Source of the DNA: an uncultured Ruminococcus sp.
GTDB taxonomy: Bacteria; Bacillota; Clostridia; Oscillospirales; Acutalibacteraceae
Direction of reading: 5' to 3'
Assembly: GCA_902765625.1 (NCBI GenBank)
Contig: CACXAO010000017.1
Location: 1 to 46,697 of the forward strand
DNA: 46,697 nucleotides
A program made the position numbers and the translations under genes. Numbering within the stretch: the first letter of the stretch is position 1; every line of letters starts with the position of its first letter. This document shows positions 1 through 46,697 of the stretch, piece by piece. Below the pieces are notes generated by a model, which worked only from the letters and a program-made list of their open reading frames with translations, was not told the DNA's origin and searched no databases.

Positions 1-2
1 AA

Positions 3-590
3 ATGACACAAGGAGAAATCTTATACTTTGCTTACCTTTACGCAAAGTCAAAATTGAAGTCTGAGTATGAAATGCAGAGAGAATACTGCACCAAACGCTT
101 TGCGGAGCTGTCGGAACAGCTTGAACAGCTTGGCATGAAGTCAGCGCAGACAGAGCCGTTGCCCTGTAAGGTTGGCGATACGCTTTATCTCACTTCCTAT
201 GAAGCAGCTGACAAAAGGAAGGTTATCGAAAAGGTAACGGTAACTGCTATGCAGCACTACGAGGATAATCATTACACACAAGCCGAAGTCAAATACGAGA
301 ATGGGTTTACAGGATTCGTTGACGAAGTGGATTTCTACACAACGCGCAGGGCGCATTTTACCTTGGAAGAAGCAACAGAAGCAGTCGAGCGGTTTAACCT
401 CAAGGAAAAGGCTGTTGCCGTGATTTGGGATTACATCTATCTCAACTTCGAAAACGGAATCGATTCATTGTCAGGTTATGATTGGCTGAACGATTACGCA
501 TTGAGCGCAACAGCTCCTGACGGCAAAAGAATCGTTATCAGCTATGACTGTGATACCAATACGGTTAAAGTGGACAATTTGTCCACTTGA
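3..590 (+). CDS. hypothetical protein, possibly mobile-element cargo
   Basis: The frame opens with ATG at the third base of the window, so the true start may lie further upstream. It encodes about 195 residues. I do not recognise a family. The N-terminal 45 residues are predicted helical and charged (possible coiled coil). Residues about 55-115 contain a short beta-rich stretch around VGDTLYLTSYE and FVDEVDFYTT. A helical stretch with HFTLEEATEAVERF follows. No signal peptide or membrane segment is visible. It is 18 bp upstream of another small gene, so the two are probably cotranscribed. Base composition and codon use are more AT-rich than the housekeeping genes from metG onward, which with the nearby intron-like remnant suggests the end of a mobile or phage-derived region. 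Function unknown. Confidence 0.6.
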   Translation: MTQGEILYFAYLYAKSKLKSEYEMQREYCTKRFAELSEQLEQLGMKSAQTEPLPCKVGDTLYLTSYEAADKRKVIEKVTVTAMQHYEDNHYTQAEVKYENGFTGFVDEVDFYTTRRAHFTLEEATEAVERFNLKEKAVAVIWDYIYLNFENGIDSLSGYDWLNDYALSATAPDGKRIVISYDCDTNTVKVDNLST

Positions 591-608
591 CCGCAAAAGG
601 AGAACGCT

Positions 609-809
609 ATGGCACAGGTTATTATGAGTATGGAAGAATACAGGCAAACCGAAAACAGGCTCACGGCGATCGGAGAGCTGAAAGAAAAGGTCAGAAGCTC
701 GGGCGTGTTCGAGGACAGCGCAAGCTGTTGGAACACCGAGAATGACATCATCAGACCGTTTACCTTGGAAGAAACAAAGGCTCTGGTAAAGCAGATTTTG
801 GAGCTGTAA
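609..809 (+). CDS. small hypothetical protein (66 aa)
   Basis: A 66-residue frame preceded by a good ribosome site (AAAAGGAG, about 7 bases before ATG) and following the upstream gene by 18 bp. The protein is mostly charged helix and ends with FTLEETKALVKQILEL. The upstream protein carries a related phrase, HFTLEEATEAVERF, so the two may share a short motif typical of mobile-element accessory proteins. No signal peptide, metal site or membrane segment is visible. I do not recognise it. The gene is supported mainly by its ribosome site and spacing. Confidence 0.5.
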   Translation: MAQVIMSMEEYRQTENRLTAIGELKEKVRSSGVFEDSASCWNTENDIIRPFTLEETKALVKQILEL

Positions 810-869
810 ATCATTTTTTGTTCTTCTGTGGGGGATTTTCAAAGAAAAAAATAAAGATTGTCAAAACCA

Positions 870-898
870 TTGACAACCTTTTACAAATAATATATAAT
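870..898 (+). promoter_or_regulatory. strong sigma-A promoter for a candidate small RNA
   Basis: A perfect -35 TTGACA (870-875) and a perfect -10 TATAAT (893-898) are separated by exactly 17 bp. No coding frame follows. Transcription would start near 905 and run into the structured region ending at about 1091. Confidence 0.75.
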
Positions 899-904
899 AA
901 TCTC

Positions 905-1091
905 GATGGATTTAAAGTCTAAGTCCAAAGCAAACAGACCGACGCCAATCAGTCTGTTTGCCCGTCAACAAAGCATTGGCACTGCTGAGTGACGTTAAGA
1001 CTTAATCAGGTATATTATACCCGATTTCAGTTTTTTTGTCAACACACCTGTGTCTGTTTTTGCTTGGCGGCTTGCGGACACGGGTTTTCTT
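905..1091 (+). ncRNA. candidate structured small RNA of unknown family
   Basis: This is inference from three visible parts: the consensus promoter just upstream, internal secondary structure, and a terminator-like hairpin at the end. A 9-bp stem forms between CAAACAGAC (931-939) and GTCTGTTTG (952-960). It is enclosed by a weaker pairing of TAAGTC (about 920) with GACTTA (about 999). No open frame with a ribosome site is present. I compared it mentally with tmRNA, RNase P, 6S, SRP RNA and T-box patterns and found no match. It may instead be the 5' part of the intron-like sequence that follows. Confidence 0.35.
1046..1091 (+). terminator. Rho-independent terminator of the candidate small RNA
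   Basis: ACCTGTGTC (1046-1054) pairs with GACACGGGT (1077-1085), a 9-bp stem with one G-U pair. It is followed by the T-rich TTTTCTTTT. The loop is long (22 nt), which lowers confidence. Confidence 0.5.
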
Positions 1092-1099
1092 TTCATCAC

Positions 1100-1410
1100 T
1101 TACAATTGAATAGTCCGTCGAAGAATAAAGTATCAATTACACTATCTGCCATATAATAGCTGCGCCGTGACCTGTGATTTCCTAACACCATGCTGTGAAG
1201 CACGTGGAACGAATGAAAGCGAGCCGACAACTTGCACTTGTCGCTACCTTATCGCACCTGTGAAAGGACAATCCCTGCTGAAATACGCGCCTTGGGTCAA
1301 CCCAATGATCAGTCATTCGGGTGAACAACTATAACTCGCAGTATTGCGCAAGCTACCCTTGGCGTAGGAACGAACTTTATCATCTTCACACATCTACGAA
1401 AGTAGATTAA
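1100..1410 (+). mobile_element. possible group II intron remnant (domain I-like), no ORF
   Basis: The stretch carries no gene but is rich in small hairpins: GACAA/TTGTC near 1227, CTAC/GTAG near 1360, and ATCTAC-GAAA-GTAGAT (1392-1407) with a GNRA-type loop. The order of short motifs (CCTAACACCA, then GGAACGAA, GAAAGCGA, GCCGA and CTACCTTA) resembles, from memory, the 3' half of domain I in Lactococcus Ll.LtrB-type introns. I found no domain V and no reverse transcriptase, so any intron would be a dead fragment. A different structured RNA remains possible. Confidence 0.3.
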
Positions 1411-1423
1411 ATAAAGTTATTAT

Positions 1424-1462
1424 CTGTTCGCCGTGCTGTTTACGACACGGTGCGGCGAACAG
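1424..1462. repeat. inverted repeat, 10-bp arms
   Basis: CTGTTCGCCG (1424-1433) pairs with CGGCGAACAG (1453-1462), and an inner CCGTG/CACGG pairing extends the hairpin. No T-run follows on either strand, so it is not a standard terminator. It lies between the intron-like remnant and the tRNA gene. Confidence 0.6.
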
Positions 1463-1483
1463 TTAATATACACAATTCAAGTC

Positions 1484-1520
1484 AGGCGATTCAAGCGACT
1501 TAGCGTCACTCAAATCGCCT
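1484..1520 (-). terminator. hairpin downstream of tRNA-fMet
   Basis: AGGCGATT (1484-1491) pairs with AATCGCCT (1513-1520). Read on the minus strand it begins 11 bases after the tRNA CCA end. It may mark the transcript end, but no U-run follows, so this is weak. Confidence 0.3.
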
Positions 1521-1531
1521 TCCTCAAAACT

Positions 1532-1608
<77 letters not shown>

Positions 1609-1636
1609 ATATATGCGCTGTCGTTACAGCTTTATT

Positions 1637-1665
1637 ATAATACCATACATTAATCCTTTTGTCAA
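1637..1665 (-). promoter_or_regulatory. promoter of tRNA-fMet
   Basis: On the minus strand a perfect TTGACA (1660-1665) and TATTAT (1637-1642) are separated by 17 bp. The tRNA 5' end lies about 29 bases beyond the -10 box. Confidence 0.75.
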
Positions 1666-1722
1666 GCATTATTTTCATTTTGTCAGCAAAGCCGGTGTTT
1701 TTGGCATATTGTTGCGTTTCTG

Positions 1723-1751
1723 TTGCATTTTCGCGTCGGAATTGTTATAAT
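1723..1751 (+). promoter_or_regulatory. promoter of metG
   Basis: TTGCAT (1723-1728) and a perfect TATAAT (1746-1751) have a 17-bp spacer. The leader to the metG ATG is only about 40 nt. There is no room for a T-box, so metG does not appear to be under tRNA-sensing control here. Confidence 0.7.
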
Positions 1752-1794
1752 AAAAGGTACAGCCCATTCGCTGAACATTTAGGAGGAATTACTC

Positions 1795-3750
1795 ATGTGT
1801 AAAAAAGAGACATTTTACATCACCACACCAATCTACTATCCCTCGGGCAATCCGCATATCGGTCATTGCTACACCACCGTCGCCTGCGACTCTATCGCGC
1901 GGTACAGACGAATGCAGGGATACGACGTGATGTTTCTCACCGGCACCGACGAGCACGGTCTGAAAATCGAGCAGAAGGCTGCCGAGAAAGGCGTCTCTCC
2001 CAAGGAATACGTTGACGAGATCGCCGAGATTTTCAAGGGTCTCTGGCGATTTATGAATATCAGCTACGACCGCTATATCCGCACCACCGACGACTACCAC
2101 GTTGAGAGCGTTCAGAAAATCTTCAAGACCCTCTACGACAAGGGCTATATCTACAAGGGCGAGTACAGCGGCAAATACTGCACTCCCTGCGAGAGCTTCT
2201 GGACAGAGAGCCAGCTCGTCGACGGCAAGTGCCCCGAGTGCGGCAGAGAGGTCACCGAGGCAAGGGAGGAGGCGTACTTCTTCAAGATGTCGCCCTTTGC
2301 CGACAGGATCGAGAAGCTGCTCACCGAAACCGATTATCTCCGTCCCAAGACCCGCGCAACCGAGCTTGTAAACAACTTTATCCGTCCCGGTCTTGAGGAT
2401 CTCTGCGTTTCGCGCACCACCTTCAAGTGGGGCATTCCCGTTACCTTTGACGACAAGCACGTCGTCTACGTCTGGATCGACGCGCTTTCAAACTATATCA
2501 CCGCCCTCGGCTACCTCAACGACAGGTACGACGATTATGACAAGTACTGGCCTGCCGACACCCACATGGTCGCCAAGGATATCATGCGCTTCCACGCCAT
2601 CATCTGGCCTGCAATGCTCATGGCTCTGGAGCTTCCGCTGCCAAAGCACCTCGCGGTTCACGGCTGGATCACCTTTAACGGTCAGAAGATGTCGAAGTCT
2701 CTCGGCAACGTAGTCGACCCGTTCATCCTCGGCGAACGCTACGGCGCAGACGCTATCCGCTACCACATCATGCGCGAGATGGCTCTCGGCTCCGACAGCT
2801 CGTTCTCCAACGAGATCATGATAAACCGCATCAACTCCGACCTCGCAAACGGTCTGGGCAACCTCGTTTCGCGCACCGTCGCGATGGTCGAGAAGTACTT
2901 CGGAGGCACGCTTCCCTCCGAGCGCGAGGCAGGCGAGTTTGACGACGATCTGATCGGTCAGGCAACCTCGCTGCGCGCAAAGGTCGACGGTTTCATCGAA
3001 AAGACACAGCTGCAGAACGCCCTCGCCGAGATATTCAAGGTCGTTTCGCGCGCCAACAAGTATATTGACGAGACCGCGCCGTGGATCCTCGCGAAGGACG
3101 AGAAGAACCGCGCAAGGCTCGCCACAGTCCTCTACAACCTGCTCGACACCATCCGGATCGTCGCGACACTCCTTTCGGCGTTCATGCCCACAACCATGCC
3201 CAAGGCTCTTGAGCAGATCGGCGCGGACGAGAACTCCGCAAGCTACGAAAACGCCGATAAATTCAACATTCTTCCCGAAAACGTCACCGTAAAGAAGGGC
3301 GAGGCGCTCTTCCCGAGAATCGACGTTGAGAAGGAGATCGAGGAGCTCAACAGCATTATCAAGAACAACGACGAGGATCCCCGCGCCGCCAAGATCCGCG
3401 AGGAGCTTGCAGGCGTTGCTCAGATCGGCATTGACGACTTTGCGGCGAGCGACATCCGCGTCGGCGAGGTAAAAGCCTGCGAAAAGGTGAAGAAGTCCAA
3501 AAAGCTGCTCAAGTTCACTATCTTTGACGGAGCCGACGAGCGCACCATCGTGAGCGGCATCGCGATGTTCTATCAGCCCGAGGAGCTGGTAGGCAAAAAG
3601 ATTTTGTTCGTATCGAACCTCAAGCCCGTAAAGCTCTGCGGCGTTGAAAGCCACGGAATGATCCTCTCCGCCGTTGAGGGCGAGGGCAAGGACGAGAAGC
3701 TTCAGGTGCTCACAATAGACGGTATGCCCGCAGGCGCGAAAATATGTTAA
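1795..3750 (+). CDS. metG: methionyl-tRNA synthetase
   Basis: Class I aminoacyl-tRNA synthetase that attaches methionine to tRNA-Met and tRNA-fMet in the cytoplasm. The 651-residue protein has the HIGH signature as GNPHIGHCYT near residue 20 and KMSKS as GQKMSKSLGN near residue 300. The zinc-binding Cys pairs are CTPC and CPEC (about residues 127-145). The C-terminal ~100 residues form the EMAPII-like tRNA-binding domain (from about FAASDIRVGEV), the long form of the enzyme. The start is fixed by AGGAGGAATTACTC just before ATG. The gene is divergent from the initiator tRNA it serves. An orphan ribosome-site-like AAGGAGAG directly follows the stop. Identification is secure. Confidence 0.98.
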   Translation: MCKKETFYITTPIYYPSGNPHIGHCYTTVACDSIARYRRMQGYDVMFLTGTDEHGLKIEQKAAEKGVSPKEYVDEIAEIFKGLWRFMNISYDRYIRTTDDYHVESVQKIFKTLYDKGYIYKGEYSGKYCTPCESFWTESQLVDGKCPECGREVTEAREEAYFFKMSPFADRIEKLLTETDYLRPKTRATELVNNFIRPGLEDLCVSRTTFKWGIPVTFDDKHVVYVWIDALSNYITALGYLNDRYDDYDKYWPADTHMVAKDIMRFHAIIWPAMLMALELPLPKHLAVHGWITFNGQKMSKSLGNVVDPFILGERYGADAIRYHIMREMALGSDSSFSNEIMINRINSDLANGLGNLVSRTVAMVEKYFGGTLPSEREAGEFDDDLIGQATSLRAKVDGFIEKTQLQNALAEIFKVVSRANKYIDETAPWILAKDEKNRARLATVLYNLLDTIRIVATLLSAFMPTTMPKALEQIGADENSASYENADKFNILPENVTVKKGEALFPRIDVEKEIEELNSIIKNNDEDPRAAKIREELAGVAQIGIDDFAASDIRVGEVKACEKVKKSKKLLKFTIFDGADERTIVSGIAMFYQPEELVGKKILFVSNLKPVKLCGVESHGMILSAVEGEGKDEKLQVLTIDGMPAGAKIC

Positions 3751-3760
3751 GGAGAGAAAG

Positions 3761-3849
3761 TTGTTAGCAGGTAGTTGGGCAGTAGGCAGTTGGCCGGGAG
3801 TTCGATCTAAGCTGACGCATACTGCCAACTGCCAACTACTAACCACCGA
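3761..3849. repeat. palindromic element with heptad arms (family B/C)
   Basis: The left arm reads GTTAGCAGGTAGTTGG onward and the right arm reads CCAACTGCCAACTACTAACC. They are inverted versions of 7-bp units of the type ACTGCCA/ACTACTA. The centre, about 30 bp, is unlike the other copies. It separates metG from tatD and lies between an orphan ribosome-binding sequence and the tatD start codon. Confidence 0.7.
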
Positions 3850-3858
3850 ATAAATACT

Positions 3859-4623
3859 ATGAACAATATCTTCGACTCGCACGCACATTACGACGACGGC
3901 TGGTTCGACGAGGACAGAGACGCGCTGCTCGGCTCGCTTCCCGAAAAGGGAGTGTGCGGCGTTGTGAACAACTCCGTCGATATCGAAAACGCAAAGCGCG
4001 TTATCGCAATGGCGGAGAAGTACGGCTTCATGTACGCGGCTGTCGGGGTGCACCCCGAGAACCTCGAGAACCTGCCCGGCGATTACCTCGACCGGATCGC
4101 GGAGCTGACAAAACACCCGAAGGTGGTGGCTGTAGGCGAAACGGGTCTTGACTACCACTGGGATATTCCGCGCGAGCTGCAAAAGCGCGTGTTTGAGGAA
4201 CAGCTAAAGCTTTCGCTCGACCTCAAAATGCCGATAATCGTTCACGACAGAGAGGCTCACGGCGACGTATTCGACCTGCTGCGCAGGTACCGCCCGAACG
4301 CTCTTGTCCACTGCTTTTCGGGCAGCGTCGAGCTGATGAGAGAGGCGGTGCGCATGGGGATGTACATCAGCTTAGGCGGCGTTGTCACGTTCAAAAACGC
4401 GCGTCACAGCGTTGAGGTCGCGTCGGAGATACCGCTCGACAGGCTGCTGCTCGAAACCGACGCGCCGTACATGGCGCCGGTGCCGTTTCGCGGAAAGCGC
4501 TGCGACAGCTCGATGATAATCTTTGCCGCTGAAAAAATCGCTCAGCTCAGAGATATGACGGCGCAGCAGGTGCTCGACATCACCGCCGAAAACGCAAAGC
4601 GGTTTTACTCGATTGAAGATTAA
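3859..4623 (+). CDS. tatD: TatD-family metal-dependent hydrolase
   Basis: A 254-residue TIM-barrel metal hydrolase of the TatD/YcfH DNase family, commonly encoded directly after metG in Firmicutes. Metal ligands are visible in order: DSHAHYDD at the N-terminus, VGETGLDYHWD near residue 95, the HDRE motif near residue 130, HCFSGS near residue 155, and LLLETDAPYMAP near residue 205. Length fits the family. The ATG has no clear ribosome site; the nearest one is the AAGGAGAG just after metG, now about 100 bp away across a palindromic repeat. An earlier frame in this position is not evident. A strong terminator follows. The exact substrate (DNA or other phosphoesters) cannot be read from the sequence. 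Confidence 0.93.
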   Translation: MNNIFDSHAHYDDGWFDEDRDALLGSLPEKGVCGVVNNSVDIENAKRVIAMAEKYGFMYAAVGVHPENLENLPGDYLDRIAELTKHPKVVAVGETGLDYHWDIPRELQKRVFEEQLKLSLDLKMPIIVHDREAHGDVFDLLRRYRPNALVHCFSGSVELMREAVRMGMYISLGGVVTFKNARHSVEVASEIPLDRLLLETDAPYMAPVPFRGKRCDSSMIIFAAEKIAQLRDMTAQQVLDITAENAKRFYSIED

Positions 4624-4636
4624 ACGTATAAATCAA

Positions 4637-4669
4637 CAGGACGGCTCAAACGAACCGTCCTGATTTTTT
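4637..4669 (+). terminator. Rho-independent terminator after tatD
   Basis: CAGGACGG pairs with CCGTCCTG (8-bp perfect stem, 10-nt loop), followed by ATTTTTTG. It ends the metG-tatD transcript. Confidence 0.85.
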
Positions 4670-4674
4670 GATTT

Positions 4675-4876
4675 AAAGGCTCCTTTAGTAAAGAAGCTGT
4701 CAGCGCAGCTGACTGAGGATTTATGCACCGCGCTGTCCGTAACCGCCGATTTTGTTGTTATTAACAAACGCTGTGTTTTATCGGGAGATGTTCTCCAAGT
4801 GCGGATAACACCTGCCGTGTAAATCCTCCGTCACGGCGCAAACGCCGTGCCACCTCCATTACCAAGGGAGGCTTTT
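4675..4876. repeat. palindromic intergenic element, family A copy 1
   Basis: About 200 bp beginning AAAGGCTCCTTTAGTAAAG and ending CCAAGGGAGGCTTTTT. Its ends are inverted versions of each other. Internal blocks TGAGGATTTATGCACCGCG and GTGTAAATCCTCCGTCACGG recur, in opposite orientation, at 15347-15550. No transposase is present, so it looks like a MITE. Its right end encodes the last residues and stop codon of the histidine kinase gene. Confidence 0.8.
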
Positions 4877-6420
4877 TCCGTTCTTTCGATTTTGATCTCG
4901 AACCAGAACGTGCTGCCCTTGCCGAGGGCAGACCTTACGCCGTAGCGCGCGTTGTGGGCGTCGAGAATGCTCTTTACGATAGAGAGTCCCAAGCCCGAAC
5001 CTATCACGCCGCGCCTGTGCTCCTTGTCGACCTTGTAGTAGCGCTCCCAGATGTACTCGAGCTTGTCGGCGGGAATGCCCTCGCCGTGGTCGGTCACCTC
5101 TATCAGCGCCTTGCCCTTGCTGACGGTCTGGGTGACGATGACGGTCTTGTCCTCGCCGACGTGGTTGACCGCGTTGTTCACAAGATTATATACAACCTGC
5201 GAGATACGCAGCTCGTCGGCGTTGATGTAGACGTTCTCCTTTGCCTCGAAGATGATGTTGTAGCCGTCCTGTTCAACGAGCTTTGAGTAGCGGCTGAAAA
5301 TCTCGCGGATGCTGTCGGTAAGGCAGAATTCCTTTTTCTCAGCCTGCAATGCGCCCGACTGCAGCTTTGAGAGGTCGAGAAGGTCGTTGACGAGGGTCGA
5401 AAGGCGCGTTGCCTCGTCGATAATTATCTGAATATTTTCGGGCGTGTTCTCGCCGGGCAGGTCGCGCATGACCTCGCCGTAGCCCGTTATCATCGTAAGC
5501 GGAGTGCGCAGATCGTGCGAGATGTTCGCAATCAGCTCGCGCTGCAGCTTTTCGGTTGCGGCAAGCTCGGTTTTGGCGTAATTGAGGGTGCCGTTAAGCT
5601 CCTCGACCTCGAGGTAACCGCGCGCGTTGAAGTCGACCTCGTAGTTCTTTTTCGCAAGCTCCTTGGCGGCGCTGTTGGTCTTGGAGATAGGCCGCGCTAT
5701 CCGCATGCTCGCAAAGAGCGAGAAGATGACCGAAAGAATGATGTACGCGATAGATACCCACAAAAGCTGACCCTGGATAATGTCGAGGGTGTTGCTCAGC
5801 GGCGTTATCGACGAGGTGACGAGCAGGAACATCTCCTCGCCGTCGGGCTTTGCGGCTATGGCGGCGTAGACCATGTTTTCAACGTTGTCGGTAGTGCTCG
5901 ACTTGTAGTGCACCTCGGGCGCTGCGCTGTCGCCGGACGCTCCCGAAAACGCGTTGCGCAGGTTCTCGATTTTCTGCCGCGCGATATCGGCGACGGAGTT
6001 TGAGTCCACCGTCATGTAGGTGCCGCCGTTTTGCCTTGCGAGGAGGTAGTAGGAATTGATCTCGTGGGTCTCGACGCTGAGTCTTGCGACGGGATTGTCG
6101 TAGTTTATCTCGTAAATCGGCGAGGCAAAGCCCAGCACCGACTCGGTGCCGTAAACGCTGACGGTCAGCGAATTGTAGCTTGCAACGTTGTCGATAGTCG
6201 TCCAGATGTTCTTGTTCTGCTCAATAGCCTTTACTATCCTCTCGGCGCTCTGCTGAACGCTCTTTGACTTTTTGGTGGTGTAGTAGGGCTTCAGCAAAAA
6301 GCTCTGGAACACCCACAGCAGCACAAGGATTATCGCGCCGAATAGCAGAAAGTACGCCAGCAGCTTGAAGTGAAGCGTGGCAGGACGCCGTTTAAACAAC
6401 CTCTTCAAAGCGGTAGCCAA
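4831..6420 (-). CDS. sensor histidine kinase (two-component system)
   Basis: A 529-residue membrane sensor kinase. It has an N-terminal membrane segment (about 18-46), an extracytoplasmic sensing region (about 47-215), a second membrane segment (about 217-238) and a HAMP linker. The HisKA domain carries the phospho-accepting His302 in ISHDLRTPLTM. The ATPase domain shows the N box (NLVNNAVNH), G1 (DHGEGIP), F box and G2 (GSGLGLSIVKSI). It overlaps the upstream response-regulator gene by 29 bp, so the pair is cotranslated. The signal is unknown. The C-terminal tail (about KASLGNGGGTAFAP) and the stop codon come from a family A palindromic repeat, so the native end of the gene has probably been replaced by the element. 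Confidence 0.93.
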   Translation of the reverse strand: MATALKRLFKRRPATLHFKLLAYFLLFGAIILVLLWVFQSFLLKPYYTTKKSKSVQQSAERIVKAIEQNKNIWTTIDNVASYNSLTVSVYGTESVLGFASPIYEINYDNPVARLSVETHEINSYYLLARQNGGTYMTVDSNSVADIARQKIENLRNAFSGASGDSAAPEVHYKSSTTDNVENMVYAAIAAKPDGEEMFLLVTSSITPLSNTLDIIQGQLLWVSIAYIILSVIFSLFASMRIARPISKTNSAAKELAKKNYEVDFNARGYLEVEELNGTLNYAKTELAATEKLQRELIANISHDLRTPLTMITGYGEVMRDLPGENTPENIQIIIDEATRLSTLVNDLLDLSKLQSGALQAEKKEFCLTDSIREIFSRYSKLVEQDGYNIIFEAKENVYINADELRISQVVYNLVNNAVNHVGEDKTVIVTQTVSKGKALIEVTDHGEGIPADKLEYIWERYYKVDKEHRRGVIGSGLGLSIVKSILDAHNARYGVRSALGKGSTFWFEIKIERTEKASLGNGGGTAFAP

Positions 6421-7072
6421 CTCCTCTCAGAGTCACAATGCACTTGCTGTACGCGCCGAGGCTTTTGCGAAGCAGCTTGATGTGGGTGTCGAGGGTGCGC
6501 TCGTCGCCGAAGAAGTCGTAACCCCAGACCTCGCTTATCAGGCTCTCGCGTGTGAGCGCAAGACCCTTGTTGCGCACCATGTAAAACAGCAGCTCGTATT
6601 CCTTTGGCGTCATTTCAACGCGTGCGCCGTCGACGGTGACGATTCGCGCCGAGAAGTCGATGACAAGTCCCTTGAAGGTGTAAACGTCGCGCTTCTGCTC
6701 CTCGGCGCCGCCGCCCGAACGCTTGATGACCGCCGCGACGCGCATCATAAGCTCCTTGGGCGAGAAGGGCTTTACGACGTAGTCGTCCGAGCCGAGCTCA
6801 AAGCCGTGGATCTTGTCGTATTCCTCGCCGCGCGCAGAGAGCATGATGATAGGCGACGAACAGAATTTGCGTATCTCGCGGCAGGCTGAAAAACCGTCGA
6901 GCTCGGGCATCATAACGTCCATGATGATGAGGTCGTATTTGTTTTTGCGGCAGACCTCTATCGCCTGCATACCGTCTACCGCCTCGGCAACCTCGTAGCC
7001 CTCAAACTCGGCGTATTTTCTGATAATCTGACGAATGCGGTATTCGTCGTCAACAACTAATATTTTAGGCAT
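6392..7072 (-). CDS. OmpR/PhoB-family response regulator
   Basis: A 226-residue two-component regulator that acts as a DNA-binding transcription factor after phosphorylation by the adjacent kinase. The receiver domain (1-120) has acidic D8/D9, the phosphorylated D52 in IIMDVMMPE, and K101 in VVKPFSP. The C-terminal winged helix (about 130-225) contains the usual MTPKEYELLFYM and GVGYRFEEV. The start is supported by AAAAGGAGAA 7 bases upstream. It is divergent from the fumarase genes. A 14-bp inverted repeat in the shared intergenic region could be its binding site. Confidence 0.95.
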   Translation of the reverse strand: MPKILVVDDEYRIRQIIRKYAEFEGYEVAEAVDGMQAIEVCRKNKYDLIIMDVMMPELDGFSACREIRKFCSSPIIMLSARGEEYDKIHGFELGSDDYVVKPFSPKELMMRVAAVIKRSGGGAEEQKRDVYTFKGLVIDFSARIVTVDGARVEMTPKEYELLFYMVRNKGLALTRESLISEVWGYDFFGDERTLDTHIKLLRKSLGAYSKCIVTLRGVGYRFEEVV

Positions 7073-7117
7073 ATTAACGTTCTCCTTTTCGCAGTTTTGG
7101 GTTCTGCCATCTTTATA

Positions 7118-7131
7118 TCACATAAATGTGA
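7118..7131. promoter_or_regulatory. candidate operator palindrome between regulator and fumarase genes
   Basis: TCACAT-AA-ATGTGA, a 6+6 inverted repeat 46 bp upstream of the response-regulator start. It overlaps a weak minus-strand promoter region (TATAAAGATGG as possible -10, no good -35). Its position suggests an activator or autoregulatory site; this is inference. Confidence 0.35.
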
Positions 7132-7177
7132 CAGAAATATGTATACTCACAGTTATTATATCATAAATTTATCAGTA

Positions 7178-7206
7178 TTGAAATAGTTTCAAAAATAATT
7201 TATAAT
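7178..7206 (+). promoter_or_regulatory. promoter of the fumarase operon
   Basis: TTGAAA (7178-7183) and a perfect TATAAT (7201-7206) are separated by 17 bp, about 35 bp before the fumarase alpha ATG. Confidence 0.75.
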
Positions 7207-7240
7207 AGTATAGGCTATATATACCGAAAGGATTGATACT

Positions 7241-8089
7241 ATGGAATTCCGCGCGATTTCCGCCGAAGAGATCACCTCGGCTGTGAAAAAGCTTTTTACG
7301 GACTGCAACTACTTTATCGGCAGCGACATTCTCTGCGCGCTCAGCAAAGCCCGCGATAACGAGAAATCGCCCGTTGGCAAAAGCGTTCTCTCGCAGATAA
7401 TCGAGAACGACCGCATTGCCGCCGAGGAGGAAATTCCGCTCTGTCAGGATACCGGCATGGCTGTGCTCTTTGTCGAGTACGGCGACAAGGTCTGCGTCGA
7501 CGGAGATTTTGACGAGGCTGTCACAGAGGGCGTGCGTCAGGCGTACCGCGACGGCTACCTGCGCAAGAGCGTTGTAAGCGACCCTGTTTTCGACCGCGTC
7601 AACACCAAGGACAACACGCCGGCTATTATCCACACCAAGATCGTCAGGGGCGACAAGATACGCATCACAGCAGGCGGCAAGGGCTTCGGCAGCGAGAACA
7701 TGTCCGCGATAAAAATGCTCACCCCGTCCTACGGCGTTGAGGGCGTAAAGCAGTTTATTCTCGACACCGTATTCAAGGCAGGACCGAACCCGTGTCCTCC
7801 GATAGTTGTCGGCGTGGGAATAGGCGGCACCTTTGAACGCGCGGCTCAGCTCGCGAAAAAGGCGACCTTCCGCGCGATAGACACCTCAAACCCCGACCCG
7901 AGATACGCCGCTCTGGAGGATGAGCTGCTCGGCGAGATAAACAAGATGGGCTTCGGACCCGCGGGACTCGGCGGCAGCACAACCGCTCTCGGCGTTAATA
8001 TAGAAACCTCGCCGACCCACATCGCCGGAATGCCCGTTGCGGTAAACATCTGCTGCCACGCGGCGCGCCACGCAAGCGTTGAAATTTAA
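7241..8089 (+). CDS. fumA: fumarate hydratase class I, alpha subunit
   Basis: Alpha (N-terminal) part of the oxygen-sensitive [4Fe-4S] fumarase that interconverts fumarate and malate. The 282-residue length matches the split two-subunit form of anaerobes. Visible family motifs are CQDTGMAV near residue 69, [12 protein letters not shown] near residue 147, NPCPP near residue 187 and GVGIGGTFE. The conserved cysteines in CQDTG and CPP, with a later one near the C-terminus (NICCHAARH), are candidates for cluster ligands. The start is supported by GAAAGGAT upstream. The beta subunit follows, but 218 bp away because a palindromic element lies between them. A related tartrate dehydratase is the main alternative. 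Confidence 0.93.
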
Positions 8090-8283
8090 GAGTTAAGAGC
8101 GGAGAGTTGAGAGTTAAGTGAATGTCGCACGGAAAGAGCGGCTTTTCGGATAAATCGGTGCCCGACTGAATAAGTATTGGCTTGATTTTTCAAACAAAAC
8201 GTTTCCTCAATCAATATAAATCGGGTGTGGGCAGAGCCCGCCATTCACTCCACTCTCAACTCTTAACTCTCCACTCTCAAAAA
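8090..8283. repeat. palindromic element with heptad arms, family B copy 1
   Basis: The left arm (GAGTTAAGAGCGGAGAGTTG) and right arm (ACTCTCAACTCTTAACTC) are inverted runs of 7-bp ACTCTNN units. They flank a core bounded by GTGAA and TTCAC. The core block AATATAAATCGGGTGTGGGC near 8213 recurs at 12229 and, inverted, at about 29790-29807. It sits inside the fumarase operon between the alpha and beta genes. Confidence 0.85.
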
Positions 8284-8307
8284 AGCTCTGAAATAAAGGA
8301 GAAAAAT

Positions 8308-8859
8308 ATGACCAAAAGGATTACACTTCCGATTACAGAAAAGGCAATAGCGGATTTACACGCAGGCGACAGCGTGCTGCTGACGGGAACCATTCTCACA
8401 GGACGCGACGCCGCACACAAGCGCCTGTATGAGCTTATCGAAAAGGGCGAGCCGCTGCCCGTAGACATAAAGGGCGAGCTTATCTACTACGTAGGACCCG
8501 CGCCTGCAAAGCCCGGCTACGCTGTAGGACCCGCAGGACCCACATCGAGCTACCGCATGGACAAATACGCGCCGTCGCTGCTCGACCTCGGATTAAAGGG
8601 CATGATCGGCAAGGGCGCGAGAAACAGGGACGTTATCGACGCGATAGTCCGCAACAAATGCGTATACCTCGTCGCGATAGGCGGAGCTGCCGCGCTGATC
8701 GCAAAGAGCATCAAAAAGGAAGAGCTTCTCTGCTACGAGGACTTGGGCACCGAAGCGGTAAGGCGCTACACGGTCGAGGACTTCCCGTGCATAGTCGCGA
8801 TAGACAGCGAGGGCAACAACGTTTACGAAACCGAACCGGTTAAGTACAGAGAAGATTGA
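8308..8859 (+). CDS. fumB: fumarate hydratase class I, beta subunit
   Basis: The C-terminal (swivelling beta) part of class I fumarase, 183 residues, completing the enzyme with the upstream alpha subunit. Family motifs are LLTGTILTGRDAAHKR near residue 25, YVGPAPAKPG, GPTSSYRMD near residue 75 and IGKGARNRDV near residue 95. The start is chosen at 8308 because a clear ribosome site (AAAGGAGAAAAAT) precedes it. A longer frame from 8182 would translate the palindromic repeat and add 42 residues that match nothing in the family. Cotranscribed with the alpha gene unless the repeat terminates transcription. Confidence 0.92.
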   Translation: MTKRITLPITEKAIADLHAGDSVLLTGTILTGRDAAHKRLYELIEKGEPLPVDIKGELIYYVGPAPAKPGYAVGPAGPTSSYRMDKYAPSLLDLGLKGMIGKGARNRDVIDAIVRNKCVYLVAIGGAAALIAKSIKKEELLCYEDLGTEAVRRYTVEDFPCIVAIDSEGNNVYETEPVKYRED

Positions 8860-8869
8860 TTCTCCTCAC

Positions 8870-9036
8870 AAAGCCTCCCCTTAAGGGGAGGTGGCTCGGC
8901 GATTAAGCCGAGTCGGAAGGGTGGGTTCGGAAGATGATACTTTATCAAATTCCGATAGTAAGGAAACGAATCCGCCTTTGTCCACCACCCTTCAGTCGCC
9001 TTTGGGCGACAGCTCCCCTCAAGGGGAGCCTTTAAA
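8870..9036. repeat. palindromic intergenic element, family A-related variant
   Basis: About 167 bp beginning AAAGCCTCCCCTTAAGGGGAGG and ending CTCCCCTCAAGGGGAGCCTTT. The ends are inverted copies of each other, with internal hairpins GGCTCGGCGA..AGCC and GTCGCC..GGGCGAC. The terminal AAAGCCTCCC matches the other family A copies while the middle differs, suggesting a sister subfamily. Confidence 0.75.
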
Positions 9037-9056
9037 GTGTGCTCTCAAAAAAGCAC

Positions 9057-9085
9057 TTGATTTAAATTTTTAAAAATATTATAAT
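9057..9085 (+). promoter_or_regulatory. promoter of ddl-murF-upp
   Basis: TTGATT (9057-9062) and a perfect TATAAT (9080-9085) have a 17-bp spacer in an AT-rich stretch directly after the palindromic element. Confidence 0.7.
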
Positions 9086-9129
9086 AAAGGTTGAATAACT
9101 TTACAAACAAACCTTCGGAGGGATATTTT

Positions 9130-10173
9130 ATGAGAATAGTCGTTCTGGCAGGCGGCACAAGCACCGAACGCGACGTGTCTATTTCATCGGGTATTTTGGT
9201 TGCGGCGGCTCTCAGAGAAAAGGGTCACGAGGTAGTGCTGCTCGACGTATTCAAGGGTTATGAGCGCGACATCTGCGACGTTTACGCGCTGTTCAAGCAA
9301 AACTACAGCTTCACCGACTCAATCAAGGTCGGCGAAACGATTTCCGATATCGACGAGCTTAAAGAGGAAAGACGCGACAAATCAAACCGCTACCTCGGCG
9401 AAAACGTGATCGACATCTGCAGCTATGCCGACATCATCTTCCTCGCGCTCCACGGCGGCGCAGGCGAAAACGGTCAGATTCAGGCTACTCTCGATTTGCT
9501 CGGTCTCAAGTACACCGGCTCGCCGTACCTCGGCTCCGCCCTCGCGATGAACAAGGGCATCACAAAGAGCGTGCTCATTCAGAAGCACATCCTCACCCCC
9601 ATGGGCGAGATCTACAAGTCCGCCGACGACGCAAAGGCTTGGAATAAGTTCCCCTGCGTTGTAAAGCCCTGCTCGGGCGGCTCGAGCGTCGGCATAACCA
9701 TCGCTCAGAACGCAGACGAGTACAAGGAATCCGTAACCGAGGCGTTCAGCTACGGCGAGGATGAGATCGTCGTTGAGGAGTATATCACGGGCAGAGAGTT
9801 CTCTGTCGGTCTGCTCGGCGGCAAGGCGCTTCCTCCGATCGAGATCATTCCCAACGAGGGCTTCTACGACTACAAAACAAAATATCAGGCAGGCGCAGCG
9901 CGCGACGTTTGTCCTGCCGACATCACCGCCGACGAGGACAAAACTCTCAGAGAGGCTGCCGTCGCGACCTACAACGCGCTTCACCTCGAGAGCTACGCGA
10001 GAGTCGACTTTATCCTCACCGCGGACGGCAAGGCTTACTGCCTTGAGGCGAACACCCTGCCCGGCATGACGCCCACCAGCCTTCTTCCTCAGGAAGCAAA
10101 GGTCGAGGGTATCTCCTACGCCGACCTCTGCGAGCAGATCATCAACATTTCGATGGATAAATACAAGAAATAA
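9130..10173 (+). CDS. ddl: D-alanine--D-alanine ligase
   Basis: ATP-grasp enzyme that joins two D-alanines for the peptidoglycan stem peptide in the cytoplasm. The 347-residue protein shows GGTSTERDVSISSG at the N-terminus, LHGGAGENGQIQ near residue 115, the ATP-grasp lysine loop KPCSGGSSVG, EYITGREFSVG, and the C-terminal metal-binding EANTLPGMTPTSL. The start at 9130 is preferred over an in-frame ATG 39 bp upstream. It is preceded by CGGAGGG, and the homologous N-terminus begins with MRIVVLAGG. murF follows 9 bp downstream, its functional partner, which uses the D-Ala-D-Ala product. D-Ala-D-Lac specificity cannot be strictly excluded by eye. Confidence 0.95.
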   Translation: MRIVVLAGGTSTERDVSISSGILVAAALREKGHEVVLLDVFKGYERDICDVYALFKQNYSFTDSIKVGETISDIDELKEERRDKSNRYLGENVIDICSYADIIFLALHGGAGENGQIQATLDLLGLKYTGSPYLGSALAMNKGITKSVLIQKHILTPMGEIYKSADDAKAWNKFPCVVKPCSGGSSVGITIAQNADEYKESVTEAFSYGEDEIVVEEYITGREFSVGLLGGKALPPIEIIPNEGFYDYKTKYQAGAARDVCPADITADEDKTLREAAVATYNALHLESYARVDFILTADGKAYCLEANTLPGMTPTSLLPQEAKVEGISYADLCEQIINISMDKYKK

Positions 10174-10182
10174 GGTGGAACC

Positions 10183-11532
10183 ATGAAGCCTTTTACTCTA
10201 CAGGAAATCGCCGCTGCCTGCGGCGGTACATACGTCGGCAGCGACGAAATGAAGTCCGCTGTCATCACCTCCGTTGAGCGCGACAGCCGCATGATTAAGG
10301 ACGGCTCGCTTTTCCTCGCGATAAAGGGAGGACGAGTCGACGGCCACGATTTCATCAATAAATGCTACGAGAGCGGCGCGGTCTGCGCGATCTGCGAAAA
10401 GGCTCCCGAAAACGCCGAAAAGCCGTATATCCTCGTTCCGTCAACTCTCGACGCGGTAAAGAAAATCGGCAAGGCGTACCGCGAGAAATTCGACATCCCG
10501 ATAGTGGGCGTGTCGGGCAGCGTGGGCAAAACCTCCACAAAGGAAATGCTCTACGCCGTTCTCTCGCAGAAATTCAAGACCCACAAAACTCAGGGCAACC
10601 TCAACAACGAACTGGGCGTGCCGCTGACCCTGCTCTCGATGCCCGAGGACGCAGAGGCTGCGGTTATCGAGATGGGCATTTCTGGCTTCGGCGAGATGAC
10701 AAGGCTGACCGAGATGGTTCAGCCCACCTTCTGCGTGCTGACGATCATCGGCTGCTGCCACCTCGAAAACCTCGGCGACCGCGACGGCGTTCTCAAGGCT
10801 AAAACCGAGATGTTCAAGTCCGCACGCGATAACGCCGAATATATCTTAAACGGCGACGACGACAAGCTCGTTACCGTGACCGAGGTAAACGGCAAAAAGC
10901 CCGTGTTCTTCGGAATAAGCGAAAAGAATCCGTATCACGCGGAAAACATAGAAAACAACGGCGAGGGCGGCGTAAGCTGCGACCTCTGCTTTGACGGCAA
11001 AAGGCTGCACGTGGTCATTCCGGCGATCGGCACCTACATGGTATCAAACGCGCTCGCTGCGGCGGCTGTGGGCAATCTGCTCGGCATGACCGACGACGAG
11101 ATAATCCGCGGCGTTGAGGCGTTCAAGACCGTAGGCAGCCGCGCCAACGTTATCAACACCGCAAGGCTCAAGATCATCGACGACTGCTACAACGCGAACC
11201 CCACCTCGGTTCAGGCGTCGATCGACACTCTCGTCAACCTGACGGGAAGAAAGGTCGCCATTCTCGGCGACATGAAGGAGCTTGGCAGCGAGGAGCTTGC
11301 CCTCCACTACAGCACGGGCAAATACGCCAAGGACAAGGGCGTTGACCTCGTGCTCAGCGTCGGACCGCTCGCAAAGGAGCTGGCAAAAGGCGCGGACGGA
11401 TTATGGTATGCCGGCATAGAGGCGATCTGCGCAGAGCTGCCGCAGCTGCTCAAAAGCGGCGACACGGTGCTCGTAAAGGCGTCGCACTCCATGCAGTTTG
11501 AAAAAATAACGGAATTTTTGAAGGAGTTTTGA
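10183..11532 (+). CDS. murF: UDP-MurNAc-tripeptide--D-alanyl-D-alanine ligase
   Basis: Cytoplasmic Mur ligase that adds the D-Ala-D-Ala dipeptide to UDP-MurNAc-tripeptide, finishing the cytoplasmic pentapeptide precursor. The 449-residue protein has the typical three-domain layout. The N-terminal substrate domain is followed by the P-loop [14 protein letters not shown] near residue 107, [23 protein letters not shown], and a C-terminal domain containing DCYNANPTS near residue 330 and LGDMKELG. Its ribosome site AAGGTGG lies 7 bases before the ATG. It follows ddl by 9 bp and overlaps the ribosome-site region of upp, forming a tight operon. Confidence 0.96.
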
Positions 11533-11534
11533 TT

Positions 11535-12161
11535 ATGTCAGTATCGTATATGACGCACCCTCTTATCAAGCACAAAATCACCCTTATCCGCAGGGAGACC
11601 ACAGGCACGAACGAGTTCCGCAAAATCATCGAGGAAATCGCGATGCTCATGGGCTACGAGGCTCTCGCCGACCTGCCCACCACGGACGTCGAGGTCAAGA
11701 CCCCGATCGAAACCACGATCCAGCCCGTTATCGACGGCAAAAAGCTCGCGGTAGTTCCGATCCTCCGCGCAGGCTTGGGCATGGTAAACGGCATTCTCGC
11801 GCTCGTACCCTCCGCAAAGGTAGGCCACATCGGTCTTTACCGCGACCCCGAAACCCATCAGCCTCACGAGTATTACTGCAAGCTGCCCGACAGCATTGAG
11901 GAACGCCAGATCGTCGTAGTCGACCCGATGCTCGCGACAGGCGGCTCGGCTGTTGACGCGGTAACGATGATAAAGCAGCACGGCGGCAAAAAGATAAAGT
12001 TCATGTCGATCATCGCGGCTCCCGAGGGAGTAAGCGCGCTGATGAAGGCTCACCCCGACATTCAGCTCTACGTCGGCTGTCTTGACCGCCAGCTCAACGA
12101 AAACGCCTACATCTGCCCGGGTCTCGGCGACGCCGGCGACAGAATCTTCGGCACTATTTAA
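11535..12161 (+). CDS. upp: uracil phosphoribosyltransferase
   Basis: Salvages uracil by converting it with PRPP to UMP. The 208-residue length is typical. The uracil/PRPP motifs are [12 protein letters not shown] near residue 75 and [12 protein letters not shown] near residue 130, followed by the C-terminal [15 protein letters not shown] uracil loop. The ATG at 11535 is spaced 8 bases from AAGGAG. A TTG two codons upstream also opens the frame but is too close to the ribosome site. It is 2 bp after the murF stop and ends the operon at a strong terminator. A pyrimidine-salvage gene with wall-precursor genes looks like simple operon economy. Confidence 0.97.
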
Positions 12162-12165
12162 ACGC

Positions 12166-12192
12166 AAAAAAGCTCCCGACGGGAGCTTTTTT
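12166..12192. terminator. bidirectional Rho-independent terminator after upp
   Basis: AAAAAAGCTCCC-GAC-GGGAGCTTTTTT, a perfect stem with A-tract and T-tract on both sides. It can end upp (plus) and the sirtuin transcript (minus). Confidence 0.9.
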
Positions 12193-12299
12193 CAGTGTGG
12201 AGAGTTTAGAGTGGAGAGTGGAGTGAATACAATATAAATCGGGTGCGGGCAGCGCCCGCCGTTCACTCAACTCTCAACTCTCCGCTCTTAACTCTATTC
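12193..12299. repeat. palindromic element with heptad arms, family B copy 2 (internally deleted)
   Basis: It has inverted ACTCT-type heptad arms, and the core right half AATATAAATCGGGTGCGGGC to GTTCAC matches copies 1 and 3. The left half of the core present in those copies is missing, so this is a shortened form. It lies between upp and the convergent sirtuin gene. Confidence 0.8.
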
Positions 12300-13025
12300 C
12301 TAAACTTTCAGCTGACCCAAAATCTCTCCGACCTTGTCGTGGAAAACCAAGTCGGCATGGGAGTCAAAGGGAGTAGCGTCGCGGTTTATCAGAACGATTG
12401 TGTTTCCTCTGAAATAGCGGATGAATCCCGCGGCAGGATAAACCGTCAGGCTTGTTCCGGCGATGATCAGCGTGTCGGCGGTCTGAATGGCGTTCAGCGC
12501 GCCCGTAACCACACTGTCGTTTAAGCCTTCCTCGTAGAGCACAACGTCGGGCTTGATCACTCCGCCGCACTCACAGCGCGGAATGCCCTCGGAATTTTTG
12601 ATGAACTCCGCCGAATAGAACTTGCGGCAGTTGCGGCAGTAGTTGCGCAGCACGCTTCCGTGAAGCTCGTAAACGCGCCTGCTGCCTGCCGCCTGATGCA
12701 GCCCGTCGATATTCTGGGTGACGACGGCTGAGAGCTTGCCTGCCCTTTCAAGCTCAGCGAGCTTTAGGTGAGCCTTGTTGGGCTTCTTGTCAAGACAGAG
12801 CATTTTGTCGCGGTAAAAGCGGTAAAACTCCTCGGTCTTTTTCATAAAGAAGGTGTGGCTGAGAATCTCCTCGGGCGGATAGTCGTACTTCTGGTTGTAC
12901 AGTCCGTCGACGCTGCGGAAATCGGGGATTCCGCTCTCGGTGCTCACTCCCGCGCCGCCGAAAAACACTATGCTTTTGCTTTCGTCAATAACCTTTTGCA
13001 GCTCCTCTACAGTTGCCAATTTCAT
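12300..13025 (-). CDS. sirtuin (NAD-dependent protein deacylase, CobB/SIR2 family)
   Basis: About 241 residues. Removes acyl groups from lysines using NAD. The family motifs are in order: GAGVSTESGIPDFRS for NAD binding near residue 25, TQNIDGLHQAAG near residue 105, the catalytic His in YELHGS, the zinc Cys pairs CRNC and CECG, and GTSLTVYPA near residue 190. Start choice is uncertain. ATG at 13025 lies only 2 bases from the AGGAG site, while an in-frame TTG two codons later has an 8-base spacing that fits better. A strong promoter is present 25 bp upstream. No partner enzyme (for example acetyl-CoA synthetase) is adjacent. Confidence 0.94.
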   Translation of the reverse strand: MKLATVEELQKVIDESKSIVFFGGAGVSTESGIPDFRSVDGLYNQKYDYPPEEILSHTFFMKKTEEFYRFYRDKMLCLDKKPNKAHLKLAELERAGKLSAVVTQNIDGLHQAAGSRRVYELHGSVLRNYCRNCRKFYSAEFIKNSEGIPRCECGGVIKPDVVLYEEGLNDSVVTGALNAIQTADTLIIAGTSLTVYPAAGFIRYFRGNTIVLINRDATPFDSHADLVFHDKVGEILGQLKV

Positions 13026-13049
13026 CACTCCTCAGTGCTTTTTTATTAT

Positions 13050-13078
13050 ATTTTAGCGCGTTGAAATCGCGTTGTCAA
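13050..13078 (-). promoter_or_regulatory. promoter of the sirtuin gene
   Basis: On the minus strand TTGACA (13073-13078) and TAAAAT (13050-13055) are separated by 17 bp. Its -35 box nearly abuts the -35 box of the divergent promoter at 13081. Confidence 0.75.
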
Positions 13079-13080
13079 TA

Positions 13081-13109
13081 TGGACAAGCGAGGTCTTTTG
13101 TGCTAAAAT
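13081..13109 (+). promoter_or_regulatory. promoter of the small Cys-rich protein gene
   Basis: TGGACA (13081-13086) and TAAAAT (13104-13109) have a 17-bp spacer, with an extended TGTG just before the -10. The predicted transcript start (about 13116) falls only a few bases before the likely start codon, so the message may be nearly leaderless. Confidence 0.55.
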
Positions 13110-13125
13110 GAAGTCGGTGATGAAT

Positions 13126-13506
13126 ATGACGAAAGGCGAAATCGCAAAAAACAATTTTCAAAACGGCTGCAACTGCGCACAGGCGGTGCTGCTGGCTTTC
13201 TGCGAGGACTACGGCATGGAACGCGAAACGGCTCTGACGATCGCCGCCGGCTTTGGTTCGGGCATGGCAGGTCTGCGCGAAACCTGCGGAACCGTTACCG
13301 GCGCAAACATGGTGATCGGTCTTGCCAAGGGCAAAAACCGCATGGAAGCAAACCGCACCTTCCGTGAGTTTGCAGACCGCTTCCGCGAAAAGAACGGTTC
13401 CCTCGTTTGCAAGGAGCTTCTCGCGGCGCGTATAAAAACAAGACTTACCTGCGCGGATTTATGTTACGACGCAGGCAGCCTGCTCGAGGAAATCCTCGCG
13501 AAATAA
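13126..13506 (+). CDS. C-GCAxxG-C-C family redox-type protein
   Basis: A 126-residue protein of the family named after its cysteine pattern. Here the pattern appears as GCNCAQAV near the N-terminus, ETCGTVTGA in the middle and two later cysteines (LVCKELL, CADLC). The cysteines probably carry out redox chemistry or bind a metal or cluster; the biological role is not established. In-frame ATGs lie at 13108, 13120 and 13126. I choose 13126 because homologues begin with MTKGEIA-like sequence, because the promoter -10 overlaps the first ATG, and because no ribosome site favours another. It is divergent from the sirtuin gene and ends at a terminator shared with ilvB. Confidence 0.85.
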   Translation: MTKGEIAKNNFQNGCNCAQAVLLAFCEDYGMERETALTIAAGFGSGMAGLRETCGTVTGANMVIGLAKGKNRMEANRTFREFADRFREKNGSLVCKELLAARIKTRLTCADLCYDAGSLLEEILAK

Positions 13507-13509
13507 GCA

Positions 13510-13537
13510 AAAGCCTCCCATCTGTCCGGGAGGCTTT
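13510..13537. terminator. bidirectional terminator between convergent genes
   Basis: AAAGCCTCCC pairs with GGGAGGCTTT (10-bp perfect stem, 8-nt loop). It serves the Cys-rich gene (plus) and ilvB (minus). Confidence 0.85.
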
Positions 13538-13564
13538 AATATTTTAAATTACTGATCTACGGCA

Positions 13565-15241
13565 CTACATCTCGGTAACGATCTCGTTGATCGTCTTTCC
13601 CGGAGGGATCATCGGGAGGACGTTATCGTCGGGACTGATCACGCAGTCGATAACGACGGGACCGTTGAGCTCCATAGCCTTGCGGATAGCAGGCTCTATC
13701 TCGGCGTCGCAGGTCACGCGCATGCCGGTAACGCCGAACGCCTCCGCGAGCTTAACAAAGTCGGTGGCTCTGTGAGGGTCGGTCTGCGAGAAGCGGCTGC
13801 CGTAAAAGAGCTTCTGCCACTGACGAACCATGCCGAGAACGGAGTTGTTCATAATCAGCACGATCACGGGCAGATTGTAGGACTTGAGGGTGACAAGCTC
13901 GTTGAGGTTCATGTGGAAGCTGCCGTCGCCGGTAAAGAGGAACACGCGCTTGTCGGGGTTGGCTATCTGAGCTCCGATCGACGCGCCCATGCCGAAGCCC
14001 ATCGTACCCATTCCGCCCGAGGTGAGCAGAGTGCGCTGATTCTCGATTTTCGCGAACTGGGCGACCCACATCTGGTGCTGACCCACGTCGGTCGCGATGA
14101 TGTCGCTGTCTGCCTTGAGCCTGTTCACCGCGTTGATGATGTCCTGAGGCTGAGGGTATTCGTCGTTATAAAGCTCCACGTCGTCGAAGTGGTGCTTCCA
14201 GACCTCGATCTGCTCAAGCCACTCGGAGTGCTCAAGCTGATCCATTCCTGCCGCGAGAGCTGTGAGGCTCGCCTTGAGGTCGCCGAGGACGTACTCGTCA
14301 ACATGGACGTTTTTATTGATCTCGCGCTCGTCGATTTCGAGCTGAACGATCTTAGCCTGCTCGCCGAACTTCTCTCTGTCGCCGGCAACGCGGTCAGAAA
14401 AACGCGCGCCGCAGGAGATCATGAGGTCGCACTCGGCGGTGACCATTCCGGTTTCGTAGCCGCCGTGCATGCCGATGTTGCCGACGCAGAGGCGGTGAGA
14501 CGCGGGAATCGCGCCGAGAGCCATGAGCGAACAGCAAACGGGAGCGTCGATCAGCTCGGCAAAGGCTACGAACTCGTCGCAGGCGTCCGCGCTGAGAATA
14601 CCGCCGCCGGCATAGATCATCGGGCGCTTGGCGTTTGCGATAAGCTTCTGGATCCTGCGGATGCTCTCGGGATTTTTTATCTGAATAAGCTCGGGAAGCT
14701 CAGGCTCCTGAGGCTCGTAATCGGTGGTCTGGGCGGTGAGGTTCTTGGGAACGTCGAGAAGAACCGGACCCTTTCTGCCGTGGTTGGCAAGCGAAAACGC
14801 CTTGCGGATAGTGGGCGCAAGATCCTCTACGCGCTCGACAAGGAAGCTCGCCTTGGTGATGGGCTTAACGATGTTGACGATGTCTACCTCCTGAAAGCTG
14901 TCGCGGCCGAGCTGGTCGGTGTTGACGTTGGCGGTGATGGCAACCATCGGGATAGAGTCGATATTCGCGGTGGCAAGACCCGTTACGATATTGGTCGCGC
15001 CCGGACCCGAGGTGGTGAGCACAACGCCGGTTTTGCCGGTTGAACGGGCATAGCCGTCAGCCGCGTGAGAAGCGCCCTGTTCGTGGGCGGTCAGGATGTG
15101 ACGGATTTTGTCGCTGTATTTGTAAAGCGCGTCGTATGTATTGAGAGCCGCGCCGCCGGGATAGCCGAACACGGTGTCTACGCCGTGCTCGAGCAGACAT
15201 TCGCAGATGATTTCCGCGCCTGTTGCGCCTGTTAACTTCAT
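13565..15241 (-). CDS. ilvB: acetolactate synthase, large (catalytic) subunit
   Basis: Thiamine-diphosphate enzyme that condenses pyruvate to acetolactate, or with 2-oxobutyrate to acetohydroxybutyrate, for branched-chain amino acid synthesis. The 558 residues show the catalytic Glu in TAHEQGASHAADGYAR near residue 52 and the central domain (GGGILSA onward). The ThDP/Mg motif starts at TGDGSFHMN near residue 440 and ends in IMNNSVLG. The presence of EQGA and SGPGATN supports the biosynthetic family rather than catabolic AlsS, though substrate use cannot be proven by eye. No small regulatory subunit gene (ilvN) and no T-box leader is visible nearby, so feedback regulation may rely on genes elsewhere. 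The start is supported by AAGGGGT upstream and a strong promoter. Confidence 0.95.
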   Translation of the reverse strand: MKLTGATGAEIICECLLEHGVDTVFGYPGGAALNTYDALYKYSDKIRHILTAHEQGASHAADGYARSTGKTGVVLTTSGPGATNIVTGLATANIDSIPMVAITANVNTDQLGRDSFQEVDIVNIVKPITKASFLVERVEDLAPTIRKAFSLANHGRKGPVLLDVPKNLTAQTTDYEPQEPELPELIQIKNPESIRRIQKLIANAKRPMIYAGGGILSADACDEFVAFAELIDAPVCCSLMALGAIPASHRLCVGNIGMHGGYETGMVTAECDLMISCGARFSDRVAGDREKFGEQAKIVQLEIDEREINKNVHVDEYVLGDLKASLTALAAGMDQLEHSEWLEQIEVWKHHFDDVELYNDEYPQPQDIINAVNRLKADSDIIATDVGQHQMWVAQFAKIENQRTLLTSGGMGTMGFGMGASIGAQIANPDKRVFLFTGDGSFHMNLNELVTLKSYNLPVIVLIMNNSVLGMVRQWQKLFYGSRFSQTDPHRATDFVKLAEAFGVTGMRVTCDAEIEPAIRKAMELNGPVVIDCVISPDDNVLPMIPPGKTINEIVTEM

Positions 15242-15282
15242 AAATATAACCCCTTATATCTTCATATTCACATTTAACTTTT

Positions 15283-15311
15283 ATTTTACCGCATTAAAGC
15301 GTTAATGTCAA
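15283..15311 (-). promoter_or_regulatory. promoter of ilvB
   Basis: On the minus strand a perfect TTGACA (15306-15311) and TAAAAT (15283-15288) have a 17-bp spacer. The leader is only about 35 nt, too short for a T-box or peptide attenuator. Confidence 0.75.
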
Positions 15312-15346
15312 GTGTGAATATAGCAGTCGGTTTCCGGTAACAATGC

Positions 15347-15550
15347 AAAGCCTCCCTTGGTAAGGGAGGTGGCACGGCATTTATGGCGTGACGGAGGATT
15401 TACACGGCAGACGTTTTCCGTGTTCGGAAAACATTGCCCGATATAATCACAATGTTTGATTATCTCCAAAGAAATCGGTTATCACAAACAGCGCGGTGCA
15501 TAAATCCTCAGTCAGCTTCGCTGACAGCTCCTTTACTAAAGGAGCCTCTG
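15347..15550. repeat. palindromic intergenic element, family A copy 2
   Basis: About 204 bp beginning AAAGCCTCCCTTGGTAAGGG and ending TTTACTAAAGGAGCCT. It is the reverse orientation of the copy at 4675-4876, sharing GACGGAGGATTTACACGGC and GCGGTGCATAAATCCTCAG, with a diverged middle. It contains no ORF of its own. Confidence 0.85.
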
Positions 15551-15559
15551 AAATGTAGC

Positions 15560-15595
15560 AAAAAAGGAAGCGCGGGCAGTGCTCACGCTCCTTCT
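15560..15595 (-). terminator. terminator of the GH13 gene
   Basis: On the minus strand AAGGAGCG pairs with CGCTTCCTT (one bulge), followed by TTTTT. It begins just after the GH13 stop codon. Confidence 0.7.
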
Positions 15596-15599
15596 TGTT

Positions 15600-17468
15600 T
15601 TATAGATCGGTAATCAAAAATTCGCAGCTTATCGGCTTGAGGTACAGCTTGTGATTCTCGAGCTTCGAGCCGAAGAACACCTGCGCGTTGGAATATCCGG
15701 GCGGTGTGTCGAGAACCATCTCCTCCTGCGACATATTGTAAACGCAGTAGATTGCGGTTTCGTGGTCGTGGCGGATATAAGCAAGCCGCTTGCCCTGAGC
15801 GTAGGCGTTGATAAACTCTCCGTCCCACAGCGCCGAGCAGCTTGCCCTGAGCTTTCCGAGGCGCGCATGGTACTCAACCATCTCCTTGTCCTCCCTGCCC
15901 CACGGGTAGCAGCAGCGGTTGAACGGGTCCTTGTAGCCCTCCAGACCTGCCTCGTCGCCGTAGTAAACGCAGGGGAAGCCCGGCAGGGTGAACTGCATGG
16001 CGGCGGCGATTTTGAGCAGCTTCAGACCGTACTCTCTCTGCTCCTTCGACATCTTCGTTTTCGCCTGCCATTCTCTGTCTCTGCCGTTGAGCGGTTCGCC
16101 CGCGAGGAGAGTGAGAACGCGCTCGGTGTCGTGAGTTGAAAGCGAGTTCATCAGCACGCGCAGAACGGGTCTGGGGTAGTTTTCGATGACGCTCATGATG
16201 GTCGCCATTGTGTAGCGCGCGTCCTGACCGCGGCAGAAGTCGATGATAGCGCCGCGGAAAACGTAGTTCATAACGGAGTCGAGCTGATATCCGAGCAGGA
16301 ACTTGCGCCTTGCGCCGTAGCTCTCCTTGTTGCTCGCGTCCTCCCAGACCTCGCCGATTACGATCGCCTCGGGATTCTCAGCCTTGACGCTGTTGCGCAG
16401 GTTTTCGAGGAACTCGTCGGGCAGCTCGTCGGCGACGTCGAGTCTCCAGCCCGAATTGCCCAGTCGCATATACTTGCGGACTATGCCGTCCTCGCCGTTG
16501 ATATATTCGTTGAACGCAGGCGAGGTCTCGATGACCTCGGGCAGGGTGTAGAAACCCCACCAGCTGTGGTAATTGTCGGGCCACTCGTAGAACTTGTACC
16601 AGCTGTAATAAGGCGAATTGCGGTCGCGGTAAGCGCCGCCGTCGCCGTAGCGGCCGGAGCGGTTGAAGTAAACGCTGTCGGAACCCGTGTGAGAGAAAAC
16701 GCCGTCGTTGATAACGTGGATTCCGCGCACCTTAGCCTTCCTGCACAGCTCAACAAAGTCCTCCTCGGTGCCGAGGATGGGGTCGATGTGCGAGTAATCG
16801 CCGGTGTCGTAGCGGTGGTTTGAGTACGCCTCGCCGATAGGATTGAGGTAGATGCAGCTCACGCCGAGGCTCTCGAGGTAGTCGAGCTTTTGGGTGATTC
16901 CCTTGAGGTCGCCCATAAAAAAGTCGGAGTTAGTTATCTCGCCGTTCTCGTTGGGCTGCCAGACGGGAAGCGAGTACCAGTCCTTGTTGCGAGTAAAGTC
17001 GGTGCGCGTAAGCTTCTTTTCCTCGCCGCTGAAATTGAAGCGGTCGGGAAAAATCTGGTACATCACGCCGCCGACAGGCCATTTCGGAGTTTCAAAGCCC
17101 TTTTTGTAGCAGGTGAGCTGCCAGCTTCTGCCGGGCGAATCCTCGATGGTGCTGATTTTGTATGCGTCGGCAGGCTGCAGATAACGGTTGCCGGTGGGTG
17201 TTTGCAGACGGAAGCCGTACCAGTAAAGACCGACGCGGTCGGGAGTAAATTCGCACTCCCAGATTTCGGTCGTATCGTCAAACGCGCCGCACCAGATGAG
17301 CTTGATGTACTCCCAGTTGTAGTCATAGTCGTATTTGACGCACAGCTCGGTATATTTCGAGCGTTCCGCACGCGGTAAGAGAATGCGGAAGTGCACGGTA
17401 GTGCCTTGTTCAACAGCGCCGAAAGGCGTTCGGTAGAACAATTTTTGCGAGTCAAACGGTATAGGCAT
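15600..17468 (-). CDS. glycoside hydrolase family 13 (neopullulanase/cyclomaltodextrinase-like)
   Basis: A cytoplasmic alpha-glucan hydrolase of about 622 residues; no signal peptide is visible. An N-terminal beta-sandwich of about 130 residues (CBM34-like position) precedes the (beta/alpha)8 barrel starting near VMYQIFPDRF. The catalytic triad is visible: nucleophile D344 in WRLDVADE, acid/base E373 in IGEVWED, and D447 in STHDTER. A C-terminal beta domain follows. This layout fits enzymes that cut maltodextrins, pullulan or cyclodextrins inside the cell. The start at 17468 is chosen because GGAGGAGGG lies 7 bases upstream; a longer frame adds 12 residues with no ribosome site. It is monocistronic with its own promoter and terminator. 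Exact specificity cannot be read. Confidence 0.93.
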   Translation of the reverse strand: MPIPFDSQKLFYRTPFGAVEQGTTVHFRILLPRAERSKYTELCVKYDYDYNWEYIKLIWCGAFDDTTEIWECEFTPDRVGLYWYGFRLQTPTGNRYLQPADAYKISTIEDSPGRSWQLTCYKKGFETPKWPVGGVMYQIFPDRFNFSGEEKKLTRTDFTRNKDWYSLPVWQPNENGEITNSDFFMGDLKGITQKLDYLESLGVSCIYLNPIGEAYSNHRYDTGDYSHIDPILGTEEDFVELCRKAKVRGIHVINDGVFSHTGSDSVYFNRSGRYGDGGAYRDRNSPYYSWYKFYEWPDNYHSWWGFYTLPEVIETSPAFNEYINGEDGIVRKYMRLGNSGWRLDVADELPDEFLENLRNSVKAENPEAIVIGEVWEDASNKESYGARRKFLLGYQLDSVMNYVFRGAIIDFCRGQDARYTMATIMSVIENYPRPVLRVLMNSLSTHDTERVLTLLAGEPLNGRDREWQAKTKMSKEQREYGLKLLKIAAAMQFTLPGFPCVYYGDEAGLEGYKDPFNRCCYPWGREDKEMVEYHARLGKLRASCSALWDGEFINAYAQGKRLAYIRHDHETAIYCVYNMSQEEMVLDTPPGYSNAQVFFGSKLENHKLYLKPISCEFLITDL

Positions 17469-17513
17469 AAAGTCCCTCCTCCTTTTTGCCGTACGAATGC
17501 ACATATATATTTC

Positions 17514-17541
17514 ATTGTACCACGCTTTTAAAAAAATTCAA
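17514..17541 (-). promoter_or_regulatory. promoter of the GH13 gene
   Basis: On the minus strand TTGAAT (17536-17541) and TACAAT (17514-17519) are separated by 16 bp, with TGG just before the -10. No catabolite-responsive (cre) site was obvious. Confidence 0.55.
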
Positions 17542-17598
17542 CAGTATTTTAACATTTGAACAACGCTGCGGCTCAAAATGACAGCCATGTAATAATTC

Positions 17599-17627
17599 TT
17601 GTCAAGACCTTCCGCCCATGATATAAT
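17599..17627 (+). promoter_or_regulatory. promoter of the zapA-like/U32 operon
   Basis: TTGTCA (17599-17604) and a perfect TATAAT (17622-17627) have a 17-bp spacer. Confidence 0.75.
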
Positions 17628-17658
17628 ATATTATGTATAAAAATTGGAGCGTGGTACT

Positions 17659-18258
17659 GTGAAAAAAAGAGTTAGCGTTCAGCTTGACGGCAGAAGCTAC
17701 GTCGTTATCACCGAGGACGACGAGGAATATGTAAAGGGCATAGCGGCGGAGGTGTCCGAGAACCTGCTGAAGGCTTCCCGTTCCGCCAAAAATCTCGACG
17801 TGCGCGACTGCGCGATACTTGTTGCGCTCGATTTCTGCGACGACAGCAAAAAGGAGAAGCGCCGCAACAAGGATCTGGTCGAAAAGGCCGATCAGATAAT
17901 GCAGCACACAAACGAGCTTAACAAAAAATGCGCGGACTACAAAAGCAGGCTGACCGACGCGATAAACGAGAACACGCGTCTGAGCAAGCGGATACGCGCC
18001 CTTGAGGAGCAGCTGCGCGTGCTGAACAAGGACAACGAGCGGCTCAAAAAATTCGAGCCGAAGAAAACCGATGCGGAAAAGCAGTTTGAGAAAACCGTTC
18101 AGGAAAAGCGCGCCGAGCGCATGATGGGCTATGTGCCGATGGAGCAAGGCTCGCTCTTTGACGACGAGCAGCCGGATGAGCCTGCAAAGCCCGAGCCTGC
18201 CGCGTCTCCTCAGACCTCCGCGAAGCACTCAAAAAAGAAAAAGCATGGAAAGCATTGA
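17659..18258 (+). CDS. zapA: ZapA-like cell division protein
   Basis: A 199-residue protein. Its N-terminal ~90 residues (KKRVSVQLDGRSYVVITEDD onward) match the ZapA fold, which promotes FtsZ bundling at the division site. The middle (about 85-150) is a long charged coiled coil, as in other ZapA dimers. The last ~45 residues are low-complexity, proline- and lysine-rich (ending KKKKHGKH) and probably disordered. It is longer than typical ZapA (about 85-110 residues). The GTG start at 17659 follows GGAG by 9 bases; an upstream in-frame TTG lacks a site. It overlaps the U32 gene by 14 bp, a pairing common in Clostridia. Confidence 0.8.
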   Translation: MKKRVSVQLDGRSYVVITEDDEEYVKGIAAEVSENLLKASRSAKNLDVRDCAILVALDFCDDSKKEKRRNKDLVEKADQIMQHTNELNKKCADYKSRLTDAINENTRLSKRIRALEEQLRVLNKDNERLKKFEPKKTDAEKQFEKTVQEKRAERMMGYVPMEQGSLFDDEQPDEPAKPEPAASPQTSAKHSKKKKHGKH

Positions 18259-20305
18259 GATTTTAGCGCCCGCGGGCGGCTTTGAGAGCGTCATCGCCGC
18301 AGTCCGTTCGGGCGCAGACGCTGTTTATGTGGGCGAAAAGCGGTTTTCGGCGCGTTCGTCAGCCCATAATTTTGACGCGGACGAGCTGAAACGAGCCGTC
18401 GCCTACTGCCACATCCACGGCGTAAAGCTTTATGTAACGCTCAACACAATTGTATTTGACGACGAGTTCGGACAGCTTGCCGAGGCAATCACCCTCGCCG
18501 CCGAAGCCGACGCGGACGCGCTTATCGTGCAGAACATGGGAGTCGCCCGTCTTGCGCGCGAGATTGCGCCCGACCTGCCGCTTCACGCCTCCACCCAGAT
18601 GAGCGTACACACGCCCGCGGGAGTCAGAGCGCTGTACGAAATGGGCTTCAAACGCGTTGTGCTCTCGCGCGAGATGAGCCGTGAGGAAATCGCGGAGTGC
18701 GCGAAAATCCCGATAGAGCTTGAGGTCTTTGTCCACGGAGCGCTGTGCATGAGCGTGTCGGGTCAGTGCTACTTTTCGGCGATGCTCGGCTCGCGCAGCG
18801 GCAACCGGGGAGCCTGCGCCCAGACCTGCCGCCTGCCGTTTTCGGTTCAGGGTCAGAAAAACGGCCACGCCCTCAGCCTGCGCGACAACAGCCTTATTCC
18901 GCGCCTTGACGAGCTGCAAAAAATCGGCGTTTACTCCGCCAAAATCGAGGGCAGGATGAAACGCCCCGAGTACGTTGCGGCGGCTGTCCGCGCGTGCAGA
19001 GAGCAGCGCGACTTCGGCTTCATCACCGACGCGACGGCTGAAATGCTGCGCGGCGTTTTTTCGCGCACAGGCTTCACCGACGGATATTTTTCGGGCAGAA
19101 TAGACAAGGAGATGTTCGGCACGCGCACAAAGGGCGACGTGGTTTCAGCCGACGAAAAGCTGCTTTCATCCATCCGCGCAGGCTACCGCGACGAGGTTCG
19201 GGACGTTGATATCACCGCCTCGTTTTCGGCGCAAGTCGGTGAGCCTGCCGAATTTACCGTGACCGACGGCGCGCTTGTCGTGACCAAAAAGACCGAAATG
19301 AACTGCGAGACCGCGCAGAAGGTCGCGCTCTCCGAGGAAAAATGCCGCGCGCAGCTGACCAAAACGGGCGGCACCGCCTACCGCGTCACCGGGCTGAAAA
19401 CCGACCTCGGCGACAATCTCAGTCTGCCGCTCTCCGCGCTGAACAAGCTGCGCAGGAGCGCTCTTGAGGAGCTTGACGCGGCGCGAAGCGTTCGCCACGG
19501 CTACAAAATCAATCCGCCGAAAGATTTCGGCTGCAAGCCATACCGCCGCAAATCCACCGCGCAGCGCGCGAGGGTGACGGGAACCAAGCTAGGCGCGGCA
19601 TTTAAGGAGCTCGATTTGGTTTTTGCGCCGCTTTTTGCCGACGTAAGGGAGCTTGAGCGGCTGAAAAACGAGGGATTTTGCGTCGGCGTTGAGATTCCGC
19701 GCGGTATGTTCGGACGTGAAAGCGGTATCATCGCTCAGCTTAAAAGGGTTCGCGCCATCGGCATTGACCACGCGCTCTGCGGCAATATCGGAGCCGTCTA
19801 CCTTGCAAAGCAGGAAGGGTTTACAATCCACGGCGGCTTTGGGCTGAACCTCGTCAATACCTACGACCTGCTGTGGGCTGAGGAATACGGCATTGCGGAC
19901 GTTGAGCTGAGCTTTGAGCTGACGTTCGCGCGGATAAACCGCCTCGGCGGCTCGATTCCGAGGGGTATTATCAGCTACGGTCACCTGCCCGTTATGCTCT
20001 GCCGCGCATGCCCGAACAAAAGCGCGGGTATAAGCTGCAAATCCTGCAAAAACCAGAGTAAAATGACGGACAGAAAAGGCAAGCAATTTCCGCTCAGATG
20101 CGACGGCGGCTGCGCCGAGGTGCTCAACTGCGTGCCGCTTTTTATTGCTGAGGAGGAAATATCGAGCCTCTCCACCGATTTCAACATTTGGCGGTTCAGT
20201 GTGGAAAACTATGTGGAAAAAGTGGAAAGAATCACCGATTTCAACCGCTTTTCGATGTTGAAAGATGATTTTACACGCGGATTGTACCGCCGCGGTGTGG
20301 AATGA
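18245..20305 (+). CDS. U32-family peptidase-like protein (RlhA/YdcP type, long form)
   Basis: A 686-residue member of the U32 group. The N-terminal ~330 residues form the U32 TIM-like core (EILAPAGGFESVIAAVRSG) with the signature around FVHGALCMSVSGQCYFS and GACAQTCRLPF, whose cysteines are candidate iron-sulfur ligands. A C-terminal extension contains CRACPNK, CKSCKNQ and further cysteines. The long form with this extension resembles RlhA/YdcP, which hydroxylates 23S rRNA; other U32 members act on tRNA or ubiquinone. Protease activity is doubtful for most of the family. The start at 18245 overlaps the zapA-like gene by 14 bp with no separate ribosome site, so translation is probably coupled. 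A longer in-frame opening at 18131 lies inside the upstream gene. Confidence 0.9.
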   Translation: MESIEILAPAGGFESVIAAVRSGADAVYVGEKRFSARSSAHNFDADELKRAVAYCHIHGVKLYVTLNTIVFDDEFGQLAEAITLAAEADADALIVQNMGVARLAREIAPDLPLHASTQMSVHTPAGVRALYEMGFKRVVLSREMSREEIAECAKIPIELEVFVHGALCMSVSGQCYFSAMLGSRSGNRGACAQTCRLPFSVQGQKNGHALSLRDNSLIPRLDELQKIGVYSAKIEGRMKRPEYVAAAVRACREQRDFGFITDATAEMLRGVFSRTGFTDGYFSGRIDKEMFGTRTKGDVVSADEKLLSSIRAGYRDEVRDVDITASFSAQVGEPAEFTVTDGALVVTKKTEMNCETAQKVALSEEKCRAQLTKTGGTAYRVTGLKTDLGDNLSLPLSALNKLRRSALEELDAARSVRHGYKINPPKDFGCKPYRRKSTAQRARVTGTKLGAAFKELDLVFAPLFADVRELERLKNEGFCVGVEIPRGMFGRESGIIAQLKRVRAIGIDHALCGNIGAVYLAKQEGFTIHGGFGLNLVNTYDLLWAEEYGIADVELSFELTFARINRLGGSIPRGIISYGHLPVMLCRACPNKSAGISCKSCKNQSKMTDRKGKQFPLRCDGGCAEVLNCVPLFIAEEEISSLSTDFNIWRFSVENYVEKVERITDFNRFSMLKDDFTRGLYRRGVE

Positions 20306-20474
20306 TATGTGTAAATTGTGAAATATTAAAATAATTTTTTATCGGAAAAATAGAAATTTCTCCTTTCGAAATATGGGATTTTTTATTTTCCTTTTGATAA
20401 TTTCCTTTTCGAAAAATAAATCTCACAAAAATCAAATTTATGCAGGAAACTGCTCAAAATGAAGGATGGTTATT

Positions 20475-20915
20475 ATGGAACTCAAAATAAGAAAGCTCAG
20501 AGAGGGCGCAAAAATACCACGCAGAGCCACCTCCGGCTCGGCAGGAATGGATCTTTACGCCTGCATCGACGAGCCTATCACCCTTGCTCCCGGTCAGCTT
20601 GCCGTCGTGCCCACAGGCATCGCGATAGAGCTGCCCGACAACACCTGCGCGGCGTTTCTTTACGCCCGAAGCGGACTCGGCGTTAAGCACGGAATCTGCC
20701 TTTCGAACGGCGTGGGCGTTATCGACAGCGACTACCGCGGCGAGGTCTGCGCAGGACTCTGCAACGTTTCGGACAAGCCGTATGTTATCGAGCCTGACGA
20801 GAGGGTCGCGCAGATGGTCATCGCGCCCGTGTTAACCCCCGACATCATTGAGGTTGACGAACTCAGCGACACTCAGCGCGGCGCAGGCGGCTTCGGTTCA
20901 ACCGGACGAAATTAA
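20475..20915 (+). CDS. dut: dUTP diphosphatase (trimeric dUTPase)
   Basis: Hydrolyses dUTP to dUMP, keeping uracil out of DNA and feeding dTMP synthesis. The 146-residue length and motif order match trimeric dUTPases: SAGMDLYA (motif 1), YARSGLGVKHGI (motif 2), NGVGVIDSDYRGE (motif 3), DERVAQMVI (motif 4) and the C-terminal RGAGGFGSTG arm (motif 5). The ATG at 20475 follows AAGGAT by about 8 bases; the frame opens two codons earlier without a better site. It is separated from the U32 gene by 169 bp of AT-rich DNA and followed by a strong terminator, so it is probably its own transcription unit. Confidence 0.97.
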   Translation: MELKIRKLREGAKIPRRATSGSAGMDLYACIDEPITLAPGQLAVVPTGIAIELPDNTCAAFLYARSGLGVKHGICLSNGVGVIDSDYRGEVCAGLCNVSDKPYVIEPDERVAQMVIAPVLTPDIIEVDELSDTQRGAGGFGSTGRN

Positions 20916-20931
20916 AAACTGATTTTTCATT

Positions 20932-20957
20932 GGGAGCTTCGGCTCCCTTTTTCTTTT
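20932..20957 (+). terminator. Rho-independent terminator after dut
   Basis: GGGAGC-TTCG-GCTCCC, a perfect stem with a stable UUCG tetraloop, followed by TTTTTCTTTTT. Confidence 0.92.
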
Positions 20958-21037
20958 TGACCCGAAAAACCGACAAATAAAACGCGCGCTGGGGTGTACA
21001 ATAAACCCGATACCTTATATGGCAAGGGGATGTAAAA

Positions 21038-22051
21038 ATGTTTTCATTTGCAAAGGACGTCGGGATCGACCTCGGCACGGCAAACACCCTCGTCTGTATG
21101 CGCGGACGCGGAATAATCCTGCGCGAGCCGTCGGTAGTGGCTGTCGATTCGCACGACGGCGCTGTGCTCGCCGTGGGCACTCCCGCGCGCGAGATGATAG
21201 GCAGAACTCCGTCGAACGTCGAGGCGCTCAGACCGCTCAAGGACGGTGTTATCGCGGACTTCGAGGTCACTGCCAAGATGCTGCAGCACTTTTTGCGCAA
21301 GGCGGTAAAAACAGGCCTTTTCGCGAAACCGAGGGTAGTCATCTGCCTGCCTACGGGCGTAACGGAGGTGGAGCGCAAGGCGGTTGAGGACGCGGCGTAT
21401 CAGGCAGGCGCAAAGCCGCCCGTCACGCTCATCGAGGAACCGATGGCGGCGGCAATGGGCGCAGGTCTGCCCGTAGACGAGCCTATCGGCAGCATGGTGG
21501 CGGACATAGGCGGCGGAACAAGCGAGGTCGCGGTTATCTCGCTGGGCGGCATCGTGTCGTCGTGCTCGGTGAGGGTCGGCGGCGACTGTCTGGACGAGGC
21601 GATAATCCGCCACGTAAAGCAGAGCTACAGCCTGCTTATCGGCGAGCGCACCGCCGAGGATGTTAAAATACAAATCGGCTCGGCGTTTCCGCTCAACGAG
21701 AACGAGGAGATGGCGGTCAAGGGCAGAAGCCTTTCGGACGGGCTGCCAAAGGACGTGACCCTGACCGCCGACGAGGTGCGCGGCGCGCTTTCGCCGCAGC
21801 TCGAAAAGATAATCGAGGCGATAAAAACAACCCTCGAAAAGACTCCGCCGGAGCTTTCGGCAGACATAATCGACCACGGGATAACGCTCACGGGCGGCGG
21901 CGCGCTGCTCAGGGGAATCGACATGCTCGTGGCGCAGCAGACGGGACTGACGGTGCACGTCGCGCAGAATCCGCTCGACTGCGTTGCCGACGGAGCCGGA
22001 AAACGGCTTGGCAAGAGCCGCACAAACGGCGCTAGGCGCTTTGCCCGATGA
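21038..22051 (+). CDS. mreB: rod-shape protein MreB (actin-like)
   Basis: A 337-residue bacterial actin that polymerises under the membrane and guides wall synthesis. Actin-fold nucleotide motifs are visible: phosphate 1 in GIDLGTANTLV, phosphate 2 in VADIGGGTSEVAVIS near residue 155, and the adenosine motif LTGGGALLRGID near residue 285. Length is normal. The ribosome site AAGGGGATG lies a few bases upstream. It begins the mreB-mreC-mreD-PBP2 operon and overlaps mreC by 4 bp (ATGA). The C-terminus (ARRFAR) is short and basic. Confidence 0.96.
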   Translation: MFSFAKDVGIDLGTANTLVCMRGRGIILREPSVVAVDSHDGAVLAVGTPAREMIGRTPSNVEALRPLKDGVIADFEVTAKMLQHFLRKAVKTGLFAKPRVVICLPTGVTEVERKAVEDAAYQAGAKPPVTLIEEPMAAAMGAGLPVDEPIGSMVADIGGGTSEVAVISLGGIVSSCSVRVGGDCLDEAIIRHVKQSYSLLIGERTAEDVKIQIGSAFPLNENEEMAVKGRSLSDGLPKDVTLTADEVRGALSPQLEKIIEAIKTTLEKTPPELSADIIDHGITLTGGGALLRGIDMLVAQQTGLTVHVAQNPLDCVADGAGKRLGKSRTNGARRFAR

Positions 22052-22857
22052 AAAGCCGCCGCAAAAACAGAAAAGCTCTGCTGCTCACACTCATCGCGGT
22101 GCTGCTGATGGGTGTTTTGTCCGTGGGCGACAACTCGCCGCTGAGAACCGCCCTGAGCGCTCTGACGGGAGGGATATTCAGTCTGACGGCAAAGGCGGCG
22201 TCAGGACTCAGCGAGCCGTCGGCAGAGGAGCTTGCAGAGGAAAACGAGCGGCTGAAATCCGAGAACGCCTCGCTGCAAAAAGCCCTTGCCGAAAACCTCG
22301 AGCTTCGCGGAGAAAACAAAACTCTCTGGAGCTATTTCGGTCTGAAAAAGAGCGCGCCCGGGCTTGAGCTGGTGCCGGCGTTTGTTCTGCGCCGCGCGGC
22401 GACCGACGACTTCGGCGGCTTCACTCTGGGCGCAGGCTCAGACCTCGGGGTCAAGACAAACGACGCGGTGATCTGCGAGAGCGGTCTTGTCGGACGGGTC
22501 GTGGCGGTGGACGGCTCGGCATGCCGCGTCGCCACGATTCTCTCGCCCGGCTCAAGGGTCGCGGTGACCGACGGCGAAAGCTCCGACAGCGGAATCCTGA
22601 CAAGCAGAGACGGCAATCCCGCAATTACCCAGCTGCCCGAAAAGCACAACATAAAAACAGGCGACCTGATACTCACCTCGGGCGAGGGCGGCATCTACCC
22701 TCCCGGGATAATCGCCGGCACGGTGAGCGAGCTGAAAACCGACCCGTACGACTCGTCTGTTTACGCGGTGGTTGAGCCTGCCGCGGACTTTGAGGAGCTG
22801 AGCGAAGCGGCGGTGGTCGTCGCCTTCTCCGCGAAAGGAGTGACCAAGGCTGAATAG
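22048..22857 (+). CDS. mreC: rod-shape protein MreC
   Basis: A 269-residue bitopic membrane protein that links MreB filaments to the wall-synthesis enzymes. A basic N-terminus (KSRRKNRK) precedes one membrane segment (about 10-27). A coiled coil of about 60 residues follows (SAEELAEENERLKSENASL). The extracytoplasmic double beta-barrel then shows GLVGRVVAVDG and LTSGEGGIYPPGI. It starts inside the mreB stop (ATGA) and its end overlaps the mreD start, which indicates translational coupling. Confidence 0.94.
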   Translation: MKSRRKNRKALLLTLIAVLLMGVLSVGDNSPLRTALSALTGGIFSLTAKAASGLSEPSAEELAEENERLKSENASLQKALAENLELRGENKTLWSYFGLKKSAPGLELVPAFVLRRAATDDFGGFTLGAGSDLGVKTNDAVICESGLVGRVVAVDGSACRVATILSPGSRVAVTDGESSDSGILTSRDGNPAITQLPEKHNIKTGDLILTSGEGGIYPPGIIAGTVSELKTDPYDSSVYAVVEPAADFEELSEAAVVVAFSAKGVTKAE

Positions 22858-23323
22858 GCGAATTTTGCGCGCGGCGCTCATATCCTCGGAGCTGTTCGCG
22901 CTGTACATTCTCGAAAACACGCCGCAGCTCTCGCTGAATCCCGGCGGCGCAAAGCCGCTTTTTCTCGTTGCGGCGGCGATCTCGCTCACGTCGGACGAGG
23001 TGATCCCGGCGACGGTCTACGGAGCGGTATGCGGCGCGCTGACCGACCTCGAATCGGGCTCGGTCGGCTTTTTCGCGGTCGGGCTGACCCTGCTCTGCTA
23101 TTTTCAGTCAAGCCTGCTGCACACGAGCTTCAAGCGCAATCTGCCGTCGCTGTGGCTGCTCTCGCTCGGTTCGGCGGCGGTGATTTTCGGCGCGGATTTT
23201 CTGACAAGGCTGATTTTCGGCGGCGTTATCTGGCAGCGGTGCCTTATCAGGGCGGCGCTCACGTACCTGTGCGTCCTGCCGCTGTCGGCGGTAAATTTTC
23301 GGAGGAATAACGATGAAGAATAA
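22850..23323 (+). CDS. mreD: rod-shape protein MreD
   Basis: A small polytopic membrane protein (about 157 residues, roughly five hydrophobic helices) that completes the MreBCD complex. No ATG or GTG is available in frame. The ribosome site AAAGGAG (22834-22840) is spaced 9 bases from a CTG at 22850, giving the natural N-terminus MNRRILRAAL with basic residues before the first helix. A TTG at 22865 is the alternative and would drop the NRRI residues. Position between mreC and PBP2 and the hydrophobic profile support the call more than sequence motifs do, since MreD is poorly conserved. It overlaps PBP2 by 11 bp. Confidence 0.85.
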   Translation: MNRRILRAALISSELFALYILENTPQLSLNPGGAKPLFLVAAAISLTSDEVIPATVYGAVCGALTDLESGSVGFFAVGLTLLCYFQSSLLHTSFKRNLPSLWLLSLGSAAVIFGADFLTRLIFGGVIWQRCLIRAALTYLCVLPLSAVNFRRNNDEE

Positions 23324-25154
23324 GGCGCACACGGTCTGCATAATTATAATGTCGCTGATTTTTGCGGCGTTCGCGGCACGGCTTGCGGACTGGCAGCTCA
23401 TCCACGGCGAGGAATACCGAAGGCTCGCGGCGCGCGCGGACTCCGTCACCGTCACCACCGAGGCGGTGCGCGGCGAGATCATTGACAGAAACGGCGACGG
23501 CTTGGTTACAAACACCGCCTGCAAAAGAATCGTTCTCGAAAAATCAAAGCTCGGCGACGACCTGATTCTCGCGCTTATCGGGATTATCGAAAGCTGCGGC
23601 GACAAGTGGGCGGACGACCTGCCCGACGATTCCGAAGCCTGCATAAACAAACTCAAAAGCGAGTACCGCATTCCGGACGGCTACACCTCAAAGCAGCTGC
23701 GGCAGCTCGTTTCGGTTCACTTCGGCATGAACCAATCAGACGGCGATTTTTACACCCTCGCAAACGACGTAAGCGGCAAATGCGTGAGCGCGGTGAGCGA
23801 ACAGACTCAGGGTATCGACGGCGTTGAGGTGCAGACCTACCACGTACGCGCTGCGGTGCAGCCGAGCCTTGCGCCGCATATTCTCGGCTCGGTGGGCGCG
23901 ATTTCAGCCGAGGAGTACGACGCGCTCTCTGACAAAAACTACAAGCTGACCGACAGCATCGGCAAGTTCGGCATAGAAGCGGCTCTCGAGGACGAGCTTC
24001 GCGGAAAAAGCGGCAGGCGGATAATCTCGGGCAATTCGGATCCCGACGGCAGCTCTGAGGCGCGCCGCGGCAACACCGTACAACTGACCCTCGACAGCAG
24101 GCTTCAAAAAACCGCGGCGGACTCCCTCGCCGAAAACATCAAAGCTGCCAAAGCCGCCGGCGCGGACGACTGCGAATCGGGAGCCGCCGTCATGCTCGAT
24201 ATAAGCGACTTCTCGGTTCTGGCGGCGGCGAGCTGTCCGACCTACGACCTCAACCGCTACTCAAGCGACGGCGACTACTACATGAGCCTTGCCGAGAACG
24301 AAGCTGCGCCTATGTTCAACCGCGCGTGCTCGGGCAGCTTTGCGTGCGGCTCGGTTTTCAAGCCGTGCGTGGCGCTGGCGGCTCTCGAGGACGGCGTTAT
24401 CACTCCCGAGACCGAAATCTACTGCGCGCGCTGCTACGACTACTACCCCTCGAACGTCGTCGCCTGCATGCACTACCACGGAAACGAGAATCTTTTCACG
24501 GCGCTTGCGCACTCCTGCAACGTGTTTTTCGCTGAAACGGGCAGGCGGCTGGGCATCAAAAAGATGTCCGCGCTCGCCGAAAAGGCAGGCTTGGGCGAAT
24601 ACACGGGCATCGAAATCGAGGAGAGCCGGGGAGTTCTCGCCGGGCGCGACAGCGAAGAATGGACGGACGGCAACACGGTTCAGGCGGCAATCGGTCAGTC
24701 GGACAACGCGTTCACACCCGTGCAGCTCGCGACCTACACGGCGACCCTCGCGAACGGCGGCAGGCGGCTGAAAACCCACCTCGTCAGGCAAATCACCGAC
24801 TACAGCCGAACCGAAATAATCTACGAAGCAAAGCCCGAGACCGTGAGCGACCTCGGGGTGAAGCAGGAGTACCTCGACGACGTAAAAAAGGCGATGCTCG
24901 CGGTCACGGCAGACCCCGAAGGTACCGCCTACAGCGAATTTTACGACTATCCCGTCAAGGTCGGCGCAAAGACGGGCACCGCCGAAAACGCCGGAAGCGA
25001 CCACGCGGCGTTCATCTGCTTTGCGCCTTTTGAAAAGCCCGAGGTCGCGGTCTCGGTGATAATCGAGCACGGCGCGAACACAAAATTCGCCATGCGCACG
25101 GCAAAGGATATGCTCAGCGCATATTTTGAAAATTCACCCAAAACTAATAACTAA
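23313..25154 (+). CDS. penicillin-binding protein 2 (elongation transpeptidase)
   Basis: A 613-residue class B PBP that cross-links peptidoglycan during elongation. One N-terminal membrane anchor (about 7-25) is followed by the dimerisation/pedestal domain starting near VRGEIIDRNG. The transpeptidase has S347-xx-K350 in CGSVFKP, the SxN motif S401-C-N403, and K553-TGT. A cysteine-rich stretch CARCYDYY with another cysteine at about residue 385 lies between the first two motifs. The ribosome site CGGAGGA is good. The C-terminal residues KTNN and the stop are written by a short run of 7-bp ACTAATA units, so the end of the gene appears to be modified by the heptad repeat. It closes the mre operon. 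Confidence 0.94.
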   Translation: MKNKAHTVCIIIMSLIFAAFAARLADWQLIHGEEYRRLAARADSVTVTTEAVRGEIIDRNGDGLVTNTACKRIVLEKSKLGDDLILALIGIIESCGDKWADDLPDDSEACINKLKSEYRIPDGYTSKQLRQLVSVHFGMNQSDGDFYTLANDVSGKCVSAVSEQTQGIDGVEVQTYHVRAAVQPSLAPHILGSVGAISAEEYDALSDKNYKLTDSIGKFGIEAALEDELRGKSGRRIISGNSDPDGSSEARRGNTVQLTLDSRLQKTAADSLAENIKAAKAAGADDCESGAAVMLDISDFSVLAAASCPTYDLNRYSSDGDYYMSLAENEAAPMFNRACSGSFACGSVFKPCVALAALEDGVITPETEIYCARCYDYYPSNVVACMHYHGNENLFTALAHSCNVFFAETGRRLGIKKMSALAEKAGLGEYTGIEIEESRGVLAGRDSEEWTDGNTVQAAIGQSDNAFTPVQLATYTATLANGGRRLKTHLVRQITDYSRTEIIYEAKPETVSDLGVKQEYLDDVKKAMLAVTADPEGTAYSEFYDYPVKVGAKTGTAENAGSDHAAFICFAPFEKPEVAVSVIIEHGANTKFAMRTAKDMLSAYFENSPKTNN

Positions 25155-25163
25155 TAACTACGT
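25144..25163. repeat. short heptad run at the PBP2 stop codon
   Basis: ACTAATA-ACTAATA-ACTACG, about three 7-bp units of the same ACT-plus-four design as the larger arrays. It overlaps the last codons and stop of the PBP2 gene. Confidence 0.6.
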
Positions 25164-25239
25164 GAGTTTGCTCGGACTTATTAAGCACTATGCCCAAAAT
25201 AAATATTAAAAATTTGTTTGATAAAATCCTCCGCTTTTG

Positions 25240-25268
25240 TTGCTCTTTTGGAAATTTTGTGTTAGAAT
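25240..25268 (+). promoter_or_regulatory. promoter of the minD-like gene
   Basis: TTGCTC (25240-25245) and TAGAAT (25263-25268) have a 17-bp spacer, about 20 bp before the ATG. The gene is therefore probably transcribed apart from the mre operon. Confidence 0.55.
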
Positions 25269-25288
25269 AGACAAGAGGTATTGTAATT

Positions 25289-26035
25289 ATGAACAATGTA
25301 ATCGTTGTGGCGTCCGGCAAAGGCGGCACAGGTAAGTCAACCGTCTGCATTTGCCTCTCGGTTTCGCTTGTCAAACAGGGCAAAAGAGTGCTGCTGATCG
25401 ACTGCGACTGCGGTATGCGCGGACTTGACATTATGCTCGACATTGAGCAGGATATTCTTTTTGACGCGTCCGACGCCGTCTGCGGCAACTGCGGCTTCGG
25501 CGAGGCGGTCTACAAAAGTAAAAACAACGATAATCTCTTTTTGATGGCGGCTCCCTTTGACGCGGAGAACGAGCTCAGCCCCTCGGTTTTCCGTCAGCTG
25601 GTAGACGCGGTCAAGGGCGGCTTCGACTACGTGATTATCGATTCGCCCGCGGGCATCGGCTCAGGCTTCGTTACGGCTTCCGCTCCTGCCGACCGCGCGC
25701 TTATCGTTACCAACGCCGAACCCACCAGCGTCCGCGGTGCGGTCAAGGTGCGCAAGCGTCTTGAGGCTCTCGGAATCGGCGACGCGCGTCTTGTTATCAA
25801 CAGGTTCGACAAGCGCGTGTTCAAAAAGCTCGGGTTTTATTCCGACCTCGACGCGGTCATCGACGCGGCTCAGACTCAGCTCATTTCGCTCGTGCCGTTT
25901 GACATCAACATTTCGATCGTCATGCAAAAGGGCGCAGCAGGCGTTGAAAGCGGTTCCTCGTTCGCCCCGTTCGAAAGACTCGCCCGGCGCGTAGAGGGTG
26001 CGCCGTGTCCCCTTGTGCTCAAGGGTATGTTATGA
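25289..26035 (+). CDS. minD: MinD-like septum-site ATPase
   Basis: A 248-residue ParA/MinD-family ATPase. It has the deviant Walker A SGKGGTGKSTV with both lysines, switch I around DCDCGMRGLDIML, Walker B in VIIDSPAGIGSGF, and the late VINRFDK typical of MinD. In Clostridia this position carries minC-minD-minE followed by rodA and mgsA. Here minC, minE and rodA are not present within the window. Canonical MinD ends in an amphipathic membrane-targeting helix; this one ends in APCPLVLKGML without an evident helix, so membrane binding may differ. It may still place the division site by another route, or may be in decay. Other ParA-type roles are possible. Confidence 0.82.
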   Translation: MNNVIVVASGKGGTGKSTVCICLSVSLVKQGKRVLLIDCDCGMRGLDIMLDIEQDILFDASDAVCGNCGFGEAVYKSKNNDNLFLMAAPFDAENELSPSVFRQLVDAVKGGFDYVIIDSPAGIGSGFVTASAPADRALIVTNAEPTSVRGAVKVRKRLEALGIGDARLVINRFDKRVFKKLGFYSDLDAVIDAAQTQLISLVPFDINISIVMQKGAAGVESGSSFAPFERLARRVEGAPCPLVLKGML

Positions 26036-26089
26036 TTTTATGATTTAGATAATTTGAGATAATTCTGTAGTGTTTGGAGGATTTTGGAT

Positions 26090-26485
26090 ATGAATATTGC
26101 GCTTATCGCTCACGATGAAAAGAAAGAATTAATGGTGCAGTTCTGCATCGCGTACTGCGGCACGCTCAGCCGCAACAACCTTTGCGCCACCGGCACAACG
26201 GGTAAAATGGTATCCGAAGCAACCGGCCTGTCGATCCAAAAGTTCCTCGCCGGCTCTCAGGGAGGCAGCCAGCAGATCGCCGCGCGCATCGCGTGCAACG
26301 AGGTCGATATGCTCCTCTTCTTCCGCGATCCGCTCAGCCCCAAGCCCAACGAGCCTAACGATATGAATATGCTCAGACTCTGCGATATGCACAACGTGCC
26401 CGTCGCAACCAATATCGCCACCGCCGAGGTGCTTATCCACGGCCTTGAGCGCGGCGATCTCGACTGGAGAAACATCCTCAAGTAA
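26090..26485 (+). CDS. mgsA: methylglyoxal synthase homologue lacking catalytic residues
   Basis: A 131-residue protein of the MgsA fold. Family members convert dihydroxyacetone phosphate to methylglyoxal and phosphate. It aligns with the E. coli enzyme (recalled sequence) without gaps at a constant offset of 11. The substrate-phosphate motifs are kept: IAHDEKK (H8, D9, K12) and CATGTTGK (T34-T37). D80 in FFRDPL is also kept. However, the catalytic base D71 is S60 (GGSQQ instead of GGDQQ), H98 is N87 and D101 is N90. Normal catalysis is therefore unlikely. The ATG at 26090 follows GGAGG by 9 bases. Position after minD is the usual place of mgsA in Clostridia, so this is the orthologue, not a paralogue from elsewhere. 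Confidence 0.88.
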   Translation: MNIALIAHDEKKELMVQFCIAYCGTLSRNNLCATGTTGKMVSEATGLSIQKFLAGSQGGSQQIAARIACNEVDMLLFFRDPLSPKPNEPNDMNMLRLCDMHNVPVATNIATAEVLIHGLERGDLDWRNILK

Positions 26486-26508
26486 GCGCGGCACTGCGCT
26501 CTTTTCGG
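26485..26508 (+). terminator. weak terminator-like hairpin after mgsA
   Basis: AGCGC-GGCACT-GCGCT followed by CTTTTC, starting at the mgsA stop codon. The stem is only 5 bp, so termination may be partial. Confidence 0.35.
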
Positions 26509-26509
26509 C

Positions 26510-26640
26510 ATGCGCAAACGCATTGCCTTGCAAATCAAAACGGTTAATTCAGCGTCGGGCGGCGTAATGTCGCCCGATACTTATGTATATGGGAAATTTG
26601 CAGCGGCGCACGGTGGTGCGCCCTTTGCAGGTTATATGGA
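26510..26640 (+). other. structured leader before hisS (three hairpins)
   Basis: Three adjacent hairpins are visible: GGCATGCG/CGCATTGCC near 26508, TCGGGCG/CGCCCGA near 26555, and GGCGCAC-GGTG-GTGCGCC near 26605. No T-box signature sequence and no run of histidine codons is present, so this is not a recognised attenuator. It may influence hisS expression. Confidence 0.3.
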
Positions 26641-26648
26641 GGTATATC

Positions 26649-27944
26649 ATGGCATTAATCACGAAGAAAATCAAGGGCACCGAGGACGTGCTGCCCCGTC
26701 AGAGCTACCGCTGGCAGTTCATCGAGGGCGTCATGCGCGAGGAGGCGAAGGCATACGGCTTCAAGGAGATCCGCACGCCTGTCTTTGAGCACACAGAGCT
26801 CTTCGCGCGCGGCGTGGGTCAGACGACCGACGTCGTTCAGAAGGAGATGTACACCTTCGACACAAAGGGCGGCGAGAGCGTTACCCTGCGTCCCGAAGGT
26901 ACCGCGGGCGCGGCGAGAGCGGTGCTTGAGCACAACCTCGAAAACGAGGGTCTGCCGATAAAGGCGAGCTACTTCGTTTCCTGCTACCGCTACGAGAAGC
27001 CGCAGGCAGGCAGACTCAGAGAGTTCCACCAGTTCGGTCTTGAGGAGTACGGCACGCAGTCTCCCGTTGCCGACGCGGAGCTTATCTGCGCGGCGCAGTC
27101 GATTCTCGACAGACTCGGTCTTGACAAGGTAAGGCTTGAGATAAACTCCATCGGCTGTCCCGAATGCCGCGCAAAGTACAATCAGGCGCTGCGCGACTAC
27201 TTCGGCGGCTACCGCGGGCAGCTCTGCACCACCTGCCTGAGCCGTCTTGAGAAGAATCCCATGCGTCTGCTCGACTGCAAAAGTCCCGAGGACAAGGCAA
27301 TCGCAAAGGACGCTCCCAAAATCACCGACTACCTCTGCGAGGAGTGCGAGGCGCACTTTGCTGAGGTTCAGAAATATCTCGGCTGCGCAGGCGTTGAATA
27401 CACCGTCAACCCCACAATCGTGCGCGGTCTCGACTACTACACCAAGACCGTCTTTGAGTTCGTCACCGACTGCATAGGCGCACAGGGCACCGTCTGCGGC
27501 GGCGGCAGATACGACGGACTTATGGAGGAGCTCGGCGGAAAGCACACTCCGTCGCTCGGCTTCGCGATGGGACTTGAGCGCCTGATGATGGTCATGGACG
27601 CTCAGGGAATCGAGATCCCCGACACAAGCTCCTGCGCTCTCTACATCGCCACGATGGGCGACGAAGCAAAGGCTAAGGCGTTTGAGCTGCTCAAGCGCGT
27701 CCGCGAGTGCGGTCTGACCGCCGAGACCGACGTTGTAGGCAGAGGTCTCCGCGCCCAGATGAAGTATGCCGACAAGATCGGCGCGCGTTACTCGATGGTG
27801 CTCGGCGACAACGAGATCGCCGAAAACAAGGCTAAGGTCAAGAACATGGAGAGCGGCGAGCAAACAGAGCTTGCGCTCGACGAAAGCTTTGCCGAGAAAT
27901 TCTCGGTGCTGCAATTGGCAAGCGACAAGGCGTTTGGAATTTAA
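26649..27944 (+). CDS. hisS: histidyl-tRNA synthetase
   Basis: Class II synthetase that charges tRNA-His; 431 residues, typical length. Visible features are KIKGTEDVLPRQ at the N-terminus, motif 1 (FKEIRTPVFEHTELF), motif 2 (YRYEKPQAGRLREFHQFG), the HisA signature RGLDYYTKTVFEF near residue 258, motif 3 (LGFAMGLERLMM) and a C-terminal anticodon-binding domain. The ATG at 26649 follows TGGAGG; an upstream in-frame opening at 26583 lacks a site. aspS follows 36 bp downstream, the usual hisS-aspS pair of Firmicutes. Confidence 0.97.
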   Translation: MALITKKIKGTEDVLPRQSYRWQFIEGVMREEAKAYGFKEIRTPVFEHTELFARGVGQTTDVVQKEMYTFDTKGGESVTLRPEGTAGAARAVLEHNLENEGLPIKASYFVSCYRYEKPQAGRLREFHQFGLEEYGTQSPVADAELICAAQSILDRLGLDKVRLEINSIGCPECRAKYNQALRDYFGGYRGQLCTTCLSRLEKNPMRLLDCKSPEDKAIAKDAPKITDYLCEECEAHFAEVQKYLGCAGVEYTVNPTIVRGLDYYTKTVFEFVTDCIGAQGTVCGGGRYDGLMEELGGKHTPSLGFAMGLERLMMVMDAQGIEIPDTSSCALYIATMGDEAKAKAFELLKRVRECGLTAETDVVGRGLRAQMKYADKIGARYSMVLGDNEIAENKAKVKNMESGEQTELALDESFAEKFSVLQLASDKAFGI

Positions 27945-27980
27945 ACCGCGCCTTTTAACAATCTACGGAGGAATAATAAC

Positions 27981-29750
<1,770 letters not shown>

Positions 29751-29751
29751 G

Positions 29752-29921
29752 ATATGAGAGCGGAGAGTTAAGTGAACGGCGGGCGCTGCCCACACCCGAT
29801 TTATATTGTTTTACGGTCACGCGCAATATTGATTCAGTCGGGCGCCGATTTTTCCAAAACACCGCGCTTTCCGCACGACCTTCACTCCACTCTTAACTCT
29901 TAACTCTGAACTCTGACTAAC
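29752..29921. repeat. palindromic element with heptad arms, family B copy 3 (inverted)
   Basis: Inverted ACTCTTA-type heptad arms flank a core bounded by GTGAA and TTCAC. Read on the minus strand, the core matches the copy at 8090-8283 over most of its length, including CGCCCGACTGAAT and the conserved AATATAAATCGGGTGTGGGC block. It lies between aspS and the zinc-ribbon gene. Confidence 0.85.
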
Positions 29922-29937
29922 GAAAGGACGTGTTCAA

Positions 29938-30720
29938 ATGGGCTGGGCTAGTATTATTGTGCCGCTCGCTATAATCGCGGCGCTCGCAGTTACCGTTCTG
30001 GTAATTTTTCTGTACATAAAATACCGCCTGCAAAGGTTCTCCAAGGAGGCATTCGGCACCAAGGATTTTGCCAAGGCGATGAAGGATATCGAGCGGTCAA
30101 CCGAGTCCGCACGTTCGGTTCACGGCATGACCGACATCTACCTGCCGCTGATTCAGAAGGACTTTCCCGATTTCGACTACGACGTATTCAAGGGCAGGGT
30201 CGAGGGCGTGCTCAAGAGCTACTTTGCCGCCATCACCGCGAAGGACGACGGTCTGCTCTCGCCGGACTGCTCGCAGTCGATCCGCAACACGGTTATCGGT
30301 CTGATACACGAGCTTGAGGCTAAGGACTACGTTCACGAGCACCGCGAGGTAACTGTTCATCAGATGGAAATCGCGCGTTACCTCAAGAACGGCCCCACCG
30401 TGACGATACTGTTCAACGCCGCCGTCGGAATGTACGACTACGTTACCGACGCAAACGGCAAGGTGGTTATGGGCAACAGCGAGAAGAAGTCGCAGAAGCT
30501 CTTTGACGTGGCTCTCGTTTACGCGCAGGATCCCGACAAGATGAGCGTTTCGTCGATGACCACCGCTATGGGCGTTAACTGCCCGAACTGCGGCGCGCCG
30601 ATCACGAACCTCGGTCAGAAATACTGCAACTACTGCGGCACCGGTATCCGCGAAATCAACGTCCGCTCGTGGAGCTTTGAGTACATTCAGGAAAACAAGA
30701 CCACCAGCTCGCCGTACTGA
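29938..30720 (+). CDS. Tim44-like membrane protein with C-terminal zinc ribbon
   Basis: A 260-residue protein. One N-terminal membrane segment (about 5-27) is followed by a soluble Tim44-like domain (about 50-200), recognised by the pattern YLPLIQKDFPDFDYDVFKGR and a long helix-sheet region. A zinc ribbon with CPNC and CNYC pairs lies near residues 215-235, and a short tail ends the protein. Tim44-like domains bind lipids or membrane proteins. The gene starts after a palindromic repeat with its own ribosome site (AAAGGA). It heads a group with an SPFH-type protein, another zinc-ribbon membrane protein and a TPM protein, suggesting a shared envelope-stress role. No specific function is known to me. 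Confidence 0.7.
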   Translation: MGWASIIVPLAIIAALAVTVLVIFLYIKYRLQRFSKEAFGTKDFAKAMKDIERSTESARSVHGMTDIYLPLIQKDFPDFDYDVFKGRVEGVLKSYFAAITAKDDGLLSPDCSQSIRNTVIGLIHELEAKDYVHEHREVTVHQMEIARYLKNGPTVTILFNAAVGMYDYVTDANGKVVMGNSEKKSQKLFDVALVYAQDPDKMSVSSMTTAMGVNCPNCGAPITNLGQKYCNYCGTGIREINVRSWSFEYIQENKTTSSPY

Positions 30721-30782
30721 TGAGCCGGCAGCTAACTGCGGTGACTGCCAGATAAATACAAATCGGAGCGAAGCGACCCTTC

Positions 30783-31024
30783 ACTACCAACTACCAACCA
30801 CCAACTACCAACTACCAACTACCAACTACCAACCACCAACTGTCAACCACCAACTACCAACTACCAACCACCAACTACCAACCACCAACTACCAACCACC
30901 AACCACCAACTACCAACTACCAACTGCCAACTACCAACTGCCAACTACCAACTACCAACTACCAACCACCAACTACCAACCACCAACTACCAACCACCAA
31001 CCACCAACTACCAACTACCAACTA
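30783..31024. repeat. 34-copy heptad tandem array (ACTACCA type)
   Basis: It contains 34 consecutive 7-bp units, almost all ACTACCA or ACCACCA with a few ACTGCCA or ACTGTCA, and no insertion or deletion breaks the register. It begins directly after a TTCACT, the same junction seen at the core-arm border of the family B elements. It ends 10 bp before the -35 box of the ydjI-like promoter. One frame reads through as repeated TTNYQLP, but no gene is supported. Confidence 0.95.
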
Positions 31025-31033
31025 ATTTTCCTC

Positions 31034-31062
31034 TTGCAATTTAAAGCAATATATATTAAACT
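31034..31062 (+). promoter_or_regulatory. promoter of the ydjI-like operon
   Basis: TTGCAA (31034-31039) and TAAACT (31057-31062) have a 17-bp spacer. It lies immediately downstream of the heptad array, so array length could affect upstream contacts. Confidence 0.5.
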
Positions 31063-31116
31063 ATAGATAATGGGAGAATATTTTTCTCTAATCTGTTATA
31101 AAAAGGAGTTTTTACT

Positions 31117-32382
31117 ATGGGTATTATCAGAGCTGCCGTAAACGCGGTAACAGGCGCGCTTGCCGATACATGGCTCGAAGTCATTGAATCCTCCCCTATG
31201 GGCAAAAATGACGTTATCGTTCCCGGTCAGGCTGTTGACCAGAGAGGCAGAAGCCAGAACAAAAAGGGCGGCGAAAACCTCGTTTCAAACGGCTCTATTA
31301 TTCATGTTTTAGACAACCAGATGATGATTCTTGTCGACGGCGGCAAGATCGTCGACTATTCGGCTACTCCGGGCTACTTCAAGGTAGAGAACAGCTCTCT
31401 GCCCTCACTCTTTAACGGTCAGCTCAAGGAGAACATCAAGGAGAGCTTCGCCCGTATCAAGTACGCAGGTATCTCCTCAACCTCTCAGCGCGTATTCTTC
31501 ATCAACCTTCAGGAGATCAGAGACCTGCAGTTCGGCACTCAGAATCCCGTTCAGTATTTCGACGAGTTCTACGAGGCAGAGCTTTTCATGCGTCTGCACG
31601 GCACCTTCTCGGTAAAGATCACCGACCCGTTCAAGTTCTACATGGAGGTCATCCCGAAGGAAGTAATCACCAACAACCAGAGCTACGCCTTCAACCGCCA
31701 GAACATGCAGCAGTTCTACGACGAGTTCGTAGCGGCTCTGAGCGCGGCGTTCAACCAGTATTCAGCCGACGGCAACCGCATCAGCCACATCACCTCCAAG
31801 AGCATGGAGATGGCTAAGTACATGCAGAACGTTCTCGACGCCGACTGGACAGAGCTCCGCGGTCTTGAGATCGTCAGAGTCGCAATACAGAATCCCGCTT
31901 ACGACGACGCAAGCCAGAAAATCGTCAACGAGCGCAGCAAGATGGCTTCTCAGGTCAGCTACCTCAAGGACGCTGCAAACCAGCAGGCGTTCATGGCGAA
32001 GTCTGTCGGCGAGGGCATCAGCTCCGCAGGCAAGAACGCAGGCGGCGCGGCAGTAGGCTTCATGGGCATGAACATGGCTCAGAACATGGGCGCAGGCGTA
32101 ATGGGCAGCTATATGCAGAATCCCCAGTACGGTCAGGCTCCCCAGCAGCAGTACGGTCAGGCTCCTCAGCAGCAGTACGGTCAGGCACCCCAGCAGCAGC
32201 CTCCGCAGGCTCCCCAGCAGGGCGGATGGACATGCGAATGCGGCGCTGTAAACAACGGCAAGTTCTGCATGGAGTGCGGCAAACCCAGACCCGAGGCTCC
32301 CAAAAAGCGCTTCTGCACCAACTGCGGCGCAGAGCTGAATCCCAACGCCAAGTTCTGTCCCGAATGCGGCAGCAAGCAGTAA
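31117..32382 (+). CDS. SPFH-family (YdjI-like, 'virion core') protein with zinc ribbons
   Basis: A 421-residue protein related to B. subtilis YdjI. An N-terminal amphipathic stretch (GIIRAAVNAVTGALADTW) is followed by an SPFH/band-7 domain (about 30-260), which assembles into membrane-associated oligomers. A Gly/Ala/Met linker (about 290-330) and a Gln-Pro-rich tract made of three QYGQAPQQ units come next. Two zinc ribbons close the protein: CEC/CMEC and CTNC/CPEC. The ribosome site AAAAGGAG is strong. It is followed by YdjG-like and YdjH-like genes; in B. subtilis these localise YdjI and the stress protein PspA to the membrane. No PspA gene is in this cluster. Confidence 0.85.
   Translation: MGIIRAAVNAVTGALADTWLEVIESSPMGKNDVIVPGQAVDQRGRSQNKKGGENLVSNGSIIHVLDNQMMILVDGGKIVDYSATPGYFKVENSSLPSLFNGQLKENIKESFARIKYAGISSTSQRVFFINLQEIRDLQFGTQNPVQYFDEFYEAELFMRLHGTFSVKITDPFKFYMEVIPKEVITNNQSYAFNRQNMQQFYDEFVAALSAAFNQYSADGNRISHITSKSMEMAKYMQNVLDADWTELRGLEIVRVAIQNPAYDDASQKIVNERSKMASQVSYLKDAANQQAFMAKSVGEGISSAGKNAGGAAVGFMGMNMAQNMGAGVMGSYMQNPQYGQAPQQQYGQAPQQQYGQAPQQQPPQAPQQGGWTCECGAVNNGKFCMECGKPRPEAPKKRFCTNCGAELNPNAKFCPECGSKQ
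32125..32196 (+). repeat. 24-bp tandem repeat inside the ydjI-like gene, three copies
   Basis: Three in-frame 24-bp units beginning CAGTACGGTCAGGC encode QYGQAPQQ three times. The copies differ at only a few third positions, suggesting recent expansion and possible length variation between strains. Confidence 0.9.
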
Positions 32383-32412
32383 ACGGCAAAGCATACTATA
32401 AATAAACAACTC

Positions 32413-32445
32413 AACCGGGCGGCAAACTCAAAACGCCGCCCGGTT
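32413..32445 (+). repeat. strong 11-bp hairpin between ydjI-like and ydjG-like genes
   Basis: AACCGGGCGGC pairs perfectly with GCCGCCCGGTT across an 11-nt loop. No U-run follows, so it is not a standard terminator. It may stabilise the upstream message or act as a processing site. Confidence 0.7.
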
Positions 32446-32467
32446 ACACATAAACGGAGAAACATCT

Positions 32468-33655
32468 ATGGCTACAATGGAATACAAGTGCCCAAGCTGC
32501 GGCGCTCCGCTTAGCTTCAACCCCGAAAATCAGAATTTCTACTGCGAATACTGCGGCTCGAGCTTTACCACTCAGCAGATACAGGAGCTTTACGCTGAGT
32601 CCGAAAAGACCGAATCCATCAACGAGCAGGAGGTAAGAAGCTCCGAGGAGCAGCGCGCGAAGGCTCAGAAAAGCGGCGGGGATTTTGACGAGGACTTCAT
32701 GGTGTCCTACTCCTGTCCGTCCTGCGGCGCGGAGATCATGACCGCCGAGAGCACCGCCGCGACCGAGTGCTACTACTGCGGCAACCCCGTAGTTCTCGGC
32801 TCTCGTCTTTCGGGCGAGTTCAAGCCCGACAGCGTGATTCCCTTTGCGCTGACAAAGGACAAGGCGGTCGACGCGTTCATGAAGATGTGCGGCAAGAAGA
32901 AGTTTTTGCCTGCGGGCTTCGCCAACAAAACGCAGTTTGAAAAAATGCAGGGAGTTTACTTCCCCTATTGGTATGTCGACGAGAAAATGCAGTCCAGCGC
33001 GGTCGCGACCGGCAAAAAGGTCCGCCACTGGACCTCGGGCAACCGCCGCTACACCGAAACCAGCACCTACCGCCTGTTCAGAACCGGCGATATCGAGATC
33101 CGCAACGTGTTTGAGGAGGCTCTCCGCGACAAGCAGGGAACGCCTACCCAGAATCCTCAGAGCACCCGTCAGGCGAACGCTCAGGAGGCTATGAAGTACC
33201 TCGACAACTACCATATGCAGCAGCGCCACGAAATGCTGCAGTGCGTTCACCCGTTCGACGTTACAAAGGCGGTTCCGTTCTCGATGAGCTACCTCTCGGG
33301 CTTCAAGGCAGAGAAGCGCGAAATCGGCAAGGATGAGATCAAAGACACCATCGCAGAGCGCATGGACACCTACGCGAAGCGCCTGCTTGAGGGAACGATG
33401 TCGGGCTATCAGGGAGTTTCGCTTGAGAATTACTCCGACAAGACCTTCGACCAGCGCTGGCGCTACACCCTGCTGCCGGTGTGGATAATCACCTACAAAT
33501 TCAAGGGTCAGATCATGCCCTACGCAATCAACGGACAAACGGGCAAAACCTACGGCAAGCTGCCCGTCGCGGGCGGCAAGCTCGCACTCTGGGGCGCGAT
33601 AGTCGCGCTGATCGTATTTGTGATCGCCGTGTTGGGAGGTATGCTCTTCCTATGA
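32468..33655 (+). CDS. YdjG-like zinc-ribbon membrane protein
   Basis: A 395-residue protein with a TFIIB-type zinc ribbon at the N-terminus (CPSC/CEYC, residues about 8-30) and a second one near residues 83-105 (CPSC/CYYC). A large soluble domain follows (about 115-360), and a single C-terminal membrane segment (about 372-394) ends the chain, so it is tail-anchored with the zinc ribbons in the cytoplasm. It resembles B. subtilis YdjG, which pairs with the YdjH TPM protein. The ribosome site AACGGAGAA precedes the ATG. Its stop overlaps the next start (ATGA), pointing to cotranslation and a physical complex. Biochemical function is not established. Confidence 0.8.
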   Translation: MATMEYKCPSCGAPLSFNPENQNFYCEYCGSSFTTQQIQELYAESEKTESINEQEVRSSEEQRAKAQKSGGDFDEDFMVSYSCPSCGAEIMTAESTAATECYYCGNPVVLGSRLSGEFKPDSVIPFALTKDKAVDAFMKMCGKKKFLPAGFANKTQFEKMQGVYFPYWYVDEKMQSSAVATGKKVRHWTSGNRRYTETSTYRLFRTGDIEIRNVFEEALRDKQGTPTQNPQSTRQANAQEAMKYLDNYHMQQRHEMLQCVHPFDVTKAVPFSMSYLSGFKAEKREIGKDEIKDTIAERMDTYAKRLLEGTMSGYQGVSLENYSDKTFDQRWRYTLLPVWIITYKFKGQIMPYAINGQTGKTYGKLPVAGGKLALWGAIVALIVFVIAVLGGMLFL

Positions 33656-34494
33656 TTAAAACAAGAATTTCAGTAAAAATCTCCGCGGCGGCGCTTGTTT
33701 TGCTTCTGCTTTTCTCGTCAGCGGCAACGGCGTTCGCGGCAACCGACTACAACTCATACTACCTTATTTCGGATGAAGCCGATTTGTTTGCCGGCTCGTC
33801 GTTCGACGGTCTGAGCGAAAAGCTCGAAACCGTAGGCAAGCACACAGGCTGGCAGATCGCCGTCGTGACCACAAACGACAACGTAGGCTCGTCGCAGATG
33901 GACAGCTACTACAACAGGGTGTACGACAACAACCGCAGTTATTTTGAATCCGACTGCGTCATGTTCGTCATCGACAACGCGTCGGGCAACCGAATCATTC
34001 TGACTCACGGCGACGCCGAGGCGTATTTCACCGACCAGCGCATGAGCGATATGAAGTCCGCACTCAAGCCCTACCTCAGCAGCGGCGATATGCTCAACGC
34101 GTCCTATGAGTTCGCCGACAAGACTCAGGAGTTCTACGACGAGGGCATTCCCTCCGACGGCACCCACAACAACCACGTTGAGGGCACCGAAACCGCCGAC
34201 GACAAGCTCAAAAGAGAGAACAAGCTGCTCTATGTCCTCAAAAAATGGGGATGGCTGATGGGTCTTATCGCGATTGCGGCAGGCGGAATCTTCGCCGGAG
34301 TCAACGTGGGCAGATACAAGTTCAACGGCAAGTCCGGCACCTACGACCTCGACAAGAACAGCACCATGAAGGTGCTCGACAGCCGCGACCAGTTCCTGCA
34401 CAAGAGCACCACCTCGACCGTGATCAGCTCAGGCTCGTCATCGGGCGGCGGCGGAGGCGGTTCCTCGTCGCACGGCAGCTCAGGCTCGTTCTGA
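33652..34494 (+). CDS. YdjH-like TPM-domain protein
   Basis: A 280-residue exported membrane protein. A signal peptide (about 1-28, ending AFAATD) precedes a TPM domain (about 35-165) of the fold found in YgcG/Psb32-like proteins, visible as YYLISDEADLF and WQIAVVTTND. One membrane segment (about 198-220) and a cytoplasmic tail ending in a Ser/Gly/His-rich run follow. The start at 33652 is fixed by the ATGA overlap with the ydjG-like gene; an in-frame opening 57 codons upstream lies inside that gene. Together with the preceding genes it matches the B. subtilis ydjGHI set, regulated there by the envelope-stress factor SigW. Confidence 0.85.
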   Translation: MIKTRISVKISAAALVLLLLFSSAATAFAATDYNSYYLISDEADLFAGSSFDGLSEKLETVGKHTGWQIAVVTTNDNVGSSQMDSYYNRVYDNNRSYFESDCVMFVIDNASGNRIILTHGDAEAYFTDQRMSDMKSALKPYLSSGDMLNASYEFADKTQEFYDEGIPSDGTHNNHVEGTETADDKLKRENKLLYVLKKWGWLMGLIAIAAGGIFAGVNVGRYKFNGKSGTYDLDKNSTMKVLDSRDQFLHKSTTSTVISSGSSSGGGGGGSSSHGSSGSF

Positions 34495-34522
34495 AAACAA
34501 GGCATTACGCGCCGCCATCGCT

Positions 34523-34551
34523 TTGACGGTGTGTTCGCCAAAAAACATACT
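34523..34551 (+). promoter_or_regulatory. candidate promoter of the hyd leader
   Basis: TTGACG (34523-34528) and CATACT (34546-34551) are separated by 17 bp. The -10 is weak. It would give a leader of about 130 nt before the TM1266-like gene. Confidence 0.4.
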
Positions 34552-34557
34552 CAATCC

Positions 34558-34686
34558 TAAAGAGGAAGTTTTACTGACTCCGCAGCATTGGATAATATCA
34601 GCCGGATTACCCGGCAGAGTTATGCTATTCAAACGGCGGCGTCTTACACCGCCGTTTTTATATTTTAAATGAAAAGGAGGGATTCT
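34558..34686 (+). promoter_or_regulatory. candidate structured leader (attenuator or riboswitch-like) before the hyd operon
   Basis: Inferred from layout: a possible promoter, a folded stretch, a strong terminator hairpin (34631-34659), then a good ribosome site. The folded part contains AGCAT/ATGCT enclosing CCGG-ATTA-CCCGG, plus ACTC/GAGT. It matches no riboswitch consensus that I know. The terminator could instead simply end the upstream TPM gene. Confidence 0.35.
34631..34659 (+). terminator. Rho-independent terminator between ydjH-like gene and hyd genes
   Basis: AAACGGCGG pairs with CCGCCGTTT (9-nt loop), followed by TTTTTATATTTT. It either ends the ydj-like operon or attenuates the hyd leader. 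Confidence 0.85.
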
Positions 34687-34938
34687 ATGCCCGAAAACAC
34701 ACGCGTAGCGGTAATCAGTATCGTGGTCGAAAACCCGGACTGCGTTACCGAGATCAACGAAATTCTCCACGCCTACTCCGACTATATCATCGGAAGAATG
34801 GGTATACCATACCGTGAGAAGAACATCAGCATAATCAGCGTCGTAATTGACGCGGAGTCTGACGTGATAAACAGAGTATCGGGCAAGCTCGGCAGACTCG
34901 GCGGCGCGACCGTCAAGACAGCCTGCTCAAAGAAGTGA
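34687..34938 (+). CDS. TM1266-family iron-only hydrogenase system regulator
   Basis: An 83-residue ACT-like (ferredoxin-fold) protein of the TM1266 family, routinely found beside [FeFe]-hydrogenase maturation genes and annotated as a putative regulator. Recognisable features are RVAVISIVVENPD at the start, IIGRMGIPY in the middle and the closing VSGKLGRLGGATVKTA. It carries no DNA-binding helix of its own, so it probably senses a small ligand. The start at 34687 follows AAAAGGAGGG; a frame six codons longer opens inside the ribosome site. hydE begins 6 bp downstream. Confidence 0.88.
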   Translation: MPENTRVAVISIVVENPDCVTEINEILHAYSDYIIGRMGIPYREKNISIISVVIDAESDVINRVSGKLGRLGGATVKTACSKK

Positions 34939-34944
34939 AGCTAT

Positions 34945-35991
34945 ATGAATTGTAACGACATCATCAAAAAACTACGAACCACCCGTAACGCCGAACGCGG
35001 CGAGCTTATTTATCTGCTCGAAAACATTACCGACGGCGAACGCGAGGTGCTGCGCCGCAGCGCTCAGGAGGTCGCTCAGGAGCATTTCGGCAACAAAATC
35101 TATATCCGCGGTCTTATCGAAATTTCGAGCTACTGCAAAAACGACTGCCTTTACTGCGGAATCCGCCGCTCAAACAAGAACGCCGTCCGCTACCGTCTGA
35201 CCCCCGACGAAATCCTCTCGTGCTGCGAACACGGCTATGAGCTGGGGTTCTGCACCTTCGTCCTGCAGGGCGGCGAGGATCCGTATTACACCGACGACCT
35301 GCTCTGTGAACTCATCGGCGAAATTAAGCGGAAATGTCCCGGCTGCGCGGTCACCCTCTCGCTCGGCGAGAGAAGCTATGAAAGTCTGCAAAGGCTGTAC
35401 GACGCAGGCGCAGACCGCTACCTCATGCGCCACGAGACCGCCGACAAGGCGCACTACGAAAAGCTTCACCCGAAGGAGCTTTCGTTTGAGAACCGAATAA
35501 GCACGCTTTACAAGCTGAAAGAAATCGGCTATCAGACGGGCGCGGGCTTTATGGTAGGCTCGCCGTACCAGACCGCCGCTACCCTCGCCGAGGATCTTAT
35601 GTTCATCAAAAAATTACAGCCGCAGATGTGCGGAATCGGTCCCTTCGTACCCCACAAGGACACCGTTTTCCGCGACGAGGAGCACGGCGGACTTAACCTC
35701 ACGCTGACGCTGCTCTCGGTAATCAGGCTGATGAACCCCGACGTTCTGCTGCCTGCCACCACGGCGCTCGGCACCATCGACCCTCGCGGCAGAGAGCTTG
35801 GAATACTGCACGGCGCGAATGTTGTAATGCCAAACCTCTCGCCTGCAGCCCACCGCAAGGACTATTCGCTCTACGACAACAAAATCTGCACGGGCGAGGA
35901 AGCCGCCGAGTGTCTTAACTGCCTAAAGGGCAGAATGCGCTCGATAGGCTATGAAATCGTAAAATCAAGAGGCGACTACGCCGGGGTTTAG
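34945..35991 (+). CDS. hydE: [FeFe]-hydrogenase maturase HydE (radical SAM)
   Basis: A 348-residue radical SAM enzyme that helps build the diiron part of the hydrogenase H-cluster. The [4Fe-4S]/SAM motif CKNDCLYCGIR lies near residue 60. Downstream family features are VLQGGEDPYY (the GGE motif), RHETADKAHYEKLHP and MVGSPYQT. Length is typical and close to biotin synthase-like BioB/PylB relatives, but the hydG and hydF neighbours settle the identity. It starts 6 bp after the TM1266-like gene with only a weak ribosome site, so it is probably coupled to it. Confidence 0.95.
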   Translation: MNCNDIIKKLRTTRNAERGELIYLLENITDGEREVLRRSAQEVAQEHFGNKIYIRGLIEISSYCKNDCLYCGIRRSNKNAVRYRLTPDEILSCCEHGYELGFCTFVLQGGEDPYYTDDLLCELIGEIKRKCPGCAVTLSLGERSYESLQRLYDAGADRYLMRHETADKAHYEKLHPKELSFENRISTLYKLKEIGYQTGAGFMVGSPYQTAATLAEDLMFIKKLQPQMCGIGPFVPHKDTVFRDEEHGGLNLTLTLLSVIRLMNPDVLLPATTALGTIDPRGRELGILHGANVVMPNLSPAAHRKDYSLYDNKICTGEEAAECLNCLKGRMRSIGYEIVKSRGDYAGV

Positions 35992-36037
35992 AAAAAACCA
36001 TTCCGCTAAACTCTCAAAATATAAAGGAGCAAGAAAA

Positions 36038-37465
36038 ATGACACAGTATAATCCCAAATCACTCAACGCGGATGAATTTATCAACGACGCCGAAATTCTC
36101 GACACTCTCCGCTATGCCGACGAAAACAAGGACAACATGGAGCTTATCGACTCCATCATCGAAAAAGCGAAGCTGCGCAAGGGTATCGACCACCGCGAAG
36201 CAAGCGTTCTTCTCGCCTGCGACAACCCCGAAAAGCTAAAGGAGATCTACGCCCTCGCCGAGCAGATAAAGAAGGACTTTTACGGCGAGAGAATCGTTAT
36301 GTTCGCGCCGCTCTACCTCTCAAACTACTGCGTAAACGGCTGCGTTTACTGCCCGTACCACCTCAAGAACAAGCACATCTGCCGCAAAAAGCTCACTCAG
36401 GAGGAGGTCAAGGCTGAGGTCATCGCGCTTCAGGACATGGGTCACAAGCGTCTCGCGATCGAGGCAGGCGAGGATCCCGTTCACAACCCGATCGAGTACA
36501 TTCTTGAGTGCATCGACACCATCTACTCAATCAAGCACAAAAACGGCGCTATCCGCCGCGTTAACGTAAACATCGCCGCCACCACCGTCGAGAACTACAA
36601 AAAGCTCCACGACGCAGGCATCGGCACCTACATTCTCTTCCAGGAGACCTACAACAAAAAGAGCTACGAGGAGCTTCATCCCACAGGCCCCAAGCACAAC
36701 TACAACTACCACACCGAGGCGATGGACCGCGCCATGGAGGGCGGTATTGACGACGTGGGACTCGGCGTTCTCTTCGGTCTTGAGCTGTACCGCTACGAGC
36801 TTGCAGGCATCCTCATGCACGCCGAGCACCTCGAGGCTGTTCACGGCGTAGGCCCCCACACGATCAGCGTTCCGCGAATCAAGGCAGCCGACGACATCGA
36901 CCCCGATACCTTTGACAACGGCATTGACGACGAGACCTTCTGCAAGATCATCGCGATCATCCGCATCGCGGTTCCCTATACGGGCATGATTATCTCGACC
37001 CGCGAGAGTCAGAGCGTCCGCGAAAAGGCTCTCCGTCTGGGCATTTCGCAGATAAGCGGCGGTTCCAAAACGAGCGTAGGCGGCTATGTTGAGCCGGAGC
37101 CCGAGGAGGAGAACTCCGAGCAGTTCAGCGTTTCAGACCGCCGCACCCTCGACGAGGTTGTCTGCTGGCTGATGGAGCTGGGCTACATTCCCTCGTTCTG
37201 CACAGCCTGCTACCGCGAGGGCAGAACAGGCGACCGCTTTATGTCGCTCTGCAAGAGCGGTCAGATCCAGAACTGCTGCCACCCCAACGCGCTCATGACC
37301 CTCGAGGAGTACCTTGTGGACTACGCAAGCCCCAAGACGCGCGAAATCGGCGAAAAGGTGATCGAGAAGGAGCTGCTCAACATTCCGAAGGAGAAGGTCA
37401 GAAAAATCGCCGCCGAGCACATCGAGGACATCAAGAACAACAACAAGCGCGACTTCCGTTTCTGA
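36038..37465 (+). CDS. hydG: [FeFe]-hydrogenase maturase HydG (tyrosine lyase, radical SAM)
   Basis: A 475-residue radical SAM enzyme that splits tyrosine to p-cresol, CO and CN-, supplying the CO and CN ligands of the H-cluster. The N-terminal cluster motif is CVNGCVYCPYH near residue 100. The C-terminal auxiliary-cluster cysteines, which distinguish HydG from ThiH, are visible as CTACYREG and, further on, MSLCKSGQIQNCCHPNA. The ribosome site AAAGGAGC is clear. It lies between hydE and hydF in one operon. Confidence 0.97.
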   Translation: MTQYNPKSLNADEFINDAEILDTLRYADENKDNMELIDSIIEKAKLRKGIDHREASVLLACDNPEKLKEIYALAEQIKKDFYGERIVMFAPLYLSNYCVNGCVYCPYHLKNKHICRKKLTQEEVKAEVIALQDMGHKRLAIEAGEDPVHNPIEYILECIDTIYSIKHKNGAIRRVNVNIAATTVENYKKLHDAGIGTYILFQETYNKKSYEELHPTGPKHNYNYHTEAMDRAMEGGIDDVGLGVLFGLELYRYELAGILMHAEHLEAVHGVGPHTISVPRIKAADDIDPDTFDNGIDDETFCKIIAIIRIAVPYTGMIISTRESQSVREKALRLGISQISGGSKTSVGGYVEPEPEEENSEQFSVSDRRTLDEVVCWLMELGYIPSFCTACYREGRTGDRFMSLCKSGQIQNCCHPNALMTLEEYLVDYASPKTREIGEKVIEKELLNIPKEKVRKIAAEHIEDIKNNNKRDFRF

Positions 37466-37483
37466 TATACACAGGAGAAGCAT

Positions 37484-38674
37484 ATGAGTCTTAACAGCAC
37501 GCCCTCGGGCGAGAGGGTGCACATCGGATTTTTCGGACGGCGCAACGCGGGCAAATCGAGCGTTGTCAACGCCGTCACCAATCAGCAGATCTCTGTGGTG
37601 TCCGACGTAAAGGGCACCACCACCGACCCCGTTCAAAAGGCTATGGAGCTGCTGCCGCTCGGCCCCGTCATGATCATCGACACACCCGGCTTTGACGACG
37701 AGGGCAGCCTCGGCGAACAGAGAGTTAAGCGCACCAAGCAGGTGCTCAACCGCACCGATATCGCCGTTCTCGTCGTGGACGGCAACGTCGGCAAGACCGC
37801 CGCCGACGAGGAGCTTATCGGGATTTTCAGACAGAAGGACATTCCCTACATCGTCGCCTACAACAAGTGCGACGAGTCGGGCGTTTGCGATCACGACGAC
37901 GGCATCTCCGTCAGCGCGCTCAATAAAACAAACATCAACGAGCTGAAGGAGCGCATGGCACGACTGACCGTTGCCTCAAACGACCGCAAAATCTGCGCCG
38001 ATCTTGTAGGCACAGGCGAGCTTGCGGTGCTTGTCGTGCCTATCGACAAGGCGGCTCCCAAGGGCAGACTGATTCTGCCGCAGCAGCAGACGATCCGCGA
38101 CCTGCTTGATTCGGGCGCGGCTGCAGTGATCGCCCGCGACACCGAGCTTGCCGAAACGCTCGCCTCCCTCGGCAAAAAGCCGGCAATGGTCATCACCGAC
38201 AGTCAGGCGTTCGGCAAGGTAAAGGACATCGTGCCCGATTACATTCCGCTGACCTCGTTCTCGATACTGATGGCGAGGTACAAGGGCTTTCTCGAAACTG
38301 CCGTAAAGGGCGCGGCGGCGATAGAGAATCTTGACGACGGCGACACGGTGCTTATCTCGGAGGGCTGCACCCACCACCGCCAGTGCGACGACATCGGCAC
38401 CGTAAAGCTTCCGCGATGGCTCAAAGCGCACACGGGAAAGGACATTATAATAGAAACCACCTCGGGCAAGGGATATCCCGAGGACTTGTCGCCGTACAAG
38501 CTGATAATCCACTGCGGCGGCTGCATGCTCAACGAGCGCGAGATGACCTACCGCCGCAAATCCGCCGAGGACAGCGGCGTTCCGTTCACAAACTACGGCA
38601 CCGCAATCGCCTACCTGAACGGCATATTAAAGCGCACACTCAGCGTTTTCCCCGATTTGCAGAAGCTGGTTTAA
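37484..38674 (+). CDS. hydF: [FeFe]-hydrogenase maturation GTPase HydF
   Basis: A 396-residue scaffold GTPase on which the diiron subcluster is assembled before transfer to the hydrogenase. The GTPase domain shows the P-loop FFGRRNAGKSSVVNAV, GTTTDPV, DTPGFDDEG and NKCDESG (about 12-150). The C-terminal cluster-binding domain has CTHHRQCDD and HCGGCMLN, whose cysteines and histidines hold the [4Fe-4S] cluster. It follows hydG by 18 bp with AGGAGAAG. No hydrogenase structural gene lies in this window. Confidence 0.97.
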   Translation: MSLNSTPSGERVHIGFFGRRNAGKSSVVNAVTNQQISVVSDVKGTTTDPVQKAMELLPLGPVMIIDTPGFDDEGSLGEQRVKRTKQVLNRTDIAVLVVDGNVGKTAADEELIGIFRQKDIPYIVAYNKCDESGVCDHDDGISVSALNKTNINELKERMARLTVASNDRKICADLVGTGELAVLVVPIDKAAPKGRLILPQQQTIRDLLDSGAAAVIARDTELAETLASLGKKPAMVITDSQAFGKVKDIVPDYIPLTSFSILMARYKGFLETAVKGAAAIENLDDGDTVLISEGCTHHRQCDDIGTVKLPRWLKAHTGKDIIIETTSGKGYPEDLSPYKLIIHCGGCMLNEREMTYRRKSAEDSGVPFTNYGTAIAYLNGILKRTLSVFPDLQKLV

Positions 38675-38718
38675 TAAATACGAATTTCGCCGGCGAATAA
38701 AACAGCATGAATTATCCG

Positions 38719-38747
38719 TTGAATAATTCGGTATTATATGATAAAAT
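38719..38747 (+). promoter_or_regulatory. promoter of the toxin-antitoxin pair
   Basis: TTGAAT (38719-38724) and TAAAAT (38742-38747) have a 17-bp spacer, within an AT-rich gap after hydF. Confidence 0.6.
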
Positions 38748-38779
38748 AATAGTAATCTGAAATGAAAGGAAGCTGCCCT

Positions 38780-39001
38780 ATGAGCACAAAGGATATTGCG
38801 TACAGTATTTTCAGCCGTTTAAGCGAAGAACAGCTAAAGGGCTTTATAGCCATGTTTCAGGAAATGTATCCTGTTGACGACTGCAATCAGGCACAGCGCG
38901 ACGAAGCCTTTGAAAAGCTGCAAAATCTGCGGCGGACAATTCCCGATTTAGATGAAAAAAAGGAGCTTGAAGCCTACAGAACCGAGAGGTACGGCGCATG
39001 A
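38780..39001 (+). CDS. putative antitoxin of a PIN-domain toxin
   Basis: A 73-residue, acidic, mainly helical protein (MSTKDIAYSIFSRLSEEQLK onward, with PDLDEKKELEAYRTERYG near the end). It has no clear DNA-binding domain, but its size, its position directly before a PIN-domain gene, and the 4-bp ATGA overlap fit the antitoxin of a VapBC-type pair. The start at 38780 follows AAAGGAAG; an in-frame ATG six codons earlier overlaps that ribosome site. Confidence 0.7.
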   Translation: MSTKDIAYSIFSRLSEEQLKGFIAMFQEMYPVDDCNQAQRDEAFEKLQNLRRTIPDLDEKKELEAYRTERYGA

Positions 39002-39411
39002 GAGTTCTCATAGATACCAATGTTTTGATTGATTATATCGCTAACAGAGCGCCTTATGCCGACGACGCCGAAAAAATAATCGTCTTATGCAAGGACAACA
39101 GGATAGAAGGATGCGTAGCCGCACACTCTATGATGAATATCTTCTATATTCTCAGAAAAAGTATGTCTGTAAGCGAGAGAAAAACGTTTTTGTTCTCTCT
39201 GTCCCAAATTACTGAAATCATCGGAATCGACAGGCAAAAGATCATTAACGCAATAGTCAACCACGATTTTTCAGACTTTGAGGATTGCCTGCAGGCGGAA
39301 TGCGCAAAAAGCTTTTCTGCTGATTTTATTATCACAAGAAACGTCAATGACTTCGAAAACAGCGAAATCAAGCCTATTACACCCGATGTGTTTCTGCAAA
39401 ACTTAATTTAA
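38998..39411 (+). CDS. PIN-domain ribonuclease toxin (VapC-like)
   Basis: A 137-residue PIN-domain protein. Acidic residues expected at the metal centre are visible: D6 in LIDTNVLIDY, D95 in SDFEDCLQ, and D117 in TRNVNDF. The usual second-motif Glu is replaced by N46 (HSMMNIFYILRK), a pattern I associate with one PIN subgroup. Toxins of this class cut RNA, often tRNA, when the antitoxin is lost. It overlaps the antitoxin by 4 bp. The pair is more AT-rich than the surrounding genes, consistent with acquisition by transfer. Confidence 0.85.
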   Translation: MRVLIDTNVLIDYIANRAPYADDAEKIIVLCKDNRIEGCVAAHSMMNIFYILRKSMSVSERKTFLFSLSQITEIIGIDRQKIINAIVNHDFSDFEDCLQAECAKSFSADFIITRNVNDFENSEIKPITPDVFLQNLI

Positions 39412-39418
39412 AAGAATA

Positions 39419-39463
39419 AGGCTGCCGCCAAATCGTTTGATTTGCGACAGCCCTTCTATTTTT
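39419..39463 (+). terminator. terminator after the toxin gene
   Basis: An imperfect hairpin GGCTG-CCGCC-AAATC-GTTT-GATTT-GCGA-CAGCC is followed by CTTCTATTTTT. It touches the end of the convergent lysozyme gene. Confidence 0.65.
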
Positions 39464-40382
39464 AAATTTTCTTTCTCATCAGACCGCCGAGGTACTTCAT
39501 AAAGCCGTAGCCCGCGATTCCGTTCTGGGCGTAGCCGCCCTTTTTGAGCGCCTGATTTACCGCAAGCTCGGTTCCGTCGCCGAAGATGTTGTTCTCGTCA
39601 ACGCCCTGAGTGATTATACCCTGCTTTTTCGCGGTGAGGAGCATTTCCTTGAGAGCCATCACGCCGTAGGTCTTGTCGCCCTTCTCAAAGCCCTTTGTGT
39701 CGAGCACAGGCTCGGACGGCTGCCAGTTGTTCCAGCCGCCCTGCTTGATTATCGTCGGGTAATCCTTGTAGCATTTGTCCTTGTCGACCGTGCCCACGCC
39801 CGGGATAGAGTTCGACTCAAGGTAGTTTACCTCGCCGCCGTACTGCCACATTCCGTAGCTGCCGCGGTAGTCGCAGGTTGAGTTCCACTGCGCCACCCAC
39901 ACGTCGTAGTTGTCGAGCAGGCTCGGGTCGTTGAGCTTGCCGTTGAGCCAGCTGAGCGCGGAGTAAAGCATCGGGTAGTAGCCCGCCTTTTTGATCTCGC
40001 TCAGAAAGGTCTTGCATATCGCGACGAGAGCAGCGCTGCCGGGATTGCCGTTGCGCGCCTTGTAGCCGTCCGCGTCCTCCATGTCAAACGCGACGGGCAG
40101 AGTCGGTTTCTTGTTTTTGAGCAGGCGGATAACGTGCCGCGCCTCGCTTTTCGCGTCGTCGGTGTTGACCGCGTAGGAGTAGAGGTAGGCTCCCCACGGA
40201 ACGCCTGCCGCCTCGCACTTGCGCACGTTGTTCTCAAACTGACTGTCGTCCTGAACCGCGAGGTCAGAACCGTAGCCGCAGCGTATCATCACAAAGTCGT
40301 AGCCTGCGTCCTTGATTTTTTCGATACTCACATTTCCGTTGAGCGAGGATATATCCACGCCCTTTTTTCCGTTCAGATTCAT
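39462..40382 (-). CDS. GH25 lysozyme (endolysin-like muramidase)
   Basis: A 306-residue muramidase that cuts the MurNAc-GlcNAc bond of peptidoglycan. The GH25 barrel (about 5-200) shows GVDISSLNG (D10), VMIRCGYGS and the catalytic DxE pair D100/E102 in AFDMED. VWVAQW and MWQYGGEVN follow. The C-terminal ~90 residues form a helical repeat-like domain (GDKTYGVMALKEMLL onward) that resembles a peptidoglycan-binding module of phage or spore lysins. No signal peptide is visible, which is typical of phage endolysins or of lysins released by other routes. The start at 40382 follows GGGAGGA; an upstream frame adds 27 residues without support. Confidence 0.92.
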   Translation of the reverse strand: MNLNGKKGVDISSLNGNVSIEKIKDAGYDFVMIRCGYGSDLAVQDDSQFENNVRKCEAAGVPWGAYLYSYAVNTDDAKSEARHVIRLLKNKKPTLPVAFDMEDADGYKARNGNPGSAALVAICKTFLSEIKKAGYYPMLYSALSWLNGKLNDPSLLDNYDVWVAQWNSTCDYRGSYGMWQYGGEVNYLESNSIPGVGTVDKDKCYKDYPTIIKQGGWNNWQPSEPVLDTKGFEKGDKTYGVMALKEMLLTAKKQGIITQGVDENNIFGDGTELAVNQALKKGGYAQNGIAGYGFMKYLGGLMRKKI

Positions 40383-40407
40383 AATTTCCTCCCTTTTCGG
40401 TTTTCTC

Positions 40408-40421
40408 GGAGACCGGTCTCC
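40408..40421. promoter_or_regulatory. perfect 14-bp palindrome upstream of the GH25 gene
   Basis: GGAGACCGGTCTCC lies 26 bp upstream of the lysozyme start, between a possible -10 (TATTAT on the minus strand near 40430) and the ribosome site. It is a good operator candidate. Confidence 0.4.
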
Positions 40422-40502
40422 CTTAGCATAATATGTAAAATCGGAAAACCTGTCCCTCACCAAGGGTGCGAAATAGACGGTAATTGCATAAAAGTACGCA
40501 AT

Positions 40503-40533
40503 TTAAAAGAAAACGCCGGCAAAAACCGACGTT
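40503..40533 (-). terminator. terminator after the membrane protein gene
   Basis: On the minus strand AACGTCGG pairs with CCGGCGTT (one G-U pair), followed by TTCTTTT. It begins a few bases after the stop codon. Confidence 0.7.
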
Positions 40534-40538
40534 CATTT

Positions 40539-41360
40539 TTATTTCTTGTTGGGGTTCTTGATCATTCTTCCGTTGACGAAGATGTAGTCGTCCTCGGTGT
40601 TGTCGGTGACGATCGGAGTGTCGTCAACCTCCTCCTTTATCGGGTTGACGAAGTCGCCTACGCTCTCTATCAGCCCCTTCGAGACCATCGCGACCTCGAT
40701 GTAGGTTATCAGCATCGGGTAAACCGCGGCGACAATCACTCCCACAACGATTTTCCACACGCCCTCGGCATATACGAACACGAGCACCGCGATTGCTGCA
40801 GCTGCGACGATCATCACCAGCGCGATGAGGTTGCGCAGGATCTTGCCGAGGATAAGCAGCAGCGAGTTCTTGTAGATATCTCTCCACCTGAGCTCGTAGG
40901 TAACGCTCATAAGCGGCGCGTAGAACATCATTATCATCAGTCCGGCGGTAAAAAATCCGTAGAAGCCGAGAATATAGACGAAGGTGACGTCGGTCTGCGC
41001 CTGAATAAAGTAATACATAAACGCGAACATAGCGCAGGCGCATATGAGGTAGGTTATCACACCGTGGAGGATAAAGACCTTCCAGCACTCCTTGACCGCC
41101 GAAAAGAACGTGGGCACAACGGGAACGTAGTCGTTCTCGATTGCGTACTTGCGGATAACAACGACCAATCCGGAATAAAAAATCGTTCCGGGGATGATTC
41201 CCAAGCCCCAGACGAGGACGTTGTTGAAGCCGGTCAGTATACTCACGCCGATTGAAGCGCCGACGCAAACGGCAAGCGCAGCCGAAAAAATAACTCCGGC
41301 AAGCAAAAGCTGCGGCAGCTTCTGAAAAAACACCGCGGCGGGTTTTGTTCTTTTTTTCAT
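40539..41360 (-). CDS. polytopic membrane protein, YesL/DUF624-like
   Basis: A 273-residue membrane protein with about six hydrophobic segments (near residues 15-40, 48-65, 92-118, 125-150, 170-195 and 200-225) and a hydrophilic, acidic C-terminal tail ending NGRMIKNPNKK. Sequence motifs are weak. The topology, the FFSAVKECWKVF-type segment and the position beside a carbohydrate ABC transporter suggest the YesL/DUF624 group, whose role is unclear. The start at 41360 follows AAAGGATT; the longer frame adds 16 residues without a site. It is divergent from the transporter operon. Confidence 0.55.
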   Translation of the reverse strand: MKKRTKPAAVFFQKLPQLLLAGVIFSAALAVCVGASIGVSILTGFNNVLVWGLGIIPGTIFYSGLVVVIRKYAIENDYVPVVPTFFSAVKECWKVFILHGVITYLICACAMFAFMYYFIQAQTDVTFVYILGFYGFFTAGLMIMMFYAPLMSVTYELRWRDIYKNSLLLILGKILRNLIALVMIVAAAAIAVLVFVYAEGVWKIVVGVIVAAVYPMLITYIEVAMVSKGLIESVGDFVNPIKEEVDDTPIVTDNTEDDYIFVNGRMIKNPNKK

Positions 41361-41545
41361 AATTTCAATCCTTTTGCATTCAAATCTAAGACTATATAAT
41401 GATAACACAAAACGACTGTGTTTTTCAATATTTCACAAAAAATAATTTTGCGCACAAAAGGTTCAAAACGCTCGTATTCGGTAAAAAGTTGTCAGAATTA
41501 TTTCAAAATGCTTCAAAATTGAAAACAAAATTAATAAAATATCTC

Positions 41546-41574
41546 TTGCAATTTTAGCGATTTGATGATATATT
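41546..41574 (+). promoter_or_regulatory. promoter of the carbohydrate ABC transporter operon
   Basis: TTGCAA (41546-41551) and TATATT (41569-41574) have a 17-bp spacer. The 5' leader to the GTG start is about 75 nt. Confidence 0.65.
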
Positions 41575-41654
41575 ATAAACAAGAGGGGCTTGTCTGCCTC
41601 TACGCAATGCCCGACGTTTTTCGGGTAAATAATTTTTTAGAAAAGGTGATTAAC

Positions 41655-43025
41655 GTGAAAAAGGAAACAATCAAGAGAGCGGCAGCCGTCACTCTCGCTG
41701 CCCTTATGGCAGGATCCGCTCTCGCGGGCTGCGGCGGCAATTCGTCCTCATCAACCGACTCAAAGGCTGATTCCAAGACCGAGTCCAAAGCAGACGCTAC
41801 AGGCGGAAAGGTTTATTATCTGAACTTCAAGCCCGAGCAGGACGAGGCTTGGCAGGCTCTTGCCAAGAAGTACACCGAGGAGACCGGCACAGAGGTAACC
41901 GTTGTTACCGCTGCCGAGGGTACCTACGAGCAGACCCTCACCTCCGAGATGGCTAAGGGCGACGAGGCTCCCACACTCTTCCAGGTCAACGGCCCCGTTG
42001 GTCTTGCCAAGTGGGAAGACTTCTGCAAGGACCTCAAGGACACCGACATCTACAAGCAGCTCACCTCCACCGACTATGCTCTGGAGAAGGACGGCAAGGT
42101 TTACGGTATCGCATACGTAATCGAGTCCTACGGCATTATCTACAACAAGAGCCTGCTCAACAAGTATTTTGAGTCTGACTTCGCAACCGTTAAGAAGATC
42201 GACGACCTCAACAGCTTTGACAAGCTCAAGACCGTTGCTGAGGAAATCCAGGCTAACGCTGACGCTCTCGGCGTAAAGGGCGCGTTCACATCTCCCGGTA
42301 TGGACAGCTCCTCCGACTGGAGATTCAAGACCCACCTCGCAAACCTTCCCATCTACTTTGAGTATCAGGCAGACGGCATCTCCGATACCGACGCTATCAA
42401 GGGCACCTACCTCGAGAACTACAAGAACATTTGGGATCTCTACATCAACAACACCACCTGCAAGCCCACCGAGCTCGCTTCCAAGACAGGCGCTGAGTCT
42501 GAGGCTGAATTCATCAACGGCGAAGCTGTATTCTTCCAGAACGGCAGCTGGGAGTACGGCGCAGTTACCAAGGACGACGCTATGAAGGACGACGACCTCG
42601 GCATGCTCCCGATCTACATCGGCGTTGGCGACGAAGCTAACCAGGGTCTCTGCACAGGTACAGAGAACTATTGGTGCGTAAACAGCGAGGCAAGCGAAGC
42701 TAACCAGGCTGCTACAGAGGCGTTCATCAACTGGTGCGTAACCTCCGAGACCGGTACCAAGGCTATGGCTGAGGACATGGGCTTTGTAATTCCCTTCAAG
42801 GCTGCTCAGGAGTCTCAGAACGTATTCGTTAAGGCTGACAAGGAATACACCGACGCAGGCAAGAAGCCCGTTTCCTGGAACTTCACCACCATGCCTTCCG
42901 AGGATTGGAAAAACGGCGTAGGCGCTGCTCTTACTCAGTATGCTGCAGGCACAGGCGACTGGGATGCTGTTAAGACCGCATTCGTAGACAACTGGAAGAC
43001 CGAAAAGGAAAAGGCCGGCGAATAA
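41655..43025 (+). CDS. carbohydrate ABC transporter substrate-binding lipoprotein
   Basis: A 456-residue extracellular solute-binding protein of the family 1 (MalE-like) type. A lipoprotein signal peptide ends at the lipobox LAGC with Cys26, followed by a Ser/Asp/Lys-rich linker. The two-lobed binding domain then shows EQDEAWQALAKKYTEETG, NGPVGLAKWEDF and GIAYVIESYGIIYNKSLL. The sugar cannot be read from sequence. The GTG start at 41655 follows AAAAGGTGAT; the longer frame from 41562 adds 31 residues with no ribosome site. Codon use is strongly biased, as expected for an abundant protein. Two permease genes follow after an internal terminator. No ATPase gene is present, so a shared MsmX-type ATPase is likely. 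Confidence 0.94.
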   Translation: MKKETIKRAAAVTLAALMAGSALAGCGGNSSSSTDSKADSKTESKADATGGKVYYLNFKPEQDEAWQALAKKYTEETGTEVTVVTAAEGTYEQTLTSEMAKGDEAPTLFQVNGPVGLAKWEDFCKDLKDTDIYKQLTSTDYALEKDGKVYGIAYVIESYGIIYNKSLLNKYFESDFATVKKIDDLNSFDKLKTVAEEIQANADALGVKGAFTSPGMDSSSDWRFKTHLANLPIYFEYQADGISDTDAIKGTYLENYKNIWDLYINNTTCKPTELASKTGAESEAEFINGEAVFFQNGSWEYGAVTKDDAMKDDDLGMLPIYIGVGDEANQGLCTGTENYWCVNSEASEANQAATEAFINWCVTSETGTKAMAEDMGFVIPFKAAQESQNVFVKADKEYTDAGKKPVSWNFTTMPSEDWKNGVGAALTQYAAGTGDWDAVKTAFVDNWKTEKEKAGE

Positions 43026-43072
43026 TTAAAACTATTTCCAAGGTTTTAGCTTTCTGAATTTATCTAAAATCA

Positions 43073-43108
43073 AGGAGGCTGGGATACTCTCAGCCTCCTA
43101 TGTTTTTT
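43073..43108 (+). terminator. internal terminator/stabilising hairpin between binding protein and permeases
   Basis: AGGAGGCTG pairs perfectly with CAGCCTCCT (9-nt loop), followed by ATGTTTTTT. Partial read-through would give more binding protein than permease, a common arrangement. Confidence 0.85.
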
Positions 43109-43141
43109 ACGGTATGAGTGACTATAAGAAAGGCAAAGAGT

Positions 43142-44008
43142 ATGTTTAAAAAACCTAAAAGAAAACTATACGCCTTAATCTTTGTCGTTCCTACTTTTGC
43201 TGCCTTTGTTATCGGATTCATCTATCCCTTTATCAGAGGCATCTACCTCTCGTTTTTCCAATTTCAAATTGTATCAAAAACGAAGTTTGTAGGCTTTGAC
43301 AATTATATCAGGGCTTTTCAGGACGAGAGCTTTCTCCGTTCCTTCTGGTTCACGCTCGGCTTCGTTGTTGTCAGCGTAATACTGATCAACGTTATCGCGT
43401 TCTTCGTAGCTTACGCGCTGACGCTCAAAATCCGAGGCTCGAATATTTTCAGAACCGTATTCTTCATGCCGAACCTCATCGGCGGTATTATCCTCGGCTA
43501 CATCTGGCACCAGATTTTTGACGGCCTCCTCCGCAACCTCGATATGCCCTCTCTCGTTACAAACGAAACTCTGGGCTTCTGGGGCTTGGTAATCCTGATG
43601 TGCTGGCAGCAGGCAGGATATATGATGATCATTTACATTGCGGGCTTCCAGAGCGTGCCCGCAGACCTCTACGAAGCCGCAAAGATCGACGGCGCAAACA
43701 AGGGTCAGCTGCTTACCAACGTAACTCTGCCCATGATGATGCCCTCGATCACCATCTGCAGCTTCCTCACGCTCACCAACTCATTTAAGCTGTTCGACCA
43801 GAACCTCGCGCTCACAGGCGGCGCTCCGCTTGTTGACGGAGTATGGACGACCCGTATGATGGCGCTGAACATCTACAAGACCTTCTACGGCGAAGGAAAA
43901 GCCGCAAAGGGTACAGGTCAGGCTGAGGGCGTAATCTTCTTCCTGATCGTAGTCGTCATTTCGCTCGTTCAGCTCTACCTCACCAGAAGAAAAGAGGTGC
44001 AGGCGTAA
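43142..44008 (+). CDS. carbohydrate ABC transporter permease (MalF/UgpA-like)
   Basis: A 288-residue inner-membrane permease with six predicted membrane helices. It has the EAA loop EAAKIDGANKGQLLTNVTLP near residue 185, which contacts the ATPase. The N-terminus KKPKRKLYALIFVVPTFAAF is typical of the MalF/UgpA type. The start at 43142 follows AAAGGCAAAG by a normal spacing; a GTG 24 bp earlier opens the frame but lacks a site. It overlaps the next permease by 1 bp (TAATG). Confidence 0.94.
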   Translation: MFKKPKRKLYALIFVVPTFAAFVIGFIYPFIRGIYLSFFQFQIVSKTKFVGFDNYIRAFQDESFLRSFWFTLGFVVVSVILINVIAFFVAYALTLKIRGSNIFRTVFFMPNLIGGIILGYIWHQIFDGLLRNLDMPSLVTNETLGFWGLVILMCWQQAGYMMIIYIAGFQSVPADLYEAAKIDGANKGQLLTNVTLPMMMPSITICSFLTLTNSFKLFDQNLALTGGAPLVDGVWTTRMMALNIYKTFYGEGKAAKGTGQAEGVIFFLIVVVISLVQLYLTRRKEVQA

Positions 44009-44883
44009 TGGCAATGGTTAAAGCGGTTGAACCCAAATACAAAAAGAAGCAGACCGCGGGTATGAAATTCCTCACATGTCTATTTGCCGTCGTGTCTGTT
44101 ATCTACGTAATGCCGGTTCTCATCGTAGTTTATAACTCGTTCAAGGCGAACTCCGACATCGCGACAAACCTTTTTGCGCTTCCGAACGCCGACACCTTCT
44201 ACGGCATTCAGAACTACATAAAGGGCATGACCTTTGGTAACTACCCGTTCTGGGAAGCGGCTCTCTGGAGCCTGATGATCACCGTCGGCGGCGTTGTGAT
44301 TATCCTTTTCTGCACCTCAATGGCAGCGTGGTATATCCAGCGTTCAAACACGATCATCTGCAAGATCATCTACTTCTTCTGCATCTTCTCGATGGTAGTA
44401 CCCTTCCAGATGGTAATGTTCACCCTCTCAGACACAGCCAACAGCCTCAAGCTCGTTACCCCGTGGGGTATTCTGCTGGTATATCTCGGCTTTGGCGCGG
44501 GTCTTGCCATCTTCATGTTCTCGGGCTTTGTAAAATCGATCCCGATTGAAATCGAGGAAGCGGCTGACGTTGACGGCGCAGGTCCTCTGAGAACCTTCTT
44601 CAGCGTTGTGCTCCCGATCATGAAGCCCACCTTCATTTCGGTTGCTATTCTCGAAACAATGTGGATCTGGAACGACTATCTGCTTCCGTACCTGATTCTC
44701 GACGGCAAGCTCTACCGCACGATCCCGATTCACATGCAGTTCCTCAACGGCAGCTACGGTCAGACCGATAACGGCGCTATCATGGCTCTCGTTGTACTGA
44801 GCATTCTGCCTATCGTAATCTTCTACTTCGCCTGCCAGAAATACATCATCGAGGGTGTTGTTTCCGGCGCGGTAAAGGGTTAA
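44008..44883 (+). CDS. carbohydrate ABC transporter permease (MalG/UgpE-like)
   Basis: A 291-residue membrane permease, partner of the preceding one, with six predicted helices and the EAA loop EEAADVDGAGPLRTFFSVVLP near residue 190. Its start shares one base with the upstream stop; AGAGGTG provides the ribosome site. An alternative ATG two codons later is possible. A strong terminator ends the operon. No glycosidase or LacI-type regulator is adjacent. Confidence 0.94.
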   Translation: MAMVKAVEPKYKKKQTAGMKFLTCLFAVVSVIYVMPVLIVVYNSFKANSDIATNLFALPNADTFYGIQNYIKGMTFGNYPFWEAALWSLMITVGGVVIILFCTSMAAWYIQRSNTIICKIIYFFCIFSMVVPFQMVMFTLSDTANSLKLVTPWGILLVYLGFGAGLAIFMFSGFVKSIPIEIEEAADVDGAGPLRTFFSVVLPIMKPTFISVAILETMWIWNDYLLPYLILDGKLYRTIPIHMQFLNGSYGQTDNGAIMALVVLSILPIVIFYFACQKYIIEGVVSGAVKG

Positions 44884-44915
44884 CCGATCGCAGACAGAAA
44901 CAATTTAAAAACGTA

Positions 44916-44946
44916 AACAGGAGAGCGTTGACTCTCCTGTTTTTTT
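44916..44946 (+). terminator. Rho-independent terminator of the ABC operon
   Basis: CAGGAGAG pairs with CTCTCCTG (6-nt loop), followed by TTTTTTT. It lies against the end of the convergent serpin gene. Confidence 0.92.
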
Positions 44947-46453
44947 ATGTGTTCGGAAGATTCTCGACCGTGCCGATAAATATCGGGGTGTTGGTCTTTG
45001 TGTTGATTATCATATAGAGGAACGGTCTGTTAATGTAAACCTTTCTGTCCTCGTCGCCCGAAGCAGAACCGATATTTATCGTCGCGGTAACGGCGGCTGC
45101 TCTGGTACCTTCTTCGTTGACGGAGATGACCGTCTTGTGAAGAACCTCGCTGACAAACGGACTTGCAGCGTTCTTGTCGGCAAGCATATTCTTAAAATCG
45201 GCGTTGCTTGTGAACGCTTCCTTCATGCCGAGCGCCTGCAGATTATCGGACAGCTCGTCGTTGTACTCTACCTCGAACTTAGGCAGCTTTGTATCAACCC
45301 CACTCTCAGGAACAGACATATTGTTGAGAATGTTTGTCAACCTCTCGCCTGTAAGCGAGTTAACGTAATCATTCAGCTTAACTCCCTCGTCGGGAAGAAT
45401 CGCGGCAAAAGCGTAGTTGCCGTCGTCATAGTACTTCACAAAACCCCGAGCGTAATCGTCCTTCAGGTAGAAATCCTCAATAGATTCCATAAAATCAACG
45501 ATGGACTCAGTGCCGTCCGAGTTGGTGAACGTGCCCTTGCGAACATCGCCGGGATATGAATTGCCGGTTCTGGGATTGTAGTAACTGCTGACGTAAGGTA
45601 TGTTCCACTTCGCGTCGAAGGTGATCGCGTTTATCAGGTACATCATCGCGGAGGGGTCAATGTCGCTGAGAATCGACGGGATCATATCGTCGGTCTTTTC
45701 GCTGACCCAGCTGTTGATATTCTCGAGAGCCGGCTCATTGAACATCGTCGGGAAAACTTCGGCGTTGTAGCTGTCCTTTACGCTTCCGATATAATCAGAG
45801 CTGATTTCAGCCGAATTTTCCGAGGTGTTGTACCAAACCGAATTGGCAATATTTAACATCGTGCTATTCTGATTCGGATTGCTCAGGTAGCCGGGATAGC
45901 TCTTGAGGTACGATATAAGCAGAGACCGCGGCATCCCGAGGGTATTTTCCATCTCCCTGAGGGTGTTGCCGTTTGCGCCGTTCTCTGTCATACCGAGGGC
46001 GTACATTACAGACAACGGAGAAACGAGCGTGTTCTCATCGTCGGCAACGCTGCCCTTGAGAAGCTTCACCGAGAAATCATTCATCGCCTGACTGCCCTTG
46101 CTCTCGATCTCCTCGTCGGTATAAACAGGCTCGGTCGGCGGCTCCGTAAAAGGTTCGTCGGAAATCTCGAACTGCTCGTCATTAATTTCCTGCTCGGCTG
46201 AGATTTTCTGAACCGTTGTTGCGTCGGTAATCTCGATTTTGCCGTTTTTATCTAAATCGGCGACGGTTTTCTGCGCGTCTGAAAACTCGTTAAGACCCGC
46301 AACGTTCATTTGAATTATCGTAGCGTCAACAACGTTGACCTTGCCGTTCAGGTCGGCGTCGCCGGCTTTGACCGTCTTAGCGCCTGCGGATATCATCGAA
46401 ACAGTGCCGAATATCATCGCGGCGGCAAGACAGACCGCTATTGCTTTCTTCAA
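44945..46453 (-). CDS. secreted serpin with N-terminal dockerin
   Basis: A 502-residue exported protease inhibitor. A signal peptide (KKAIAVCLAAAMIFGTVSMI) is followed by a type I dockerin module (about 31-85) with two calcium-loop repeats, DADLNGKVNVVDA and DLDKNGKIEITDA. A Pro/Glu-rich linker precedes a full serpin domain (about 125-500). The hinge of the reactive loop, NEEGTRAAAVTATINIG, is intact, so inhibition is plausible; the scissile bond is predicted near GSAS. The dockerin would anchor it to a cohesin scaffold, as in known cellulosomal serpins of Clostridium and Ruminococcus. Start: TTG at 46453, 10 bases after AAGGAG, is preferred; a GTG three codons upstream is too close to the site. 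Upstream ORF extension is spurious. Confidence 0.9.
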   Translation of the reverse strand: MKKAIAVCLAAAMIFGTVSMISAGAKTVKAGDADLNGKVNVVDATIIQMNVAGLNEFSDAQKTVADLDKNGKIEITDATTVQKISAEQEINDEQFEISDEPFTEPPTEPVYTDEEIESKGSQAMNDFSVKLLKGSVADDENTLVSPLSVMYALGMTENGANGNTLREMENTLGMPRSLLISYLKSYPGYLSNPNQNSTMLNIANSVWYNTSENSAEISSDYIGSVKDSYNAEVFPTMFNEPALENINSWVSEKTDDMIPSILSDIDPSAMMYLINAITFDAKWNIPYVSSYYNPRTGNSYPGDVRKGTFTNSDGTESIVDFMESIEDFYLKDDYARGFVKYYDDGNYAFAAILPDEGVKLNDYVNSLTGERLTNILNNMSVPESGVDTKLPKFEVEYNDELSDNLQALGMKEAFTSNADFKNMLADKNAASPFVSEVLHKTVISVNEEGTRAAAVTATINIGSASGDEDRKVYINRPFLYMIINTKTNTPIFIGTVENLPNT

Positions 46454-46478
46454 GCTGATCACACTCCTTGTCCTGATA

Positions 46479-46507
46479 ATTGTATCACAAAAATATATTC
46501 TTTTCAA
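46479..46507 (-). promoter_or_regulatory. promoter of the serpin gene
   Basis: On the minus strand TTGAAA (46502-46507) and TACAAT (46479-46484) have a 17-bp spacer, just downstream of the rRNA terminator. Confidence 0.65.
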
Positions 46508-46519
46508 CTTTTTTATTTT

Positions 46520-46552
46520 AAAATAACAAAGCACCATCGTGTGATGGTGCTT
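46520..46552 (-). terminator. terminator after 23S rRNA
   Basis: On the minus strand AAGCACCATC-ACAC-GATGGTGCTT, a 10-bp perfect stem, is followed by TGTTATTTT. A smaller hairpin AGGGC-ACTT-GCCCT with TTTT (about 46559-46575) precedes it. Confidence 0.8.
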
Positions 46553-46641
46553 GTATGTAAAAGGGCAAGTGCCCTGAAAACTGAATAAAGAAGAGATAAT
46601 TGAAAAGTAAATACTGACTGACCAAAGTTCATTTGTTCGTA

Positions 46642-46697
46642 TGGTCAAGCCCTCGACCTATTAGTACTGCCAAGCTGAATGCCTCACGGCACTTACA
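46642..46697 (-). rRNA. rrl: 23S ribosomal RNA, 3' end (partial)
   Basis: Read on the minus strand, the last bases of the window are TACTAATAGGTCGAGGGCTT and GACCA, preceded by GTGTAAGTGC-like sequence. This is the conserved 3' terminus of bacterial 23S rRNA. The gene extends beyond the right edge. After the 23S end come a TTTATTCAGTTTTCAGGGC spacer, typical of rRNA operons, and a terminator, with no 5S rRNA in between. Confidence 0.92.

Follow-up and report, generated by a model that had tools for sequence, protein, structure and literature searches.

The MGS-like domain of carbamoyl phosphate synthetase is a precedent for a methylglyoxal synthase (MGS) fold that binds an effector and has no catalytic role, and in E. 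coli MgsA the substitutions D71N and D101N remove nearly all activity. The role of D71 in methylglyoxal synthase (EC 4.2.3.3) is treated in an excerpt of PMC7843640, and the roles of H98 and D101 in an excerpt of PMC1877815. In B. subtilis, Crh binds and regulates MgsA (excerpt of PMC12291648), and methylglyoxal synthase is reported to regulate cell elongation (Shin et al. 2017, as cited in an excerpt of PMC10714963).

The window (the whole 46,697-nucleotide stretch of uncultured Ruminococcus DNA that was analysed) carries an uninterrupted open reading frame whose 131-residue product aligns without gaps to B. subtilis MgsA (PDB 6f2c; 140 bits, E-value: 4.3e-40) and corresponds over its whole chain to the MGS fold (Table 1). 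It matches the Pfam MGS profile (42.6 bits, cut-off 24.1) and NF003559 (148.1, cut-off 84), and falls slightly below the cut-off of TIGR00160 (146.6 against 146.9). The structure model of the protein is a monomer. An earlier note on this DNA had proposed a gapless alignment to E. coli MgsA with a constant offset of 11, and this was confirmed with an E. coli sequence identical to PDB chain 1b93 at 152 of 152 positions, as were the replacement of the catalytic base D71 by S60, of H98 by N87 and of D101 by N90 and the retention of the phosphate-binding residues H8, D9, K12, T34, G35, T36 and T37. G55 of the phosphate site is also retained; the position of E. coli S65 is occupied by A54, a change absent from that note. 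The window protein is MgsA by fold and descent, but not a methylglyoxal synthase by the catalytic residues that define this enzyme.

Table 1. Coordinates of the MGS gene, its altered codons and its neighbours in the window
Feature	Position	Strand	Basis
Protein of MgsA fold, catalytic residues replaced (S60, N87, N90 for E. coli D71, H98, D101)	26090..26485	+	
Ribosome binding site GGAGGA, 8 bases 5' of ATG	26076..26081	+	read from sequence
S60 codon (E. coli D71, catalytic base)	26267..26269	+	
N87 codon (E. coli H98)	26348..26350	+	
N90 codon (E. coli D101)	26357..26359	+	
MinD-like P-loop ATPase, KGGTGKST, without C-terminal amphipathic helix	25289..26035	+	TIGR01968, alignment, tails
hisS, next gene downstream in most order loci with sufficient flank	26649..27944	+	name from like-ordered Vescimonas region
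aspS	27981..29750	+	name from like-ordered Vescimonas region
Presumed mreB-mreC-mreD-PBP2 group upstream of MinD-like gene	21038..25154	+	ORFs; order in relatives

The four genes upstream of the MinD-like gene are taken by us to be mreB, mreC, mreD and the PBP2 gene. Terminator-like sites near the MGS gene are not enriched (4, against 3.7 in shuffled sequences), and promoter-like sites number 3 against 1.5. Elsewhere in the window, a single tRNA was the only Rfam match at gathering scores. A tandem array of the 7-base unit ACTACCA (34.6 copies, 88% match) lies between two ORFs at 30783-31024, and one of its frames reads as repeated NYQLPTT; a 24-base repeat present four times at 32125-32220, within the ORF at 31117-32382, encodes the glutamine/proline-rich QYGQAPQQ.

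We write the residues at D71, H98 and D101 as three-letter codes, DHD being intact. These residues were read in 112 loci, 111 of which have a usable MGS protein. The earlier note had allowed that the substitutions might be unique to one sequence and accompanied by other decay; within the clade this is not so, and S/N/N proved to be conserved in Ruminococcus relatives, being found in 20 of the 22 loci of at least 91% identity (window excluded), with G/N/N in the other two. Slightly under 91% identity, DHN, DNN and DSN occur, plus one further S/N/N. Since S/N/N is also present in the isolates R. bromii 5AMG (L042) and YE282 (L045) and in Ruminococcus sp. FMBCY1 (L039), the genome of which is complete, chance and sequencing error are both ruled out as its source. 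Five genomes of the same genus carry SNN (G259), GNN (G318), DNN (G185 and G363) and DHN (G074), and comparison of these residues suggests a stepwise loss in the window's lineage, of D101, then H98, then D71. SHD and AHD, found elsewhere in the family, represent other orders of loss.

A relative was found in 386 of 398 family genomes, with no internal stops among the family matches listed. Profile searches of 5AMG, YE282 and FMBCY1 returned nothing beyond this gene and a single domain within a frame of approximately 1360 residues, which we infer to be CarB; the window's own genome (88.9% complete) gave two matches, this gene and one in a 642-residue frame. Thus the MGS profile search found no canonical synthase in any of these genomes. 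A role as regulatory subunit to an intact MgsA of the same cell was considered and is impossible in the three R. bromii-group genomes, which show no second stand-alone copy. Such a subunit could be present in the 46 family genomes with more than one MGS match, where the extra matches include fragments (G140 and G118) and some second copies with a stop.

Catalytic loss recurs across Clostridia when the aligned residues are compared, a point absent from the earlier note. Over the family, order and class, 308 copies were fetched, 279 of which remained after removal of identical aligned proteins; the sample is biased, as 80 loci were chosen as nearest to the query and the order and class loci are a selection from lists. 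MinD lies on the same strand within the fetched stretch in 221 of the 279 copies, 30 of them DHD (both counts include L239, a second copy with a MinD-like match downstream that is probably not truly linked). Another 13 copies, three of them DHD, adjoin only PBP2, MreC or HisS, and 45, including 39 DHD, are without such neighbours. Four of the 45 (L166, L172, L173 and L180) come from short stretches in genomes with MinE about 1.2 kb away, and RodA adjoins the MGS gene in L166; 41 copies were therefore counted as unlinked, 35 of them intact. The six altered unlinked copies (L222, L252, L253, L288, L297 and L305) all have at least four of the five tail residues of the linked lineage, and by appearance they are therefore relocated members of it. 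One of these, the A/V/V copy of L305 (L305:3645-6909), is flanked by a PTS EIIC gene on one side and pyruvate kinase on the other; such a glycolytic context would be apt for a sensor. Genome G609 has two (L252 and L253, V/D/N and M/S/F), which adjoin an EPSP-synthase-family gene and a SpoIIP gene, in addition to a MinD-linked D/Y/D copy (L251).

In the order draw, 72 linked copies lie outside the window's family, of which eight are intact and 38 are without D71; in the class draw, 24 of the 51 linked copies outside the order are intact and 17 have lost D71. With the three rows coded f1 pooled, 27 of 50 family codes contain one or more copies lacking D71. Among 28 new phylum-level loci, these being the best-matching ones, four fall within the class and the 24 outside it are all DHD. 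On a tree of 189 representatives with the three catalytic columns removed, changes between intact and lost number at least 23 for D71, 30 for H98 and 21 for D101, counts that are rough for a short gene and a quick search. Among the 40 positions at least 94% conserved in 55 DHD proteins, the catalytic three rank second, first and fifth, respectively, in tree changes, their loss being partly a matter of definition as the DHD/lost split uses these positions themselves. S65, L93, P100, L105, G46 and T47 also drift, and P115, Q73, N119, D84, T48, G70, A117 and K23 are near-invariant.

Retention in the pocket was counted (E. coli numbering) in the 87 linked copies without D71. K23 (84), T45 (83), T48 (85), G66 (78), D91 (82) and D20 (79) are kept in most, and H19 (67), T47 (63), G46 (53) and S65 (33) are less kept; K23, T45, T48, G66 and D91 are kept jointly in 70. 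The 25 S/G-N-N loci near the window (two being the window itself) all retain H19, D20, K23, T45-T48, G66 and D91, with alanine (20) or serine (5) at the S65 position. Since these pocket residues are retained, the S/G-N-N proteins likely bind a phosphorylated ligand; the drift of S65, G46 and T47 in copies without D71 indicates that phosphate binding may have changed. An exact RGDxxWR motif at the C-terminus is found in 34 of 37 intact linked copies, 186 of 201 altered linked copies and two of 35 unlinked intact copies. This tail was considered as the mark of a new interface and rejected, as many intact enzymes of other classes carry the motif.

Within its own clade the MGS gene experiences very strong purifying selection. 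Median pairwise dN/dS values (Nei-Gojobori, dS 0.05-1.5) for the S/G-N-N clade and the window, from pair sets that vary by gene and with dS near 1.2, were 0.026 for MGS, 0.051 for MreB, 0.063 for AspS, 0.087 for MinD, 0.104 for HisS and 0.191 for PBP2, with 0.276 for a single pair of MreC. For the same locus pairs, MGS is more identical than MreB in 76/78, PBP2 in 120/120, MinD in 230/231, HisS in 171/171 and AspS in 105/105. The divergence of MGS relative to its neighbours is lower in the S/G-N-N clade than in family members that keep D71 (HisS, 0.19 vs 0.35; AspS, 0.33 vs 0.37; MreB, 0.31 vs 0.47; MinD, 0.20 vs 0.24). For the order's other families, the ratios to HisS are 0.79 (copies without D71), 0.63 (altered copies that keep D71) and 0.52 (DHD; six pairs only), and these higher ratios in altered copies point to some relaxation after loss. 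Ten genomes hold both kinds of copy, and 41 of their 45 pairs show higher identity between the linked copies than between the intact unlinked ones; three further genomes show this in none of three pairs, the intact unlinked copies being more alike.

The product of the MinD-like gene retains the deviant Walker A motif KGGTGKST in the alignment, ends shortly past its last conserved motif and matches TIGR01968 with 184.2 bits, under the cut-off for a MinD equivalog (212.9). MinC and MinE were each found in none of 11 genomes (the window's own, 88.9% complete, and ten relatives), with positive controls, and neither scored over the cut-off in 25 family and order genomes; a weak MinC match in G499 (25.9 bits) is under the cut-off of 33.2. 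The C-terminal tail of MinD is shorter than 18 residues in all 131 family loci, and the at least 18-residue tails of 10 of 61 order loci are by eye unlike the usual amphipathic helix. Tails of at least 18 residues are present in all 24 class loci that have MinE and in 14 of the 15 that do not. From this pattern, loss of the helix tracks the R. bromii order and not MinE alone, the Min module having been dismantled there. The MinD-like ATPases of this order are without MinC and MinE in the searched genomes and mostly miss the membrane helix. C. difficile minCDE is reported in an excerpt of PMC12548448 to be essential, possibly through polarity onto rodA.

Among 80 genomes, those with MinE comprise 21 with catalysis intact and 11 with it lost, and those without MinE 11 and 37 (Fisher p = 1.8e-4), so that loss is more frequent where MinE is missing. 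MGS as a replacement for MinC or MinE was rejected, as the association falls to p = 0.06 outside the order and the test ignores shared descent. The possible tie to the MinD-like ATPase raised in the earlier note gained no support: the linkage is old and common to intact enzymes, MinD evolves much faster than MGS, and the MinD-like protein of the clade is itself without MinC, MinE and the membrane helix. We conclude that the linkage to MinD is inherited gene order and not proof of partnership.

On balance, we lean towards the view that the gene is the mre/min-cluster copy of MgsA turned pseudoenzyme, the ligand-bound state of which is reported to a partner. The earlier note's idea of binding retained without catalysis survives in this form, with the phosphate half of the pocket largely, though at S65 not fully, retained: given that retention, the conserved substitutions and the strong selection, the protein is best read as having a non-catalytic or an altered role. 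The S/N/N protein probably does a non-catalytic job. As an oligomer like that of MgsA, it would still bind a small phosphorylated molecule (DHAP, a look-alike or phosphate), with no turnover of the ligand; its bound or free state would be read by another protein, for which MinD is only the nearest candidate, and the glycolytic state would thereby be reported to growth or envelope functions. Far more tentatively, mre/min-cluster MgsA may across much of Clostridia have had a second, non-catalytic duty, that of sensing glycolytic phosphometabolites in the growth and envelope machinery. This possible but doubtful duty would be the older constraint, such that synthase activity was shed many times with retention of the sensor; in the R. 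bromii order, the Min module would have been reduced to a soluble MinD-like ATPase, with the sensor among the most conserved proteins of the cluster.

It is rather unlikely that the protein is instead a different enzyme, its MgsA-like pocket carrying out another reaction on a phosphorylated substrate through H19, D20, K23 and D91. The strong selection and the high retention of D20, K23 and D91 in copies without D71 would suit such an enzyme, but H19 is the least kept of the four, and shared chemistry would be expected to leave a newly fixed pocket residue, none of which was seen by eye in the column table. Furthermore, the 234 linked copies show 80 letter combinations at the three catalytic positions, with S, E, A, G, I, N, F, L, T, V or H for D71 and sixteen other letters for H98, which argues against a single new chemistry built on S/N/N. 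A slower methylglyoxal synthase, with another carboxylate or water as base, seems quite improbable to us: the window's clade has serine or glycine for the base and asparagine for D101, the E. coli substitutions at these positions are the ones that leave almost no activity, and the catalytic three are among the most-changed of the conserved positions on the tree. This is set against passage of the NF003559 cut-off, retention of D71 in DHN members and the description of H98 as accessory, not critical, in an excerpt of PMC7843640. We also give little credence to the idea that the protein serves the MinD-like ATPase of a reduced Min module as a structural or regulatory partner. The frequent same-strand MinD (in a sample partly picked by closeness to the query), the missing MinC and MinE and the lost membrane tail would fit such a partner, but MinD is far less conserved than MGS, catalysis is also lost in 11 of the 32 genomes with MinE, whose MinD keeps its long tail, and it is lost in relocated copies such as that beside pyruvate kinase. 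That the gene is simply decaying is scarcely credible. Its catalytic residues are lost, and other families of the order show mild relaxation, but in the window's clade decay is ruled out by the dN/dS value and by the highest identity among the compared cluster genes, and a relative persists in nearly all family genomes.

If the preferred reading, a pseudoenzyme that reports a bound ligand, holds, gut Clostridia carry a very common gene that is being misread as methylglyoxal synthase. The copy of Vescimonas fastidiosa, found in the gene order minD-MGS-hisS-aspS, is annotated as methylglyoxal synthase with a GO term for methylglyoxal biosynthesis, and has G at D71, S at H98 and N at D20 (the alignment near D101 is uncertain). 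In this species (L364:5139-10121), parA, parB, serS, mscL and rsmG, not mre genes, lie upstream of the group, which is on an 861-kb replicon filed as a plasmid. Searches of plasmid and phage collections returned large replicons and unannotated fecal contigs (best 5 of 65 and best 5 of 22 records). According to an excerpt of PMC10101062, metagenome reads for EC 4.2.3.3 fell in patients with lower Ruminococcaceae and Faecalibacterium; this drop could reflect such pseudoenzymes, not methylglyoxal capacity. The natural series from DHN through DNN to SNN within one genus, with DHD in the wider order, would then lend itself to the study of how an enzyme loses catalysis while its sequence stays almost fixed. 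No prior account of altered MgsA catalytic residues in these bacteria was among the matches listed in a search of titles and abstract starts, with subscription journals mostly outside its range.

The window protein shares with MgsA (EC 4.2.3.3; 6f2c and 1b93) its fold, a gapless alignment, the phosphate-site residues K23, T45, T47, T48 and G66 and the conserved core residues, and differs from it in the replacement of D71, H98, D101 and S65. The closest laboratory counterparts are the E. coli H98N and H98Q mutants (1s89 and 1s8a), which according to the structure titles were crystallised with phosphoglycolic acid; the window protein has the H98N state by nature, whereas it does not have D71 and D101, which the mutants retain. 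B. subtilis MgsA resembles the reading proposed here in its link to growth control and differs as an active enzyme that acts through methylglyoxal; HPr-family proteins are present in all 11 genomes, which has no bearing either way on a Crh/HPr link. The MGS-like domain of CarB/CPS1 is the C-terminal part of a large enzyme, while the window protein is a free-standing MgsA orthologue with 12-18% identity to it. The window protein may nonetheless work like this effector-binding domain, a likeness of fold and logic and not one of membership.
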